From Alphaproteobacteria bacterium (GTDB lineage: Bacteria > Pseudomonadota > Alphaproteobacteria > Puniceispirillales > Puniceispirillaceae), in NCBI GenBank assembly GCA_016780775.1, contig JADHLI010000001.1, forward strand, positions 1 through 64,000: a DNA stretch of 64,000 nucleotides. Direction: 5' to 3'. Position 1 is the stretch's first letter. Each line of letters begins with the position of its first letter. A program made the position numbers and the translations under genes. The notes below the pieces were generated by a model that did no database searches, was not told the DNA's origin, and saw only the letters and a list, made by a program, of their open reading frames with translations. Below, piece after piece: positions 1 through 64,000 of this stretch.

Positions 1-375
1 GCTAGCTACTAACACCACTGCAATTATAAAGACACTTTAGCCATGACCATAGTCAGCTTTAGTTGGGCTGGTGGTATTGGTCGTTGATGTAATAGCAGCA
101 GCTACACTCTAATCAAACCAAAGCCAACCACAGTAACAACAACAACCAATCGACCCTTTAGCCCCTTTTTTGAAGTCGTGTTTGTCGTCACCCACCGGGG
201 GGGGCTTTCGCTTACTCAAGTTTGCGTGATGCCAGCTCCAAACTTCCTTAGTCATCGCTGGTATAACACACAGTATAACATCTGCGCCTGTTGACATAAC
301 CAAGTGATTGTCTAACCTATTGATATTGCTCAAGGGGGACTTGAGTTGACGCAGGGCATAGGATTACAGTCTGCC
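1..375. other. No recognisable gene
   Basis: I see no supportable gene here. A 74-codon minus-strand reading frame (109..333) encodes a composition-odd peptide with a Cys/Trp-rich end and no recognisable motif, and I did not call it. The stretch lies on the 3' side of the tRNA-Leu gene, so it could be the edge of an old insertion, but no integrase or other element gene is visible inside the window. Confidence 0.4.
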
Positions 376-476
376 CCTGGGCACCATTTATACCCAGTTT
401 CAAGGTTCACACTTCCTGACGTCAAACATTAAAATGCTTGAAAATCAGGTACTTGAACCTTGAAACTGGGTATAAA

Positions 477-487
<11 letters not shown>
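376..487. repeat. 34-bp perfect inverted repeat that includes the tRNA-Leu 3' end
   Basis: Positions 376-409 are the exact reverse complement of 454-487. The right arm contains the last 11 nt of the tRNA-Leu gene (477-487, including CCA) plus 23 nt of its downstream flank; the left arm is the same sequence inverted. Inside the 44-nt spacer, 415-419 and 445-449 can also pair. A transcript running out of the tRNA would form a very long hairpin that sequesters the tRNA acceptor end. Confidence 0.9.
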
Positions 488-564
<77 letters not shown>

Positions 565-779
565 TTGCGTTGAAAAAGCAGTGCTGAAAAGGCAAATGCA
601 CCGCCGCCGCAATGAAGGCTCAAAATACGGATAAACGCCTGCCTGTCAATCCCTTATCGCCAGCCTTCTTGATGGGCTCGAAAGGCGGGGCGGCAAGGGG
701 AGGCTTCTTTTGAGACAATTTAGCCTCTTTTCTTGGCTTTGTATTCCTGATAAGACAAATACATCAGCGGAAATGGCTA

Positions 780-1763
780 ATGTCGAAGCGCGGCATGATG
801 GGGGTTAAGATGGGTGTGGATCTATCACAAAAAACTATTGTGATTATTGGCGGCACTGGATTTGTTGGCCGCGCGATTGTAGAAAAGCTGGCCGCAACAG
901 GCGCGCGTATTTTAATTATGGCGCGCAATACAGAACGTGCGAAGAGCTTGAAAGTTTTTGGTGCGGTTGGCCAAATTAGTGCGGTTGCCGGTAATGCGCT
1001 CAATGATGCTGATTTAGCCGCCATTTTAGAGCCAGCCGATATGGTGGTCAATCTTGTTGGCATTCTAGCCCCATCTGGGCGCCAAAAATTTGAGACATTA
1101 CAAGCTGAATTACCTGGCCAGATTGGCAAGATGGCAGCCCAAAATGGAATTGAGAATATCGTCCATATCTCTGCTATTGGGGCCTCACTAAAATCACCTA
1201 GCTTATATGCCCGAACCAAAGCAGAAGGGGAGCGTGCCTTGCTACGCCAATTTCCATCTGCGGTTATTTTGCGCCCATCTGTTGTTTTTGGCCCGGGTGA
1301 TGGGCTGTTTACCCGCTTTGCTCAGATGGCCATGCTTGCCCCTGCTTTGCCGCTTATCGGCGGCGGGCGCAACCGCATGCAGCCTGTCTATGTTGGTGAT
1401 GTGGCAGATGCTGTTGTTGCCGCGCTCGCCAACATTTCTGCGCAAGGCCAGATTTATCAGCTTGGCGGCCCGCACATCTACAGCTTTGCGGATTTGATGC
1501 GCTTTATTCTAAAGGCTACGGAGCGCCGCCGTATGCTGGTTTCTGTGCCGTTTCCAGTGATGGCTATCCCTGCCTTTTTTGCTGGCTTGCTGCCTAACCC
1601 GCCAATAACTGGTGACCAGCTAAAGCTGCTAAAGACTGATAATATTTGCGCCAAATCTGCGCCGGGTCTGGCTGAGCTAGGCATTACGCCAACCGCTATT
1701 GAGGCAATTGTACCAGAATATCTGGCTGCTTTTCGGCCGGGCGGGCGATTTACATATCGCTAA
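780..1763 (+). CDS. NAD-dependent epimerase/dehydratase, complex I NDUFA9-like
   Basis: This is an atypical short-chain dehydrogenase of 327 aa. A Rossmann nucleotide-binding motif GGTGFVG lies at residues 24-30, and a YxxxK pair (YARTK) sits near residue 143. The overall pattern matches the alphaproteobacterial proteins annotated as 'complex I NDUFA9 subunit family', which bind NAD(P)H; the substrate is unknown. The start is uncertain. ATG at 780 has no obvious ribosome site, whereas ATG at 810 (residue 11) follows a G-rich run at suitable distance and begins closer to the Rossmann fold. Six degenerate 13-bp repeats follow the stop codon. Confidence 0.8.
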   Translation: MSKRGMMGVKMGVDLSQKTIVIIGGTGFVGRAIVEKLAATGARILIMARNTERAKSLKVFGAVGQISAVAGNALNDADLAAILEPADMVVNLVGILAPSGRQKFETLQAELPGQIGKMAAQNGIENIVHISAIGASLKSPSLYARTKAEGERALLRQFPSAVILRPSVVFGPGDGLFTRFAQMAMLAPALPLIGGGRNRMQPVYVGDVADAVVAALANISAQGQIYQLGGPHIYSFADLMRFILKATERRRMLVSVPFPVMAIPAFFAGLLPNPPITGDQLKLLKTDNICAKSAPGLAELGITPTAIEAIVPEYLAAFRPGGRFTYR

Positions 1764-1838
1764 TTTTTGAGGCTAATTTTTAAGCCTAATTTTCGGGGCT
1801 GGATTTTCGGGCGAAATTATTCGGTCTGAATTTAGGGC
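1761..1838. repeat. Degenerate 13-bp tandem repeat beginning at a stop codon
   Basis: About six copies of a 12-14 bp unit (TAATTTTTGAGGC, TAATTTTTAAGCC, TAATTTTCGGGGC and more diverged copies) start exactly at the TAA stop of the epimerase gene and run up to the stop codon of the convergent uppP gene. They fill the whole gap between the two genes. Confidence 0.8.
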
Positions 1839-2671
1839 TAAAGGCTGCCATTAGCGATGAGGCCGAGCAGTATTATGCCTAGCACAATCCGGTAGATAAC
1901 AAAGATACGGAAGTTAGCGTGGGCTAGCCAGCCCATCATCCAGCGAATGGCCAGTAGTGCAAAGATGAAAGATAGACCTGCCACAATGGCAATCGAAGCG
2001 ATGTCTACAGATATATCCCCTTTATAAATGGAGACGCCTTTCAATAGGCCAGCCCCTGCGATAACCGGCAGGGATAACAGCAAAGAGAATCGTGCTGCCG
2101 ATAACCTGTCATAGCCCAGCTGGCGTGCCATTGTCATGGTAACCCCGCTACGTGAGGCGCCGGGAATCAGGGCAAATATTTGGGCAAAGCCTATAGTTAG
2201 CGCATGTTTAAACGGCATCTTCTGCCAGTCAGGCTGCGGGCTATCAGGTGCTGTTAGATCATAGGAAACCGCGCCTTTGTCCGCTTGCCAGAGCCAAAGG
2301 GCAAAGATGAGATTGGCAAGGGCCACTATCAGCGCAGCACGCAGGAAATCTGTACCTGCTATCTCTAACAGGAAGCCGGCAATGATGACTGGCAGGCTGG
2401 CGACCACCAGCAAACCTATTAGATGGCGATGCGGGGCTGAACGAGATGCGCGGCTGGTTAAACTTGCTAGCATATTGAAAATATCTCGGCGTACATAAAC
2501 CATTACCGCCCCAAGCGTGCCAATATGGGCGGCAACATCTATGGTTTGTCCCTGATCAGCAAAGCTGGTTAGCTGCGGTAATAAAACTAGATGCCCAGAA
2601 GAAGAAACAGGCAGGAATTCGGTAATCCCTTGAACCAATGCAACAAGAAATAAGGCGGGTATATCAAGCAT
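1838..2671 (-). CDS. uppP: Undecaprenyl-diphosphatase UppP (BacA)
   Basis: This integral membrane enzyme dephosphorylates undecaprenyl diphosphate to recycle the lipid carrier for peptidoglycan and other envelope polymers; overexpression in other bacteria gives bacitracin resistance. At 277 aa it has the usual family length. Both family signatures are present: QGITEFLPVSSSGHL at residues 14-28 and PGASRSGVT at 170-178, which carry the active-site Glu, Ser and Arg. Several hydrophobic helices follow. The gene is convergent with the epimerase and divergent from gltD. Confidence 0.96.
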   Translation of the reverse strand: MLDIPALFLVALVQGITEFLPVSSSGHLVLLPQLTSFADQGQTIDVAAHIGTLGAVMVYVRRDIFNMLASLTSRASRSAPHRHLIGLLVVASLPVIIAGFLLEIAGTDFLRAALIVALANLIFALWLWQADKGAVSYDLTAPDSPQPDWQKMPFKHALTIGFAQIFALIPGASRSGVTMTMARQLGYDRLSAARFSLLLSLPVIAGAGLLKGVSIYKGDISVDIASIAIVAGLSFIFALLAIRWMMGWLAHANFRIFVIYRIVLGIILLGLIANGSL

Positions 2672-2881
2672 GGCGTCAGACTATTCTGCGTTGCTTTGGA
2701 AAACAAGTCTATAAATAAAGGTCCGATGTGGTACAATATTTATTCTATTAGTCGGAAATCTGCTTGCCAAAGGTAGGCTAAACTTGCATTTTGTGCGTAA
2801 ATGGGTAATAGTAGTTGACCTTTAATAGGTGGGCCGCTCCAAAAAGGCCTGCAAAGACGAGAAATAGTAAGGAGCCAGCTT

Positions 2882-4321
2882 ATGGCAGAGAAGATGCTAA
2901 AATTTATCTCGCAGTCAAAGGCAATGCCAGACAAGCGTCAGGCCAGTGACCGGGTTGCAGATTTTGATGAGATTTACGCAGACTTCGATCTAGAAAAAGC
3001 TGAGGAGCAGGCTAGTCGCTGTTCGCAATGCGGCGTACCTTTTTGTCAGGTCAACTGCCCACTTCACAACAATATTCCAGACTGGCTCATGCTAACAGCG
3101 GAAAACCGCTTGCAAGAAGCGTATGAGCTATCTTCTGCAACCAATACTTTTCCAGAAATCTGCGGCCGTATTTGCCCGCAAGACAGGTTATGCGAAGGCA
3201 ATTGCGTTATCGAAAAGGGTTTTGAGTCTGTTACCATCGGTGCGGTTGAGAAATATGTTACTGAAACTGCGTTTGATGAGGGCTGGGTAGAGCCGATTAA
3301 GGTCAATGCTGAGCGTGAGCAATCTGTTGGTATTATTGGTGCTGGGCCAGCCGGGCTTGCTGCTGCCGATCTTCTGCGCCGTAAGGGGTATCAAGTAGTG
3401 GTTTATGACCGTTATGACCGTGTTGGCGGTTTGATGGTTTATGGCATTCCGGGCTTTAAGTTAGAAAAAGATATTGTTGAGCGCCGCGCAGAATTGTTGG
3501 AAAAAGGCGGCATTAAGTTTGAGCTTAATTGTGAGATTGGCCGCGATGTGACTTTTGATGAACTTCGTGCGCGTCATAATGCAGTGCTCATCGCAACAGG
3601 CGTTTATAAAGCACGTGATATTAAAGTGCCGGGCATTGGCCTTGAAGGGGTGGTGCCAGCGTTGGATTATCTAACCGCTTCAAACCGTAAATCATTGGGC
3701 GATGATGTCGCTGAATTTGATAGCGGCATGTTGAATGCTGAAGGAAAGAATGTGGTTGTAATTGGCGGCGGGGATACCGCTATGGATTGCGTGCGTACCG
3801 CTATCCGCCAAGAAGCAAAGTCTGTTACCTGCCTGTATCGCCGTGACCGTGCCAATATGCCTGGTAGCCAGCGTGAAGTTGAAAATGCTGAAGAGGAAGG
3901 CGTGAATTTTCAGTGGCTATCTGCCCCGCATGCTTTGCTTGGCAATGAGGTGGTTAGCGCTGTGCGAGCGCAGCGCATCCATCTTGGCCAGCCAGATGAA
4001 ACAGGGCGTCAAGTGCCACAAATTATCGATGGTTCTGACTTTGATATTGACGCTGATTTGGTAGTCAAGGCACTGGGCTTTGATCCAGAAGACCTGCCTA
4101 GCCTGTTTGAGCAAAAAGACCTTGGCGTTAGCCGCTGGGGTACTGTGCAAATCGACTGGAAGACGATGATGACGCAAATTCCGGGCGTATTCGCCGCAGG
4201 TGATATTGTGCGCGGCGCCTCGCTCGTAGTGTGGGGCATCCGTGACGGGCGTGATGCAGCAGAACAGATAGATGCCTTTATTGAAGCTGAGCTTCGCGGG
4301 GAAACGCGCCAAGTTGGCTAA
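2882..4321 (+). CDS. gltD: Glutamate synthase (NADPH) small subunit
   Basis: The beta subunit of NADPH-GOGAT takes electrons from NADPH through FAD and passes them via iron-sulfur clusters to GltB for glutamate formation in ammonium assimilation. The 479-aa product has the N-terminal cysteine clusters (CSQCGVPFCQVNCP near residue 47 and ICGRICPQDRLCEGNC near 95). An FAD-binding GAGPAGLAAADLL motif lies near 150, an NADPH-binding VVIGGGDTAMDC motif near 295, and a C-terminal AAGDIVRGASLVV segment completes the family pattern. A clear AAGGAG ribosome site precedes the ATG. gltB follows 133 bp downstream in the same direction; here the small subunit comes first. Confidence 0.97.
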   Translation: MAEKMLKFISQSKAMPDKRQASDRVADFDEIYADFDLEKAEEQASRCSQCGVPFCQVNCPLHNNIPDWLMLTAENRLQEAYELSSATNTFPEICGRICPQDRLCEGNCVIEKGFESVTIGAVEKYVTETAFDEGWVEPIKVNAEREQSVGIIGAGPAGLAAADLLRRKGYQVVVYDRYDRVGGLMVYGIPGFKLEKDIVERRAELLEKGGIKFELNCEIGRDVTFDELRARHNAVLIATGVYKARDIKVPGIGLEGVVPALDYLTASNRKSLGDDVAEFDSGMLNAEGKNVVVIGGGDTAMDCVRTAIRQEAKSVTCLYRRDRANMPGSQREVENAEEEGVNFQWLSAPHALLGNEVVSAVRAQRIHLGQPDETGRQVPQIIDGSDFDIDADLVVKALGFDPEDLPSLFEQKDLGVSRWGTVQIDWKTMMTQIPGVFAAGDIVRGASLVVWGIRDGRDAAEQIDAFIEAELRGETRQVG

Positions 4322-4343
4322 CAGAATAGCTAGCAAAAGGGCC

Positions 4344-4394
4344 AAAAAAATAGAAGCAGGCTCAGGCAAATTAGAGGCAGGCTCAAAGCGCAAT
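4344..4394. repeat. Imperfect direct repeat (~21 bp) between gltD and gltB
   Basis: Two near-identical blocks containing TAGAAGCAGGCTCA and TAGAGGCAGGCTCA lie one after the other in the gltD-gltB gap. They fit the short tandem duplications found after several other stop codons in this window. No terminator-like hairpin with a T-run is evident here, consistent with co-transcription of gltD and gltB. Confidence 0.55.
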
Positions 4395-4454
4395 AAATAA
4401 GGTGTCACTGCGCAGCAAGGCCGATAAAATTTATGATAAAAAGGGTTTGATAAA

Positions 4455-7400
4455 ATGACCAGCAACCAGAAATTTGATCCAATAGCTTATGTAGCGTCAC
4501 GTAAAGAAGCTGAAGCACGGCTTATCGAAGCTGGCGCCTACAGCCCAGAGATGGAACATGATGCATGCGGGGTTGGGTTTGTCGCCTCTATTGATGGCTC
4601 GCCGCGCCGCTCAGTGGTGGATGCTGCGATTGAAGCCTTGCAATCTATTTGGCATCGCGGCGCTGTTGACGCTGATGGCATGACCGGAGACGGTGCAGGT
4701 ATTCATTTGTCTATCCCGCGTGATTTCTTCATCAAACATATTGCCCGTACAGGCCATAGCGATGATGGTGGACGGTTGGCGGTTGGCATGGTCTTTCTGC
4801 CGCGTAATGATATTGGCGCACAAGAGCAGTGCCGTTGTATTGTTGAGCAAGAAGTTCTGCGCCTAGGACATTTTGTCTATGGCTGGCGTCAGGTGCCCGT
4901 AGATACACGTGCCCTTGGTGATAAAGCGTTGGCAACCCGCCCTGAGATTGAACAAATTATGTTCTCCATGCCAGAATCCCTTGATGAGGTAGAAGCAGAG
5001 CGTCAGCTTTATAAGATTCGCAGGCGTATTGAAAAAGCGGTTCTGGCTGAGCTTATTACGGATTTCTATATTTGCTCGCTTTCCACCCGTTCTATTATTT
5101 ACAAAGGCATGTTCCTAGCTGAACAGGTAACTGCCTTTTACCCAGATCTGCTGGACCAGCAATTTGTGTCGAACTTTGCTGTTTATCATCAGCGCTATTC
5201 GACTAACACCTTCCCAACATGGAAGCTCGCACAGCCTTTCCGTATTCTTGCCCATAATGGCGAGATTAACACCCTGCGCGGCAACAGCAACTGGATGTCC
5301 TGCCATGAAGACAGGATGGAGCATGAAGTTTTTGCTGATAGCATCAATGATATCAAGCCAGTTATTGAAAAGGGCGCGTCTGATTCTGCGGCGCTGGATT
5401 CAGTGTTTGAGCTGTTGTTGCAAGGTGGGCGTAGTCTGCCAATGGTAAAAACCATGATGATCCCCGAAGCAATGGATGTAAGCGGCGATAGCAAGCTTGC
5501 TAAGCTTTACGCCTATTGCAATTCGGTCATGGAGCCATGGGATGGACCAGCTGCAATCGCTGCGCATTTTGGGGATTGGGTAATTGGCGGGACTGACCGC
5601 AACGGTCTGCGGCCAATGCGTTACACCCATACAACTGACGGGTTGCTGATAGCGGGTTCTGAGACAGGCATGGTGCATGTGGATGAAGCTAAAATTGCCG
5701 AATGTGGCCGCTTAGGGCCAGGCGAGATGATCGCGGTTAATCTGAGCGAAGGGCGCGTTATCCATGATATTGAGCTGAAAACAGCCCTTGCAGATCAACA
5801 GGACTGGGCCGGCTGGACAACGCGTGCTAAGTCCATCAACGCGCTATTGGCAAATGCCCGCACCAAGCAAGATGACCGCCCCGATGATGAAGTGCGCCGC
5901 CGCCGTCAGCTGATGTCCGGCTGGTCGATGGAAGATATGGAGCTCATCCTCGCTCCGATGGCCAGCACTGGCAAAGAGGCTGTAGGCTCTATGGGTGATG
6001 ATGCGCCTTTGGCTGTATTATCTGGTAAATATCGCGGTTTGCATCATTTCTTCCGGCAGAATTTCTCGCAAGTTACCAACCCGCCAATCGATAGTCTGCG
6101 TGAACGTCATGTAATGACGCTGCGCACGCGCCTTGGCAATCTGGGCAATATTCTGGATGAAAGCCCAGACCAATGTGAACATTTGGTTCTGGATAGCCCG
6201 GTTGTGACCAATGCTGAATGGCATGCGATTAAAGACCATCTAGGGGATAAAGCAGTAGAAATTGACTGTACCTTTGGTGTGGATGACGGACCGGAGGGGA
6301 TGAAAGCTGCCCTTGATCGTATCCGCAGCCATGCTGAGCAGGCTGTGCGAGGGGGCTGTGAGCATGTGATGCTTAGCGACAGAAATAGCGCTAGCGACCG
6401 TGTGCCATTGCCAATGGTTTTGGCGGCAGGTGCAGTGCATTCGCATCTTGTTCGCCAACAATTGCGCACTTTCACTTCTATTAATGTATCCTCAGGTGAG
6501 TGCTTGGATGTGCATCATTTTGCTGTTTTGATCGGGGTAGGTGCGACCACTATCAATGCCTATGCTGCGGAATGGACAATTGTTGAACGTCAGCAAAAAG
6601 GCCTGCTTGAAGAGGTAAGCCTGTCCAAAGCGGTGGCCAATTATCGTAAAGCTATTGAAGATGGTCTTTTAAAGATCATGTCAAAGATGGGTATTTCGGT
6701 TATCGCTTCTTATCGCGGCGGCTATAATTTTGAAGCTTTAGGCCTCTCGCGCGCGCTAGTAGCGGAATTTTTCCCGCCCATGTCTTCGCGTATTTCTGGC
6801 ATTGGCCTAACAGGTATTCAGGCGCGGCTGATGGAATTGCACAAGCAAGCCTATGACGCCAATCTTAGCTATTTGCCAGTTGGCGGCTTTTTCCGCTTCC
6901 GCAAATCAGGCGAACGCCATGCGTTTGATGGCCAAATTATTCATGCAATGCAGCATGCTTGTGACACAGGCTCTTATCAAAGTTGGAAAAAATACACAGC
7001 GATGGTGGCCCGCCAAGGGCCTGTTAATTTGCGTGATCTAATGGATTTTGAGCGCAAATATGAGCCGGTATCGGTAGAGACAGTAGAGAGCATCACAGAT
7101 ATTCGGAAAAGACTGGTATCGCCCGGTATTTCGCTTGGCGCGTTAAGCCCAGAAGCGCATGAAACCCTGTCGATTGCGATGAACCGTATAGGGGCTAAAT
7201 CAGATTCAGGAGAGGGCGGGGAAGATCCCTCACGCTTTAAATTACGTGAGAATGGCGATAACCCGTCAAGTGCGATTAAGCAGGTAGCCTCTGGGCGTTT
7301 TGGCGTCACAGCAGAATATCTGAATAATTGTGAAGAGCTGGAAATTAAGGTGGCGCAAGGCGCGAAACCTGGTGAAGGTGGCCAGCTGCCGGGCATCAAG

Positions 7401-8999
7401 GTGAATAGCCTGATTGCCAAGCTGCGTCATTCTACGCCGGGGGTTACCTTGATTTCGCCGCCGCCGCATCATGACATTTACTCTATCGAAGATCTGGCTC
7501 AGCTTATCTATGACCTGAAACAAATCAATCCTACCGCGCGGGTATGTGTAAAGCTTGTAGCTTCTACTGGTATTGGCACAATTGCCGCCGGTGTGGCCAA
7601 AGCTAAAGCCGATACAATTTTGATTTCAGGTCATGGCGGCGGTACTGGTGCCAGCCCACAATCTTCTATCAAGCATGCGGGCATGCCGTGGGAGATGGGT
7701 CTGTCTGAAGTGCATCAAGTGCTGTCCATGAACGGTCTGCGTGAAAAGGTTGTATTGCGCACAGATGGGGGTCTAAAAACAGGGCGTGACATTGTTATGG
7801 CAGCGATGCTGGGCGCCGATGAATATGGAATTGGTACCTCTGCTTTGGTGGCGATGGGATGTATTATGGTGCGTCAGTGTCATTCAAACACCTGTCCAGT
7901 TGGGGTCTGCACACAGCGCGATGATTTGCGTGCGAAATTCGAAGGCACGCCTGAAAAAGTTGTGCAGCTATTTACGCATGTAGCCGAAGAGGTGCGCGAG
8001 ATTCTGGCTTCACTAGGCTTTAGGAGTTTGGATGAAGTTATTGGGCGCACAGATCTGCTTACTCAAGTATCGCGCGGCGATGCGGCGCTGGATGATCTGG
8101 ATCTAAACCCTGTTCTGGTTCAAGCAGAAGCAAATGGCGCTTCTGGCTATCGCGGCGGTAAGGGCCGTGTAGAAGTGTCTGACACGCTGGATGCACAGAT
8201 GGTAAAGGATGCTGAAACCGCGCTTCAGTCTGGGGGCAAAATGCAGCTAACCTATAATATAGAAAATACAGCACGTGCTATCGGCACGCGTTTATCTTCG
8301 CATATTGTGCGCCGGTTTGGCATGGATGGCTTGCGCGAAGGCCAGATTACAGCCCTGCTTCGTGGAACAGCAGGCCAGTCTTTAGGTGCTTTTGCGGTGC
8401 AGGGGCTGCGTTTGGATGTTATCGGTGATGGTAATGACTATGTTGGCAAGGGACTTTCTGGCGGTATGATTACCGTTCGTCCTAGCCCATCTGCTACTTA
8501 TATTGCAGAGAATAACACCATCATCGGCAATACCGTTCTATATGGGGCGACCTCGGGCCTGTTACTGGCTAATGGTCAAGCAGGTGAGCGTTTTTGTGTC
8601 CGCAATTCTGGGGCTTCAGCGATTATCGAGGGGTGCGGCTCTAATGGGTGCGAATATATGACTGGCGGTGAGGTTATAATTCTGGGCAAGACCGGCTCTA
8701 ATTTTGGGGCGGGTATGACCGGCGGTATGGCGTTCATCTATGATCAGGATAATGATTTCCTTGCAAAGGCGAACCCTGAAACCCTGCATATCTCCAAGCT
8801 ATCCTCTGGTTATTGGAAAGATTACTTGGAGAAGCGTATTAGCCTGCATGCGTCTGAAACAGATTCTGCTTTGGCTAAAAGGCTGCTTAATAACTGGGAA
8901 GTGGAAAGCGAATATTTCTGGCATGTGGTGCCAACCGAAGTGCTGGGTCTTTTGCCGCAACCGGTTTTAGAAAATGAGATGCCAGCGCGTTCAGCCTAA
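4455..8999 (+). CDS. gltB: Glutamate synthase (NADPH) large subunit
   Basis: The alpha subunit of NADPH-GOGAT hydrolyses glutamine and channels the ammonia to 2-oxoglutarate on FMN. The 1514-aa length is normal. The N-terminal amidotransferase nucleophile is Cys38 in MEHDACGVGF, implying removal of a 37-residue propeptide as is known for this family. A central domain leads to the FMN-binding synthase barrel (GHGGGTGASP, then RTDGGLKTGRD). The 3Fe-4S cysteines lie in the GCIMVRQCHSNTCPVGVC segment, followed by the GXGXG-rich C-terminal helix domain. It is paired with gltD upstream. Confidence 0.98.
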   Translation: MTSNQKFDPIAYVASRKEAEARLIEAGAYSPEMEHDACGVGFVASIDGSPRRSVVDAAIEALQSIWHRGAVDADGMTGDGAGIHLSIPRDFFIKHIARTGHSDDGGRLAVGMVFLPRNDIGAQEQCRCIVEQEVLRLGHFVYGWRQVPVDTRALGDKALATRPEIEQIMFSMPESLDEVEAERQLYKIRRRIEKAVLAELITDFYICSLSTRSIIYKGMFLAEQVTAFYPDLLDQQFVSNFAVYHQRYSTNTFPTWKLAQPFRILAHNGEINTLRGNSNWMSCHEDRMEHEVFADSINDIKPVIEKGASDSAALDSVFELLLQGGRSLPMVKTMMIPEAMDVSGDSKLAKLYAYCNSVMEPWDGPAAIAAHFGDWVIGGTDRNGLRPMRYTHTTDGLLIAGSETGMVHVDEAKIAECGRLGPGEMIAVNLSEGRVIHDIELKTALADQQDWAGWTTRAKSINALLANARTKQDDRPDDEVRRRRQLMSGWSMEDMELILAPMASTGKEAVGSMGDDAPLAVLSGKYRGLHHFFRQNFSQVTNPPIDSLRERHVMTLRTRLGNLGNILDESPDQCEHLVLDSPVVTNAEWHAIKDHLGDKAVEIDCTFGVDDGPEGMKAALDRIRSHAEQAVRGGCEHVMLSDRNSASDRVPLPMVLAAGAVHSHLVRQQLRTFTSINVSSGECLDVHHFAVLIGVGATTINAYAAEWTIVERQQKGLLEEVSLSKAVANYRKAIEDGLLKIMSKMGISVIASYRGGYNFEALGLSRALVAEFFPPMSSRISGIGLTGIQARLMELHKQAYDANLSYLPVGGFFRFRKSGERHAFDGQIIHAMQHACDTGSYQSWKKYTAMVARQGPVNLRDLMDFERKYEPVSVETVESITDIRKRLVSPGISLGALSPEAHETLSIAMNRIGAKSDSGEGGEDPSRFKLRENGDNPSSAIKQVASGRFGVTAEYLNNCEELEIKVAQGAKPGEGGQLPGIKVNSLIAKLRHSTPGVTLISPPPHHDIYSIEDLAQLIYDLKQINPTARVCVKLVASTGIGTIAAGVAKAKADTILISGHGGGTGASPQSSIKHAGMPWEMGLSEVHQVLSMNGLREKVVLRTDGGLKTGRDIVMAAMLGADEYGIGTSALVAMGCIMVRQCHSNTCPVGVCTQRDDLRAKFEGTPEKVVQLFTHVAEEVREILASLGFRSLDEVIGRTDLLTQVSRGDAALDDLDLNPVLVQAEANGASGYRGGKGRVEVSDTLDAQMVKDAETALQSGGKMQLTYNIENTARAIGTRLSSHIVRRFGMDGLREGQITALLRGTAGQSLGAFAVQGLRLDVIGDGNDYVGKGLSGGMITVRPSPSATYIAENNTIIGNTVLYGATSGLLLANGQAGERFCVRNSGASAIIEGCGSNGCEYMTGGEVIILGKTGSNFGAGMTGGMAFIYDQDNDFLAKANPETLHISKLSSGYWKDYLEKRISLHASETDSALAKRLLNNWEVESEYFWHVVPTEVLGLLPQPVLENEMPARSA

Positions 9000-9069
9000 C
9001 CCTGTACAGACTTATTTGCTGGTGCTAATCTGGCCAACGAGTAGTCTAGGATGAGGGGCGGGAGAGGCT

Positions 9070-9582
9070 GTGGATATTCGTATTCAAGGTGAGTTAGATC
9101 AAGAAAGAGTGGATGCACTTGTCTCTTTATCTTTTCCTGACCAGCATGCGGGGCGCGCGGTGTGGAAGCTTCGCCCGGGAAAGCCAGTTGCCGAGCTTTG
9201 TTTGGTGGCCTCTGATTATCGCAATATTGTTGGCTCTCTCCGGTTCTGGGAAATCACGGTGGCGGGACGTCAGCAATTACTATTAGGTCCGTTGGCAGTT
9301 TTGCCAGAACTGCAGGGGCGTGGTTTTGGGCGCGCGCTGGTCAGTGATGGGCTGCGGCGTGCTGAGCAAATGCGGCGCTGGTCATTTGTTATCCTATCCG
9401 GTGAGCCAGAATATTATAAACGTTTCGGATTTGTAGAAGCTGAGATAGGCAGATTTATCTGGCCAGGTCCGCTTGCACCAAATAAATTGCTAACGCGGCC
9501 CTTAAAGCGCAAACAAGAAGATGTGCATCTGCCCGGTCCAATGGCCTTGATGCCTAATCTAGACAGGCAAAGCGAGAATTAA
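9070..9582 (+). CDS. GNAT-family N-acetyltransferase
   Basis: This 170-aa acetyl-CoA-dependent acyltransferase of the GNAT fold has the acetyl-CoA pyrophosphate-binding signature QGRGFGRAL near residue 81, preceded by the LLLGPLAVLPEL strand, and the typical EYYKRFGF segment near 118. The start codon is GTG at 9070, after a GGGGCGGGAGAG ribosome-site region. The substrate is not predictable. The next gene, a GST, begins 2 nt after its stop, so the two are probably translated together. Confidence 0.85.
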   Translation: MDIRIQGELDQERVDALVSLSFPDQHAGRAVWKLRPGKPVAELCLVASDYRNIVGSLRFWEITVAGRQQLLLGPLAVLPELQGRGFGRALVSDGLRRAEQMRRWSFVILSGEPEYYKRFGFVEAEIGRFIWPGPLAPNKLLTRPLKRKQEDVHLPGPMALMPNLDRQSEN

Positions 9583-9584
9583 GC

Positions 9585-10253
9585 ATGGCTATTTTGCATC
9601 ATTACCCGCTTGCCGCATCCAGCCGCCTTATCCGTTTGCAGTGCGGTGAATATAAATTGGAGCTTGATCTGGTAACCCAGTTGCCATGGCTTCGTGATGA
9701 AAAGCTCCTTGCCTTAAATCCAGCTGGTGAATTGCCAGTATTTGAAGATGAAACCTATGGGGTGATATCTGGGGCACGGGTCATATCAGAATGGCTAGAA
9801 GATATAGTCGAGGATAATTTTTTAATGCCAGAAAAGGCCGGGGAGCGTGCTGAGGTGCGCCGCCTGATAGACTGGTTTGAAGGCAAGTTTACCCTTGAGG
9901 TAACGCGCCCATTACTGAGGGAGCGCGTGATTAAACGCTTTCAGTCTGGTGAAGCAGCTTCCTCGCAGATATTGCGCGCAGGTTTGGCAAACGCTCAAAT
10001 CCATCTTGGATATGTAGACTGGCTGGCTGGCCAATATAGCTGGCTAGCAGGCCCTGATATCAGCTTGGCAGACCTATCGGCGGCTGCGCATATTTCAGTA
10101 CTAGATTATTTTGGTGATATTGACTGGCGGCGTTATCCAGAAGCAAAGCTCTGGTATATGAAGTTGAAAAGCCGTCCCAGCTTTCGCCCACTTCTCTCAG
10201 ATATACTGGTCGGTATGCCGCCAGCCAGCCATTATAGCAATCTAGATTTCTAG
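9585..10253 (+). CDS. Glutathione S-transferase family protein
   Basis: This 222-aa protein has a GST layout: an N-terminal thioredoxin-like domain (HHYPLAASSRLIRL start, then the cis-proline region NPAGELPVFED near residue 48) and an all-helical C-terminal domain containing WLAGPDISLADLSAAA near 150, the usual GST C-terminal motif. Such proteins conjugate or reduce electrophiles with glutathione in the cytosol; the substrate cannot be inferred. It sits 2 nt behind the acetyltransferase gene. Its TAG stop overlaps the TAG stop of the convergent hydrolase in a palindromic CTAG. Confidence 0.88.
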   Translation: MAILHHYPLAASSRLIRLQCGEYKLELDLVTQLPWLRDEKLLALNPAGELPVFEDETYGVISGARVISEWLEDIVEDNFLMPEKAGERAEVRRLIDWFEGKFTLEVTRPLLRERVIKRFQSGEAASSQILRAGLANAQIHLGYVDWLAGQYSWLAGPDISLADLSAAAHISVLDYFGDIDWRRYPEAKLWYMKLKSRPSFRPLLSDILVGMPPASHYSNLDF

Positions 10254-11059
10254 CGCTCGCCGGACAATTCAGAGGTGATTTTTCGGTGCATGCCCATGAT
10301 AGATATAAGCAAAGCATCTATTTGGCTAGCTTCTGAATATCTATGTCCAGCCTGCTTATCCAAAATAACTTGCACGTCTGTTGAGGTTAATTTTTCTGCC
10401 AGCTGAATAGCGGTCTGCCAAGGCACTTCGCTATCTTGCATGCCTTGATGCAAAATAACTGGAATATCTAAATCAATCTCATCATCTAGCAGCAGATGCA
10501 TCTGCCCATCTTCAATAAGGTGATAGGGATAGATAACATCCTCATCCGCATAGGGGTTGGGCAAAGCAATCTGGCCGTCTTTTTTCATCTGGTCTTGCTG
10601 GGTTGGCGTTAATTCATCCCAGATAAGCGTTTTGGTGAAATCAGGTGCAGCTGCGATACCCACCATGCCCGCGACACGGCTTTTACGTTGCAGGGCTGTA
10701 AGTACCATCAGCCAGCCTCCAAGCGAAGAGCCAACCAATATTTGTGGCCCTTTGGTCAGCGCATCCAGCATTGCCGTGCAATCTGCTAGCCAGCGCGATA
10801 AATTCCCATCTAGAAAGCGGCCATCTGAGCGGCCATGCCCAAAATAATCAAAACGCAAAAATGGAATTTTCTGGCGGTTGGCCATCTCTTCAAGCGCAAT
10901 TGCTTTACTGCCTTCCATATCAGAGCCATGCCCGGCTAGAAAAACAATACCTGGGTTTTGCTCATTTGCATGCTCTTGATGGATAGCTTGGTAGGCGCGT
11001 TTGCCGCCCTGCTCAAGATTATGGTAGGATATAGGGGCGATATTTTCTTGATCCGGCAT
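10250..11059 (-). CDS. Alpha/beta hydrolase
   Basis: This is a 269-aa cytosolic serine hydrolase. The nucleophile elbow GSSLGG places the catalytic Ser at residue 112. The strand-turn segment LAGHGSDMEGSKA and the FDYFGHGRSDG segment (near 69-80) are typical of this fold, and the likely catalytic His is H239 in AGHRYSEA. The pattern resembles the ABHD10/thioesterase-like group, but the substrate is not assignable. It is convergent with the GST gene, sharing 4 nt of stop codons, and divergent from the glycosyltransferase gene. Confidence 0.85.
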   Translation of the reverse strand: MPDQENIAPISYHNLEQGGKRAYQAIHQEHANEQNPGIVFLAGHGSDMEGSKAIALEEMANRQKIPFLRFDYFGHGRSDGRFLDGNLSRWLADCTAMLDALTKGPQILVGSSLGGWLMVLTALQRKSRVAGMVGIAAAPDFTKTLIWDELTPTQQDQMKKDGQIALPNPYADEDVIYPYHLIEDGQMHLLLDDEIDLDIPVILHQGMQDSEVPWQTAIQLAEKLTSTDVQVILDKQAGHRYSEASQIDALLISIMGMHRKITSELSGER

Positions 11060-11143
11060 TTTTGCTATTTCTCTTATTCTTTAACCAGAGTATCACTTGT
11101 GCAACTTGGTCTGTTATTCATAATTTATAGAGTATCTTAATTT

Positions 11144-12301
11144 ATGCCATCGGTAAAAAATATCGTCCAGCCAGTCATTGTTCAAATCGTGCCCCAGATG
11201 AATAGGGGCGGGGTGGAACGCGGCACGGTTGAGGTTGCAGAAGCGATTGTCAAAAATGGCTGGAAGGCCGTGGTGATCTGTAATGGTGGCCGTATGGAAA
11301 ACCAGCTACGCCGAGCTGGTGCTGAGGTCTATACCCTGCCAGTTGATACTAAAAACCCCTTAAAATGGCCATCTGTCCGGCGCAAGCTAAAATCCGTGCT
11401 GTTGAGTGTGGGCGCTGATATTGTGCATGTCCGCTCGCGTGCGCCAGCTTGGATTGCGCTGCCTTTGGCAAAATCACTTGGCCTTGCAAGCGTTGCGACT
11501 ATTCATTCCAAATTTGTGCCACAGAATTTTTTAAAGCGTATCTATAACCGAAAAATGCTGAGCGCAGATAAAACGATTGCCATTTCTGAATATGTAAAAT
11601 CAGTTATCCGCGCCCATTATGCTGACGCGATAGCAGAAGAGGAAATCACGGTTATCCATCGCGGCGTTGATTTGACCGTGTTTGACCCAGCACAGGTCAG
11701 CCAGCATCGTATTGTGCGCCTGTCTGAGACTTTGAACCTGCCAGATGATGGGCCGGTTGTTATGCTGCCTGCCAGAGCGACAGAATGGAAAGGCCATATT
11801 CCGCTTATTGAGGCAGTTGCCCAGCTTGAGGCTAAAGATGTGACCTTGCTGCTGCTAGGGGCAGGGGACGGGCATAGCCGATTTGTTGAACGTTTGCGCA
11901 CACTGGCAGTTAAAACAGGTCTAGATGGCCGCCTGCGTATCGTGGCTGGAACAGATGATATGCCAGCTGCGCTAATGCTAGCGGATGTGGTGGTGATGCC
12001 GTCTATAATACCAGAGCCTTTTGGCCGTGTTGCTGTAGAAGCCCAAGCGATGGGCAGGCCCGTTGTTGCTTTTAACCATGGCGGGGCTTGCGAGTCTATT
12101 ATAGATGGCGAGACTGGTTGGTTGGCACGCCCAGGTGATGTTGGCGATCTAAGCCGTTGTTTAAAGGCTGCGCTTAGCCTTGGTCCGCGTCAGCGCACTA
12201 TTTGGGCGAAACGTACGCGCGCGCATGTTGAAACTTCTTTTTCAACGGCGCAAATGTGCGAAAAAACACTGGCAATCTATGCAGATTTCTTGCAGAAATG
12301 A
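11144..12301 (+). CDS. GT4-family glycosyltransferase
   Basis: This retaining glycosyltransferase (385 aa) has the two-Rossmann GT-B fold. The N-terminal half opens with IVQIVPQMNRGGVERGTVE, and the C-terminal half carries the nucleotide-sugar-binding segment PEPFGRVAVEAQAMGRPVVA near residue 287, containing the EX7E signature. It probably acts at the cytoplasmic face in envelope polysaccharide or lipopolysaccharide core synthesis, but donor and acceptor are unknown. No other polysaccharide genes flank it; thrS starts 73 bp downstream. Confidence 0.88.
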   Translation: MPSVKNIVQPVIVQIVPQMNRGGVERGTVEVAEAIVKNGWKAVVICNGGRMENQLRRAGAEVYTLPVDTKNPLKWPSVRRKLKSVLLSVGADIVHVRSRAPAWIALPLAKSLGLASVATIHSKFVPQNFLKRIYNRKMLSADKTIAISEYVKSVIRAHYADAIAEEEITVIHRGVDLTVFDPAQVSQHRIVRLSETLNLPDDGPVVMLPARATEWKGHIPLIEAVAQLEAKDVTLLLLGAGDGHSRFVERLRTLAVKTGLDGRLRIVAGTDDMPAALMLADVVVMPSIIPEPFGRVAVEAQAMGRPVVAFNHGGACESIIDGETGWLARPGDVGDLSRCLKAALSLGPRQRTIWAKRTRAHVETSFSTAQMCEKTLAIYADFLQK

Positions 12302-12374
12302 AGCAGAATTGACCACTGAGCTAGCTCTGGGGTAATTGTTAGGTAAAGTTAGCGGTTTTAGGAAAGAGTAACAG

Positions 12375-14309
12375 ATGCCCATTATTCAGCTGCCGGACGG
12401 GTCAACAAGACAATATGACGATGCGGTGACTGCTGCAACGGTTGCTAGCGATATTGGCCCCGGCCTTGCGAAAGCTGCGATGGCGGCAAAGGTAGATGGC
12501 CATGACTGGGATTTAAACCGCCCGATAGAAGCAGATTGCCTGCTTCAGCTTATCACCGCAAAGGATAGTGAAGCCGCCCTCGAGCTTGTGCGCCATGATT
12601 GCGCGCATATTATGGCCGAAGCAGTTTTAGAGCTTTATCCGGGCACACAGGTAACTATTGGCCCTGCTATCGAAAATGGCTTTTATTATGACTTCCACCG
12701 CGAGGAACCATTTAGCACCGAAGATTTAGCCACCATTGAAGCGCGTATGCATGAAATTGTTGACCGTGATGAGCCGATTATACGCGGGGTTTGGACACGT
12801 GATGAGGCAGTTGCTTTTTATAAAGAAAAGAATGAGCCGTTCAAGGTTGAGCTGGTTGAGTCTATTCCGGCAGATGAGACGGTAAGTTTTTATACGCAAG
12901 GCGATTTCATTGATCTCTGCCGCGGCCCGCATCTGGCTTCCACTGGACGTGCAGGGCATGCCTTTAAGTTGATGAAGGTTGCAGGCGCGTATTGGCGCGG
13001 CGATTCTAACCGGCCTATGTTGCAGCGTATCTATGGTACCGCTTGGTTAAATGAAAAGGAATTGAAGAATTATTTAACCATGCTGGAAGAGGCTGAGAAG
13101 CGCGATCACCGCAAATTGGGCCGCCAGCTAGATTTCTTTCATCTTCAAGAAGAAGCCGCAGGATCGGTCTTTTGGCATCCGCGTGGCTGGACCTTATATC
13201 GCGAAATTGAAGAATATATGCGCCGGCGTCTAGAGGCTGCTCAGTATAGTGAGGTAAAAACACCGCAGCTGGTTGACCGCAGCCTGTGGGAAGCTTCTGG
13301 CCATTGGGATAAGTTTGGCGAGAATATGTTTACCGCTGAAACCAATGAAGACCGCACATTAGCGCTTAAGCCGATGAATTGCCCGGGGCATGTACAGATT
13401 TATCGCCAAGGGGTGAAATCCTACCGTGACCTGCCGCTTCGCATGGCTGAGTTTGGCTCTTGCCATCGCAACGAGCCGTCAGGGGCTTTGCATGGCATTA
13501 TGCGGGTGCGTGCTTTTACTCAGGATGATGCGCATATTTTCTGTACCGAAGATCAGATCAATTCAGAATCTGTTGCCTTTTGTCATTTGCTACAAGAAAT
13601 TTATGCTGATTTTGGCTTTACCGATATTCGGGTGAAATTCTCCGATAGGCCAGAAGTGCGGGCTGGTGATGATGAAACTTGGGATAGAGCTGAAAAAGCG
13701 CTGGCAGATGCTACCGAAGCCGCTGAATTAGAGACCACCTTAAATCCAGGTGAAGGGGCTTTTTATGGCCCAAAGCTGGAATTTGTTTTGCGGGATGCCA
13801 TTGGCCGTGATTGGCAGTGCGGCACCTTGCAGGTAGATTTCGTGCTGCCTGAGCGTCTGGATGCAGAATATGTTGCAGAAGATGGCAATCGCCATCGCCC
13901 GGTAATGTTGCATCGCGCTATTTTGGGCTCTCTTGAACGCTGGATAGGCATCCTGATTGAGCAATATTCGGGGCGTATGCCGGTTTGGTTATCGCCTGTT
14001 CAGGTGGTTGTGGCGTCTATCACGGATAGCTCTAATGACTATGCAAAGCAAGTGTACGAGGCCGCGCAGGCAGCGGGGTTGCGCGTTGAATTAGATACGC
14101 GTAATGAGAAAATAGGCTATAAAATCAGAGAGCATTCAACCGCAAAAGTGCCCTTCATTCTGGCAGTTGGCGGACGTGAGGCAGAGGCAAGAGCAGTGGC
14201 GATACGCCAGCTCGGCTCAGACGGCCAGCAAGTGCAAGACTTAGATGAGGCTGTATCAATGCTACGCGATGCCGCCATCCCCCCTGACTTAAAGCAAGAC
14301 AGAACTTGA
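12375..14309 (+). CDS. thrS: Threonine-tRNA ligase
   Basis: ThrRS charges tRNA-Thr. The 644-aa product has the full bacterial architecture: an N-terminal TGS domain (residues 1-60), an editing domain with the zinc-type HxxxH ([11 protein letters not shown]), a class II catalytic core with MNCPGH and a zinc-ligand Cys, the [14 protein letters not shown] motif 2 region, and a C-terminal anticodon-binding domain ([11 protein letters not shown] onward). A ribosome site (GGAAAGAG) precedes the ATG. It heads the translation block thrS-infC-rpmI-rplT-pheST, the order seen in many proteobacteria. Confidence 0.98.
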
Positions 14310-14335
14310 ATTTTAATGCTAACAAGACTAGGTAT

Positions 14336-14353
14336 TTTAGTGTAAGCACTAAA
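14336..14353 (+). other. Short hairpin in the thrS-infC gap
   Basis: A perfect 7-bp stem (TTTAGTG with CACTAAA) encloses a TAAG loop midway between the thrS stop and the infC start. No T-run follows, so it is not an obvious terminator. It may be part of the infC 5' leader or simply a processing site. Confidence 0.35.
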
Positions 14354-14416
14354 GTAATTCAGGTGCAGAAAGTACTGGTTTGTGCCAAAAATTAGGCTAC
14401 ATAAGATTAACTATAG

Positions 14417-14431
14417 AAGGAGAGTGATATA
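14417..14431 (+). promoter_or_regulatory. infC ribosome site and ATA initiation codon
   Basis: AAGGAG (14417-14422), six spacer bases, then ATA (14429-14431). No ATG, GTG or TTG exists in frame between the upstream stop at 14414 and residue 41 of the protein. The strong Shine-Dalgarno sequence plus a disfavoured codon is the arrangement expected for IF-3 autoregulation. Confidence 0.85.
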
Positions 14432-14965
14432 GCACGTCCACGCCAAGATGCGCCACCCGCGAGTGACGGTCCGCGCATCAATGAAGCCATTAGAGCTGCT
14501 TCTGTTCGTTGTATTGATCCCGAAGGCGAACAATTAGGGATTCTGACTTTGGATGAAGCGTTACGCAAAGCAGATGAGGCTGGCCTTGATCTGGTTGAAT
14601 TACAGCCAAATGCAGTGCCGCCCGTATGTAAAATCCTTGATTACGGAAAATATAAATATCAATCGCAAAAGCGTGCTTCTGAGGCACGTAAAAAGCAAAA
14701 AGTCATTGAAGTCAAAGAAATAAAATTGCGTCCTAATATCGATAGCCATGACTATGATGTGAAGATGCGCGCAGTTCGTAAGTTTCTGGAAGCAGGGGAT
14801 AAGGTAAAAATCACCCTGCGCTTTAGAGGGCGCGAGATGGCGCATATAGAGCTCGGTAGCCAACTGTTAGAACGGGTGCGCACCGATATTGACGAAGAAG
14901 CTAAAATCGAAGCTATGCCAAAAATGGAAGGGCGGCAGATGATTATGGTGTTGGCGCCGAAATAA
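14429..14965 (+). CDS. infC: Translation initiation factor IF-3, ATA start codon
   Basis: IF-3 prevents subunit joining and discriminates against non-canonical start codons. Conserved family sequence extends upstream of the first ATG (14549): in-frame residues include [17 protein letters not shown], the canonical IF-3 N-domain start. In that frame a TAG at 14414 closes the reading frame, and the only sensible initiation site is ATA at 14429, 6 nt after a strong AAGGAG at 14417-14422. This gives 178 aa, the normal length. Rare start codons are known in infC genes and allow IF-3 to repress its own translation. The N-domain, the lysine-rich linker and the C-domain ([13 protein letters not shown]) are intact. 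Confidence 0.96.
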
Positions 14966-15000
14966 GGGCTGAAACAGACATCAAATCTATACCGCTTATA

Positions 15001-15048
15001 CAGAAATCAGCCCAAGATACGATTTAGGTTGATTTCTGAGCGTTTTTT
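15001..15048 (+). terminator. Terminator/attenuator hairpin between infC and rpmI
   Basis: A 12-bp stem (15001-15012 with 15027-15038, one G-U pair) is followed by AGCG and six T residues (15043-15048), a good intrinsic terminator. Bases 14966-14972 (GGGCTGA), directly after the infC stop, are complementary to 15007-15013, which lie inside the 5' arm. The terminator and this earlier pairing are therefore mutually exclusive, which is attenuator architecture. Confidence 0.75.
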
Positions 15049-15115
15049 GGTATAACCCAAATCTTTGAAAATACTGCCGCGTCCGGGCTGAAAAGGGCTG
15101 CCTGGCCGGTTATTG

Positions 15116-15170
15116 AAACAGATGGGAAATTAATGGCCATCTGTTTAACCCTAAATGAAGTGAGGTTAAA
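15116..15170 (+). promoter_or_regulatory. Structured rpmI leader (possible L20 autoregulatory site)
   Basis: A perfect 10-bp hairpin (15116-15125 with 15137-15146) is followed by a weaker AACC/GGTT pairing that covers the GAGG ribosome site of rpmI. In E. coli, L20 represses rpmI-rplT by binding a structured leader; a similar role here is inferred from position and pairing only. Confidence 0.5.
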
Positions 15171-15368
15171 ATGCCCAAATTGAAGACCAAGAGCGGTGCG
15201 AAGAAAAGATTTCGCGTAACCGCAAAAGGGAAAGTTCGCGGTTCTGCAGCTTTTCTTAGCCACAATCTCCGTCGTCGTTCGCAGAAGATGAAGCGTCAAG
15301 CACGCGGCACCATGATCCTTCATGAGGCTGATGCAAAAATTGTACGCGGTTTTCTGCCCTACGCTTAA
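15171..15368 (+). CDS. rpmI: 50S ribosomal protein L35
   Basis: The product is a small basic large-subunit protein of 65 aa, the standard length. The MPKLKTKSGAKKRFRVTAKGK start and the HNLRRRSQKMKRQARGT centre are characteristic. It is followed 28 bp downstream by rplT, with a GGAGAG ribosome site between, and is preceded by a 205-nt structured leader after infC. Confidence 0.98.
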   Translation: MPKLKTKSGAKKRFRVTAKGKVRGSAAFLSHNLRRRSQKMKRQARGTMILHEADAKIVRGFLPYA

Positions 15369-15396
15369 ATAACGCTAATTCATAGGAGAGTGAACG

Positions 15397-15750
15397 ATGG
15401 CTAGAGTAAGCCGCGGGGTTACTGCCCACGCCCGTCATAATAAAGTTATCAAGGCTGCCAAAGGGTATTATGGTCGCCGCAAGAATACCTTCAAAACAGC
15501 TAAGCAAGCGGTCGATAAGGCGCGTCAATATGCCTATCGCGACAGACGCGTTCGCAAGCGCGAGTTCAGAGCCTTGTGGATTCAGCGTATTAATGCGGCA
15601 GCGCGTCTGCATGGCATGACATATTCAACGCTAATGGGCGGTCTGAATAAAGCTGGTATCGAGGTTGATCGCAAGATGCTGGCTGATATCGCTGTGCATG
15701 AGCCACAAGCTTTCGCGAGCCTTGTTGAGCAGTCTAAGCAGGCTAGCTAA
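15397..15750 (+). CDS. rplT: 50S ribosomal protein L20
   Basis: This 23S rRNA-binding assembly protein is 117 aa, the usual length. The [19 protein letters not shown] start and the basic [16 protein letters not shown] segment are typical, and the globular C-terminal domain ([21 protein letters not shown]) is intact. In model bacteria L20 also controls this operon. A probable terminator follows before pheS. Confidence 0.98.
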
Positions 15751-15780
15751 TAGCGATAAGAGTTTAAAAGGCCGCCTTCT

Positions 15781-15826
15781 GCTGCTCCCTTTAGGTTTAA
15801 TTGGGAAAGCGTTGGCAGCCTTTTTT
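15781..15826 (+). terminator. Probable intrinsic terminator between rplT and pheS
   Basis: GCTGC (15781-15785) can pair with GCAGC (15815-15819), with inner TCCC/GGGA pairing, and six T residues follow at 15821-15826. It lies 49 bp before the pheS start, so it may be an end for the ribosomal-protein transcript or a pheST attenuator. The stem is imperfect. Confidence 0.45.
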
Positions 15827-15874
15827 CGTTATTACAGGGCGATTTAAGCAAAGACCGAAAAAGGCAGGTTTTCG

Positions 15875-16957
15875 ATGACTGAGATTGAGACGCTGAAAGC
15901 AGATTTACTGAGCTCTGTTGAGGGCGCATCAGATCTGGCTGCGCTGGAAGCGGTGCGCCTTGATGCACTTGGGAAAAAAGGGCGTATCTCTGTACAGCTA
16001 AAGAGGCTTGGCGCTCTAGAGCCAGAGCAGCGCAAGCAAACTGGCCAAGCCCTGAACCAGGTTAAGGACGAGCTTGCAGAGGCCATTTCTGCACGCCAGA
16101 AGCTTTTAGAAGCAGAGGCACTATCTGCCCAGCTTGAAGCAGAACGTGTGGATATCAGCCTACCTGTTCAGCAGCCGCTAGCAGGCAATATTCACCCGCT
16201 TAGCCGGACTGTTGAGGAGATTGCTGCTATTTTTGCTGATATGGGATTTTCTATTGCAGAAGGCCCAGATATCGAAACAGATTTTTATAATTTTACGGCG
16301 CTGAATATTCCGCCAGAACATCCTGCCCGCCAAGAGCATGACACTTTTTATCTGCGCCCTGATGCAGAAAATGTCCGTCCTGTTTTGCGCACCCATACCT
16401 CGCCTGTGCAAATCAGAACCATGCAAAAAGAAAAGCCGCCAATCCGGATTATTGTGCCGGGTCGTACCTATCGTTCTGATCATGATGCAACCCATTCGCC
16501 GATGTTCCATCAATGTGAAGGGCTGGTTATTGGCGAGAATATCCATATGGGGCATCTGAAGGGATGTTTGATCGATTTCTGCCGCGCCTTTTTTGGGGTG
16601 GATGACCTGCCGGTGCGTTTCCGGCCTAGCTTTTTCCCGTTTACCGAACCTTCTGCCGAGGTTGATATTGGCTGCCGGCGTGTGGATGGCAAGCTGGAAA
16701 TTGGGGCTGGCGATGACTGGCTAGAGATTTTAGGTTCTGGCATGGTGCATCCCAAAGTAATCGAAAATTGTGGAATGAACCCAGATGAAGTACAGGGGTT
16801 TGCCTTTGGTATGGGGGTTGAGCGGCTGGCGATGCTGAAATATGGCATTTCGGATTTGCGCACCTTCTATGATAGTGATTTGCGCTGGCTAAAGCATTAC
16901 GGGTTTCTGCCTATTGACGTGCCAGCGTTGCATACGGGTCTGGATGAGGGGGTTTAG
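15875..16957 (+). CDS. pheS: Phenylalanine-tRNA ligase alpha subunit
   Basis: This is the catalytic subunit of the (alpha-beta)2 PheRS. The 360-aa protein has an N-terminal coiled-coil arm (about residues 1-90) and the class II catalytic core with motif 2 in [17 protein letters not shown] near residue 200. The phenylalanine-pocket region is [16 protein letters not shown], and motif 3 is [17 protein letters not shown] near 310. pheT starts 3 nt after its stop, so the subunits are translationally coupled. Confidence 0.98.
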
Positions 16958-16960
16958 GCG

Positions 16961-19375
16961 ATGAAATTTACCTTCTCATGGTTACGGGATCATTTAGATA
17001 CCCAACATTCACTCACCGAAATTTGTGATGCGCTGCCAATGCTAGGGCTTGAGGTGGAAAGCCTTGAAGACCCGCTACGCCATTTGAGCGATTTTCTGGT
17101 AGCTGAAATCATTACAGCAGAACGCCATCCAGATGCAGACCGTTTGCAGGTTTGCACGGTTGATAAAGGGGATGGCAAACCCTTGCAAATCGTTTGTGGG
17201 GCTGCCAATGCCAAAGCTGGTTTAAAGACTGTTCTTGCTCCTGTGGGCAGCTGGATTCCAGGCAGCGATATGACCTTAAAAGAAGGGAAGATACGCGGCC
17301 AAGCTTCTCAAGGGATGCTATGTTCATACGAAGAGCTTGCGATGGGTCAAGATCATGATGGCATTGCTGAGCTGCCAGCAGATGCACCTGTTGGCACAAG
17401 TTTCGCTAGCTTTGCAGCTGATGCAGAATTGCCAGCTAGCGACCCGGTTATCGAGATTGCCATTACGCCTAATCGCGGCGATTGTTTGGGTGTGCGCGGG
17501 GTTGCGCGCGACCTAGCCGCTGCGGGTTATGGCAACCTAAAGCCGCTTGATTTCAGTGAAGAGGAGGGGTGTTTTGCCTCCCCCCTTACATGGGAAATAG
17601 CCGAAGAGGCGAAGCCGCTAGTGCCGCTTATCTCTGGGCGTCTGTTTGAGGGTGTGCAAAATGCTGATGCCCCTTCTTGGATGGCAGACAGGCTAACAGC
17701 TATTGGCCAGCGCCCCATCTCTGCACTGGTGGATATCACCAATTATGTGATGATAGATCTTGGCCGGCCTTTGCATGCTTACGATGCAGATAAGGTTGAG
17801 GGTGATAAACTTACCGTTCGCCTTGCTGAACAAGGGGAGCAGGTCGAAGCACTGAACGAGAAAACCTATACCCTAGAAGAAGGGGCATTGGTGATAGGGG
17901 ATGCAGCTGGACCGGATGATCTGGCAGGTATTATGGGCGGTGAGCGCACCGGCGTGTCAGAGACCACCACCCGCATGTTCCTTGAAATAGCCGTATTTGA
18001 CCCTATCCGCGTTGCCACAACTGGGCGGCAATTAAATCTGCATTCAGATGCTCGCTACCGATTTGAGCGCGGTCTGGACGCCTGCTCGCCTATTGAAATG
18101 GCAGGCTATATCGCAAGGCTGGTGAATAGCATCTGCGGCGGGACTATTAGCCATCTGGTAGTGGAAGGTAATGCAAAGCCTGCGCGGCAATCTGTGTCCT
18201 TTGCCCCTGAAAAAGTGGTTCAGCTAACCGGCGTTGATTGCCCGCTGGATAAGCAGGTTGAAATTCTATCTGTGCTTGGATTTGAACTTGATACCAGCCA
18301 GCCAATCTGGCAGGTAGCGGTGCCGCATTGGCGCAATGATATTGATGGCGCTGCTGATCTGGTTGAAGAGATTATCCGCATTTACGGCTTTGATAAGCTA
18401 GAGATGGCAAGCCTGCCACGTGATGAGGTGGTTGCGCGCCCATCTTATTCGCCAGCCCAGAAACGCAGTCTTGTCTTGCGCCGGACACTGGCCTCACGCG
18501 GGCTAACCGAAGCTGTAACCTTTTCCTTTCTGAAGCGCAAAGATGCTGAGCTATTTGGCGGGGATAACGACGCGCTGATGCTTGCTAACCCCATCAGTAA
18601 TGATCTGAACATGATGCGGCCGTCAGTAGTGCCAAATTTGTTGCAAGCGATGGGTCGTAATTTGAATCGCGGTATCGAAGAGGCATGTTTCTTTGAAATT
18701 GGTCCTGTATTTTTAAGCCCGGATGCAGAAGGGCAGCGCATGGCTGTAGGCGGTGTTCGTCAGGGACGGCGCCAGCTTGGCGATTGGCAACATAAAGAGC
18801 AGCCTTTTGATCTGTTTGATGCAAAGGCCGATCTTCTGGCCGCACTTTCAGTATTAGGCGTGCGCGTTGACAATCTTGTTGCTAGCCGTGATGTGCCTGC
18901 ATGGTTACATCCCGGCCGTTCTGGTGTTCTTCGGCTAGGCAAGGCTGAGATGGGCGTTTTTGGTGAGGTGCATCCAGCGATTTGCCGCGCCTTTGATTTA
19001 CCAGAAGGGGTTGCTGCCTTTGAATTCTGGCTAGATAATATTGCAATGCCGCGCCGCAAAGGTCCGGCCAAAACCCCTATTGATCTATCTGCCCTACAGC
19101 CAGTATCTCGTGATTTTGCTTTTATTGTTGCTGAAGAGGTGGAAGCACAAAAGCTGATAGATGCGGTGCGCCGTGCTGCCCGTGATGTGGTAGAGGCTGT
19201 AACGGTGTTTGATGTGTATCAGGGCAAGGGCATTGAAGAGAGGCATAAATCTGTTGCCTTGAATGTGCGCCTGCAGCCCCGTGATACCACTTTTAGCGAG
19301 GCTGATTTGGCCAAAATTGCAGACCAGATTGTTGCTACAGTCGCCAAAAATTGTGGCGGCCTGCTGCGCGGTTAG
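16961..19375 (+). CDS. pheT: Phenylalanine-tRNA ligase beta subunit
   Basis: The 804-aa beta subunit contributes tRNA binding and editing of mischarged Tyr-tRNA. Visible domains are an N-terminal EMAP-like tRNA-binding domain (residues about 40-150), the B3/B4 editing domain (ITPNRGDCLGVRGVARDLAA onward), a B5 DNA-binding-like domain, a catalytic-like core and a C-terminal anticodon-binding domain (LQPVSRDFAFIV to RLQPRDTTFSEADL). Length is normal. It is convergent with leuA, 27 bp away. Its stop codon is flanked by a short 10-bp direct repeat (TTAGCCAAAA, TTAGCTAAAA). Confidence 0.98.
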   Translation: MKFTFSWLRDHLDTQHSLTEICDALPMLGLEVESLEDPLRHLSDFLVAEIITAERHPDADRLQVCTVDKGDGKPLQIVCGAANAKAGLKTVLAPVGSWIPGSDMTLKEGKIRGQASQGMLCSYEELAMGQDHDGIAELPADAPVGTSFASFAADAELPASDPVIEIAITPNRGDCLGVRGVARDLAAAGYGNLKPLDFSEEEGCFASPLTWEIAEEAKPLVPLISGRLFEGVQNADAPSWMADRLTAIGQRPISALVDITNYVMIDLGRPLHAYDADKVEGDKLTVRLAEQGEQVEALNEKTYTLEEGALVIGDAAGPDDLAGIMGGERTGVSETTTRMFLEIAVFDPIRVATTGRQLNLHSDARYRFERGLDACSPIEMAGYIARLVNSICGGTISHLVVEGNAKPARQSVSFAPEKVVQLTGVDCPLDKQVEILSVLGFELDTSQPIWQVAVPHWRNDIDGAADLVEEIIRIYGFDKLEMASLPRDEVVARPSYSPAQKRSLVLRRTLASRGLTEAVTFSFLKRKDAELFGGDNDALMLANPISNDLNMMRPSVVPNLLQAMGRNLNRGIEEACFFEIGPVFLSPDAEGQRMAVGGVRQGRRQLGDWQHKEQPFDLFDAKADLLAALSVLGVRVDNLVASRDVPAWLHPGRSGVLRLGKAEMGVFGEVHPAICRAFDLPEGVAAFEFWLDNIAMPRRKGPAKTPIDLSALQPVSRDFAFIVAEEVEAQKLIDAVRRAARDVVEAVTVFDVYQGKGIEERHKSVALNVRLQPRDTTFSEADLAKIADQIVATVAKNCGGLLRG

Positions 19376-19402
19376 CCAAAATTAGCTAAAAGATATTACA
19401 GC

Positions 19403-21070
19403 TTATAACCGGTTAATGGCTGACATCAGCGCTAGGATAGGCGCTTTGGTGATGGATGTATCAATGCCGGCCCCGAATATTGATAAGCCTGCACCATTTT
19501 TCAGCTCAACATAGGCCGCTGCTTCTGCCTTAGAGGTAGATGAGCGGGTGTTCTGGCCAAAATCAGCTAGGGTGAAAGCAAGCCCAAAATGCTCCCGCAA
19601 CGCGGTAACCATAGCGGATATCGGTCCATTACCCGTACCAGAAATTTCATGCATTGTGCCGTCATAGCTGACCTTTGCTGTGACGCGCTCTGTATCAGAT
19701 GTACGCGAGGCTGGTTCAGTCTCAAACGATATCAATTCATAAGGGGAGGTGATGTTCAGATATTCATCCTCATATAAGGACCAGATCATATCTGCGGTCA
19801 TCTCTCTGCCGCTGGCGTCAGCCTCTTTTTGAACCAGCTGGCTAAATTCCACCTCCATCGGGCGCGGCAAGCGCACATGATGTTCTGTTTCCAACAGCCA
19901 TGCAGAACCAGCTTTGCCTGACTGGGAGTTTACCCGGATAATCGCTTCATAGGTGGTGCCAATATCTGCAGGGTCAATCGGCAGATAGGGTACTTCCCAC
20001 ACCGTCTGGTTAGATTGGCGCATCGCATCCATACCTTTGCGGATAGCATCCTGATGCGAGCCAGAAAAGGCAGTATGCACCAGTTGCCCTGCATAGGGAT
20101 GGCGCTGATGTACCGGCAGCTGATTACAAAACTCTGCTGTATCTACTAATGATTTAATGTCTGAGATATCCAAATGCGGGTCCACACCTTGGGTAAACAT
20201 ATTCAGCCCCAGCGTGATGATATCAACATTGCCGGTGCGCTCACCATTGCCAAACAGCGTGCCTTCCACCCTATCCGCACCCGCCATCAAGCCAAGCTCT
20301 GTAGCGGCAACCCCGCAACCGCGGTCATTATGCGGGTGCAGAGATAAGATCATAGCATCACGGCGAGAGAAGTTCCGATGCATCCATTCGATTTGATCGG
20401 CATAGATATTTGGGGTCGACATCTCAACGGTTGCAGGCAGGTTGATGATGGTTTTGTTTTCCTGCGTGGGTTGCCAGACATCCATTACCGCTTCACACAC
20501 TTCCAGCGCATAGCCAAGCTCAGTTCCAGTAAAACTTTCCGGGGAGTATTGCAGGCGAAGAGCTGTTTCTGATCCCAGCTTGCCAATACGGTCGGCTACC
20601 ATTTTGGCGCCATCTACAGCAATCGCCTTAACGCCCTTTTCATCTGAATTAAATACCACCCGCCTTTGCAAGGTTGAGGTAGAATTATATAAATGCAAAA
20701 TTGCGTGAGGGGCACCTTCAAGGCTTTCTATAGTACGGTCTATTAAATGCTCTCTTGCTTGTGTCAGTACCTGAATAGTCACATCATCTGGTACATGCCC
20801 CCCATCTATCAGCTCCCTCAGGAAATTAAAATCTGTCTCTGAGGCTGATGGAAAGCCAACCTCAATCTCTTTAAAGCCCATGCCAACAAGTAGCTTGAAC
20901 ATCCGCATTTTACGGGCGCTATCCATAGGCTCGATAAGTGCTTGATTGCCATCACGCAGATCAACCGAACACCAGATAGGGGCGGTTTCGATAATTTTAT
21001 TTGGCCAGCTTCTGTCTGGCAAATCGATGGGAGGGTAAGCACTATATTTTTGAATGTTCATCTGGGCCAT
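19403..21070 (-). CDS. leuA: 2-isopropylmalate synthase (long LeuA type)
   Basis: LeuA condenses acetyl-CoA with 2-oxoisovalerate, the first step of leucine synthesis. The 555-aa protein belongs to the longer type that begins with a [11 protein letters not shown] segment. The DRE-TIM barrel metal-site segment is [15 protein letters not shown] near residue 36, the divalent-metal HxH motif is in [11 protein letters not shown], and the flexible [10 protein letters not shown] loop follows. The C-terminal leucine-sensing dimer domain is present (from about 425), so feedback inhibition is expected. ATG at 21070 or 21061 could be the start. It is divergent from lepA across 197 bp. Confidence 0.96.
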
Positions 21071-21267
21071 TTTAATTTCAGTCTGATGCGGGTTTTAGGC
21101 TAGCAAAAACCCTGATTTAGCTGCAATTCGATGTTGTACCATGTTCAGAGTTAGGGTCAAGTCTGAGCGCAAAATGCTAATTTTGTCTGATAGGTGAAAT
21201 TTTCACATCTAAGCCTATCTAAATTACGTCACCCTGCTGGATTATGATATGAATTTAGGATAGATAT

Positions 21268-23076
21268 ATGGCCATGACAAAGCTCAGCCAAATTCGTAAT
21301 TTTTCTATAGTTGCCCATATTGACCATGGCAAATCAACTCTTGCTGATCGCCTGATACAGGTCTGTGGCGGGCTAACAGCGCGCGAAATGTCCGAGCAGG
21401 TGCTGGATAATATGGATATTGAGCGCGAGCGCGGTATCACCATCAAAGCGCAGACTGTGCGGCTTGATTACACCAGTAAATCTGGAGAGCATTTTGTTCT
21501 CAACCTGATGGATACACCTGGCCATGTGGATTTTGGCTATGAGGTATCGCGCTCGCTTTCCGCTTGTGAGGGGTCTCTGCTGGTGGTGGATGCCTCGCAA
21601 GGGGTGGAAGCGCAAACATTGGCAAATGTTTATCAAGCCATAGATGCTGATCATGAGATGCTCGTGGTGCTGAATAAAATGGATTTACCTGCGGCTGAGC
21701 CAGAGCGGGTACAAGCACAAATCGAAGATGTTATTGGCCTGCCAGCAGATGATGCGATAGCGGTATCGGCTAAAACTGGCCTTGGCATTGACGAGGTGCT
21801 GGAGGCTATTGTTGCAAAACTGCCTGCCCCTGAAGGGGATGCTGAAGCCCCTTTACAGGCGTTGCTGGTTGATAGCTGGTATGACCCTTATCTGGGGGTG
21901 ATGACGCTCGTGCGGGTGCGCGATGGCGTTTTAAAAAAGGGCATGAAGATCCGCATGATGGCAACAGGTGCTGTGCATAATGTGGAGCGTGTAGGTATCT
22001 TTGGGCCAAAGCCAGAGGCGGTAGAACAGCTAGGTCCGGGTGAAATTGGTTTTATTAATGCTGGGGTCAAAACCGTATCTGATGCGAAGGTTGGCGATAC
22101 CATTACTGAAGACAGGCGGGTGTGTGCAGAAGCTTTGCCAGGTTTCAAGCCATCTGTTCCAGTTGTCTTTTGCGGGTTGTTTCCTATTGATGCAGCCGAT
22201 TTTTCTGGCTTGCGGGAAGCCTTAGAAAAGCTTTCTTTGAATGACAGTTCTTTTTCGTTTGAGGCGGAAACCTCTGCTGCTTTGGGGTTTGGCTTTCGTT
22301 GCGGCTTTTTAGGCCTGTTACATATGGAAGTTATTCGCGAGCGTTTAAGCCGTGAATTTGATTTAGACCTTATCTCTACCGCGCCTTCGGTTGTTTATAA
22401 GCTGAATATGACAGATGGTTCTGTGCTGGATATGCATAACCCTGCTGATATGCCAGAGGTTACCAAAATTGACAGCCTAGAAGAGCCATGGATTAAAGCC
22501 ACGATTATGGCACCAGACGAATATCTGGGGCAGGTGTTGAGTTTGTGTGTGGAGCGGCGCGGGGAGCAGATTGACCTGACTTATGCTGGCAGCCGGGCGA
22601 TGGTGGTCTATCGCCTACCTCTGAATGAGGTGGTGTTTGATTTTTATGATCGGCTGAAATCGGTTACCAGAGGCTATGCTAGCTTTGATTATCAGATGGA
22701 TGAATATCGAGGCGGCGATCTGGTTAAGGTCTCTATTCTTGTCAATGGTGATCCGGTAGATGCGCTAGCGATGATTGTCCACCGTGAGCAGGCAGAGTTT
22801 CGTGGCCGCGCCATTTGTGCGCGCTTAAAGGATTTGATTCCCCGCCAGATGTTTAAAATTGCTTTGCAAGCGGCGATTGGCGGCAAAGTTATCGCCAGAG
22901 AGACAATATCGGCTTTGCGCAAGGATGTGACAGCTAAATGTTATGGCGGCGATGTCAGCCGTAAGCGGAAATTGCTGGAAAAGCAGAAAGAGGGAAAAAA
23001 GCGGATGCGCCAGTTCGGCAAGGTGGATATCCCGCAAAATGCCTTTCTAGAAGCGCTGAAGATGAGCGACAATTAG
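21268..23076 (+). CDS. lepA: Elongation factor 4 (LepA)
   Basis: This ribosome-binding GTPase related to EF-G is implicated in back-translocation and subunit biogenesis. The 602-aa length is normal. The GTPase motifs are [14 protein letters not shown] near residue 18, [11 protein letters not shown] near 50, DTPGHVDF near 82 and NKMDLP near 136. The LepA-specific C-terminal domain ends with the lysine-rich [19 protein letters not shown] segment and [15 protein letters not shown]. Translation may begin at ATG 21268 or at the second ATG two codons later. Confidence 0.98.
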
Positions 23077-23133
23077 AGCCATAATCTGCGCAATAACCAG
23101 CCCCAATAAGACACCAGAAGTACTCTAAAAAAT

Positions 23134-23490
23134 TTAGAAGCTATCGCGGTTATAATTGCGCTTTTTGCTCTTAATACGCGGAAATAACCTGCCTATCAGG
23201 TTAAAAATCACCGCTAGTAAGGCAAAAAACAAGACCGCAGGCCATTGCAGCACTGACGCGATAATCGGATGCCACAAGAAAGGTGAGCATCCTAGCGCCA
23301 TAATCAGCCCGCAAGGGTCTATATAGCGTTCAATAATTGCTTCGCTTACCTGCAATGATTGTGGGGCTATCTCAAACCAAATCTGACCCAGCAGAACAGA
23401 TGGCTGATTGCTGACAAAGTCCTGCCACATCAAGCCGGCGGCAATGATGATGGCAAATAGCGCGAGGACATTTAGGCATAATCGTACCAT
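23134..23490 (-). CDS. Small hydrophobic membrane protein, function unknown
   Basis: This 118-aa protein carries no family motif I recognise. An N-terminal hydrophobic segment (about residues 5-22) is followed by an amphipathic middle. Two further hydrophobic stretches (about 60-80 and 83-103) lead to a basic C-terminus (RLFPRIKSKKRN), compatible with two or three membrane helices and a cytoplasmic positive tail. It lies convergent to lepA with no operon partner. The reading frame is reasonable but the gene call rests only on length, position and composition. Confidence 0.6.
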   Translation of the reverse strand: MVRLCLNVLALFAIIIAAGLMWQDFVSNQPSVLLGQIWFEIAPQSLQVSEAIIERYIDPCGLIMALGCSPFLWHPIIASVLQWPAVLFFALLAVIFNLIGRLFPRIKSKKRNYNRDSF

Positions 23491-23710
23491 GTCGACAGTG
23501 TGAATAAATATTGTCCGGCTGGCAATAGATTTTAAGTCTAGCGTCTGGACGCTTCCTCTTATAGCGGGGTAGTGGCCAGCTTAGATGTGAAGAGGATTGC
23601 AAGATACAGGCAGACAGGCTATGGTGCGCCCCATCGCTTGCGATAGTAAGGGGCTTTAGGTCTGTTAAATAGCCCCTCTTTTAGAAGGCTTGTTTTTGCA
23701 AGCTGGCGTT

Positions 23711-23800
23711 GGAGAGATGGCCGAGCGGTTTAAGGCGCACGCCTGGAAAGCGTGTTGGGGTTAACGCCCCTCCGGGGTTCGAATCCCCGTCTCTCCGCCA
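23711..23800 (+). tRNA. tRNA-Ser (anticodon GGA)
   Basis: The gene is 90 nt with encoded CCA (GCCA end). The acceptor stem is GGAGAGA/TCTCTCC, the anticodon loop CTGGAAA gives GGA, a long class II variable arm (TGTTGGGGTTAACGCCCCTCC region) is present, and the T-loop is GTTCGAATC. It reads UCC/UCU serine codons. It is an isolated gene between the small membrane protein and the helicase. Confidence 0.97.
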
Positions 23801-23868
23801 CATCCCCTTAGATTTTTGTTAGCTTTATTATTGTTTATATCTAATTATTACATATGCTTATGCGATAA

Positions 23869-25236
23869 TTAATCTTTGGAACGCCTGCGACCACCAGCAT
23901 TACCATTTCTAGAAAGGCGTTGCTTTTGGCTAACAGAACTGCCGTTCTTCTTTTTTTGCCCGCCTTGTTTTTCTGATGGCTTGGTACCACGAGAACCGCC
24001 TGGTCTGTCTGGTCTGTCTGGTCTGTCTGGTCTGCCTGGCCTTGTCGACCGACGAGGCGGACGTGCATCGTTTGGCTCGGTTAGCGGGATATCATCATTT
24101 TTAACATTAATGCCTTTGACTACATTGATATTAAGCTTAATAAGCTTCTCGATGGATTTGAGATAAGAGCGTTCATCTGGGGCACAAAGTGAAATCGCAA
24201 AACCTGACGCGCCAGCACGCGCAGTCCGGCCAATTCGGTGGACATAGTCTTCGGGTACGTTAGGTAGCTCAAAATTAATCACATGCGAAACAGATTCCAC
24301 ATCAATTCCACGTGCAGCAATATCAGTTGCAACAAGAGCCTTAATCTCACCTGTTTTGAAGGCATTCAAGGCGCGTTGGCGGGCACCTTGTGATTTGTTC
24401 CCGTGAATTGCCTCAGATGATATACCCGCCTTGTTAAGAGCAAGAGACACCCGATTTGCCTTATGCTTAGTTCGAGTAAATACGATAGCAGATGTAACCG
24501 CTTCATCCGAAAGTAGATGCACTAACTGTAGTTGTTTGTGATTCTGCGGCACGAGAATTACCGACTGGTCAATCCTATCAACCGTTGTTGCTTGCGCTGT
24601 TACGGATACGTTAACGGGTTTATAGAGGAGGTCTCCAGCAAGGGCAGAAACACTTTTAGGCATTGTTGCGGAGAAAAATAGCGTCTGACGCTTTCGCGGC
24701 AATTTGGCGACAATTTTCTTTACGTCATGAATGAAGCCCATATCCAACATTCTATCAGCTTCATCAAGTACAAAATACTCAATTTGACCAAGATGACACA
24801 AGCCTTGGTTAACAAGGTCAAGAAGCCGGCCAGGCGTTGCGACAACCACATCAACACCGCGTTTCAAAGCCGTAACTTGCGGGTTTTGACCAACGCCACC
24901 AAAAATGGATGTCTGTTTGAAAGCTATGTAGCTGCCATAGAGCTTGATTGAATCAGCAATCTGAATCGCAAGCTCCCGGGTTGGCGCCAGAATAAGGGCC
25001 CGCGGATGACGGGCTTTACTCTCAACCTGCTTAGCATTCAAGTGATGCAATATTGGCAGCGAAAACGCCGCCGTTTTACCCGTACCAGTTTGGGCAATAC
25101 CAAGAAGGTCATGTCCTTCGATGACCTTAGGGATTGCAAAAACTTGAATTGGTGTTGGTTCTAAATAACCAGCCTCAGATAACGCGCGCACCAGTGACTG
25201 ATTTAGTCCCAGCGCTTCAAAATTTTTACTGTTCAA
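23869..25236 (-). CDS. rhlE: DEAD-box ATP-dependent RNA helicase, RhlE-like
   Basis: This 455-aa RNA helicase is probably involved in ribosome assembly or RNA turnover and cold adaptation. All motifs are visible in order: Q motif (FEALGLNQSL to PTPIQ), Walker A AQTGTGKTAAF near residue 50, PTRELAIQ, DEAD near 156, SAT, and HRIGRTARAG near 335. The C-terminal tail (from about 385) is basic and low-complexity, with RPDRPDRPDRPG encoded by a 9-bp tandem repeat, then a Lys-rich end. Tail length may vary by slippage. A 249-bp gap separates it from the divergent ABC-F gene. Confidence 0.93.
   Translation of the reverse strand: MNSKNFEALGLNQSLVRALSEAGYLEPTPIQVFAIPKVIEGHDLLGIAQTGTGKTAAFSLPILHHLNAKQVESKARHPRALILAPTRELAIQIADSIKLYGSYIAFKQTSIFGGVGQNPQVTALKRGVDVVVATPGRLLDLVNQGLCHLGQIEYFVLDEADRMLDMGFIHDVKKIVAKLPRKRQTLFFSATMPKSVSALAGDLLYKPVNVSVTAQATTVDRIDQSVILVPQNHKQLQLVHLLSDEAVTSAIVFTRTKHKANRVSLALNKAGISSEAIHGNKSQGARQRALNAFKTGEIKALVATDIAARGIDVESVSHVINFELPNVPEDYVHRIGRTARAGASGFAISLCAPDERSYLKSIEKLIKLNINVVKGINVKNDDIPLTEPNDARPPRRSTRPGRPDRPDRPDRPGGSRGTKPSEKQGGQKKKNGSSVSQKQRLSRNGNAGGRRRSKD
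24000..24040. repeat. 9-bp tandem repeat inside the helicase gene
   Basis: About four in-frame copies of TGGTCTGTC-type units (plus strand) encode the repeating Arg-Pro-Asp of the helicase tail. Because the period is three codons, copy-number change would lengthen or shorten the tail without breaking the frame. Confidence 0.85.
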
Positions 25237-25485
25237 AATTCCACTTTCATCAACCTCGATTGGGTTGAGTATCAGGCTCTGATAAATATCATGTATTTAT
25301 CTCAACACATTACTACGGGGCATCCGTCCTTCTGGCAAACATAAAACGCTTTATCAGATTCCATCTGTATAAAATGCGGGCAGTATTTGAAAAAAAAGCA
25401 CCACTGAAGTACCAATGAAGCTTCTTATTGGTTATCGTGTCTTTATTTGACAAAATAGAATAAAACCGGCATCTGTTTTGACCTT

Positions 25486-27378
25486 ATGTTAGTTATTTCC
25501 AATCTTTCTTTTGCTATTGAGGGCAAGCCCTTATTTGAGGGGGCGTCTGTCACCATCCCTGCCGGCCATAAGGTTGGTATAGTCGGGCGTAATGGCACGG
25601 GCAAAACAACCTTGTTCAAGCTCATTAAAGGACAGCTAGCCCCTGATGGCGGCAATATCGAAGTGCCCTCTTATTTTCGAATTGGCGGGGTGGAACAAGA
25701 AGCGCCTGCCTCCGATGCTTCCTTGCTGGATACGGTGCTGGCCGCAGATACAGAACGTGCGGCCTTGCTCCTCGAAGCAGAAAGCTGTGAAGATGCAAAC
25801 CGCATTGGCGAGATTTACCAAAGGTTAGAAGATATTGATGCCTATACAGCAGAGCCGCGGGCGTCTTCTATTCTGGCAGGACTAGGCTTTAGTCAGCATG
25901 CGCAAGCCCGGCCCTGCCACGAGTTTTCAGGCGGCTGGAGGATGCGTGTAGCCTTGGGTGCGGTGTTGTTTTCTCAGCCAGATTTGCTATTGCTGGATGA
26001 GCCAACAAACTATCTTGACCTTGAGGGCGCTTATTGGTTGGAACAGTTTTTAGCCAATTACCAGAAAACCGCTCTTATAATTTCACATGATAAAGAATTG
26101 TTAAACCGTTCTGTAAACAGCATCTTAAATCTTAGCCATCATAGCCTAACCTATTATACAGGCAATTATGATCAGTTTGATGCTGAGCGTCGTGCAAAGC
26201 TGGAACAACAGCATTCTATGAAACGTAAGCAAGATGCTCAACGTGCCCATATTCAAAGCTTTGTTGATCGCTTCCGTGCCAAAGCATCCAAAGCACGCCA
26301 GGCTCAAAGTCGTTTAAAACAGCTAGAACGCATGCAACCTATTGCCGCCTTGTCTGAAAATGCGGTGGCAGGTTTTTCTTTTCCCACCCCACAGGCCTTG
26401 CGCCCGCCGCTGGTTACCATTGAAGGCGGTATTGTCGGCTATGGTGAACAGCCGGTTCTCTCGCGGTTAAATCTGCGTTTAGATAGTGATGACAGAATTG
26501 CCTTGCTAGGGGCCAATGGTGAAGGAAAATCAACCTTGTCCAAACTTATAGCAGACCGGTTGCCGCTTATGGCCGGCAAGGCTTTTAAATCAGGTAAATT
26601 GCGGGTAGGGTTTTTTGCCCAGCATCAGTTGGATGAGCTCGTAGAAGGCGAAAGTGCCCTTCAGCATATATTACGTCTACGCGCAGGCGATAGCGAAAAA
26701 AGCCTACGCACAAGGCTAGCAAGTGCTGGCTTTAATAATGATATTGTTGATATGCCTGTGGAAAAACTCTCTGGTGGGCAAAAAGCTAGATTGCTAATGC
26801 TGATCGCCACCATTGAAGCCCCCCATATTTTGATATTAGATGAGCCAACCAACCACCTAGATATTGAAAGTCGTGAAGCGCTGGTTTTGGCGTTAAATGA
26901 TTATGATGGTGCTGTTATTTTGGTCAGTCATGACACGCATCTGGTGGAAGCTGTCGCAGACCGCTTGTGGCTGGTGAAAGATGGCGCAGTAACGCCATTT
27001 GATGGAGATATGGATGAATATAAAAAGCTGATCATGTCTTCTAATAGGACATCTGGTAATAAAACATCTGCTAGTAAGGCAAATAAGCGGAGCAAAGATA
27101 AAGAAGGTAAATCCACTACCGCATCGGCACAGTCTGGTTCTGCATCAGCAAAGAAGATAAATCCAGTAAAGCTGAAAAGCGAGATACGCCGCCTTGATAG
27201 CCAGATAGAAATACTTGCCTCTCAGAAATCAGCTCTGGAGGCAGAAATGCTAAAAACAGACTTTTATAGCGTAAATGACAGTGCAGAAATAGCCCTTAAG
27301 ACAAAGACATTCAGCGATATAACCGCCCAGCTAGAAAAAGCAGAAGAAAGCTGGCTTGAATTACAAGAACAGCTTTAA
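25486..27378 (+). CDS. ABC-F family ATPase (YheS/Uup-like)
   Basis: This soluble twin-ATPase protein of the ABC-F class acts on ribosomes or in related translation functions rather than transport. In the 630-aa product, the first cassette has Walker A GRNGTGKTT near residue 34, signature SGGWRMR near 148 and Walker B LLLLDEPTNYLD. An inter-domain linker rich in Arg/Lys/Gln follows (about 240-300). The second cassette has GANGEGKST near 345, LSGGQKAR and ILILDEPTNHLD. A charged low-complexity stretch and a C-terminal coiled coil (about 560-630) close it. No membrane segment is seen. Confidence 0.92.
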   Translation: MLVISNLSFAIEGKPLFEGASVTIPAGHKVGIVGRNGTGKTTLFKLIKGQLAPDGGNIEVPSYFRIGGVEQEAPASDASLLDTVLAADTERAALLLEAESCEDANRIGEIYQRLEDIDAYTAEPRASSILAGLGFSQHAQARPCHEFSGGWRMRVALGAVLFSQPDLLLLDEPTNYLDLEGAYWLEQFLANYQKTALIISHDKELLNRSVNSILNLSHHSLTYYTGNYDQFDAERRAKLEQQHSMKRKQDAQRAHIQSFVDRFRAKASKARQAQSRLKQLERMQPIAALSENAVAGFSFPTPQALRPPLVTIEGGIVGYGEQPVLSRLNLRLDSDDRIALLGANGEGKSTLSKLIADRLPLMAGKAFKSGKLRVGFFAQHQLDELVEGESALQHILRLRAGDSEKSLRTRLASAGFNNDIVDMPVEKLSGGQKARLLMLIATIEAPHILILDEPTNHLDIESREALVLALNDYDGAVILVSHDTHLVEAVADRLWLVKDGAVTPFDGDMDEYKKLIMSSNRTSGNKTSASKANKRSKDKEGKSTTASAQSGSASAKKINPVKLKSEIRRLDSQIEILASQKSALEAEMLKTDFYSVNDSAEIALKTKTFSDITAQLEKAEESWLELQEQL

Positions 27379-28113
27379 GCGCAAAGCAATACTACCTTAA
27401 CGCTAGCTTCTGGGGCGGGTCTTACCCTCGTCTTGGCAGTCCAAACCTATTCACCAAAAATCACCAAAACCGATTATTCACCCTTATATGTTGCTAAAGG
27501 GAGTGAGGTATACAGCGCCTTGGTTGCGGGCTTGGATGCATAGCAGTTAGGTATTTTAATGGGTGAAAAGGCTTTGGTTCTAAAAGATATCTATATGCTT
27601 ATAGCACTGCTAGCATAGCGAAGTGGTTGAGGATTCTAGGGAGTGTCCCCCTGAGGGTATGGGACCGGCTAGGAGTTACCGCCCAAGAGGACACATACTT
27701 AATACGAACTTCTGTTTGTATTGGACTGAACCTCGACCACACCCTTCAAAAAGACCCTCGGCTCGCAATCTTTTAAACTATGAAACTAGCTGTTATCCAA
27801 ATCGGCAGCCCCCAAATAAGTCTTTCTTGCAGTTGGAAAGCCAGTCCCTCAATTGTTCATCTATTTATCTTCACGCATTTGTGAATCCCTTAAATAAGGT
27901 TTGCGCGCACCTCTAAGTGCATATCCGTAAGCCACCTCTCTTGTTTGAAAAAAATTAATCGCTTCAGGCTGGAAAACATTCAGTCTTTATAAACGCCTGA
28001 AAGCGGTTAGCGAGAAATAACCAGAATATAGCCAGCCAGAATATAACCAGATAGACGCAGATTAAAGGGTGGGGGCTTTTCCCCCTACCTTTAGTTAGGC
28101 AAGTTTTGGGTAG
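27379..28113. other. Long non-coding gap
   Basis: This is the largest gap in the window (735 bp). I find no convincing protein gene; a 97-codon plus-strand frame (27623..27916) has no recognisable motif. It holds a possible structured RNA (27623-27740), a 15-bp near-duplicate (CCAGAATATAGCCAG-type, around 28020-28050), an imperfect G/C-rich hairpin at 28064-28092 that may terminate the minus-strand amidinotransferase gene, and the start of a 19-bp duplication at its end. Confidence 0.6.
27623..27740 (+). ncRNA. Possible structured RNA, family unknown
   Basis: Nested complementary segments suggest a folded RNA. A closing helix pairs 27623-27632 (GTGGTTGAGG) with 27731-27740 (one G-U pair). 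An inner helix pairs 27643-27648 (GTGTCC) with 27689-27694, and a 9-bp hairpin pairs 27701-27709 with 27714-27722 (one G-U pair). I could not match it to tmRNA, RNase P or SRP RNA. A 6S-type RNA was considered but not supported. The strand is uncertain. Confidence 0.3.
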
Positions 28114-28129
28114 TTAGGCAAGTTTTGGG
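28092..28129. repeat. Perfect 19-bp tandem duplication over a stop codon
   Basis: The 19-bp unit TAGTTAGGCAAGTTTTGGG occurs twice back to back (28092-28110 and 28111-28129). The right copy holds the last codons and stop of the minus-strand amidinotransferase gene, so the gene's 3' end has been duplicated downstream. Confidence 0.9.
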
Positions 28130-29094
28130 AAGTAATCTTCTAGGCTTCCTTCGCGGTAGACATCTGCTGTACAGCAATGCAGGCCGCCACCAAATGCATA
28201 GGCATCTCGCAACTCCACCTCAACCACTTCCATGCCTAGCTTATCCATTTGCTCAGCCTGATAGACCTCTGATTTTTCGACACAAACTGTTTTTGGATCA
28301 AGCACCAACACATTCATGCTCAGCCATACAGAAGAATAACATAAAGCTGGCGGCGAGTTATGTGCAGGTTGGGCAGCATCCACAATTTCCCAGCCATTAT
28401 CATGGAACATCTTGCGCTGGTCTTCTGGCAGGCGGCGCTGTGGGTTGTTTAGAATTAGCCCCGGGCGCAGCGGTGTAAAGGTTGCATCAATATGGATAGG
28501 GTAGGGATCACCCGGAAAGTTCACCGCATGAACACGATGCTCTGGAAAGTGCCTGCGGATCCATTCAATGCCTTTTAGATTGGTAGTAAAACCATGCTGA
28601 ACAACCAGATCGCGGCCAAAGCGCAACACATCTGCTGCATCAAATAGAGGCTCTTCTTCTGTCGTAACAAAATGCTTGTTTGCTGTCCATTCAAGGCGCT
28701 TTTGCACGCCTATTTTTTCAGAAAGATAATCATCATGGTAATCTGCATCGGTCAGGCGCGGTTTTGGTGCGGCTTCATGGCGGAAATTAGGGTCCTCTTG
28801 CCAATAGCGCTGCATTAATGGCCGATAGCATAGATATTCAAACCAGCGGCAGCGATAGGACATAGTCGCTTCTAGAATTTCACTACCTACCGTTAGCAAT
28901 ACATCGCGTGGCGGCATACAGCCAAATTGACTTTCGGTATGAAAATCAGGTGTGGTAACGCTTTGTGAGAAATCAATTGGCGTTGGCCTGTCTACACTCA
29001 CGCCCCGCTTCTCTAGCATGCTGGCAAAATTATCTAACAGCTCATTCGCGCGGGCAATACTCTCTTCAGGGCGCCGACCCCACTGGCCACGCAT
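28114..29094 (-). pseudogene. Amidinotransferase (AGAT/StrB1-like), N-terminally truncated
   Basis: The protein is clearly related to L-arginine:glycine or inosamine-phosphate amidinotransferases, which move an amidino group from arginine to an amine. The catalytic triad is intact in the 326-aa frame: Asp152 in FDAAD, His201 in HIDATF, and Cys307 in GGGLHC. The spacing matches Asp254, His303 and Cys407 of human AGAT closely. The family start (a NEWDPLEEVIVG-type strand and about 40-60 residues of the first pentein blade) is missing. An in-frame TAA lies 11 codons before the ATG, and no other frame upstream resembles it. It could be a decaying gene or a short variant. Confidence 0.75.
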
Positions 29095-29250
29095 ATCGCT
29101 ATCATGGCTTGCTGGCCTGTTTTAAATCGAGATAGGCGAGGGCAAATTATTTGGTCGTGGGAATGCTCTAAGGAAAGGCTTACTTTTTTAGCGCCCTCTG
29201 CTAGGTTCAATATTTTATACATCTAAGATACCCGTAAAAGGAGGCTGTTC

Positions 29251-29541
29251 ATGCCAAAAGGATATATGTTGAGTGCGCACCGCAAATTGGCGGACCCTGA
29301 AAAGGCCGAAGCTTACCGGGCGTTGGCGCGGCCCGCATTAGAAGCTATGGGCGGGAAAATTATCGCTGCGGCTGACAATATTGTGGCAAAAGAAAATGGA
29401 CTTGCAGAGCGCACAGTTCTCATTGAATTTGAAAGCATGGCAGCAGCGGTAGCAGCATATGAAAGTGATGGGTATAAAAAGGCTCTGGATGTGCTGGAAG
29501 GCGGGGCTGACAGGGACATTCGCCTGTTTGAAGGGCTGTAA
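29251..29541 (+). CDS. DUF1330 family protein
   Basis: This 96-aa protein of the DUF1330 family has a dimeric alpha-beta barrel (ferredoxin-like) fold of unknown function. The KGYMLSAHRKLADPEKAEAY start, the central VLIEFESMAAAVAAYES segment and the C-terminal DRDIRLFEG match the family in order and length. An AAAGGAGG ribosome site precedes the ATG. It is divergent from the truncated amidinotransferase gene and convergent with a sulfurtransferase gene. Confidence 0.85.
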   Translation: MPKGYMLSAHRKLADPEKAEAYRALARPALEAMGGKIIAAADNIVAKENGLAERTVLIEFESMAAAVAAYESDGYKKALDVLEGGADRDIRLFEGL

Positions 29542-29589
29542 TAAAGCATTATTGCCAATCTTTTTAACTGGTAAATTTGTTTTAACAGG

Positions 29590-30531
29590 TCAATCGGTTT
29601 CCATAGGCAGAGAGGTATCCATCGCCCATTCGCTCATCGAATGGTCATAAAGCGCCATCTGCATATACCCTAATTGATAGAGCACAAAGAAATTCAAAGT
29701 TGCGGCAATACCGCCGCCGCAATAATGGATGATTTCCTTGTCTTGTGTGATATTCTGCTGTGATAGAAGTTGGCGCGCCTGTTCCGGCGCAATCAATTTA
29801 TCATTATCTGATAAAAGGAAATTATGAAAAGGGATGTTTAGGCTTCCCGGAATGCGCCCTTTACGCCCATAGCGCGTGCTCTCTCCTGCATGAATGTCAC
29901 TGGTCAGCGCGTTCAACAGGATGCAGCTATCCGCTTCTATTGCTTTTAAAATATCGTCTTTAAACACTACTAGATTTGAGTATGTGTTAGCCAGGAAATC
30001 AGTTTTTTCAAAAGTGGTGATACCCGATGTAGTTGGCAGGCCTAGATATTGCCATTCTGCCATGCCGCCATTTAAAATGCTGACCTTATTATAGCCAAGC
30101 AGATGCAGCATCCACCATATTCTGCTGGCCCATTGCATGCCGTTTCGTGAATATAAGATGATATGATAGGGCGCGCCAACTCCTAGCTCTGAAAAACGGC
30201 GGGCGAGGTCTCCTAACGCTGGCAGGGTGAAGCGGTAAGGGCTGTCGGCCTCGGATAAATCTTTTTGCAGGTCAAGATAGGCTGAATTTGGAATATGAGC
30301 CTTTTGATATTTTGATAATCCGCTTTTTACTTCATAGGGTTTTTCAGGATGATCATCTGTGAAATGCAGGTAGGTGGTGCAATCAAAAATTCGGATAGTT
30401 GGATTGTCTAGTTGGGATTTGAGCCAGTCGCATTCCACAATGGCTTGTGGGTGGTGCCAGCCTGTTGCTGCGCTTGCCCCAGAACTGGTTTCTGAGCCGT
30501 CCTTATCTGTCTGAGATTTGTCGCTTGCCAT
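29590..30531 (-). CDS. Sulfurtransferase, tandem rhodanese domains (SseA-like, cytosolic)
   Basis: This two-domain rhodanese (313 aa) probably transfers sulfane sulfur from thiosulfate or 3-mercaptopyruvate to thiol or cyanide acceptors. The N-terminal domain (about residues 25-165) is non-catalytic: the loop position reads YSRNGMQ without Cys. The C-terminal domain has the active loop HYCGGGIAA near residue 266, closest to 3-mercaptopyruvate-type CGxGxxA loops. There is no signal peptide; a short Ser/Asp-rich N-terminus precedes the first domain. A second, exported member of the same family is encoded at 33784-34749. Confidence 0.92.
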   Translation of the reverse strand: MASDKSQTDKDGSETSSGASAATGWHHPQAIVECDWLKSQLDNPTIRIFDCTTYLHFTDDHPEKPYEVKSGLSKYQKAHIPNSAYLDLQKDLSEADSPYRFTLPALGDLARRFSELGVGAPYHIILYSRNGMQWASRIWWMLHLLGYNKVSILNGGMAEWQYLGLPTTSGITTFEKTDFLANTYSNLVVFKDDILKAIEADSCILLNALTSDIHAGESTRYGRKGRIPGSLNIPFHNFLLSDNDKLIAPEQARQLLSQQNITQDKEIIHYCGGGIAATLNFFVLYQLGYMQMALYDHSMSEWAMDTSLPMETD

Positions 30532-30550
30532 CTGCCCTCAAGCGCTCCTT

Positions 30551-30610
30551 TTAAACAGCATCGCCTTAAATAATATAGCCTTAAATGGTAAAGCCTTAAA
30601 TGGGATCGCC
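30551..30610. repeat. Four 15-bp tandem copies spanning the TPR gene stop codon
   Basis: Four 15-bp units lie head to tail at 30551-30565, 30566-30580, 30581-30595 and 30596-30610. In the coding direction (minus) the first is GGCGATCCCATTTAA, the last four codons plus stop of the TPR gene; the next three are diverged copies each ending in TAA in the same frame. Confidence 0.92.
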
Positions 30611-31195
30611 GGCAGCCAATTTTTCCAAGGCGGCGGTAATATCGTCATAACCTTCAAGATAGGGGTGCAAAGTTGCAGCCTGCTCATAGGCTTTTAGTGC
30701 AGCAGTATAATTGCCTAAATGGGTTTCTACTAAGCCCAAGCCAGATAGCGCGCCGAAATGGCGTGGCTCACGGATAATGGTTTGTGCAATATCTCTCTTC
30801 GATTGGGCAAAAGCCCCCATCAAGAAATAAACAGTCGCGCGCTTATTCCATGCTTCTGCAAAAGCAGGGTCTGTATCAATGATGGTAGTGAAGATTTGCT
30901 CGGCTTGACGTAAGCGACCTGCATTCATCTGCGCTGTTCCGAGCTGCAGATTCCGGCTCAGGCGTTCATCATCCCCATGTTCTGACCATATCGCCCAAAT
31001 TTGACCAGCAATAGCCTCTGCCGCCACTGCATCTGAGGTATTCTTTAGCGCCTCAAACAAGGCTGGCAGGCGCGCATCTGCCTGATCTGCATGCAGGCGC
31101 GAGAAGGGCGCTGCCAGCAAAGCTATACAGAAAAAAGCTACGATAATAATGGGGCGAGAATACATAATCATGCCCATATACATAGTCTGATGCAT
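30596..31195 (-). CDS. Exported TPR-repeat protein
   Basis: This 199-aa protein has an N-terminal hydrophobic signal (MYSRPIIIVAFFCIALLAAP region, best start at an internal Met around residue 11) ending near an Ala-His-Ala type cleavage site. At least two tetratricopeptide repeats follow (AEAWNKRATVYFLMGAFAQS near 110 and HFGALSGLGLVETHLGNYTAA near 145). TPR proteins are scaffolds; the partner is unknown. Its location behind the homocysteine methyltransferase gene in the same direction does not indicate a role. The 3' end carries 15-bp duplications. Confidence 0.82.
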   Translation of the reverse strand: MHQTMYMGMIMYSRPIIIVAFFCIALLAAPFSRLHADQADARLPALFEALKNTSDAVAAEAIAGQIWAIWSEHGDDERLSRNLQLGTAQMNAGRLRQAEQIFTTIIDTDPAFAEAWNKRATVYFLMGAFAQSKRDIAQTIIREPRHFGALSGLGLVETHLGNYTAALKAYEQAATLHPYLEGYDDITAALEKLAAGDPI

Positions 31196-31272
31196 CCTGA
31201 TTTAAAGGGGGGGGGACTTAATCAAGGATAGGCTTATGCAAGGGGCACTTCATCCCTCTAAGCCGCATTGGG

Positions 31273-32196
31273 CTAAACAAGCTTTGCTGGGTTATAGCCT
31301 GCCTTACAAAGGCTTGTATGCAAATAGGCAATATGTTCGGGGCTAATTTCGCAACAACCACCAATAATGGTCGCACCTGCTTCTGCCCAGCCAAGCGCAT
31401 GGTCTGCATAAGCAGTAGGTGACAAATCTTGACGCGCTTCTAGATTATCCACTGTGGTGCCAGGGGCTAGCCCTTCGATAGAGGTAAAGCCATTGGCATA
31501 GCCGCCAAAGCGCAGGCCAGATGCGGCTAACAGTGGAAGGGCTGTATCCACCGCTTCTGGAAACGAGCAGTTTACACATAGCCCATCAAGCCCTTCTGAG
31601 CCCAGCTGGTCAATCGCAGCTTCAAGGCTCTCACCAGAACGCAAGCTGTTGGAAAGATCGTCTGATAAGGTAAGGCCGATAAAGCATTTTTGACCGGCTG
31701 CCTTTAGGGCTGCCAAAGCAGCTTTTGCTTCGGTGATGTTTGAAATGGTTTCTACTAGAAACACATCCACATGATTTTCTTGGATTTCAATAAGCTGGCA
31801 AAATTGGTCATAGGAATCATCGTAATTTAGCGCGGCGGCAGCTACATAGCTCGCGGCGATAGGCGGCAAACATCCAGCGATATTAACGTCAATTTCCTGC
31901 GCAAGCTCTTTTTGGGTTTGTTCAATTGCTTTGTTCACTAGCTCTGCTGCCAGCTGATGGGCGGCGTGAAACTGATCGCCAAAGCCATGGCGCGTCATGC
32001 GCGGGATTGTGGCAGTATAATTATTCATTGTGATAACGCGGGCGCCGGCACGAATAAAGTCCTTATGCACGCCTATAACAATCTCAGGCTCATCAAACAT
32101 TACCTTTACAGACCAAAGCGGATGCGCACTTTCCTGAGTTGAGCGGTTATTTATTTCCTGACCAAGCCCGCCATCTAAAAAGGTAATATCCGCCAT
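31273..32196 (-). CDS. Homocysteine S-methyltransferase family protein
   Basis: This zinc-dependent methyltransferase of the MmuM/BHMT family makes methionine from homocysteine with S-methylmethionine, a betaine or a similar donor. The start at ATG 32196 gives MADITFLDGGLGQEI (307 aa), with a GGAG ribosome site 8 nt before it; the open frame continues upstream to 32247 but that part is not family-like. The three zinc-ligand cysteines are visible: one in LCVNCSFPEA and the pair in GGCCEISPEH near the C-terminus. The methyl donor cannot be read from sequence. Confidence 0.9.
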   Translation of the reverse strand: MADITFLDGGLGQEINNRSTQESAHPLWSVKVMFDEPEIVIGVHKDFIRAGARVITMNNYTATIPRMTRHGFGDQFHAAHQLAAELVNKAIEQTQKELAQEIDVNIAGCLPPIAASYVAAAALNYDDSYDQFCQLIEIQENHVDVFLVETISNITEAKAALAALKAAGQKCFIGLTLSDDLSNSLRSGESLEAAIDQLGSEGLDGLCVNCSFPEAVDTALPLLAASGLRFGGYANGFTSIEGLAPGTTVDNLEARQDLSPTAYADHALGWAEAGATIIGGCCEISPEHIAYLHTSLCKAGYNPAKLV

Positions 32197-32299
32197 GCTA
32201 AGAAGCTCCATTTTTGTGCGTAAAGATAACGGAGATGATAAAAACACAGCATGCTAGCTGCGTCTAGGGCAGGTATAAGATTTCAAAGGCAAGGAAATA

Positions 32300-32470
32300 T
32301 TATTTAGTGTCTGTATCGATACAAGGTGCGCCGCAGGGTGCGCAAGCATTACCCAATTCAGACGGGGATCCTGCGGCTGTTAGCGCTGGGCTAGTTAAAT
32401 GATCGCCTATTAACAGGATAGTGCCAGCCAGAACAATTATCATGTAAATATTTTTCGGTGTTAACGTCAT
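32300..32470 (-). CDS. Small cysteine-rich single-span protein next to YeeE/YedE gene
   Basis: This 56-codon gene is below usual size cut-offs. It starts at ATG 32470, 12 nt after the YeeE/YedE stop, and ends with TAA at 32300. Residues 8-22 form a hydrophobic helix (signal anchor or signal peptide); a short linker leads to a C-terminal NACAPCGAPC motif with cysteines at 43, 46 and 50 (CxxCxxxC). The hydrophobic helix followed by a cysteine cluster, and the tight spacing behind a transporter gene, argue for a real gene. The cluster could carry sulfur, bind metal or do thiol exchange outside the membrane. I know no named family for it. Confidence 0.65.
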   Translation of the reverse strand: MTLTPKNIYMIIVLAGTILLIGDHLTSPALTAAGSPSELGNACAPCGAPCIDTDTK

Positions 32471-32482
32471 TTGCTAGCCCCC

Positions 32483-33631
32483 TTATTTGGATAGACCAAA
32501 TTTTGGTCGTAGCTGGATGCCCGCAAAACTGCCTGCCATGGCCAGCACAAACCAAACCCAGCCATGTAAAGACCCAGAGGCAATCCCGCCTAAAAACGCG
32601 CCAATATTGCAGCCAAAAGATAAGCGCGCCCCAATACCCATCAATAATCCGCCCAGCACAGCAGCCACTAGCTGTCTTCCAGATGGCCAGTTTTGCCTGG
32701 TTAGGTGGCCAGATATAGAAGCGAGGATGCCAGCCCCTAGCACCATGCCGATATTCATCAAGCTAGAGGTGTCGGATAGGAGTGAGTGTTGTAGCGAACG
32801 TGCAGGGCCTGACCATTGCCAAAAGGTAAAGTTTTCCACCGGCACGCCTAAATCTTGTGCTATTTTTGCGCCCCATAAGGTAAAGCCAAAGGTCACGCCC
32901 CAAGGATGGCCAGATAAAGCAAACACAGCCCAGCACAAAACAGCGATCACAATAGAGGCAATGATAAGGGCTGCTGGCAGATGTTGGCGGCGGCGGCGGC
33001 CTAGCAGATAAAAGCTAATGCCCGCCCCGCCGATAAGCGCAAGATTTAAGGCTGTTTTGGGCAGTTCTGCTAGCGAGCCTGCAATCGCAATAGGCCCTGC
33101 TGATCCCCATTCGAGCACAGTTGGCAACAGAAACGAGCCTAGTAGCGAGCCAAGGATGAAAAAGGGCAGGGCGATTACCATCCGCCCTGAGCCACCACCA
33201 AAACTGAACAGCACGCCGGAGCCGCACCCATTCGCTAGTTGCATGCCGATACCGAACATGAACGCGCCGATGAATAAGGATACAGACACAGGTGCTACTG
33301 TGCCAACAGCATTTAACCCCCAAAGAGAGGCGGGAATAAATACTATAGCGCATAGCCCAATAAGCAGGAAATGTGCGGCTAGACCCATGACCTCACCGCC
33401 TACCAACGCGCGCCGCCACACGGACGCAAAACCATATTGAAAGCTTAGGAATACTGCACCTAATATCCCGCCAAGACCAAAAAGGCCGATACCCCGCCAG
33501 CCCGTATCCAGCCATACTAGCCCTGCAAGGCTGAGGGCAATAAGGGCGAAAAAAATAAAACTGCTTGCCTCAAAGGCACGGCCAGCTGATGTGTGTGCTG
33601 GTGATGCAGGTGGGCTTAGCGTTTCTGACAT
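32483..33631 (-). CDS. YeeE/YedE-family transporter (thiosulfate-type)
   Basis: This multi-pass membrane protein of 382 aa belongs to the YeeE/YedE family, whose characterised members import thiosulfate (TsuA), using conserved cysteines along the pathway. Two internally related halves are visible, each with a Gly/Cys motif: ANGCGSGVLFSFGGGSGR near residue 133 and LSFGCNIGAFLGGIASGS near 345. An AAGGAG ribosome site precedes the ATG. The exported sulfurtransferase gene lies upstream and the small cysteine protein directly downstream, supporting a role in uptake of a reduced sulfur compound. The substrate is inferred. Confidence 0.88.
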   Translation of the reverse strand: MSETLSPPASPAHTSAGRAFEASSFIFFALIALSLAGLVWLDTGWRGIGLFGLGGILGAVFLSFQYGFASVWRRALVGGEVMGLAAHFLLIGLCAIVFIPASLWGLNAVGTVAPVSVSLFIGAFMFGIGMQLANGCGSGVLFSFGGGSGRMVIALPFFILGSLLGSFLLPTVLEWGSAGPIAIAGSLAELPKTALNLALIGGAGISFYLLGRRRRQHLPAALIIASIVIAVLCWAVFALSGHPWGVTFGFTLWGAKIAQDLGVPVENFTFWQWSGPARSLQHSLLSDTSSLMNIGMVLGAGILASISGHLTRQNWPSGRQLVAAVLGGLLMGIGARLSFGCNIGAFLGGIASGSLHGWVWFVLAMAGSFAGIQLRPKFGLSK

Positions 33632-33647
33632 AAACGGGCTCCTTGAT

Positions 33648-33707
33648 TTTTAGTGCTGGGCGTTTTAGTGCTGGGCGTTTTAGTGCCGGGCGGGTTTTAG
33701 TGCCGAC
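33648..33707. repeat. 15-bp tandem repeat upstream of the YeeE/YedE gene
   Basis: Three copies of TTTTAGTGCTGGGCG (33648-33662, 33663-33677, and 33678-33692 with one change) are followed by a partial fourth copy offset by two bases. They lie in the 5' leader, ending 17 bp before the YeeE/YedE start codon. Confidence 0.9.
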
Positions 33708-33783
33708 TAGACGCCTCGAAGCTGACAATAGCCGGGTGGGTGGCTGTCAGCTCCGAGAACGATTATTTCACATTGTTCAAACT

Positions 33784-34749
33784 CTAGCCAAGGATTGACT
33801 TAAAAAAGCCTTTGACCTTATCCAGATTTGACTGGCCGATTGCCAATGGATTATCGCTATGGGCTGACCATTCAACCATTGAGCCATCATATAGCTTTAC
33901 ATCCTTGCGCCCCAGAACTTCTGATAGCACAAACCAATTAGTTGCCGCCCAATGACCTGTGTTGCAATAGCTTATCACGGGCTGGTCTGCATCTACTTCT
34001 GCGTAAAGCTGGGTCAGCTCTTGTGCCGATTTCAGGCGGTTTTCTTTTAAATCATAGGCAGTTTCCTGAAACAGCATTTGTGCGCCCGGAATGCGGCCAG
34101 CTTGTGCTGCTTTTGGATGTTTGGCATCGCCTAGATATTGCTGTGCATTGCGGCCATCTAGCAAGGTTGCCTTGTCCTCACGGCCCACCAGTTCAGCAAC
34201 CTGCTGCATGGTGATATAGCCCTGCGGCTGAAAACGGGCGACAAAATCACCAGAAGCTGGTGCAATAGGTGCGCCCTGTTCAATTTGGCTAGGATAGTCG
34301 GCCTGCCAAGCGGCATATCCGCCATTTAGGATAGATACTTTATCATGGCCAAATACTTTAAAAGTCCAATAAGCACGAGCAGATGAGCCAAAATCGGAAG
34401 AGCTAACGCCGGCCGGAATAAACACAACATGGCTGTCTTGGGAGACGCCAAGCTTGCGGGCTAACGCTTCAAACTCTGCTTCAGAGGGCAGCAGGCCAAC
34501 CACATCATCGCGTCCCACACGCCATCCATCTTCTAAATAGTTTGAATGGATGGAAGCAGGGATATGCCCTTCTAAAAAGGTTTCATAACTGCCCTTGTCA
34601 ATTTTGTTACGTAGGTCAATCAGCACAACTTTTTCATTACTCAAATTCGCTGCAACCCAGTTTGTGTCTACCAATGGCTGCGCTGTAGCAGCACTGGCAA
34701 AACCGGCCCATAATAGAGCCGCAAATAGTAAACGGTTTAAATATATCAT
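33784..34749 (-). CDS. Exported sulfurtransferase, tandem rhodanese domains
   Basis: This 321-aa two-domain rhodanese has a clear Sec signal peptide (hydrophobic stretch in residues 5-20, cleavage after SAATA near 23). The C-terminal active loop is SYCNTGHWA near residue 254; CNTGHxA loops are typical of periplasmic thiosulfate sulfurtransferases. The first domain has no catalytic Cys. It should act in the periplasm on thiosulfate or polysulfide, just where the YeeE/YedE transporter encoded 150 bp downstream would take up a product. Confidence 0.93.
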   Translation of the reverse strand: MIYLNRLLFAALLWAGFASAATAQPLVDTNWVAANLSNEKVVLIDLRNKIDKGSYETFLEGHIPASIHSNYLEDGWRVGRDDVVGLLPSEAEFEALARKLGVSQDSHVVFIPAGVSSSDFGSSARAYWTFKVFGHDKVSILNGGYAAWQADYPSQIEQGAPIAPASGDFVARFQPQGYITMQQVAELVGREDKATLLDGRNAQQYLGDAKHPKAAQAGRIPGAQMLFQETAYDLKENRLKSAQELTQLYAEVDADQPVISYCNTGHWAATNWFVLSEVLGRKDVKLYDGSMVEWSAHSDNPLAIGQSNLDKVKGFFKSILG

Positions 34750-35041
34750 GAAGGCGCTCCTTTACGACGCATTGGCCAGCTTGCCTGCTGACCCTTAAGC
34801 ATTTACATAGATCCACACCTTAGATAATAAAATTTTCTAAAATTAGATATATTCAGAAAAAAAATAAAAAATATATTTTAATTTCATAGAATTTTTAGAG
34901 AATAATATTTTTTCACGGCATAAATTTAAACAAAACTATTTTTTGCCAGAGGAAAGATGATTATTCTTTTGAAAGAAGTCTTATGTTGCTGTTTTTTAAA
35001 AACGGGCTTTTTGTAAATTTTAAAAAGAAATAGTTGTCTCC
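34750..35041. other. AT-rich divergent promoter region
   Basis: This 292-bp gap lies between divergent genes (exported sulfurtransferase and methyltransferase). It is strongly AT-rich with runs of A and T around 34825-35030, unlike the rest of the window. I see no gene. It probably holds both promoters, but I cannot place -35/-10 boxes with confidence. Confidence 0.4.
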
Positions 35042-35650
35042 ATGTCAGCATCAGAATTTTGGAATCAGAAATATCAGACAGATGAATATATTTTTGGCAA
35101 AGCACCAAATGAGTTTATCAAAGCTGTAACCCCGCCTGCTGCCGCGCAAGAGACGGCCTATGCTCCTGCAGATGGGGAGGGACGCAATGGCGTTTTTTTG
35201 GCGCGTATGGGCTATCAGGTTACCTCGAGCGATATTGCTGATTTGGCCGTAGCAAAGGCACGTGCGCTGGCTGCAGAAGAAAAACTATCGCTGAACGCGC
35301 TGGTAGCGGATTGTTTAAACCCGCCTTTTGCCGATAATAGCTTTGATCTGATCGCGGTCTGTTTCATGCATTTTCATCCCGAGGACTCCCTTTTGTTTAT
35401 GGCAGCGAATAAGCGGCTATTGAAACCGGGCGGGCTGTTTATTCTGGAGGGCTATACGCGTGATCAAATTGCGCTCACCTCTGGCGGCCCTAAAAACCCG
35501 GATATGATGTTTTCAGCCGAAGGGTTAAGCCAAACCTTTGCAGACTATGATATCCAACTGCTTCAGGAAGTGCGCCGATATTTAAATGAAGGTCCGCGCC
35601 ATCAAGGTGAGGCGGCTACGGTGCAATTGCTTGCCAGAAAACCCAGCTAG
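35042..35650 (+). CDS. Class I SAM-dependent methyltransferase (TehB-like)
   Basis: This 202-aa SAM methyltransferase has a degenerate motif I (ADGEGRNGVFLARMG near residue 48), an acidic end of strand 2 (SSDIAD near 62), motif II-like CLNPPFADNSFDLI near 90, and a MHFHPEDSLLF segment. This layout resembles TehB-type or small-molecule thiol/chalcogen methyltransferases. The substrate is unknown, though the location beside sulfur genes makes a sulfur or chalcogen acceptor possible. A 13-bp tandem duplication spans its stop codon (35636-35661). Confidence 0.82.
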   Translation: MSASEFWNQKYQTDEYIFGKAPNEFIKAVTPPAAAQETAYAPADGEGRNGVFLARMGYQVTSSDIADLAVAKARALAAEEKLSLNALVADCLNPPFADNSFDLIAVCFMHFHPEDSLLFMAANKRLLKPGGLFILEGYTRDQIALTSGGPKNPDMMFSAEGLSQTFADYDIQLLQEVRRYLNEGPRHQGEAATVQLLARKPS

Positions 35651-35661
35651 AAAACCCAGCC
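35636..35661. repeat. 13-bp tandem duplication across a stop codon
   Basis: AGAAAACCCAGCT (35636-35648) is followed at once by AGAAAACCCAGCC (35649-35661) and a partial third AGAAAA. The TAG stop of the methyltransferase gene sits at the junction of the first two copies. Confidence 0.88.
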
Positions 35662-35780
35662 AGAAAATTTGTCTTAAAAGTAGCTAAGTGATAGAGGTGT
35701 GAGCGGCGGTTTTTTTTAAATGCGCTCTTTTCTTGGAAAACAATTCCATTTGTTATTCGTAAATCAGAAAGGTACTTTTG

Positions 35781-36413
35781 ATGTTAGACTTCTATACTTG
35801 GACAACGCCAAATGGTCGTAAAGTCTCCATTATGCTCGAAGAATTGGGCGCAGACTATACCGTACACCCGGTTAATATAGGGCAGGGCGAGCAGCATGAA
35901 GAGGCTTTTTTAGCGATCAGTCCAAATAACAAAATTCCGGCTATTTATGACCATGATACAGATATTGCGATGATGGAAACGGGCGCAATATTGATTTATC
36001 TGGCTGAAAAGCATGGCAAGTTTTTGCCAGTTTCTGGCAAAGCGCGAACAGATGTGTTGCAGTGGTTGATGTGGCAGATGGGCGGGCAGGGCCCGATTCT
36101 GGGCCAAGTGCATCATTTCACCCATTTCAATCAGGGTGTATCTGATTATGCCGAAGAACGCTATGCCAACGAAGCAAAACGGCTCTATGGCGTTTTGAAT
36201 AAGCAATTATCCGATAAGGAATTTATTGCTGGTGATTATTCCATCGCGGATATGGCTTGCTGGCCGTGGGTGTCGCGTTATGAATGGCAGCAAATAGATT
36301 TAGGTGCTTTTCCAAATGTACAGCGATGGTACAAAGACATCCTTGCAAGAAAGGCCGTTCAAAAAGGCTATCATGTTCCTAAAGTGATGCCGGAAATTCC
36401 CTCTGGTGATTAA
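35781..36413 (+). CDS. Glutathione S-transferase (YfcG/GstB-like)
   Basis: This 210-aa GST starts MLDFYTWTTPNGRKVSIMLEE; the TTPNGRKV active-site segment is characteristic of the YfcG/Nu-class or GstB-type enzymes, some of which have disulfide reductase activity with glutathione. The cis-proline segment NNKIPAIYD (near 51) and helical motif GDYSIADMACWPW (near 152) are present. ATG 35781, after an AAAGGT ribosome site, is preferred over the TTG one codon earlier. A TauE/SafE permease gene follows in the same direction. Confidence 0.92.
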   Translation: MLDFYTWTTPNGRKVSIMLEELGADYTVHPVNIGQGEQHEEAFLAISPNNKIPAIYDHDTDIAMMETGAILIYLAEKHGKFLPVSGKARTDVLQWLMWQMGGQGPILGQVHHFTHFNQGVSDYAEERYANEAKRLYGVLNKQLSDKEFIAGDYSIADMACWPWVSRYEWQQIDLGAFPNVQRWYKDILARKAVQKGYHVPKVMPEIPSGD

Positions 36414-36452
36414 CATATCGGCTGGTGATCGAAGTTTTGTGGTTAAAATAGG

Positions 36453-37232
36453 GTGTCAGAAGAGGGCGTAAATCACTTGGAAATTTATGGTATATTAGCG
36501 CTGCTTTCGCTGGCATTTCTGCTAGGCGGCTTTGTTAAGGGGGCGACTGGTTATGGCATGCCGCTAGTAGCGACCCCTATCTTGCTCATGTCTTTTACCC
36601 TGCCGCAGGTGGTACTTATTATGGTGCCAGCCATTTTTTTCAGTAATCTGGTACAAGGGTTTCAGACACGGCAATGTTGGCGCATATTGAAAATTTTCTG
36701 GCCAATGGTGGCGGCAAATTGTTTGATATTGCTGTTCTTTGGTGGACGTATTCTAACCATGGTGAATGCAAGCCTTCTAACCCTTTTTGTTGGGGTGATG
36801 ATGGTTATTCATGCTGGCCTATCACTCGCACCGCCTATCGGAGCGGTGGAGCGGATGACGTCTGCTATTTCTATTCGTAAAATTATTCTACCTTCTGGCA
36901 TCTTGTCCGGTTTATTAGGCAGTATTACTACCATTTATGGCTTTCCTAGCTTGCAGGTTATCGTGGCCGCAAAATGCAGCAAAGAAGAGTGCGCTTTTCT
37001 ATTTTCCATCTTTCTAGCCAGTGGGCATTTAGCGCTGTGGCGCGGTATGGTTTTGAACGATTATTCTGATCCGGCGATGCTACAATGGGGGCTGGTTGGA
37101 TGTGTGCCAATGTTCTTTGCGTTATTAGCTGGGCGTATCGTGCATAAAAAATTATCTGTGCAAGGCTTTCGAAAAGCTGTCAATCTGGTGTTGTTGCTGG
37201 CCGGTTTGGGCTTGGTGCTAAAATCTTTATAA
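36453..37232 (+). CDS. TSUP (TauE/SafE) family permease
   Basis: This polytopic membrane protein of 259 aa belongs to the sulfite exporter TauE/SafE family. The first helix region LGGFVKGATGYGMPLVATPIL carries the family glycine motif; the second repeat has PSGILSGLLGSITTIYGFP near residue 147. Family members export sulfite, sulfoacetate or other organosulfur anions, or import some, so the direction is not certain. The GTG start at 36453 gives a short hydrophilic lead; an internal start is possible. It closes the sulfur-related stretch. Confidence 0.88.
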   Translation: MSEEGVNHLEIYGILALLSLAFLLGGFVKGATGYGMPLVATPILLMSFTLPQVVLIMVPAIFFSNLVQGFQTRQCWRILKIFWPMVAANCLILLFFGGRILTMVNASLLTLFVGVMMVIHAGLSLAPPIGAVERMTSAISIRKIILPSGILSGLLGSITTIYGFPSLQVIVAAKCSKEECAFLFSIFLASGHLALWRGMVLNDYSDPAMLQWGLVGCVPMFFALLAGRIVHKKLSVQGFRKAVNLVLLLAGLGLVLKSL

Positions 37233-37284
37233 TGCGCGCACGCATGCCAAAAAATAAGGGGTCAGGAAAAGAAACGAGGAAGGT

Positions 37285-37746
37285 ATGGCAGACCTTATCA
37301 TTACAAAGAGGCTTTAAAATAATATTGCGTTGCTCAGAATTAATCGGCCAGATACGCTGAATGCGCGAAATATTGCCCCCCGAAAAGCCATAGCAGAAAG
37401 CTTCGCTAACTTGCATGATGATGAAGATGTGCGCTGATGAAGATGTGCGCTGATGAAGATGTGCGCTGATGAAGATGTGCGCTGGTGAAGAAGTGCGCTG
37501 GTGAAGAAGTGCGCTGGTGAAGAAGTGCTAGAGGCAGCGATAAAGATGGCAACCACCATCACGCGGATGCCGCCCCTTGCGGTACAGGCAATAAAGCAAT
37601 CTATCCTGCATGGAATGGACGCCTCGCTAGAAGCAGCGCTATTTCTGGAACGTAAAGCTTTTCAGCAATTATTTGGCTCAGAAGATCAGGGCGAGGGAAT
37701 GCATGCCTTTATTGAAAAGCGCCGGCGAAATTTTTGGGGAAAATAG
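37285..37746 (+). pseudogene. Enoyl-CoA hydratase remnant with internal tandem repeats
   Basis: From ATG 37285 the frame reads MADLIITKRL and then hits TAA (37315), but family sequence continues in the same frame (NIALLRINRPDTLNA to FANLHDDEDVR), an enoyl-CoA hydratase N-terminus. The C-terminal part (EEVLEAAIKMATTITRMPPLAVQAIKQS to FIEKRRRNFWGK) is also recognisable up to 37746. The middle of the protein, including the oxyanion-hole and catalytic regions, is gone and replaced by seven 16-bp repeats (37420-37528). The gene has a nonsense codon, a large deletion and frame shifts, so no functional enzyme can be made. Confidence 0.88.
37420..37528. repeat. Seven 16-bp tandem repeats at a deletion junction
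   Basis: Four copies of GATGAAGATGTGCGCT (from 37420, 37436, 37452, 37468) are followed by two copies of GGTGAAGAAGTGCGCT (37484, 37500) and a last copy (37516) that runs into the C-terminal coding remnant as GGTGAAGAAGTGC. Type 1 matches the end of the N-terminal remnant (DEDVR); type 2 matches the start of the C-terminal remnant (GEEVLEA). Confidence 0.95.
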
Positions 37747-37755
37747 GTGTTAGCT

Positions 37756-38061
37756 TTATCTCTTTGGTTCTAGCTCAATAGACTTGTTTAACAAATCTTC
37801 ACATTGAAAGAGCAGACTGCCATCCATAAAAACGCCCTGTGCTTGAATGTTGGTAACAACATGCTGAACAGAGGTCTGCGCCGTTTCGCAATCTGCCAAA
37901 GTGGTAAAGCTTGCTCCTGTCATATATTTTGTATTAATCCCTTGAATTTTTGAATAGACCGCAACTAGCTCAAAGGGCTGTGTTATCTCTGTGCTTAGGG
38001 CTGGGGTGCAAATCCCAAGCGTCAGGAAAATAACGGCGATAGGGGATGTATATTTTTGCAT
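37756..38061 (-). CDS. Exported small protein, function unknown
   Basis: This 101-aa protein has an N-terminal signal peptide (hydrophobic residues 8-20, likely cleavage after ALS near 23). The mature part of about 78 residues has two cysteines (in ADCETA and FQCEDL) that could form a disulfide. I recognise no family. It is encoded 12 nt downstream of another unknown gene (38074-38403) in the same direction, so the two are probably an operon. It is convergent with the enoyl-CoA hydratase remnant. Confidence 0.6.
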   Translation of the reverse strand: MQKYTSPIAVIFLTLGICTPALSTEITQPFELVAVYSKIQGINTKYMTGASFTTLADCETAQTSVQHVVTNIQAQGVFMDGSLLFQCEDLLNKSIELEPKR

Positions 38062-38073
38062 AAGGCTGAAATC

Positions 38074-38403
38074 TTATTCCAGTCTTTCCCGTAATGAGAA
38101 TCCATAAATTTGAAGGCCTGCTGGTGCAATAACTTTTTCGTATTTCACCTTATGTTTATAAAATTTAAGCCGGTAATGCAGCGTGCCTAGCAAGGTTCGG
38201 CGCTCCAGAATTTCTGCATTTATGTCCAATTCCTGCGAATGTAACTTATCGCCAACCGCAAGGTCGCTGAGATCATGTTTGGCAGAACTAAATACCCGCA
38301 TAGCTTTAAACCCGTCCTTTGACTTGCCTTGAGGAGGAGGATGCTTATTAGGAGGTATGCACATCTCACCCTCCCCCACAACTTCATAGTTTTTCTGGGC
38401 CAT
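38074..38403 (-). CDS. Hypothetical protein, function unknown
   Basis: This 109-aa soluble protein has no signal or membrane segment. Residues 15-40 are Pro/Lys/Gly-rich with one Cys; the rest (DLAVGDKLHSQELDINAEI to LRERLE) looks like a beta-rich compact domain. No family is recognised. It is the first gene of a likely two-gene unit with the exported protein downstream, and divergent from the winged-helix regulator gene across 149 bp. Confidence 0.55.
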   Translation of the reverse strand: MAQKNYEVVGEGEMCIPPNKHPPPQGKSKDGFKAMRVFSSAKHDLSDLAVGDKLHSQELDINAEILERRTLLGTLHYRLKFYKHKVKYEKVIAPAGLQIYGFSLRERLE

Positions 38404-38552
38404 TAAAAGTGCAAATTAAAAGACACTCATTTTGTTGGTTTTTTAATGAAAGGACCTAAAATTTCCTCAAAGTGGGTATTTTTTCCTTAAATGATGGGTC
38501 ATATTTGACTGTACTTTATTATTCGGTAGAAAAAAGATTTTGGTGTTAGCGT

Positions 38553-39062
38553 TTGAATAAAGAAGAATTACAACAAATATTGACAGAGAATTTCACTGAA
38601 TTCTGGCCTGTCTTTTTGCTTTCTGAAATAAACCGTTTACGCAAAATGACCGAAGCAGCAGGCAGCCCGACAGATGCCCATATTATGCAGGTCGTAGCAT
38701 GGAGCTATCTGTTAACCACCACACTAGATCGAAAAATGGAAGAAAAAGATTTCCAGTCTGTGCTGTTAGCTTGGAATAGTGGCTTGCAGACTTCGGGGGA
38801 TAAAAAAGGCACCTTAGATAAGCGTTTAACTGTTTCCAGTATTGCGCATCAAACTTCCATCGCCTTTGAGACTGTACGACGGCGAGTAGCAAAGCTAGAG
38901 GAAAAAGGGTTTATTGCAAATTCAAGAGAGCATGGTATTTTGTTAAATCCTCATTCAGAATTTAATAGAGAGATTGTGCAAGAGTTACATCCTATGGAGC
39001 AGAAATCCCTGGTTAGCCTGTTCCATCTCTTTTGTGTTTATATGAAAGATAAGGTCAGATAA
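38553..39062 (+). CDS. Winged-helix transcriptional regulator
   Basis: This 169-aa probable DNA-binding protein has a helix-turn-helix near residues 91-125 (LTVSSIAHQTSIAFETVRRR, then VAKLEEKGFI and a wing-like SREHGILLN), a MarR/Rrf2-like arrangement. The N-terminal 80 residues are mostly helical and may dimerise or sense a ligand. The start is TTG at 38553, because an in-frame TAG lies two codons upstream and the next ATG is about 30 codons in; the ribosome site is weak. It precedes the desaturase gene by 70 bp and may control it, or the divergent small genes. Confidence 0.68.
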   Translation: MNKEELQQILTENFTEFWPVFLLSEINRLRKMTEAAGSPTDAHIMQVVAWSYLLTTTLDRKMEEKDFQSVLLAWNSGLQTSGDKKGTLDKRLTVSSIAHQTSIAFETVRRRVAKLEEKGFIANSREHGILLNPHSEFNREIVQELHPMEQKSLVSLFHLFCVYMKDKVR

Positions 39063-39132
39063 GGCTTGCTTATGCACCTCTCCTGAGGTTGGCCTATGGA
39101 CATTTCTTAAACCTTTATGTCATCCTTTTTTT

Positions 39133-40149
39133 ATGAAGGATTATGATCTTGTCAGTATCGCCGATAAAGGTGGGCCAGCGCATGGAATGGTGTCACCAAA
39201 ATGGTACCAAACGCAAATAGACCGTGCAGAGCTGAAAAAACTTATTCAACGTGAAAATGCGCCTGCACTGCGCGATGCGCTTTATTATTATGGGCTAATG
39301 GCTGGATTTGCGATTTGCGCGGTGGCTCTTACCCCTTCTTGGGCCTGCCTGCCCTTTTGGCTTGCTTATGGGGTGTTTTACGCGTCTGGTTCAGATGCGC
39401 GCTGGCATGAATGTGGCCATGGTACGGCCTTTAAAACGCCATGGATGAACCGCTTTGTCTATCATATTGCTTGTTTTATGATTATTCGCAATCCAGTTAC
39501 CTGGCGCTGGAGCCATGCGCGCCACCACACAGATACATTGCTGGTAGGGCGTGATGCAGAAATTGCGGTGATGGCGCCGCCTGCCGCGGTGCGGCTTATC
39601 TTAAACTTTATTGGCCTGCCAGATATTATCGATAGTTTCCGGCGCATGATCGGTCATATATTTGGCCAAATTCAACCAGATGAAGCATTATATACGCCTG
39701 CGCATGAGCAGAAAAAAATCTTCCTCATCGCTCGAATTTGGGGATTTGTCTATGTTCTCGTTCTAGCAAGCACACTCTATTACCAGAGCTTTATTCCGCT
39801 GCTTTTAATTGGCGGACCCCGAATTTATGGCTCTTGGCATTTTAATATGACTGGCATTTTGCAACATGCGGGTTTGCGCGAAAATGTAACAGACCACCGA
39901 TTGAACACCAGAACAGTGATGATGAACCCTATCAGCAGGTTTTTATATCTAAATATGAATTATCATATTGAACATCATATGTTTCCAATGGTGCCTTATT
40001 ATCATCTGCCAGCTTTGCATAGCCTTATTAAACATGACTTGCCGCCGCCTAGCCCTTCTATCTTTGCGGCCTATGCTGAAATTTTGCCGATATTGTGCCG
40101 GCAATTGCGCGGCGAGAGCGTTTTCTTGGAACGTGAGATACCTCAATAA
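39133..40149 (+). CDS. Membrane fatty acid desaturase-family protein
   Basis: This integral membrane di-iron oxygenase has 338 aa. The three histidine boxes are present: HECGH near residue 95, HARHH near 131 and HIEHH near 278, plus an additional HFNMTGILQHAG segment. Hydrophobic helices lie around 54-82, 110-122 and 197-225. The family covers acyl-lipid desaturases and hydroxylases, including proteins labelled MocD in rhizobia; substrate and double-bond position are not predictable. No electron-donor gene is adjacent. Confidence 0.88.
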   Translation: MKDYDLVSIADKGGPAHGMVSPKWYQTQIDRAELKKLIQRENAPALRDALYYYGLMAGFAICAVALTPSWACLPFWLAYGVFYASGSDARWHECGHGTAFKTPWMNRFVYHIACFMIIRNPVTWRWSHARHHTDTLLVGRDAEIAVMAPPAAVRLILNFIGLPDIIDSFRRMIGHIFGQIQPDEALYTPAHEQKKIFLIARIWGFVYVLVLASTLYYQSFIPLLLIGGPRIYGSWHFNMTGILQHAGLRENVTDHRLNTRTVMMNPISRFLYLNMNYHIEHHMFPMVPYYHLPALHSLIKHDLPPPSPSIFAAYAEILPILCRQLRGESVFLEREIPQ

Positions 40150-40262
40150 ATCTTGTCCTGTACAGCTATATAAGATGGCTAATTATTGTGCAATTTTGGC
40201 CAGTAGATAAAATTCATGTGATTCTTTATCTTAACAGCCTTATAATTGTGCGTGTTCCAGTC

Positions 40263-40478
40263 GAATTCTGGGAGAGACTGCGGCGATGCCCCTTGCAAAT
40301 AAAAAAGGTCATCGTACCGCGGCGCCGAAGGAGCAGATGCCTCTAAATCTCTCAGGCAAAAGGGCCAGAATTCGTGAACAGTCTGGAGAGTGGTTAGCCA
40401 GCGTTAAGCGTATTTGCTAGCCCACCGACGGGGATAACCGCAAATGTTGCGGGAAACTCTCAGGTTCCAAAGACAGAC
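40263..40478 (+). promoter_or_regulatory. Tandem glycine riboswitch
   Basis: Two glycine aptamers lie in series. Aptamer 1 spans 40263-40373 with P1 formed by GAATTCTGG/CCAGAATTC and the hallmark GGAGAG, GCCGAAGGAGCA and CTCTCAGGCAAA elements. Aptamer 2 spans about 40380-40478 with GGAGAG, CACCGACGGGG and ACTCTCAGG. The last bases, AGACAGAC (40471-40478), are complementary to GTCTGTCT (40524-40531), which abuts the AAGGAG ribosome site of the next gene. Glycine binding should hold the P1 strand and free the ribosome site, giving an ON switch; that direction is inferred. Confidence 0.93.
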
Positions 40479-40531
40479 GAGGTATATTTGCGGGCTGAAG
40501 CGTTTCAGCTTTGCACCTAATTTGTCTGTCT

Positions 40532-40547
40532 AAGGAGCTAACTAATG
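40532..40547 (+). promoter_or_regulatory. Ribosome site of the riboswitch-controlled gene
   Basis: AAGGAG (40532-40537) lies 7 nt before ATG 40545 and directly follows the GTCTGTCT segment that can pair with the end of aptamer 2. There is no obvious terminator hairpin with a T-run between aptamer and gene, which favours translational control. Confidence 0.7.
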
Positions 40548-41774
40548 AAACATTTTGCTGTTATTGGCGCGGGGATTACTGGCGTTACCACTGCGTGGGT
40601 GCTGCGTCAGCGTGGTTATGATGTGACCGTATTTGACCGTCATCGCTATCCTGCTATGGAAACCTCTTTTGCTAATGGTGGCCAGCTTTCTGCTAGCAAT
40701 GCTGAGGTATGGACTAATATCAATACAATCTTAAAGGGGCTGAAATGGCTGTTTAAGTCAGATGCGCCGCTATCTATGAATTTGCGCCCTTCTTGGCATA
40801 AATTTAGCTGGCTTGCTTCTTTTGCTGGTCAGTGCGGAAATTACGAAAAAAATACGGTTGCTACTGCCAAGATGGCGATTGAGTCGCGTCGCTATATGGC
40901 TGAGTTTGCAAAAAATGCTGGGGTTGAATTCGACCGGGAAGATAGCGGTATTCTGCATATCTATAAGCGTGAGGCTGATTTTGCCCATGCGCATAATGTC
41001 ACAAATATGCTGGCTAAGGCAGGCTTGATGCGGCGGCGGTTGAGCACAGATGAAGTTTACGATATCGAACCTGCTTTGCAGGCAGAAGTTATTGGTGGCT
41101 ACTACACGGATAGTGATTTCACCGGTGATATTCATAAATTTGCTAATGTTCTGGCTGAGGCTGCAGAGCGTGCAGGCGTTAAGTTCGCCATGAATACACA
41201 GATAACAGATATCCATCATGGCGGGGATAAACCGCATCTGTTTTGGGAAAATCTAGATGGTGATGCTAATGAGTGCACCTTTGATGGGGTGGTCATAACT
41301 GCTGGCGTGATGAGCCGTAAGCTTGCATCAGCCCTTGGCGATAATGTGAATGTGTATCCTGTCAAAGGCTATTCTATTACCGTTGATCTAAAAGATGCTA
41401 CCTCACAAGCAGCGGCGCCTGTGGTGAGTTTGCTAGATGATGCGGCTAAAATAGTAACCGCCAGATTAGGCAAAAATCGTTTCCGCGTTGCTGGTACTGC
41501 TGAAATCAATGGTATTAACTATGATATTCGTGCCGATAGGATAGCCCCGCTTACCAGATGGGTTGAGGATAATTTTCCTGATATTTGTACCAAGGCGGTT
41601 ACCCCATGGGCTGGCCTGCGCCCAATGATGCCATCAATGATGCCGCATATTGGTGCTGGACGTAAAAAGGGCGTGTTCTATAACACTGGTCATGGACATC
41701 TAGGCTGGACTTTATCTTGTGTCTCTGCTCAGATGATCGGCGATATTGTGCATGCCAAAGGAAACCATCTCTAG
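40545..41774 (+). CDS. dadA: DadA-like FAD-dependent amino acid dehydrogenase
   Basis: This 409-aa flavoprotein of the D-amino acid dehydrogenase/glycine oxidase superfamily has an N-terminal FAD motif IGAGITGVTTAWVLRQRGYDV (from residue 6), the FANGGQLSASNAEVW segment typical of DadA near residue 43, and a C-terminal GHGHLGWTLSCVSAQ segment. Family enzymes deaminate D-alanine and other D-amino acids to oxo-acids, feeding electrons to the respiratory chain. Control by a glycine riboswitch suggests that glycine, or an amino acid whose metabolism tracks glycine, is a physiological signal and perhaps a substrate. The symbol marks similarity, not a proven substrate. Confidence 0.88.
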   Translation: MKHFAVIGAGITGVTTAWVLRQRGYDVTVFDRHRYPAMETSFANGGQLSASNAEVWTNINTILKGLKWLFKSDAPLSMNLRPSWHKFSWLASFAGQCGNYEKNTVATAKMAIESRRYMAEFAKNAGVEFDREDSGILHIYKREADFAHAHNVTNMLAKAGLMRRRLSTDEVYDIEPALQAEVIGGYYTDSDFTGDIHKFANVLAEAAERAGVKFAMNTQITDIHHGGDKPHLFWENLDGDANECTFDGVVITAGVMSRKLASALGDNVNVYPVKGYSITVDLKDATSQAAAPVVSLLDDAAKIVTARLGKNRFRVAGTAEINGINYDIRADRIAPLTRWVEDNFPDICTKAVTPWAGLRPMMPSMMPHIGAGRKKGVFYNTGHGHLGWTLSCVSAQMIGDIVHAKGNHL

Positions 41775-41802
41775 ATAGCTATTTATACAAGGGCGCATAA
41801 AA

Positions 41803-41837
41803 AATCCCTCTCTTGCGTTGGCAGGAGAGGGGTTTTC
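41803..41837 (+). terminator. Intrinsic terminator after the DadA-like gene
   Basis: An 11-bp stem (41806-41816 with 41821-41831, one G-U pair) closes a GTTG loop. It is followed by GTTTTCTT on the plus strand and preceded by an A-run, so it may also end transcription coming from the minus-strand SDR gene. Confidence 0.88.
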
Positions 41838-41868
41838 TTGAACAGCTAGAAAATAGGCTGGACAGGCT

Positions 41869-42684
41869 TTATTTAGCGAGCTGCATGGCTATTTTATCAT
41901 AAATGCGATCGCCAAACCATTTGCGGGCAAACAGCATCGGCTTAGCATATTTACCAGCTACATAACGGGTTTTAGGCCGGCTCGCCCGCAAAGCTTTTGA
42001 GATGAGATCGGCAATGATACTTGGCGGCGATCCCTTCATATCTGGTCCAATGGTCTTTTTATACCCTTCAACTAAATTAGCGTAAGGGCCACTGCCAGAA
42101 TATTTTTCTAGCGAGGCCATCATCAGACCTTCAAATTCTGTTTCGATCATGCCTGGCTCAATAATAACTATCTTCAGCCCAAAAGGTTCCATTTCTAGGC
42201 GTAGGCAGTCTGACCACGCCTCCACGGCATATTTTGTGGCATGATACCAAGAACCAAGAGGGGTATATAAGCGTCCGCCCGTAGATGTAATATTGAAAAT
42301 GGCCCCTGATTTTTGCTCGCGCATTATCGGCAAGATTTTTTTCGTCAGGGTAACTAGCCCAAAAAAGTTCACTTCAAACTGATAGCGAACATCCACCATA
42401 TCGGTCTCTTCAACTGAGCCATAAAGGCCAAAACCGGCATTATTGATAAGCACATCTAGCCGGCCATGCTCTGTGGCAATTTTATCAACTACAGCGTTAA
42501 TATCAGCGTGTTCGGTGATATCCATCTTTATTGGAATGATGCCCTCTGCCTTGAGGTCATCCATTTTTTCGACGCGCCGCGCCGCGCCATATACAATATA
42601 GCCTTCTGAATTTAGGCGACGGGCGAAAGTTTTGCCCATGCCAGAAGATGCGCCTGTAACCAAGGCAACCATTGAAGCTTTCAT
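41869..42684 (-). CDS. Short-chain dehydrogenase/reductase
   Basis: This classical SDR of 271 aa has cofactor-binding TGASSGMGK near residue 10, the NNAG motif near 86, the catalytic Ser in NITSTGG near 138 and YHATK near 151-155. Arg residues after the first strand (AARRVEKM) suggest NADPH preference. The substrate is unknown. Its ATG overlaps the stop of the TetR gene by 4 nt (ATGA), so both belong to one transcript and the SDR is likely the regulated function. Confidence 0.92.
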   Translation of the reverse strand: MKASMVALVTGASSGMGKTFARRLNSEGYIVYGAARRVEKMDDLKAEGIIPIKMDITEHADINAVVDKIATEHGRLDVLINNAGFGLYGSVEETDMVDVRYQFEVNFFGLVTLTKKILPIMREQKSGAIFNITSTGGRLYTPLGSWYHATKYAVEAWSDCLRLEMEPFGLKIVIIEPGMIETEFEGLMMASLEKYSGSGPYANLVEGYKKTIGPDMKGSPPSIIADLISKALRASRPKTRYVAGKYAKPMLFARKWFGDRIYDKIAMQLAK

Positions 42685-43247
42685 AATGTTATTCCTTTCC
42701 AGAATATATCAAAGCTTCTTCGGGTTAGTTTCTCGTAATGTAATTCTGGCAGATTTTGTTGAGAGGCATAGGCAGCCACAGAATGAATTAATCCTTCAAG
42801 TGAGGTGGTGATAAGGCGCGCCGGAGCGTTAATAATAACCCCGTCTGATATGCCTTGTTCCAACATCACGAAAATTTTAGCCCAAACTTTCTCACCTTCA
42901 TCTGTCACGCTATCCCCAAGAAGCTGTGATGATTTCAGCGTATTCAAAGCCTCTATTTCAACCGGGTTTCGTGCACACCACGCAGCAAAGGACATCCAGA
43001 CAGCTAAAAGAAAATGTTTCAAAGAGGTTTGTTTATCTGCTTGCACCAGAATTTCTTGTGCCATTTCTTTGTTGATATGCAGATAGACCGTTTCAAACAA
43101 AATCTGTTTTGTTGCAAAATAATTGAACAATGTGCCATTTGAGACACCGGCTGTTCTGGCGATTTTTGCAGTGGCGACCCCCACCCCTTCTTCAGAAATA
43201 AGCTGAATAGCGGTTCTGATTAGCAATTGTTGTTTTTCACTCATCAT
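42681..43247 (-). CDS. TetR-family transcriptional regulator
   Basis: This 188-aa repressor-type protein has an N-terminal helix-turn-helix (residues about 20-50: EEGVGVATAKIARTAGVSNG then TLFNYFATKQILFE) characteristic of TetR proteins, followed by an all-helical ligand-binding domain. The ligand is unknown. It is the first gene of a two-gene unit with the SDR gene (4-nt overlap). A near-perfect palindrome at 43289-43306, 42 bp upstream of the start, is the likely operator, implying autoregulation. Confidence 0.92.
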   Translation of the reverse strand: MMSEKQQLLIRTAIQLISEEGVGVATAKIARTAGVSNGTLFNYFATKQILFETVYLHINKEMAQEILVQADKQTSLKHFLLAVWMSFAAWCARNPVEIEALNTLKSSQLLGDSVTDEGEKVWAKIFVMLEQGISDGVIINAPARLITTSLEGLIHSVAAYASQQNLPELHYEKLTRRSFDIFWKGITL

Positions 43248-43288
43248 GCATTCTCATTAAACATTCTTTCATAGCCCGCCTTTACATA

Positions 43289-43306
43289 TGACTGACTAGT
43301 TAGTCA
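43289..43306. promoter_or_regulatory. Probable TetR operator
   Basis: TGACTGACTAGTTAGTCA is an 18-bp palindrome with 16 of 18 positions symmetric, lying 42 bp upstream of the TetR-family start codon. Size, symmetry and placement are typical of TetR-family operators. It could also control the DUF3445 gene on the other side only weakly, since that gene ends here. Confidence 0.72.
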
Positions 43307-43350
43307 ATTATTATTTTCAGATCGCTAAAATACAGCTTTTAAAGAACAGG

Positions 43351-44286
43351 CTAGCTTGTTTGGTTTTTTAGCCAGTGATGCAAGACAGGACGTAACGGTT
43401 CTATAGCCTTATAGCCGGACATATCCTTGCCAAGCTTTTCTATCTGGCTGAGCAATGCGGCGATAGGTTCTGGGTTTTGTTGCCAAAAATTAAGAGGGGC
43501 AAGGGAGGTGCGAATAGCAAAGATAACACCCCCGCTTAGGGGTAATTTGTAAAAATGCTGGGTCTCGATGCGGATATGTATTTGCTGGCTAGCCTCTTTC
43601 AGGGTGAGGCTGGATTTAAGAGCCGGTTCGCGTTTTGGGGCAAAAAGGCGGTCATCTCGCTGGACGGACCAATTTTGCCGCCAGCTAATCGCGCCGATCT
43701 GCATATTGGCAAAAAACCTATCGACATGGGCACTAAGCTTTTCTTGAAACTCTGGCACGGGCGAATGGATAGCCGCTAGGGTTCCACCCATTTTATCGGC
43801 TAGGCGCCAATGGCCGGGAAAGGCCAGAAGCCCTGCTTGCAGCCGCCACTCCTTGCCGCCTTCATCTGTTTGGTTTGGCACCAGTATCAAGATATCTTCT
43901 GGGATCAGGCGGCTAGCTGCAAGAAAGGCTGCCTGCGCATCTGCTTGTTCTGGCTGGGCGAGTTTATCGCCGCCTGCTATCTGGGTAATCAGGCTGGCGG
44001 CTTCTAGCGCGGCAGGCACCCCAGCTGTGTGAAGGGCAAATATCTCTTCCAGCTGGTTTGTCATCAGCTGGTGTTTTTCTGTCATCTGACGGGCATAAAG
44101 ACCAGAAATACCAAGCGGGTCAGTCCCGCCAAGCCAGCCCGTGCCGCGCTTGCTGCGCAATCCCATCGACAGAGCCGGGCTTGGCGCAAATCGCGGCCGC
44201 GGCTGGGCACCGGAAATGTCACTATCTTCTATCATCATCTCAAAGCCTAGGCGGGGAGGACAAAAAGATAAAGAGGCCTTGCACAA
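43351..44286 (-). CDS. DUF3445 protein (heme-dependent oxidative N-demethylase alpha-like)
   Basis: This 311-aa protein matches DUF3445, whose characterised member is the heme subunit of an oxidative N-demethylase acting on methylamines. Recognisable segments are LMTNQLEEIFALH near residue 76, LAFPGHWRLADKMGGTLAAIHSPVPEF near 155, ISWRQNWSV near 200 and ETQHFYKLPLSGGVIFAIRTSLAPL near 238. The enzyme normally needs partner subunits (ferredoxin/flavin reductase), and none is encoded beside it here. The real start may be the Met at residue 17 or 18. No neighbour suggests a pathway. Confidence 0.8.
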   Translation of the reverse strand: MCKASLSFCPPRLGFEMMIEDSDISGAQPRPRFAPSPALSMGLRSKRGTGWLGGTDPLGISGLYARQMTEKHQLMTNQLEEIFALHTAGVPAALEAASLITQIAGGDKLAQPEQADAQAAFLAASRLIPEDILILVPNQTDEGGKEWRLQAGLLAFPGHWRLADKMGGTLAAIHSPVPEFQEKLSAHVDRFFANMQIGAISWRQNWSVQRDDRLFAPKREPALKSSLTLKEASQQIHIRIETQHFYKLPLSGGVIFAIRTSLAPLNFWQQNPEPIAALLSQIEKLGKDMSGYKAIEPLRPVLHHWLKNQTS

Positions 44287-44305
44287 CAGGAAGATATTAA
44301 CTGGT

Positions 44306-45172
44306 TCAGGCAGCCACTAATGCCATAAAAGCTGGCCATGCTGCAGGGTCTAACACTGTCTTGTCGCGGCAACGTGGATTACAAAATCCATAAATGCGCC
44401 CTGACATCTCAAGGAAGTCAGTCACGGGGCGACCAGAATAAGGGCAGTTTTTATTGACGCTGTCCCCAACATCCGCATCAGCTGCACGCGCAATTAGGGG
44501 TGCCGGGCCCGGCCATTCTGCTACCGCATAATCACGAAGGTAAAAGGATTGGGATGCAAAGGTTTGTCCCCATGCGCGGAACTGCCGAAAAGGCAGATGA
44601 CGTAAATGGGCTTCAACATAAGCACGCGCTTTTTTAGTTACAGGCAATGCATATCCAGCTATGCGTGCTGCCACAGGCGCAAAAAATGCATCCGCCGCGC
44701 TATAATGCTCCCCAAACAGCCAAGTGCCTTTGCGTGTTTGCCATAATTGCACTAGGCGGCGTAGATCTTTTTCAACCTCTTCAGATATAGGGGTTTTGGC
44801 ATAGGCAGCTCGAGTGTTCATCGGGCAGTCGGCACGAAGGTTGGTAAAGCTATTATGCATCTCTGCCATCAAGGCTCTTGCATGTGCGCGTTGTTGCGGG
44901 TCCGCAGGCAGTAAACAAGCTTCAGGATGGCGCTGTGCCAACTCCTCGACAATCGTCAGACTATCGGTGAACTGGCTACCATCGCTTGCAACAGCAAGAG
45001 GGACAGTGCGGGCATGGCTAGCAAAAGCCGTAACATCAGTAAAAAATTGATCTGTATAGAGGCGCGTGACCCTAACCGAAACCGGAATGCCAAAAGCTGC
45101 AAAACACAGCCACCCGCGCAAAGACCAGCTAGAATAGCTAGGGTCTGCTATCAGGAGCTTATAATCTGTCAT
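44306..45172 (-). CDS. Glutathione S-transferase with C-terminal cysteine-rich domain
   Basis: This 288-aa protein has residues 1-80 as the thioredoxin-like GST domain (ADPSYSSWSLRGWLC near 9, matching Ser-type active sites) and about 90-215 as the helical domain. The last ~55 residues are an extra module: NCPYSGRPVTDF, GRIYGFCNPRCRDKTVLD and a WPAFMAL end. Its cysteines (one in CPYSG, two in CNPRC) resemble a TRASH/YHS-type metal-binding unit. The module may bind metal or serve regulation. The DUF3445 gene follows 19 bp downstream in the same direction. Confidence 0.85.
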   Translation of the reverse strand: MTDYKLLIADPSYSSWSLRGWLCFAAFGIPVSVRVTRLYTDQFFTDVTAFASHARTVPLAVASDGSQFTDSLTIVEELAQRHPEACLLPADPQQRAHARALMAEMHNSFTNLRADCPMNTRAAYAKTPISEEVEKDLRRLVQLWQTRKGTWLFGEHYSAADAFFAPVAARIAGYALPVTKKARAYVEAHLRHLPFRQFRAWGQTFASQSFYLRDYAVAEWPGPAPLIARAADADVGDSVNKNCPYSGRPVTDFLEMSGRIYGFCNPRCRDKTVLDPAAWPAFMALVAA

Positions 45173-45322
45173 GGCTTGCCTGCCCCTCGAAAAGAAATAG
45201 TGTTCTCAACATCGCTACCTAAGCTCAAAAGGTAACATGGTTAAGAATTGGCAGCATCACAAACTGGCCACGGCTACACCAGCCAGCCCCTAATACAGGC
45301 GTATTTCTGGATTAATTCCGGT

Positions 45323-46447
45323 CTATTTTTGGGGTGTGGGCGGGTTGCCCGGGATAGGCAGGCCTCGCAACGCGCGGTTGGTGCGCATATATTGCGGGGC
45401 ATAGGCAGCTTCAGCATTCAAGGCTTCTGCCGCATGCCAAGCCCAGCGCGGATTATAGAGCATGCCTCTGGCTAGGGCTATCATATCTGCTTGATCTGAA
45501 CGCAAAATAGCTTCGGCTTGGCTTGGTTCTGTAATCTGGCCTACCGCCATGGTTGGCAAGCCTGTCTCGCGTTTAATAGTGGCCGCAAATCCAGTTTGAT
45601 AGCCGGGGCCGACATCTATCTGCTGGTCGGGGGAATTGCCGCCACTAGACACATCAATGAAATCTGCGCCAGCTGCTTTCAGCGCGGCGGTAAATTGGCT
45701 AGCTTCGTTCACATCCCAGCTAGAGCTATCTACCCAGTCGGTAGCAGAAATACGCACGCCCAGCGCTTTATGCTGCGGCCATGCGGCGCGCACCGCGTTA
45801 AATACTTGCAACGGAAACCGCATACGCCCGTCTAAGGCGCCGCCAAATTCATCATTTCTCTGGTTGCTAAGGGGCGATAAAAACTGATGCAACAGATAGC
45901 CATGTGCCATATGAAGCTCAATAACATCAAAGCCTATTGCATCTGCACGCTTGGTTGCGGCAATAAAATCATCCACAATTTTTTGCATGCCCGCTTCATC
46001 TAGGGCAAGGGGCATATCAAATGCATCACTATAGGGCGCTGCTGATGGGGCTAGTGTCTGCCAGCCACGCGGGTCTGAAGCGGGTATAGGCGCGCCCCCC
46101 AGCCACGGCAAATCAGTGGAGGCTTTGCGGCCAGCATGGGCTAGCTGAATGCCCATTTTAGCGTTTCCATAATCTTGGCAAAACGTTACCACGCGGCTAA
46201 GGGCAGCCTGATTTTCATCTGACCACAGGCCAAGACACCCCGGCGATATCCGCCCTTCTTCGCTAACACCAGTTGCCTCAATAAGGATAAGCCCAACCCC
46301 GCTTACCGCAAACTGGCCTAAATGCATTAAATGCCAGTCCGTTGCATTCCCATCTACCGCACTATATTGGCACATCGGCGCAACAATGATGCGGTTGCGT
46401 AATTCAATTTCGCTCAGGCTAATAGGGGAAAACAGGCGGCTCGACAT
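45323..46447 (-). CDS. NADH:flavin oxidoreductase, old yellow enzyme (YqjM/NamA-like)
   Basis: This FMN-dependent ene-reductase has 374 aa. It has the thermophilic-like OYE features: Cys26 in IVAPMCQYSA, which tunes the flavin; HMAHGYLLHQFLSP near residue 178, with the substrate-binding His pair region; and QRNDEFGG. A C-terminal FMN phosphate site is in the AVGQITEPSQAEAIL region near 303. Such enzymes reduce activated C=C bonds using NAD(P)H, with broad substrates. It is upstream of the GST gene, in the same direction but 150 bp apart. Confidence 0.93.
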   Translation of the reverse strand: MSSRLFSPISLSEIELRNRIIVAPMCQYSAVDGNATDWHLMHLGQFAVSGVGLILIEATGVSEEGRISPGCLGLWSDENQAALSRVVTFCQDYGNAKMGIQLAHAGRKASTDLPWLGGAPIPASDPRGWQTLAPSAAPYSDAFDMPLALDEAGMQKIVDDFIAATKRADAIGFDVIELHMAHGYLLHQFLSPLSNQRNDEFGGALDGRMRFPLQVFNAVRAAWPQHKALGVRISATDWVDSSSWDVNEASQFTAALKAAGADFIDVSSGGNSPDQQIDVGPGYQTGFAATIKRETGLPTMAVGQITEPSQAEAILRSDQADMIALARGMLYNPRWAWHAAEALNAEAAYAPQYMRTNRALRGLPIPGNPPTPQK

Positions 46448-46523
46448 GGTAATATTCCTTCTTCGACATAAAATCTATTTTACGTTTTTACACTGTTTAG
46501 GCGCTATTAGATGAGGGGCGCGT

Positions 46524-46985
46524 TTAAGCTGGTTTGTCCTCTGGCGAGAGAAGGGCAACAAAATCATCAAAAAAGCGGGTAGCAAGTTTCTTGGCTGTGC
46601 TTTCTATAAGGCGGGAGCCAAGCTGGGCAATTTTACCTGTCACGGCGGCATCCACCTCATAGGATAGGCGCGTTGCCGTGCCGCATTCAATTTCTTCAAG
46701 CACTACCTTTGCAGAACCGCTTGCCCCGCCAGCCACGCCGCCCTTACCTGTACCAGAGATAACATAAGCATGTGGCGGGTTAAGATCAGACAATGTCACA
46801 GCGCCAGTAAAGGTCGCAGAAACAGGGCCAATCTTCAGCTTTACTTTAGCAGATAATTCGGTGTCAGAGGTTTTCTCCAGCATCTCGCATCCCGGAATAG
46901 CTTTTGCCAGTATCTCTTCATTATTTAAGGCTGCCCATACCTCTTCAATAGGGACAGGAATATCATGGGATTGATTAAGCTGCAT
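46524..46985 (-). CDS. coxG: CoxG-like SRPBCC-domain protein
   Basis: This 153-aa protein of the CO dehydrogenase subunit G family has an START/SRPBCC ligand-binding fold. The family start (HDIPVPIEEVWAALNNEEILAKAIPGCE) and the GGVAGGASGSAKV and EVDAAVTGKIAQLGSRLI segments are typical. In oligotrophic carboxidotrophs CoxG helps recruit the enzyme to the membrane and delivers quinone. It is third in the minus-strand set coxS-coxM-coxG, 52 bp after coxM. Confidence 0.9.
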   Translation of the reverse strand: MQLNQSHDIPVPIEEVWAALNNEEILAKAIPGCEMLEKTSDTELSAKVKLKIGPVSATFTGAVTLSDLNPPHAYVISGTGKGGVAGGASGSAKVVLEEIECGTATRLSYEVDAAVTGKIAQLGSRLIESTAKKLATRFFDDFVALLSPEDKPA

Positions 46986-47037
46986 GCGGATTATCCTGAT
47001 AATTTAGCGTGTTGGTTTGCAGATAGATAGTTTCTGG

Positions 47038-47835
47038 TCATCCTATCGCTTGAAGGGCGAGTTTTGTCATCTCTTTGATAAGATGGGCGCGGTAATCTGC
47101 GCTTGCGTGAATATCGCTCATCAATTCGCTATCATCGATGTCAACTGCATCAATAGCGGCTACATCAAAGCTATCTGCAAGCGCAGCTTCTAGCCCGCTA
47201 TGGCGAAAAACACCATCCTGACCAGCCCCGGTTATCGCAACCCTTAATCCGCCAACATCTGTCTTGGCAATAAAAACCCCTACCATGGCATAGCGCGAAG
47301 CCGGATTGCCGAACTTGGCATAGCTTGCCTTATGTGTCTTTGGAAAGCTGATTTTGGTAATAATTTCCTCTTCTTCAAGCGCGGTTTCAAACATGCCCGT
47401 GAAATAGTCATCTGCTGAAAGGGTGCGCTTACTAGTAGTGATGCGAGCAGCAAGTGCCAGCACCGCAGCCGGATAGCAGGCAGCAGGGTCATTATTGGCA
47501 ATAGAGCCGCCGATTGTCCCGCAATTACGCACCTGCCTATCGCCAATGCCGCCAGCTAGCAACGATAGCGCAGGAAGGTGTTTTTGAACATCTGCTGAGC
47601 TTTCTACCTCTGCATGGCAGCTCATCGCGCCAAGTACCAGCGCATCCCCCTCCTCAGCAATACCAGACAGCCCAACCGCACAAAGATCTATCAGGCAGTC
47701 AGGGGCAGCCAGCCTTTGCTTTAGCGTGGGAATAAGGGTCATGCCGCCAGCTAGCAATTTGCCATCTTCTGCAGCTTGTAAGGCAGATATGGCCTCTTCT
47801 ATATTTTTTGGCTTTGAATAACGGGTTGCATACAT
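47038..47835 (-). CDS. coxM: CoxM-like FAD-binding subunit of a molybdenum hydroxylase
   Basis: This medium, FAD-carrying subunit (265 aa) belongs to the xanthine dehydrogenase/CO dehydrogenase family. The FAD-binding loops are visible: LLAGGMTLIPTLKQR near residue 28 and NCGTIGGSIANNDPAACYP near 105, followed by the C-terminal CO-dehydrogenase flavoprotein domain. It passes electrons from the [2Fe-2S] subunit to FAD and on to an acceptor. Only 13 bp separates it from coxS, so there is no room for the molybdopterin large subunit between them. It is close to form II-type proteins, so the substrate may not be CO. Confidence 0.92.
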   Translation of the reverse strand: MYATRYSKPKNIEEAISALQAAEDGKLLAGGMTLIPTLKQRLAAPDCLIDLCAVGLSGIAEEGDALVLGAMSCHAEVESSADVQKHLPALSLLAGGIGDRQVRNCGTIGGSIANNDPAACYPAAVLALAARITTSKRTLSADDYFTGMFETALEEEEIITKISFPKTHKASYAKFGNPASRYAMVGVFIAKTDVGGLRVAITGAGQDGVFRHSGLEAALADSFDVAAIDAVDIDDSELMSDIHASADYRAHLIKEMTKLALQAIG

Positions 47836-47848
47836 TCTTTTGGCCCCT

Positions 47849-48325
47849 TTAGCGCTGCATTTTGTTTGCAGCGGTCTGCACTGCTTTGACGATATTATGA
47901 TAGCCCGTGCAGCGGCAAATATTGCCCTCTAGGCCTTCGCGGATATCTTGCTCGCTTAAATCTTTATTCGTTGCGACCAGTTCAATTGCGCTCATCACCA
48001 TACCAGGAGTGCAATAACCACATTGCAGGCCATGCTGTTCATGAAAGGCTTCTTGCATCGGGTGCAAGTTTTCGCCATCTGAAATCCCTTCAATGGTGGT
48101 CACCTCAGCGCCATCTGCTTGTATCGCCAGCATGGTACAGGATTTTACCGAAACGCCATTTACATGCACCACACAAGCCCCACATTGGCTGGTATCACAG
48201 CCAATATGCGTGCCGGTCAGTGCCAGTGTTTCGCGAATATAATCCACCAGCAACATATTGTCGGCAACGTCATTTTCATGTCTCTGTCCGTTCACAGATA
48301 TGGATAGCTGTGCCATGGTCTCCAC
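47849..48325 (-). CDS. coxS: CoxS-like [2Fe-2S] subunit of a molybdenum hydroxylase
   Basis: This small iron-sulfur subunit of 158 aa has a plant-type ferredoxin [2Fe-2S] site at Cys43, Cys48, Cys51 and Cys63 ([13 protein letters not shown] then SCTM), and a helical-domain [2Fe-2S] site at Cys102, Cys105, Cys137 and Cys139 (CGYCTPG and ICRCTGY). Translation may begin at ATG 48325 or at the third-codon-later ATG 48316. It heads the coxS-coxM-coxG unit and is divergent from an xdhC-like maturation gene. No coxL is present in this window. Confidence 0.94.
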
Positions 48326-48558
48326 CTTAATCTTTTGGATGTAATCAGCCCACCATAGTTGGGTAAAAAAGCTTTCTTGTAAAGAGGTGCGCTTGATGTT
48401 TTTTTAAGTGTTTTTAGGGTGAAAGGAACGCGTTTGTGAATTTTGTTTACTTGCCTCAAAGAGGTTTGCAAGCCTACCATAGCAAGCCTATTATCAAAGT
48501 CATAATGGCAGCATCAAGGGCAGAATAGGGCCATCTCACATGGGAAAGCTTAGCTAAT

Positions 48559-49587
48559 ATGACGGTCTCGCTTCAAACCGCCTATGATAAATTAAGTGAC
48601 CGCAATCTGCTACGATTGGCGTCAAGCTGGTGTGATGAAGGCCGGACGCTTGCGCTGGCCTTTGTAATGCGCATATGGGGCTCGGCGCCGCGTCAGCCAG
48701 GGGCGGTGATGGTTATCGATAGCGATATGCATCTAGCAGGGTCTGTTTCAGGCGGCTGTATCGAAGGGGCTGTTATAGATGCGGCTCTGAGCAGTATGGA
48801 AACTGGAAAGGGCGCGCAGCTTAAATTCGGTGTTGCCGATGAAACAGCTTGGTCGGTTGGCCTGTCTTGCGGGGGGGAGATTATAATACTTATTACACCG
48901 ATAGCTGATAGCGGTCTGCCTGCAACTACGCTAAAACAGATGGCAGCAGCGTGCGGTGCGCGCGCGCCTCTTCAAATAGCTTTTGATGCGCAAAGTGGCA
49001 GTGCTGGCACGCTTGCAAACGCCGCTTCCCATAAAGATAAACAATCATTGCTATCAGAAGATGGTAACGCTTTCACCTTATATTATCCGCCGCCGCCGCA
49101 TCTTATCTTGATAGGGGCTGTGCATATTAGCCAGCATTTAGCGCAGATGGCCACGCAATGCGGCTTTGAGGTCAGCATCATTGACCCGCGCGGTATTTTC
49201 ACTGGAGATGCTCGTTTTTCTGAGGCTGTGCGCCTTTATACAAGCTGGCCTTCTGAAGTTCTGGGCAGCTTGTCATTAGATAGTGCTACCGCGATGGTAA
49301 CCCTAACCCATGACCCTAAGATAGATGATGATGCGCTGCTACCAGCACTTGCTGCGCCGCTATTTTATCTCGCTTGTTTGGGGAGTAAGCGCACCCATGC
49401 TAAACGCCAAAAAAGGCTCGCAGAAAAGGGCGTTACAGCTAGCCAGTTTGCACGAATTAGTGGGCCTGCTGGTCTGGATATTGGGGCAAAATCACCTGCC
49501 GAAATTGCGGCCTCTATCCTAGCAGAGCTGATAGCGGCATGGCGGGCAAGCCTACATGCCCCTGAAACGCCGAAAGGAATAGAATAG
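48559..49587 (+). CDS. XdhC/CoxI family molybdenum-hydroxylase maturation protein
   Basis: XdhC-type proteins bind molybdenum cofactor, promote its sulfuration and insert it into xanthine dehydrogenase-family enzymes. The 342-aa product has the N-terminal XdhC/CoxI domain (RIWGSAPRQPGAVMVI and SGGCIEGAVIDAAL near residues 34-75, then SVGLSCGGEIIILI near 97) and the C-terminal Rossmann domain (HLILIGAVHISQHLAQMA near 180, ending YLACLGSKRTHAKRQKRL). It lies divergent from coxS and 6 bp before the MocA fusion gene, so it belongs to the maturation operon. Confidence 0.9.
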   Translation: MTVSLQTAYDKLSDRNLLRLASSWCDEGRTLALAFVMRIWGSAPRQPGAVMVIDSDMHLAGSVSGGCIEGAVIDAALSSMETGKGAQLKFGVADETAWSVGLSCGGEIIILITPIADSGLPATTLKQMAAACGARAPLQIAFDAQSGSAGTLANAASHKDKQSLLSEDGNAFTLYYPPPPHLILIGAVHISQHLAQMATQCGFEVSIIDPRGIFTGDARFSEAVRLYTSWPSEVLGSLSLDSATAMVTLTHDPKIDDDALLPALAAPLFYLACLGSKRTHAKRQKRLAEKGVTASQFARISGPAGLDIGAKSPAEIAASILAELIAAWRASLHAPETPKGIE

Positions 49588-49593
49588 AAGGCG

Positions 49594-51270
49594 ATGAAAT
49601 TTGGCGCGCTAGAATTGGATAAATGCCTAGGTGCAGTGCTGGCACATAGCCAGAAACTGGGTAGCCAGCGTATCGCTAAAGGCCGCGTGCTGGATGCCGA
49701 GCTATTAGAAGCTTTCCAAAAAGAGGGGGTTACATCGCTTGTCTGCGCATCTCCAGAGGCTGGCGATTTAGCAGAAGATAGCGTTGCAGAAGCGTTGGCA
49801 GAGGCGCTAGGCCGTGGGTTAAACCCTGCGGATATGACGGTTAGCAAAGCTGTTACAGGGCGGGTGAATTTCAAAGCTATCCGCACCGGAATTATCCGCT
49901 ATGACCGCACAGCTTTACGTAATTTTAATTTGGTGCATGAAGGGGTTGGACTAAGCTTGCCTGCGCATAACCAGCTTCTTCTGGCTGGCCAGATTGCCGC
50001 CACTTTAAAAATCATTCCCTATTTCCTGCACCAGAAGCTAGTCGCCGAGTTTACAGATAGGCTAGCGGATGTTCCTGTTTTTACCTATTATCCTCTTGTG
50101 CCCAAAAAAGCCTATCTTATTCAGACATGCAGCCCAGCTTTGCAAGATAAGGTGTATTCAGCAACTGAAATGGTGACCCGAAAAAGACTGGAAGATTTAG
50201 GGTGCAAAATGTTAGGGGCCACTGTTTGTGCGCACACCCCAGACGCACTGGCAAACGAGATTGAAAATGCCTATCAGCACGGCGCAGAGCTTATCTTGAT
50301 TTGCGGGGGCAGTGCAATAATGGACAGACAAGATGTTGTCCCTGCTGCCATACAGCAACTAGATGGCCAGATTGACCAGCTAGGTTTGGCAGTAGATCCT
50401 GGAAATTTGCTGATGGTAGCACATTGGCAGAACACCCCTATCATCGGTATGCCTGGCTGCGCACGATCGCCAAAATTAAACGGCTTTGACTGGGTTTTGC
50501 ATCTCTTGCTGGCAGGGATAGATTTAACCAAAGAAGAGCTAGCTGATTTAGGGGCATGCGGTTTATTGAACGAAATTGCCTCGCGCCCCTTGCCGCGCGC
50601 CAGAGCTGTAGAACCATCCCAAACTGCACAAATACAGACAAAAAGGTTGGCCGCACTGCTGCTAGCAGCAGGGCAGTCACGCCGGATGGGGGCTGAAAAT
50701 AAACTGCTGTTGGAGATCGGAGAAAAACCGATTATCCGTCATATAGCAGAAGCCTTGATACAAGCTGGCCTTACGGAGATTTATGTTGTGACTGGCCATC
50801 AAGCAGAGGCAGTTCGCGCATGCCTTGCAGGGCTTAAGCTCACCTTTATTGATAATCCAGATTATGCAAGCGGGCAGGCAAGTTCGGTTGCATGCGGTGT
50901 TGCTGGCTTGCCAGAGGCGGTGTCTGATGTGCTGATTGCCCTTGGCGATATGCCATTGATAGAGCCCGATTTAATCACTGCCCTTTGTCAGCGCCACAAC
51001 GAAACGGCCTCTGAAGGCGCTAAAATTACCTTGCCTGTCTATGCAGACCCCAGCCAGCCCGATAATGTAAAGCGCGGCAATCCAGTGGTCTGGAGCCAAG
51101 CATTTTTTGATGAGTTAAAAGCCCTTTCTGGGGATCAAGGTGGGCGGCAAATTTTAGCGGATTATCCGGTCCATATCCAGCATCTGCATTGGCCAGATGC
51201 ACAGCCTTTTGAAGATGTGGATACAGCAGAGGCGTTACAGCAAATGCGCCGCTATATCAGCGATAAATAA
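49594..51270 (+). CDS. MoeA-like molybdopterin-binding domain fused to MocA-type cytidylyltransferase
   Basis: This 558-aa two-domain protein belongs to molybdenum-cofactor metabolism. Residues about 1-340 form a molybdopterin-binding (MoaB/MoeA-like) region: GAELILICGGSAIMDRQDVVP near 230 and a PGNLLMVAHWQNTPIIGMPGCA segment near 270. Residues about 350-558 are a MobA-like NTP transferase with LAALLLAAGQSRRMGAENKLL, then IALGDMPLIEPDLI, matching MocA, which makes the cytosine dinucleotide cofactor used by CoxL/XdhB-type enzymes. Together with XdhC this supplies the cofactor to a hydroxylase such as the one partly encoded on the other strand. Confidence 0.9.
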   Translation: MKFGALELDKCLGAVLAHSQKLGSQRIAKGRVLDAELLEAFQKEGVTSLVCASPEAGDLAEDSVAEALAEALGRGLNPADMTVSKAVTGRVNFKAIRTGIIRYDRTALRNFNLVHEGVGLSLPAHNQLLLAGQIAATLKIIPYFLHQKLVAEFTDRLADVPVFTYYPLVPKKAYLIQTCSPALQDKVYSATEMVTRKRLEDLGCKMLGATVCAHTPDALANEIENAYQHGAELILICGGSAIMDRQDVVPAAIQQLDGQIDQLGLAVDPGNLLMVAHWQNTPIIGMPGCARSPKLNGFDWVLHLLLAGIDLTKEELADLGACGLLNEIASRPLPRARAVEPSQTAQIQTKRLAALLLAAGQSRRMGAENKLLLEIGEKPIIRHIAEALIQAGLTEIYVVTGHQAEAVRACLAGLKLTFIDNPDYASGQASSVACGVAGLPEAVSDVLIALGDMPLIEPDLITALCQRHNETASEGAKITLPVYADPSQPDNVKRGNPVVWSQAFFDELKALSGDQGGRQILADYPVHIQHLHWPDAQPFEDVDTAEALQQMRRYISDK

Positions 51271-51287
51271 AGCGATAGGAGTAAAAG

Positions 51288-52097
51288 ATGAGCGATAAAT
51301 TATGGCAAGTTTATGCGGTGAAATATGCGGATAGAAATAACCGTACTCGCAATGACAGCTTTATGTTTGCAAGCGATCATAACAGCCCCCATCCAATGGA
51401 TTATTTCATCTGGGTACTGCGGTGCGGCGATGAGGTTATTCTGGTTGATACAGGCTATGATGAGAAGGAGGGCAGTTTGCGGGATAGGCCTATTCATCAC
51501 CGGCCTGCAAAGGCTATCGAAGCGCTGGGGCTAAAGGCAGAAGAAATAAGCCAAGTTATTATCACGCATTTGCATTACGATCATGCTGGCACGTTAGCTG
51601 ATTTTCCAAATGCTAAATTCTATCTCCAGACAGCGGAGATGGCCTATGCTACGGGCCCGTGCATGTGTTCTGACGTGCTTAGAATGCCCTTTACTGGCGC
51701 GCATATCTGCACAGCTGTCGAGGCGTTATATTCGGGGCGTTTGCACTTCTTTGATGGAGATGGGCAGGTTGCAGAAGGGGTCAGCGTGCATTGTGTGGGC
51801 GGCCATTCCAAAGGCTTGCAGGCGGTGCGGGTTAAAACAGGAGCAGGCTGGATGTGCCTTGCTTCAGATGCAACCCACTATTATGAGAATTTCATGACCC
51901 GCAAGCCCTTTCCTATCGTTGTCGATATTGAACAAATGCTTGCAGGTTTTGATAAGATCACCGCGCTGGCGTCAGACCGCTCGCTGGTGATCCCTGGTCA
52001 TGACCCGTTGGTACGTAGCTTGTTCCCACAAGAAGGTCATAGCGGCTTGGTCTGGCGACTGGATGTAGGGGCAACGGCGCCCTTGCCTATATTCTAA
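51288..52097 (+). CDS. Metallo-beta-lactamase-fold hydrolase, AHL lactonase-like
   Basis: This 269-aa zinc hydrolase has the metal motif HLHYDH at His94-His99, followed by His in GGHSKG near 172, Asp in ASDATHY near 192 and His in IPGHDP near 239. The order and overall sequence fit the N-acyl homoserine lactonase group (AiiA/AttM-like), though many members open other lactones. It is 17 bp behind the MocA fusion gene with a GATAGGAG ribosome site, so it is probably co-transcribed with cofactor genes. A lactone produced by the Cox-like enzyme pathway is one possible substrate, but that is speculative. Confidence 0.85.
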   Translation: MSDKLWQVYAVKYADRNNRTRNDSFMFASDHNSPHPMDYFIWVLRCGDEVILVDTGYDEKEGSLRDRPIHHRPAKAIEALGLKAEEISQVIITHLHYDHAGTLADFPNAKFYLQTAEMAYATGPCMCSDVLRMPFTGAHICTAVEALYSGRLHFFDGDGQVAEGVSVHCVGGHSKGLQAVRVKTGAGWMCLASDATHYYENFMTRKPFPIVVDIEQMLAGFDKITALASDRSLVIPGHDPLVRSLFPQEGHSGLVWRLDVGATAPLPIF

Positions 52098-52127
52098 AAT
52101 TTATAAAAAGCAGGGCAGCTAACGCGC

Positions 52128-52523
52128 TCAAATCATGCCGCGTTCTTCAAGTACCTTGCGGGCAACACGCATACATTCCAGCGACTGCGGAACACCACAA
52201 TAAATCGCAACGATATGGATGATGGCGCGGATTTCCTCCATTGTGCAGCCATTATTTATGGCACCGTTACAATGCAGCTCCCACTCCTTCATTTTGCCAA
52301 GCGCGCCTATCATGGTCAGGTTCATCATAGAGCGGGTTTTTGCATCAATAACATCATCACCCCAGCCAAATCCCCAACACCATGCGGTCATGGCTTCTTG
52401 GAATGGACGGCTTAGCTCATCTGCCCCTTCTAGCGAGGCGGTAACATATTCATCCCCTAAAGTAGCTTTCCGCTGCTCTAGGCCGATGGCGAACAAATCT
52501 TTATCAAGTGGGGATTTTGTCAT
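52128..52523 (-). CDS. Carboxymuconolactone decarboxylase family protein
   Basis: This 131-aa protein belongs to the CMD/AhpD-like helical fold family. The conserved segment TMIGALGKMKEWELHCNGAINNGCTMEEI near residues 70-98 fits the PcaC branch; the AhpD redox CxxC is absent, so a peroxidase role is unlikely. PcaC acts in protocatechuate catabolism, but no aromatic genes are near. Its ATG overlaps the phoU stop (4 nt, ATGA), making it the last gene of the pst-phoU operon, which is unusual and suggests phosphate-linked expression. Confidence 0.85.
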   Translation of the reverse strand: MTKSPLDKDLFAIGLEQRKATLGDEYVTASLEGADELSRPFQEAMTAWCWGFGWGDDVIDAKTRSMMNLTMIGALGKMKEWELHCNGAINNGCTMEEIRAIIHIVAIYCGVPQSLECMRVARKVLEERGMI

Positions 52524-53224
52524 GCGTTTAATAAAGCCTCAAACTGTACATCATCAAACTCATCAAGCTGATTAATTTCGCCTGACACAGCGTAAATCGT
52601 AGCCTCAGCAATGTTTTTAGCATGGTCGCCAATGCGCTCTAGATGCCGGCTGATAAACAATAAATGCATCACTGTTTCTGAATGGGCATCATCGTTTTTT
52701 ATCCGCAACATTAAGCTAGAAGAAAAATCATCATGCAAATCATCTACAAGCTTGTCTGCATCAAAAATAGTCTGCGCTTTCGCCTCATCCAGACCGTTAA
52801 AGGCAGTGATAACATCGGTTAGGTTTTGCAGTACAGCATCAGAAAGCTTTTCTAATTTATCGCGCGCGCTTGCATCAATGACCAAATCATTCTTAACAAT
52901 AATTTTGGCAATATTTTTAGCTAAATCACCGGTGCGTTCCAGATTTAAGGCATTCTGAAAAATGGTAAGGATGAGCCGCAAATCATTCGCCATCGGAGAG
53001 CGCAACGCAATCACATTTTGTGACAACACCGTTATTTCGGCATTGATAGCATTAATCAGCTTGTCGCGCGAAACTACCTGTTTAGCTGCGTTGCTATCAT
53101 TATTAATCACGCAATCAATAGCTTGGCGTATCATCTCTGCGCATTCATTTCCCATTTTTGTGATAAGGATTTGCAGGTTAGTAAGCTCCTCATCATATGT
53201 GCCCAGAATGTGGTCGTTTGACAT
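52520..53224 (-). CDS. phoU: Phosphate-specific transport accessory protein PhoU
   Basis: PhoU links the Pst transporter to the PhoR sensor and represses the Pho regulon when phosphate is ample. The 234-aa product has the two three-helix PhoU repeats, each with the metal-site pattern: ALNLERTGDLAKNIAKI near residue 92 and ISRHLERIGDHAKNIAE near 194. The gene starts 11 bp after pstB in the same operon and overlaps the carboxymuconolactone decarboxylase-family gene downstream. PhoB and PhoR are not in this window. Confidence 0.97.
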   Translation of the reverse strand: MSNDHILGTYDEELTNLQILITKMGNECAEMIRQAIDCVINNDSNAAKQVVSRDKLINAINAEITVLSQNVIALRSPMANDLRLILTIFQNALNLERTGDLAKNIAKIIVKNDLVIDASARDKLEKLSDAVLQNLTDVITAFNGLDEAKAQTIFDADKLVDDLHDDFSSSLMLRIKNDDAHSETVMHLLFISRHLERIGDHAKNIAEATIYAVSGEINQLDEFDDVQFEALLNA

Positions 53225-53235
53225 AATATTCGCTC

Positions 53236-54027
53236 CTATCCAAACCGACCAGTAATGTAATCTTGTGTTTTACTATCGGTTGGATTCGTAAAAATAGTCT
53301 CAGTATTATCATATTCAATCAAATCACCAAGATGAAAAAATGCTGTTTTCTTGGAAACTCGTGCAGCTTGCTGCATGGAATGGGTAACGATAATGATGGT
53401 AAAGTCTTTTGCTAAATCTGTCATCAAGGCTTCAATTTTTGCTGTAGCAATAGGGTCTAGCGCCGAGCAAGGCTCATCCATCAGAATAATTTCAGGGGCA
53501 ACGGCGATGGTGCGCGCAATACATAAACGCTGCTGCTGCCCGCCTGATAGGCCCGTGCCGGGCTGATCCAGACGGTCTTTTACTTCTTCCCACAAGCCAG
53601 AGCCACGAAGCGCATTTTCAACAATATCTGCTAGCTCAGCGTTCGTTTTGGCAAGCCCATGAATTTTTGGCCCATAGGCCACATTATCGAAAATAGATTT
53701 CGGAAAGGGGTTGGGCTTCTGGAAAACCATCCCAACGCGGGCACGCAAGGGCACAACATCAATATCAGGGTGATAAATATTGGTGTTATCGATTAGGATT
53801 TCGCCTTCCATTCGGCATCCCTCAATCGTATCATTCATCCGATTAAGGGCGCGCAAAAAGGTAGATTTACCGCAACCAGACGGGCCGATAAACGCGGTGA
53901 TAGTTTTTGGCAAAATATCCAAAGAGATATTATTGATGGCCTGTTTGTCCCCGTAAAACACATTGACGTTCTTACAGACAACAACAGGGTCTATCTCTTG
54001 TGTATCAGATGGGCTATTTGATGCCAT
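53236..54027 (-). CDS. pstB: Phosphate ABC transporter ATPase PstB
   Basis: This ATPase energises high-affinity phosphate import. It has 263 aa, with Walker [10 protein letters not shown] near residue 43, the Q-loop region VFQKPNPFP near 95, signature [12 protein letters not shown] near 156, Walker [14 protein letters not shown] near 178, and the switch His in [10 protein letters not shown]. Length and the [10 protein letters not shown] segment are PstB-specific. It sits between pstA (24 bp upstream) and phoU. Confidence 0.98.
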
Positions 54028-54051
54028 TTTATCTCTACCTCTGTCTTTTCT

Positions 54052-55371
54052 CTACCAACGCCGCTCTAGCTTGCGCCGGATAAAGATGGCGATACCGTTC
54101 ATTACAATCAAAAAGGCCAACAAAATAATAATGGCCGAACTTGTCTTTTGGATAAACATCCGCTCTGCAAAATCCGCCCACATAAAAATCTGAACAGGTA
54201 GGACTGTGCCTGGATCTAGAACCGAATTCGGAATATCCACGATAAAGGCAACCATGCCGATCATCAATAGCGGGGCTGTCTCCCCCAGCGCTTGTGCCAT
54301 ACCGATGATAGAGCCGGTCAGCATACCCGGAATAGCCAGCGGTACTACATGATGGAAGGTCGCCTGCATTTCTGAAGCGCCAATCCCTAGCGCACCATCA
54401 CGAATAGATGGCGGCACCGCTTTTAAAGACGCACGCGAGGAGATGATAATGGTTGGCAGGGTCATCAGCGCCAGAACAATGCCGCCTACCAGTGGCACGG
54501 AGCGCGGCATGCCAAAAATATTAATGAAAATAGCAAGACCTAGAATACCAAACACCACAGAAGGCACAGCTGCCAGATTATTGATATTTACCTCAATGAT
54601 CTCAGTAAATTTATTTTTGGGTGCAAATATTTCAAGGTAAATGGCTGTGGCCACACCAAGTGGGAAGGCGATGATAAAACAGATGAACAACGTTAGCATA
54701 GAGCCATAAAATGCCCCCTTGATCCCCGCCATTTCAGCGTTACGGGACGCGCTGCCAAAAAATAAATAATCGGATATTTCGCGCGTTATCAGCCCTTTTT
54801 CATCCAAAGCTTCCAAAAAGGCGATTTGCTGATCTTTCACGCGCCGCAACTTTTCTGGCGTTTCTTTGCTAATAAAGCCGCGCAAATAGCTATCTGCATC
54901 ATCATCTAAGGCGAGCTTTACTGGATGCACACTATCCAATAAATCAGGATTGTCTTTAACAAATTCTACCAAGCGTACATCCGAGCCGTTTGAAAGCAGC
55001 TTGCGTGCGAGTTTCTTGGGGGTCCGCCCTTTAATATCCAATTCCGCATAAATAGCTTCATTGACTAGTTTTTTGGCTTGCCCATCAAAAAAGGATTGGT
55101 CAGATAAATCCCCAAGAGGGTCTAGGCGTTCACGGTCTAGCGATACTTCTAGCGTGACATAATATTGGAAAAAGCCAGGTATGCCTTTTGCGCCAATAGA
55201 GATAAACAAAGTAGCAAGGAAAAATAGCGCAATCGCGATGGCCCCGCGCCCAAGCCAGACAAAACGACGTTCTCTTTTGCGGCGCGCTTCTAATCCCGCC
55301 ATCAAAAGCTTTTCTGTTTTTTTCTGAGCTTCGGTTTTCTCAATCATATTGCTCTCGGTATTTCTTAACAA
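54052..55371 (-). CDS. pstA: Phosphate ABC transporter permease PstA
   Basis: This is the membrane component of the phosphate importer. At 439 aa it is longer than the E. coli protein because of an extended hydrophilic segment between the first helix (about 45-65) and the transport core; such long PstA forms occur in marine alphaproteobacteria. The core has SMLTLFICFIIAFPLGVATA near residue 223 and the cytoplasmic coupling segment RDGALGIGASEMQATFHHVVPLAIPGM near 318. The start is ambiguous: ATG 55371 overlaps pstC by 32 nt, and ATG 55347 would overlap by 8. Confidence 0.95.
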   Translation of the reverse strand: MLRNTESNMIEKTEAQKKTEKLLMAGLEARRKRERRFVWLGRGAIAIALFFLATLFISIGAKGIPGFFQYYVTLEVSLDRERLDPLGDLSDQSFFDGQAKKLVNEAIYAELDIKGRTPKKLARKLLSNGSDVRLVEFVKDNPDLLDSVHPVKLALDDDADSYLRGFISKETPEKLRRVKDQQIAFLEALDEKGLITREISDYLFFGSASRNAEMAGIKGAFYGSMLTLFICFIIAFPLGVATAIYLEIFAPKNKFTEIIEVNINNLAAVPSVVFGILGLAIFINIFGMPRSVPLVGGIVLALMTLPTIIISSRASLKAVPPSIRDGALGIGASEMQATFHHVVPLAIPGMLTGSIIGMAQALGETAPLLMIGMVAFIVDIPNSVLDPGTVLPVQIFMWADFAERMFIQKTSSAIIILLAFLIVMNGIAIFIRRKLERRW

Positions 55372-56728
55372 CCCGTAGCGCGATAAAGTTCAGCCCAAGC
55401 GTGATCACAATCAAGGTCAAGGCCAGTGCAAAAGCAGATAGGGTTTTCGCAGATTCAAATTCCTGATCGCCAACCAAAATGGTGACAATTTGTGCTGTAA
55501 CAGTGGTTACCGCATCTAGTGGGTTGACCGTTAGATTGGCCGCTAATCCGGCTGCCATCACCACAATCATTGTCTCACCAACCGCGCGTGAAACCGCTAG
55601 AATGATACTGGCAACAATGCCAGATAAGGCCGCTGGCAAAACAACATTTTTCACTGCCTCACTCTTGGTAGAGCCGAGGCCATAGGCTGCATCACGAAGC
55701 GATTGCGGAACTGAATTAATCACATCATCAGATAATGAAGAGATAAAAGGAATGATCATGATGCCCATAACAAACCCAGCGGCTAGCGCAGATTCGGACG
55801 CCACGCTAAGCCCGATAGACTCGCCCATCCCCTTAAATAGGGGGGCAATAGTCAACGCCGCAAAAAAGCCGTAAACCACTGTTGGCACACCAGCTAGGAT
55901 TTCCAAGGCAGGCTTCACTAAAGAACGTGTTGATTTGGTCGCATATTCTGAGAGGTAAATCGCGGAAAGCAGGCCAATAGGGATAGCCACTGTCAGCGCA
56001 ATAATAGAAATCAAGAAGGTGCCAACAAATAACGGGATAGAGCCATAAGCCGCGCTACCGCCCTGTCCAGAGCCTGCCCGTGCTGCCCCTTCAAATTCTG
56101 GGTTCCACGTTAAGCCGGTTAGAAATTCCAGTGGCGGGATCAGCCGAAAGAAACGGATAGACTCAAATATAACCGAAAAGACAATACCAATGGTCGTAAT
56201 AATCGCCACAACTGAACAGGCGATGAGGCTTAAATAAATAATACGCTCAACCGCGTTGCGCGCTCTGAAATCCAGATGGATACGGCTAAGCGCAAAAATA
56301 CAGCCGCCTAGTGACGCGCCAATCGCTATAATGATCATGGCTAAATTAGATTGTGATTTCCAAGAAAGGAATTGTGCGGCGGCATTTGATACCCATTCCT
56401 CAACCTGGCCTACAGAAATACCGTCCGCCAGATTGTAAATCTGGGCAAGGGCAACAGAGCCGGAGAAATCTTCACGCCCTACAATCTCATCAGGCAAGCT
56501 TCCAAGAAGAAACATATCCATAATGATGCTTTCGCTGACCAGCCAGATAATCATGATTAAGCCAGGCAGGATAAGGCCAAGAAGTGCTGGGAAAGCCCCA
56601 TAATAAAGAGGTAGGGAATTTGGGCGGGTGGCTGCGGCATTAGCAAATCGATTGATGCGCGCCCAGCCCCAAAAATAAGAAATGGCGGCGATGCATAAAC
56701 AAATAGCTATAAGTTGATAATTATGCAT
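55340..56728 (-). CDS. pstC: Phosphate ABC transporter permease PstC
   Basis: This second membrane subunit of 462 aa is also of the long type, with N-terminal helices (about 5-20, 45-70) and a soluble insertion before the transport core. The coupling motif is SLRDAAYGLGSTKSEAVKNVVLPAAL near residue 345, and a Gly-rich periplasmic segment (GAARAGSGQGGSAAYGSIP) lies near 210. It follows pstS after a 97-bp gap containing a hairpin that may limit read-through, and overlaps pstA. Confidence 0.95.
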   Translation of the reverse strand: MHNYQLIAICLCIAAISYFWGWARINRFANAAATRPNSLPLYYGAFPALLGLILPGLIMIIWLVSESIIMDMFLLGSLPDEIVGREDFSGSVALAQIYNLADGISVGQVEEWVSNAAAQFLSWKSQSNLAMIIIAIGASLGGCIFALSRIHLDFRARNAVERIIYLSLIACSVVAIITTIGIVFSVIFESIRFFRLIPPLEFLTGLTWNPEFEGAARAGSGQGGSAAYGSIPLFVGTFLISIIALTVAIPIGLLSAIYLSEYATKSTRSLVKPALEILAGVPTVVYGFFAALTIAPLFKGMGESIGLSVASESALAAGFVMGIMIIPFISSLSDDVINSVPQSLRDAAYGLGSTKSEAVKNVVLPAALSGIVASIILAVSRAVGETMIVVMAAGLAANLTVNPLDAVTTVTAQIVTILVGDQEFESAKTLSAFALALTLIVITLGLNFIALRVVKKYREQYD

Positions 56729-56744
56729 AAGGCCACCGAGAGAG

Positions 56745-56776
56745 AAAAGCGTGCCGCACCTTTAAATGCGGCACGT
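56745..56776 (-). terminator. Hairpin between pstS and pstC
   Basis: A perfect 9-bp GC-rich stem (56750-56758 with 56767-56775, CGTGCCGCA/TGCGGCACG) is followed in the minus direction by CTTTTCTCTC. It looks like a leaky terminator or RNA-stabilising hairpin that would make pstS mRNA more abundant than the rest of the operon, as is common for binding-protein genes. Confidence 0.75.
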
Positions 56777-56786
56777 ATAAATTTAC

Positions 56787-56831
56787 CCGTAATAATTACT
56801 TCAGTAATGATAACTTGGGCAATGATTACTT
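56787..56831. repeat. Three 15-bp tandem copies spanning the pstS stop codon
   Basis: Three 15-bp units at 56787-56801, 56802-56816 and 56817-56831. In the coding direction (minus) they read AAGTAATCATTGCCC, AAGTTATCATTACTG and AAGTAATTATTACGG; the first begins with the last sense codon (Lys) and TAA stop of pstS. Confidence 0.85.
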
Positions 56832-57887
56832 TGTAAGTATGTCAGCTGTCAACTTTGGCAGTTCAGTCATTGCTTTTGCATACTTTGCACGCTCTGCTTC
56901 AGGCATAGGAACCATCCCTGAATCCGCTAGAACGCCTTCACTACCCCAATGCTTTGTCCATTCTTTCATGTACTCAGCCATGCCTGGGATAACGTTCATA
57001 TGCTCATGCTTTACATAATACCAAAGGGCACGTGAAATCGCATAGTCGCCGCTTGCAATAAGCTCAAAAGTAGCTGGCGTGCCGTCTACGATAGCGCTCT
57101 GCAATGTGTCGGTGTTTTGGTCTAGGTAGGAGAAGCCGAAAATACCATAGGCGTCTTTGTCTTCCTGCAGCTTCTGGACAATCAGATTATCCTGCTCGCC
57201 TGCTTCTACATAAGCACCGTCTGTGCGCATGGCGCGGCATTTTTTGCCACTCTTATCACCGCGGGCTGCTGAGGCAGCTTTGGCAATTTTGTTTTTACCG
57301 CAATAGGCTTTCTGGTTTACCATCTCAGCGAATGAAGCGCGTGTGCCAGAAGTTGTTGGCGGGCCATAGACGCGGATTTCAATATCTGGATAGGCTGGAT
57401 TAATCTCGCTCCACTTTGTGAACGGGTTTGGAATCCATTCATCACAATTGAAATTACGACCTGCAATAGCATCACAAGCTGGAAGTTCAATGGTCAATGC
57501 TTTGCCCAAATCAGCTTTTGAAATTTCCAGTGTTTGTCCTTCTAGAGAATTTGCAACTGCGATACCGTCATAACCGACTTTGATCTCAGTGAGGGTAACA
57601 CCGTTCTTGTCACAATATTCTAATTCTGCAGGCTTCATGCGTGATGATGCGTTGCCGATATCGATAAATTCTGTACCAATGCCGTCACAAACACCCTTCT
57701 TACCTACAGACGAGCCACCTGATTCGACCACTGGTGTTTTGAAGTTAGGGTTCTTACCCATTTCTTCAGCAATAATGGTCGCAAAAGGCAGAACCGTTGA
57801 TGAGCCAGCAAGGCTCAACTGATCCCGAGCAGATGCAGTCCCTGAGACAAGGAGCGCAGCTGTTAACGCTAAGACTAGTTTCTTCAT
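56826..57887 (-). CDS. pstS: Periplasmic phosphate-binding protein PstS
   Basis: PstS captures phosphate in the periplasm for PstCAB. Translation from ATG 57887 gives 353 aa starting MKKLVLALTAALLVSGTASA, a clear signal peptide, with a GGAGA ribosome site 6 nt upstream. The frame is open further upstream to 57950, but that portion would overlap the Pho boxes and lacks a signal. Phosphate-binding loops are LAGSSTVLPFA near residue 27, VESGGSSVGKKGVCDG near 55, IGNASSRM and TSGTRASF near 175. It is the first gene of pstSCAB-phoU. Confidence 0.96.
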   Translation of the reverse strand: MKKLVLALTAALLVSGTASARDQLSLAGSSTVLPFATIIAEEMGKNPNFKTPVVESGGSSVGKKGVCDGIGTEFIDIGNASSRMKPAELEYCDKNGVTLTEIKVGYDGIAVANSLEGQTLEISKADLGKALTIELPACDAIAGRNFNCDEWIPNPFTKWSEINPAYPDIEIRVYGPPTTSGTRASFAEMVNQKAYCGKNKIAKAASAARGDKSGKKCRAMRTDGAYVEAGEQDNLIVQKLQEDKDAYGIFGFSYLDQNTDTLQSAIVDGTPATFELIASGDYAISRALWYYVKHEHMNVIPGMAEYMKEWTKHWGSEGVLADSGMVPMPEAERAKYAKAMTELPKLTADILTK

Positions 57888-57939
57888 GAAATTCTCCAAT
57901 TTAGGGGATTTTTGATATGCGCCATAGTTATTTGTTGGA

Positions 57940-57979
57940 CGTGACATCAATATTACGAAAATGTGACAGTTATGTTACA
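57940..57979 (-). promoter_or_regulatory. Tandem Pho boxes upstream of pstS
   Basis: Four 7-mers with an 11-bp period: on the minus strand TGTAACA, TGTCACA, CGTAATA and TGTCACG, each separated by 4 bp AT-rich spacers. This is the 7-4-7 direct-repeat form of PhoB sites, present twice in a row. The block ends 53 bp upstream of the pstS start, a suitable place to activate the promoter under phosphate limitation. Confidence 0.85.
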
Positions 57980-58038
57980 AGGCGCGAGGCGATGGACGAA
58001 AATCAGCCGCCATTTTTAGTCTTATTCTCGTTTTCACC

Positions 58039-58509
58039 CTAGTTAGCGCTGCTACCCGTAAAGCTAATCTGGCGCCAGGCTTCATATAGAACAATAGAAA
58101 CGGCGTTGGACAGGTTCAGACTACGCGAGCCGCTCCGCATTGGCAGATAAAGACGTTGTTCTGGCGGCACAGACTGCATAATTGTCTCCGGCAACCCATG
58201 TTGCTCAGAGCCGAAGACAAAACCATCATCTGCGCTAAAGTGATTCTCGCTATAACAGCTATGCCCAAATTTTGTTACGAGCCACAGCCTGCCGCCCAGA
58301 CGGCTAGATTTATAGCTATTAAAATCAGGCCAGCTTTTTACCTGTGCCATCTCTTTATAATCTAGGCCAGCACGCCTGCAGGACTTCTCGTCCAAGCGAA
58401 AACCCAAAGGTTCTATCAGATGCAAATTTGCTCCTGAATTTGCACATAGCCGGATGATATTTCCCGTATTTGGGGGAATCTGTGGCTGGTGCAAAACCAA
58501 ATCAAACAT
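58039..58509 (-). CDS. trmL: tRNA (cytidine/uridine(34)-2'-O)-methyltransferase TrmL
   Basis: This SPOUT-class methyltransferase modifies the wobble ribose of leucine tRNAs. It has 156 aa, the normal length. Knot motifs are visible: the N-terminal PQIPPNTGNIIRLCANSG, central FGSEQHGLPETI near residue 95 and C-terminal PMRSGSRSLNLSNAVSIVLYEA near 122. It stands alone, in the same direction as pstS and upstream of it. Confidence 0.95.
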   Translation of the reverse strand: MFDLVLHQPQIPPNTGNIIRLCANSGANLHLIEPLGFRLDEKSCRRAGLDYKEMAQVKSWPDFNSYKSSRLGGRLWLVTKFGHSCYSENHFSADDGFVFGSEQHGLPETIMQSVPPEQRLYLPMRSGSRSLNLSNAVSIVLYEAWRQISFTGSSAN

Positions 58510-58664
58510 GATTAGTAACCAAATAATTAATTAAGGATTAAGAAAGTATTTATTTTTTGCCTTTTAACAAAAAAAAGCATTTTTTTGGGGCGCTGTTTAC
58601 CGATTGGTAGGATTATTGTGCCTACTATGCCTGCCTGAATCAAGTTTCTTGCAGGAGTCTCTCA

Positions 58665-60149
58665 ATGTATCGAAGCCCGTTATTGTTGTTTTATATTATG
58701 CAAAATAGAATAACGATGTCTTTTTGGCGTCTAGTTAAGGTTTTTAGTCTTTTCCTGTCTGCTGGCATCTTCTCTATTTTCATCGCCGCTGCCAGTGCCC
58801 AAACCACTATATCAGCTACGGAGGCACAAAGCGAAGTGCGCGACCTTATGATAGGGCTCGTACCGCGAAATGCTGTTGTGCCAGTTCAGCCTATTGCTGC
58901 ATCGGCTGCTGTTCAGCGTAGCCTGTTTAGCCATCCTGCCTTGCAAGCAGGTCGTGCGCGAACCTGTCAGGCACTTTACCGGCTAGGGTTGAATAAGGCA
59001 GAAGCAAAGCCGCAAGTGTCAGGTTCTATTTCAGGCCAGCGCAAGCTATTTGGCCATTATAAAGATTCTAACAATACAGATAAAGACCGCGCAGAAACCA
59101 GAGGTGCATCTGAACATGAGCTTGATGTATATGATGTTGAGGTCAGATTGCGGCATAAATTATGGGACTGGAATGTCACGAATAATCGTATCCGTGCTGA
59201 GCAGCTTGCGCATGAGGCAGAGCGTTTGCGTCTGGATTTAAATTTATCCGAACAGCTTTTACAATTACTAAGCTTTTCTATCCGCCTCCATCTATTTAGC
59301 AATGTGGTAAGCCTTAATCAGCAGACAGTGGCTGACTTAACCCCGCATATTGAAGCTATCGAAGCACAGGGCGAGGCAGGATTTGTTCGCCTTGCAGAAG
59401 TGCGGCGCGCGCGGCTACTGCTTTTGGATGCTGAAATTGCCCTCAAGGAAGCTGAGAATAGTCTGCAACAGACAAGAGAAGGGTTGCAAACCCGCTTTCG
59501 TCTATCTGAAGAAGATGCGCTGGATTTATTGGATCAGTTTCTCGTGGTACGGCCGCAAGCTTTAATGTCAAAGCCTATTGAAACGTTGAAATCTGTGGAA
59601 GCTATCGAGCTACAGGTGCGCCAGTCCGTTCATGATATTGAAGCGATTGATGCTGAATTACTGCCTGTTTTGGATTTAAATATTGATGGCACCATATTTG
59701 ATATCGCTGATTTTGAGAGTGAATATGAAGTACTGGGACAGTTGTCTTTTTCTATGCCGCTTTATGATGGCGGCAGTAATAAAGCCCGCTTATCAGAGGC
59801 CTCATGGCGGCTGCGTGAATTAGGGCAAGATAAACGCCGTCAGCTTCAAGATGTTGAAAATGAGCTAGTCGATATCCTACAGCAATATAATGACACCATT
59901 GAGGTGATGCACGATTTACAGGATCGCGCGCAAGCCGGTGAAGAGCGGCTGGAAAGCTTGCTAGCGCTAGCAGCAAGCGCTGAGGTGCAACGTATTTCAA
60001 TTGCCGAAGCCTATCTAGAGCGCCGCAGCACACAAGAGCGGTTGATGAATAACCAAGCCTCGTTAGAGCTATTGCGGCCGAATAATCTGCATCAGCTCGA
60101 TGAATTAAATCCGCTACTAAATATGAATGTTGGAGATGGGACATGTTAA
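58665..60149 (+). CDS. TolC-family outer membrane channel of a type I secretion system
   Basis: This 494-aa outer membrane protein has a long N-terminal signal (hydrophobic residues 24-42, cleavage after AAASA near 46). The remainder is largely helical with heptad character, including the two TolC repeats (HPALQAGRAR near 92; RLAEVRRARLLLLDAEIALKEA near 243) and a porin strand segment LSFSMPLYDGGSNKARLSEA near 362. An AGGAG ribosome site supports ATG 58665. It overlaps the ABC transporter gene by 7 nt, forming an operon tolC-abc-hlyD. Confidence 0.88.
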   Translation: MYRSPLLLFYIMQNRITMSFWRLVKVFSLFLSAGIFSIFIAAASAQTTISATEAQSEVRDLMIGLVPRNAVVPVQPIAASAAVQRSLFSHPALQAGRARTCQALYRLGLNKAEAKPQVSGSISGQRKLFGHYKDSNNTDKDRAETRGASEHELDVYDVEVRLRHKLWDWNVTNNRIRAEQLAHEAERLRLDLNLSEQLLQLLSFSIRLHLFSNVVSLNQQTVADLTPHIEAIEAQGEAGFVRLAEVRRARLLLLDAEIALKEAENSLQQTREGLQTRFRLSEEDALDLLDQFLVVRPQALMSKPIETLKSVEAIELQVRQSVHDIEAIDAELLPVLDLNIDGTIFDIADFESEYEVLGQLSFSMPLYDGGSNKARLSEASWRLRELGQDKRRQLQDVENELVDILQQYNDTIEVMHDLQDRAQAGEERLESLLALAASAEVQRISIAEAYLERRSTQERLMNNQASLELLRPNNLHQLDELNPLLNMNVGDGTC

Positions 60150-61858
60150 AGTTATCTGTACTTAGAAATGATCATTGGTTTTTTGGTCCCATCCTGAACA
60201 ACAGGGGTGTGTACTTTCAGGTTATTTTGGCCTCTTTCCTGATTAATATTTTTGCGTTGGCCTCATCATTATACATTATGACTGTTTATGACCGGGTGAT
60301 CCCAAATAATGCGACTGAATCGCTGATGGTATTGACGGTCATTATTCTGGTTGTGGTGGCGTTTGATTTTGTGATGAAAATCATTCGGGGCAGTTTTGTT
60401 GACCGTGCTAGTTTGCGTGTAGATAAGGTTGTTTCGACCGAATTATTTGACCGTATCTCGCGCCATGATACTAGCCTTAACCGCAAATCTACAGGCGGGC
60501 TGGCGAGTACGGTTCGTGATTTTGACAGCCTAAAGGATGTTATTGGATCGGCTAGCTTCACGGTATTTGCCGACTTGCCTTTTATCTTCCTGTTCTTGGT
60601 TGTTATCTATCTTATCGGTGGGCCTATCGCGGCGGTACCTGCGATGATCGTCCCGATGGTGATCTTGTTCAGCTTTATCTTGCAACCAATAATTCGGCGT
60701 ATGACCGAAGCTGCCTCGCTAGAGGGTAAATCTAAACAGGCTGTGTTGGTGGAAATGATATCTGCGCTGGAGACAGTAAAAACCACACAAGGTAACAGCA
60801 TGTTGCGGGACCGGTGGCTGAACTCGGTTCAGCATCAAGGCCAATCTTCCTCCAAAACAAAGGCAGTAAGCCAGCTTGCTAGCTATTTCGCGCAATTAGG
60901 CCAGCAGATGAGTCAAATTGGCATCGTTGTTTATGGCGTGTTTTTGATTGCGGATGGCGGGCTAACCATGGGCCAGCTTATTGCATGTGTAATTCTGTCT
61001 GGCCGGACAATGGCACCACTTGGCCAAATTACAGGCTTACTAGGCAGAATGAACCAAGCGATTTCTGCTTATCGTGGCCTTGATGAAGTGTTGAATGTCA
61101 CCACCGATGAGCAGCGCCGCCAAGACATGGTAGCGCGTCCAGTATTGAAAGGCGATATTGAGCTCAAGACCGTTACTTTTGCTTATGAAGATCAGCCAGA
61201 TCCTAGCCTTGATAATGTCAGCTTGAAGATAGAGCCTGGCGACAATGTTGCCATTTTAGGCCGAATTGGTTGTGGTAAAACCACGTTATTGCGGCTGATT
61301 TGCGGGCTATATCCGCCAGATAAGGGACTTGTCCTATTGGATAATGCGGATATCCGGCAATTACGCGTGGCAGATGTGCGCGCTAATGTTGGTGTGGTTA
61401 TGCAAAACCCTGTGCTGTTTTCTGGTACCATCCGCGAGAATTTGCTGATGGGTAATCCAAAGGCATCGGATGAGGAACTTATTGATGCTGCAAAGCTTAC
61501 TGGTGCAGATGCATTTATTGGCATGTTGCCTGGCGGGTTTGATTTTCCGCTATCTGAACGCGGACAAGAGCTGTCAGTGGGGATGCGTCAAGCCCTAGCT
61601 ATTAGCCGTGCGCTGATCAGCAAGCCCAATATTCTGATTATGGATGAGCCAACTGCACCGTTGGATAATGCCAGTGAAGCTGCGCTTGTACAAAAGCTGG
61701 CTGAGGCCATCAAAGATATCACCTGCATCTTTGCTACCCATAGAGGGGCGATGCTTCAAATCGCAAATAAGGCGGTTGTCATGGATAAGGGCCGGATCAT
61801 GATCTCAGGCCCAAGAGATGATGTGTTAGCGAAATTACAAGGAGAAGCGCGGTCATGA
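60143..61858 (+). CDS. Type I secretion ABC transporter (permease-ATPase)
   Basis: This 571-aa inner-membrane half-transporter has about five or six helices in residues 20-300. There is no N-terminal C39 peptidase domain, and the start is short as in PrtD/LapB-type exporters. The ATPase domain has Walker A GRIGCGKTT near residue 372, signature LSVGMRQALAISRAL near 478 and Walker B ILIMDEPTAPLD near 496. The signature reads LSVGM rather than LSGGQ, a variant known in this group. It overlaps both neighbours and powers export of an unfolded substrate, commonly an RTX protein. Confidence 0.92.
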   Translation: MLKLSVLRNDHWFFGPILNNRGVYFQVILASFLINIFALASSLYIMTVYDRVIPNNATESLMVLTVIILVVVAFDFVMKIIRGSFVDRASLRVDKVVSTELFDRISRHDTSLNRKSTGGLASTVRDFDSLKDVIGSASFTVFADLPFIFLFLVVIYLIGGPIAAVPAMIVPMVILFSFILQPIIRRMTEAASLEGKSKQAVLVEMISALETVKTTQGNSMLRDRWLNSVQHQGQSSSKTKAVSQLASYFAQLGQQMSQIGIVVYGVFLIADGGLTMGQLIACVILSGRTMAPLGQITGLLGRMNQAISAYRGLDEVLNVTTDEQRRQDMVARPVLKGDIELKTVTFAYEDQPDPSLDNVSLKIEPGDNVAILGRIGCGKTTLLRLICGLYPPDKGLVLLDNADIRQLRVADVRANVGVVMQNPVLFSGTIRENLLMGNPKASDEELIDAAKLTGADAFIGMLPGGFDFPLSERGQELSVGMRQALAISRALISKPNILIMDEPTAPLDNASEAALVQKLAEAIKDITCIFATHRGAMLQIANKAVVMDKGRIMISGPRDDVLAKLQGEARS

Positions 61859-63279
61859 CCAAATCACCGAAAACCCCTAAAGCCTCTAAAACATCAAAAA
61901 CAGCAAAGGCTGCGAAAGCGAAGATAGAAACGCCAACAATGAAGGATATAACGCCGCCATCGCCGCCGCCGCCACCACCGTCCACCTATACTAAAAAGGA
62001 AATAGATAAAGAAGAAGGCAGCATGTTCCGCAGTCAGCTGATATTTATTATGATCCTAGCCTTTTTTGCCATTGCGGTTTTTTGGGCAAGTACAGCAGAA
62101 CTGGATAAGCAGGTGCGCGCCGAAGGGGCCATCATTCCGCCTTCTGATGTGCAAATTGTGCAAGCACGCTTGCATGGCCTTGTCACGGATATTGGCATAG
62201 AGCTTGGCAGCCGCGTTAACAAGGGCGACGTGATGTTCAAGATGGAAGATAAGGATGTGCAGGCAGATTATAACGATAATGAAATCGTCTTGACCAATGC
62301 GCTTATCGCAACCATCCGGCTAGAAGCCGAAGCCGCAGGGCATACTGTATTAGCGTTTCCAGAAGCGATTATAAAGACAGCGCCTGATGAGGTGGCAGCA
62401 GAACATGCTTTGTTTACCCAACGCCTGCGCGCCCTGCGCGGTGAGATAGATGTATTGCAACAAGAAGTGCAATCGCTAAAACATAATATTGAAGAGCGCA
62501 AAGCAGAGGCCGTGTTCGCGCAAAGCCAAGCTGGCAATCATCAAGAGCAATATGACATGATAAAGCCGCTGGTGGATGCTGGGCATGAGCCACGCATTAA
62601 AATTATCGAAGCACGGCGTAATTTGCAGGAAGCTGAAGGGCGGGCTGAGCTAGCAAAGCTAGCGGTAACCGCGATGCGCTCAGAGCTTTCAACGCGCGAG
62701 AAACGTATTACTTCTGTTCAGGAAAACTACCGCGCTGATGCCCGTTCTAAATTGATCGAAGCACAAACAAGGCTGGCACAAGCGCGTTCGCGCAAAGCCT
62801 CGTTGGCAGGTCAGGTGGCCTATGCCGAAATACGTGCCCCGCAAGAAGGTACTGTTTCTGCCTTACATTTGAAAACCGTTGGCGCGGTCGTGCAGGCAGG
62901 TACGGTGCTAGCAGAGATAGTTCCAGAAGAGAAAGGCCTAACTATTCGGGCTAATTTGCGGCCGGAAAATGTTGCTGATGTCTATCTAGGGCAGGAGGCG
63001 CGTATCTCGCTTTCGGCTTATGATGTTTCGCGCTATGGCAGTCTAGCAGGCGTGGTCCAAAATGTTGCCAGCAACACCACAGAGCGCGAAGGTCAGCCGC
63101 CTTTTTATGAGACGATTATCACTGTGCCAGATCCGGTTTTTACGAAAACAGGTCAGTCAGCGGAAATTATTCCGGGCATGACTGTGGTGGTTGATATTAT
63201 TGACGGCAAACGAACTGTTTTGGATTATATCCTAACGCCGATTAACAAAGCGACTTCGGTAGCCTTTAGAGAAAATTAG
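61855..63279 (+). CDS. HlyD-family type I secretion adaptor
   Basis: This periplasmic membrane-fusion protein (474 aa) links the ABC transporter to the TolC-like channel. Its N-terminal cytoplasmic tail is Lys/Ala/Thr-rich followed by a polyproline run (about residues 34-43). One membrane helix lies near 60-80, then a biotinyl-lipoyl half motif. A long coiled coil spans about 150-310, and the beta-barrel domain (ADVYLGQEARISLSAYD near 380) precedes the GMTVVVDIIDGKRTVLDYIL C-terminus. The ATG overlaps the transporter stop (ATGA). No substrate gene is adjacent. Confidence 0.92.
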   Translation: MTKSPKTPKASKTSKTAKAAKAKIETPTMKDITPPSPPPPPPSTYTKKEIDKEEGSMFRSQLIFIMILAFFAIAVFWASTAELDKQVRAEGAIIPPSDVQIVQARLHGLVTDIGIELGSRVNKGDVMFKMEDKDVQADYNDNEIVLTNALIATIRLEAEAAGHTVLAFPEAIIKTAPDEVAAEHALFTQRLRALRGEIDVLQQEVQSLKHNIEERKAEAVFAQSQAGNHQEQYDMIKPLVDAGHEPRIKIIEARRNLQEAEGRAELAKLAVTAMRSELSTREKRITSVQENYRADARSKLIEAQTRLAQARSRKASLAGQVAYAEIRAPQEGTVSALHLKTVGAVVQAGTVLAEIVPEEKGLTIRANLRPENVADVYLGQEARISLSAYDVSRYGSLAGVVQNVASNTTEREGQPPFYETIITVPDPVFTKTGQSAEIIPGMTVVVDIIDGKRTVLDYILTPINKATSVAFREN

Positions 63280-63324
63280 AGACCGTTAGCCTCTATTTAC
63301 AAGATAGCTTTTTTGGCTTCTCAT

Positions 63325-63355
63325 CCCAAAGCTTGTCCGCGTGACAGGCTTTGGG
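63325..63355. terminator. Strong hairpin after the type I secretion operon
   Basis: A 13-bp stem (63325-63337 with 63343-63355, one G-U pair) closes a 5-nt loop. It is not followed by a T-run, so it may be a Rho-assisted end or RNA-stability element. It ends only 13 nt before the thiamine pyrophosphokinase ATG, so it must also lie in or near that gene's promoter or leader. Confidence 0.55.
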
Positions 63356-63368
63356 TATTCTCGCTGTT

Positions 63369-64000
63369 ATGAACACTTCACTTCCAACCCCACTATTAGA
63401 TGAAAAAACAAAGCCGCTGATTTTGGTTGGTAATGGCGCTTATGATACGGCGATGTTGGCAAAATTTGCGCATATGGGCCGTGTCGTGGCAGTGGATGGC
63501 GGTTATTATGGCTGCCGGCTAGCCGGTATTACGCCCGATCTTTTGATAGGGGATATGGATTCGGTTGACCCTGCAGATTTGGTGGATGCGCGCAAAAAGA
63601 CGCGGGTACATCCTATTTCTGAGCAAGATACAACTGACCTTGAAAAAGCTTTGCGCCATGTACGCGCGCCAGCCATTCTTGGCTTTGGCTTTCTGGGCAA
63701 GCGTTTTGATCACAGCCTTGCTGCTTTGAGTGTCCTTGCGCGGTTTACCGAAATGCACCGTGTTATGCTGGTCGGTAGTGAGGATATCGTGCATGTTACC
63801 TCAGGCAGTTTTACGATGCGTATGGATGCGGGGCGGCGGCTATCTATCTGGCCATTAGGGCGAATTGATTTCGCACGCTCTGAAGGTTTGCAATGGCCAC
63901 TAGATGGCCTGCAAATGGCGCCAAATGAAACTGTTGGCACTTCCAATAAGATGGCGTCAGATAGGCTCGAAATACATCCAAAAGAAGGGTCAAGCACGGC
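63369..64000 (+). CDS. Thiamine pyrophosphokinase (partial, runs off the window)
   Basis: The enzyme transfers a pyrophosphate from ATP to thiamine to give thiamine diphosphate. The frame is open from ATG 63369 to the window end (210 codons, 3' end missing). Family motifs are VAVDGGYYGCRLAGITPDLLIGDMDSV-type segments (near residues 44-70), EQDTTDLEKAL near 85, GFLGKRFDHSLAAL near 108 and GTSNKM near 193. There is no clear ribosome site; the ATG follows a strong hairpin by 13 nt, so a leaderless or short-leader transcript is possible. Confidence 0.9.
   Translation, partial: MNTSLPTPLLDEKTKPLILVGNGAYDTAMLAKFAHMGRVVAVDGGYYGCRLAGITPDLLIGDMDSVDPADLVDARKKTRVHPISEQDTTDLEKALRHVRAPAILGFGFLGKRFDHSLAALSVLARFTEMHRVMLVGSEDIVHVTSGSFTMRMDAGRRLSIWPLGRIDFARSEGLQWPLDGLQMAPNETVGTSNKMASDRLEIHPKEGSST

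Follow-up and report, generated by a model that had tools for sequence, protein, structure and literature searches.

A small cysteine-tailed membrane protein encoded with YeeE/YedE and a predicted exported rhodanese as a candidate part of a sulfur-uptake module

Background

Among the YeeE/YedE transporters, TsuA takes up thiosulfate and has a cytoplasmic, TusA-like partner, YeeD/TsuB, with C293 and C91 of TsuA acting as the first and second cysteines of the uptake path (PMC11073785). A further member, YedE1E2, imports zero-valent sulfur (PMC10812762). We analyzed a stretch of 64,000 nt (positions 1 to 64,000 of contig JADHLI010000001.1, assembly GCA_016780775.1, family Puniceispirillaceae), referred to here as the window, in which a YeeE/YedE gene is flanked by genes for a predicted exported rhodanese and a small cysteine-tailed protein.

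The closest described system is TsuA-TsuB of E. coli and Spirochaeta thermophila (PMC11073785), which shares with this locus the YeeE/YedE fold and a small cysteine-bearing partner encoded alongside, and two of its three relay cysteines are present in the window YeeE. However, YeeD is a soluble cytoplasmic protein with a CPxP motif, whereas the partner described here spans the membrane once and has a cysteine tail predicted to lie in the periplasm, and the YeeD-facing C22 of TsuA is a glycine in the window YeeE. SoxT1A/SoxT1B of Hyphomicrobium denitrificans (PMC11582611) and YedE1E2 (PMC10812762) also perform YeeE-type sulfur import with conserved membrane cysteines, but no small Cys-tail partner has been described for them, and their linkage is with sox/shdr or pdo genes, not with an exported rhodanese and a tail. 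The GGCGG arm of SoxY (PMC6067878; Sauve 2007 cited therein) is similar in placing a periplasmic sulfur-carrying cysteine near a flexible C-terminus, and some tails reported below (GGHC, GGFC, GAHC) look much like it; in contrast to SoxY, the small protein is membrane-tethered, homology was not found by any search made, and the genome of the window has no SoxY. Finally, the YTD cluster of sulfur disproportionators (YeeE, TusA, DsrE-like, Chp1, Chp2) likewise sets YeeE beside uncharacterised genes, but its partners are others and have been modelled as a DsrEFH-like complex (PMC13047784). The preliminary description of this DNA knew of no small partner of this type, and our searches of Pfam, NCBIfam, PDB sequences and open-access journal papers likewise returned no small cysteine partner of YeeE beyond YeeD.

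Results

Organization of the locus

The genome is 2.2 Mb in size and 99.6% complete, with a single YeeE of the module type and a single TusA on another contig. The rhodanese, YeeE/YedE and a 56-aa ORF had been described as standing in one line with a 12-nt gap, and the coordinates and strands agree with this: all three lie on the minus strand (Table 1), and 12 nt separate the YeeE stop codon (TAA, 32485-32483) from the small-gene ATG (32470). A run of five guanines 7 nt before that ATG is a plausible ribosome-binding site. Promoter and terminator scans returned about as many sites as shuffled sequence did.

Table 1. Coordinates of features in the window
Feature	Position	Strand	Remarks
Rhodanese	33784..34749	-	predicted exported, tandem-domain, 321 aa; signal peptide about residues 1-23, predicted by inspection only
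Rhodanese catalytic Cys262 codon	33966-33964	-	within loop YCNTGHWA
YeeE/YedE transporter	32483..33631	-	382 aa, PF04143
YeeE Cys136 codon	33224..33226	-	TsuA C91 equivalent, NGCGSG
YeeE Cys341 codon	32609..32611	-	TsuA C293 equivalent, FGCNIG
Small Cys-tail gene	32300..32470	-	56 aa
CAPCGAPC motif	32321..32344	-	codons 43-50 of small gene
GGGGG	32478..32482	-	possible ribosome-binding site (sequence-based inference)
Direct repeats	33640-33700		three near-identical short copies (TTTTAGTGCTGGGCG-like)
Second tandem rhodanese	29590-30531	-	no signal sequence; loop HYCGGGIAA
Homocysteine S-methyltransferase	31273-32247	-	
Small methyltransferase	35042-35650	+	
TauE/SafE permease	36453-37232	+	

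Several other features of the surroundings were noted. Short direct repeats lie between the rhodanese and YeeE genes, and a second tandem rhodanese, apparently cytoplasmic, is encoded 3 kb downstream on the same strand. By their Pfam matches, three neighbours have a sulfur theme: a TauE/SafE permease, a small methyltransferase and, downstream of the small gene, a homocysteine S-methyltransferase. The last was considered as a fourth member of the module and rejected, as its adjacency to the module is not conserved.

The small Cys-tail protein

The small protein is built of a short basic N-terminus, one transmembrane helix (about residues 5-26), the sequence DHLTSP, a linker and CAPCGAPC, so that the three-cysteine CxxCxxxC cluster reported earlier at its end corresponds to Cys 43, 46 and 50. 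This motif was invariant in 16/16 family members from a whole-protein search and was also encountered in relatives of another class, reached through YeeE. In the aligned family, D23-H24, S27 and CAPCGAPC (residues 43-50) are without exception, with the remainder falling to about 38% identity. Compared to its nearest relative, the small gene carries 11/5/37 substitutions at codon positions 1/2/3, with a dN of 0.19 against a saturated dS of 2.8, a pattern of purifying selection that marks the ORF as a real gene, with conservation that exceeds chance by far.

No match to the window's small protein was found in Pfam, NCBIfam or PDB sequences, nor did a PDB profile search with the family return one. 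It does not appear to be a TusA/YeeD protein (no CPxP, no Pfam or NCBIfam match) or a SoxY (PF13501, C-terminal GGCGG; no Pfam match). An apparent YeeE-small protein fusion in locus L106 proved to be an artefact of a frameshifted YeeE.

The protein had been called membrane-anchored or exported. Anchoring is the better supported of the two, as the D-H-x-x-S directly behind the helix is kept and there is no sign of a conserved cleavage site. Most small proteins have a basic N-terminal flank and a neutral or acidic stretch after the helix (L151 is an exception), which suggests an N-in/C-out topology in most members; the tail cysteines would then share a side with the exported rhodanese and with the first cysteine of YeeE.

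The transporter and the rhodanese

The window YeeE matches Sulf_transp (PF04143) at 3e-45, with 155.7 bits against a cut-off of 27, and its predicted fold superimposes on TsuA (8k1r) with a Z of 36 over 307 residues and an rmsd of 2.5. Cys136 and Cys341 align with the essential C91 and C293 of S. thermophila TsuA and are kept in 68/71 of the clade. It was noted that Gly67 stands at the place of C22, the third, YeeD-facing cysteine, which is never Cys in the clade. The transporter is not a TsuA equivalog: this third cysteine is absent and the NCBIfam TsuA model scores 46.7 against a cut-off of 400, the best NCBIfam match being a selenium YedE model, far under its cut-off. We considered whether the tail substitutes for the lost C22 and rejected this, because Gly at that position is common to nearly all of the sampled long-YeeE subfamily, tailed or tail-less, and is thus not attributable to the tail. 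A Gly behind the second YeeE cysteine was found in 46/47 tailed compared to 17/56 tail-less transporters.

The rhodanese has two PF00581 domains (Pfam, 3e-29) and is related to solved rhodaneses/MST. Its catalytic cysteine loop, YCNTGHWA, lies in the C-terminal domain and recurs, exactly or as a close variant, in nearly all alphaproteobacterial relatives. A signal-like N-terminus, recognized by inspection only in the window rhodanese and its relatives, makes export a prediction.

Distribution of the CAPCGAPC type

A whole-protein search of 61 related genomes, including the window's own, recovered strong homologues of the small protein in 18/61, all of the same family. The small gene lies directly 3' of YeeE in all 17 of these besides the window's own, and the rhodanese was found upstream in 16/17 on short stretches, and in the seventeenth too on a YeeE-centred stretch. 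In a YeeE search, a close YeeE (at least 52% identity) was encountered in exactly the same 18 genomes and in 0/43 others, two of which carry a more distant YeeE at 38-39% identity.

We then looked for CAPCGAPC in about 85,000 species genomes and confirmed hits by tblastn, which gave 110 relatives, of which 80 were kept; since the motif was the search pattern, its invariance in this set is by construction. By their record titles, the 80 loci come from groups such as SAR116, OCS116, Rhodobiaceae, Pseudolabrys, Xanthobacteraceae, Rhodoplanes, Afifella and other Alphaproteobacteria. In these named loci, YeeE is directly upstream of the small gene in 80/80 and an exported rhodanese precedes YeeE in 79/80, the remaining locus being cut by a contig end. 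The refuting condition named in the preliminary description, a lack of homologues next to YeeE genes elsewhere, clearly does not hold: every homologue adjoins YeeE, and almost all have an exported rhodanese close by. The junction of YeeE and the small gene is tight, in most cases -4 to +18 nt and often an overlap (-1 or -4), suggesting translational coupling. No other neighbour was common to all lineages.

Other tail types and their association with rhodanese

Searches with YeeE only, blind to the small gene, were made in the window's own class, its phylum and another class. We found that the same slot holds small proteins with a short N-terminus, one transmembrane helix, usually an Asp-His next to it, and a cysteine tail. 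Type A, CAPCGAPC, occurs also in the other class (L198, L200, L202, L209-L212). Type B carries NPCAA-like repeats and reaches about 200 aa, with as many as 28 cysteines (L152, L153, L179, L180). Type C has DHTRH and SPCGL/SPCSL repeats (L199, L213, L215, L217-L222); at these loci, if the stretch extends far enough, a DUF6969-like gene and an exported rhodanese are found downstream. Type D has one cysteine, in GAHC, GGHC or GGFC (L039, L040, L228, L229), and L206 (MPCGL) resembles it. Across types, the number of tail cysteines ranges from 1 to 28. Eight tail representatives had no notable Pfam or NCBIfam match. The common position, helix and DH dyad favour homology of the four types over partial convergence. 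The window's module shows each family feature: the helix, a DH-type dyad, the C-terminal Cys tail, a place directly 3' of YeeE and a linked rhodanese with predicted export. As a separate observation, operons of types B and C contain DUF6969 or a look-alike (motif EHGHFHxF), which either separates the Cys-tail gene from the rhodanese gene or adjoins them (L153, L156, L213-L222, L234:4364-4983).

In the YeeE-only searches, a same-strand rhodanese was present at 44/45 tailed YeeE loci compared to 1/54 tail-less loci (Fisher exact test; p = 7e-26, not corrected for ancestry). Among the rhodanese-YeeE pairs, L154 alone had no detectable Cys-tail gene, and L156 was the tailed locus without a rhodanese within the stretch examined. 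In the YeeE tree, some deep nodes of which are poorly supported, each tail type occupies its own branches and 53 tail-less YeeEs form one group. The tail-less L158 (inside the A clade) and L214 (inside the C clade) are also without rhodanese. Together with the large tail-less clade, these loci indicate that tail and rhodanese have apparently been lost jointly at least three times. The tail-less sister clade counts against the reading proposed below, as it shows that transporters of this subfamily can function tail-less; L154 and L156 weigh on the same side. We consider the partnership of the small protein with YeeE and rhodanese to be well supported and very probable.

Structure prediction

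The YeeE and small genes are in frame, so read-through of both stops (as Gly) yields a single chain, which was used as a modelling device and not as a claim about translation. Of the 77 rows in the fusion alignment, 13 were paired read-through sequences of other loci and the rest single proteins; with it, AlphaFold2 gave this chain a pTM of 0.90 and a mean pLDDT of 90, with the tail block at 90, 79 and 75 and isolated bridge residues. Modelled alone with 45 sequences, the small protein showed a good helix and an unstructured tail (pLDDT about 53-60). The comparison predicts that YeeE orders the tail. It is no proof of contact, given the proximity that the fused chain imposes and the difference between the mixed fusion alignment and that of the lone protein.

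Discussion

We propose, with a probability of about 0.6, that the three genes make up a single conserved module for sulfur uptake, in which the tail relays sulfane sulfur from rhodanese to YeeE. The small protein would be a dedicated, single-pass partner of YeeE, oriented N-in/C-out with its Cys tail in the periplasm at the transporter's outer face. With thiosulfate or some other compound as donor, the exported rhodanese would load sulfane sulfur onto its catalytic cysteine (YCNTGHWA). The tethered tail, serving as a flexible arm or as a local store, would receive this sulfur on its own cysteines and hand it to YeeE Cys341 and Cys136, for entry into the cytoplasm. The relay suggested earlier is partly supported. 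Co-conservation and co-loss of the genes, the TsuA fold, the conserved cysteines and a predicted ordering of the tail are shown here, whereas the holder of the sulfur, the direction and the substrate are inferred, as are the topology and the sulfur chemistry. The small protein probably helps sulfur transfer from rhodanese to YeeE; candidate substrates are thiosulfate, persulfide, polysulfide and selenium.

An alternative is that the tail acts as a thiol redox partner, reducing rhodanese or YeeE cysteines or taking sulfite or an oxidant, without sulfur cargo. CAPCGAPC does contain a CxxC, and at about ten loci of Rhodobiaceae/OCS116 type the next gene after the small one encodes a DsbA-like thioredoxin (PF01323; e.g. 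L081:4028-4768). However, this DsbA-like gene is lineage-specific, and the single-cysteine tails of type D and L206 would be unable to form an intramolecular CxxC disulfide; the variable cysteine number, down to one, favours carrying or buffering of cargo over a CxxC redox switch, and we consider the redox reading unlikely.

The small protein could instead serve YeeE as a subunit for assembly, stability or gating, perhaps binding metal through its cysteines and the DH pair, and take no part in sulfur transfer. Its strict pairing with YeeE, its helix and the conserved DHxxS at the membrane surface are consistent with this, as would be the predicted ordering of the tail by YeeE, but the link to rhodanese across tail types and the growth to tens of PC repeats are left unexplained, making this quite unlikely. 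That the ORF is spurious, or a remnant of YeeE read-through, might be suspected from its shortness and from its having been described as uncalled, but a conserved protein under purifying selection, with its own start and the same position in dozens of genomes, leaves this reading with practically no weight.

Returning to the relay from rhodanese through the tail to YeeE, a broader reading, which we advance tentatively and at slightly less than even odds, is that these proteins are a class of sulfur carriers not recognised before. Tethered to the membrane on its periplasmic side, they would bear from 1 to about 28 cysteines, arranged in repeats that differ between lineages (CAPCGAPC, NPCAA, SPCGL), and would be loaded by an exported rhodanese and discharge into a YeeE-type channel.

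Neither sulfite reductase nor SoxY was found in the window's genome, which fits, without proving, a role of the module as a reduced-sulfur route there. That the module compensates for absent sulfate assimilation was rejected, since sulfite reductase (PF01077) showed no association with it: 5/18 family genomes with the module have the enzyme, as do 5/19 of those lacking it. SoxY was present in 2/18 compared to 9/19, a weak opposite trend uncorrected for phylogeny.

On the pSymB replicon of Sinorhizobium meliloti 1021 (L234; NC_003078.1, about 1,088,140-1,090,750), rhodanese and YeeE genes occur together with a tail gene (MTTRNTLLFGAALAAATAAVAVDHHNH...APCAAGAPCSAAAPC...) and a DUF6969 gene, which makes the module testable in a genetic model. 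A related pSymB annotation, in an incomplete table, lists the sulfurtransferase and YeeE and lacks the tail gene. The exported rhodanese of this module may be the product of S. meliloti thtR (SMb21549), a gene reported as 29-fold up in a tolC mutant (PMC2912261).

The module is thus present in marine groups (SAR116, OCS116), in soil bacteria and in the genetic model S. meliloti, with a small-protein family that current annotation libraries miss. For YeeE/YedE transporters, the sole acceptor described so far is cytoplasmic, whereas the partner proposed here would be extracytoplasmic, is defined and deletable, and comes with a residue-level prediction. If true, the extracytoplasmic cysteine relay would be the counterpart of the cytoplasmic YeeD side of TsuA.
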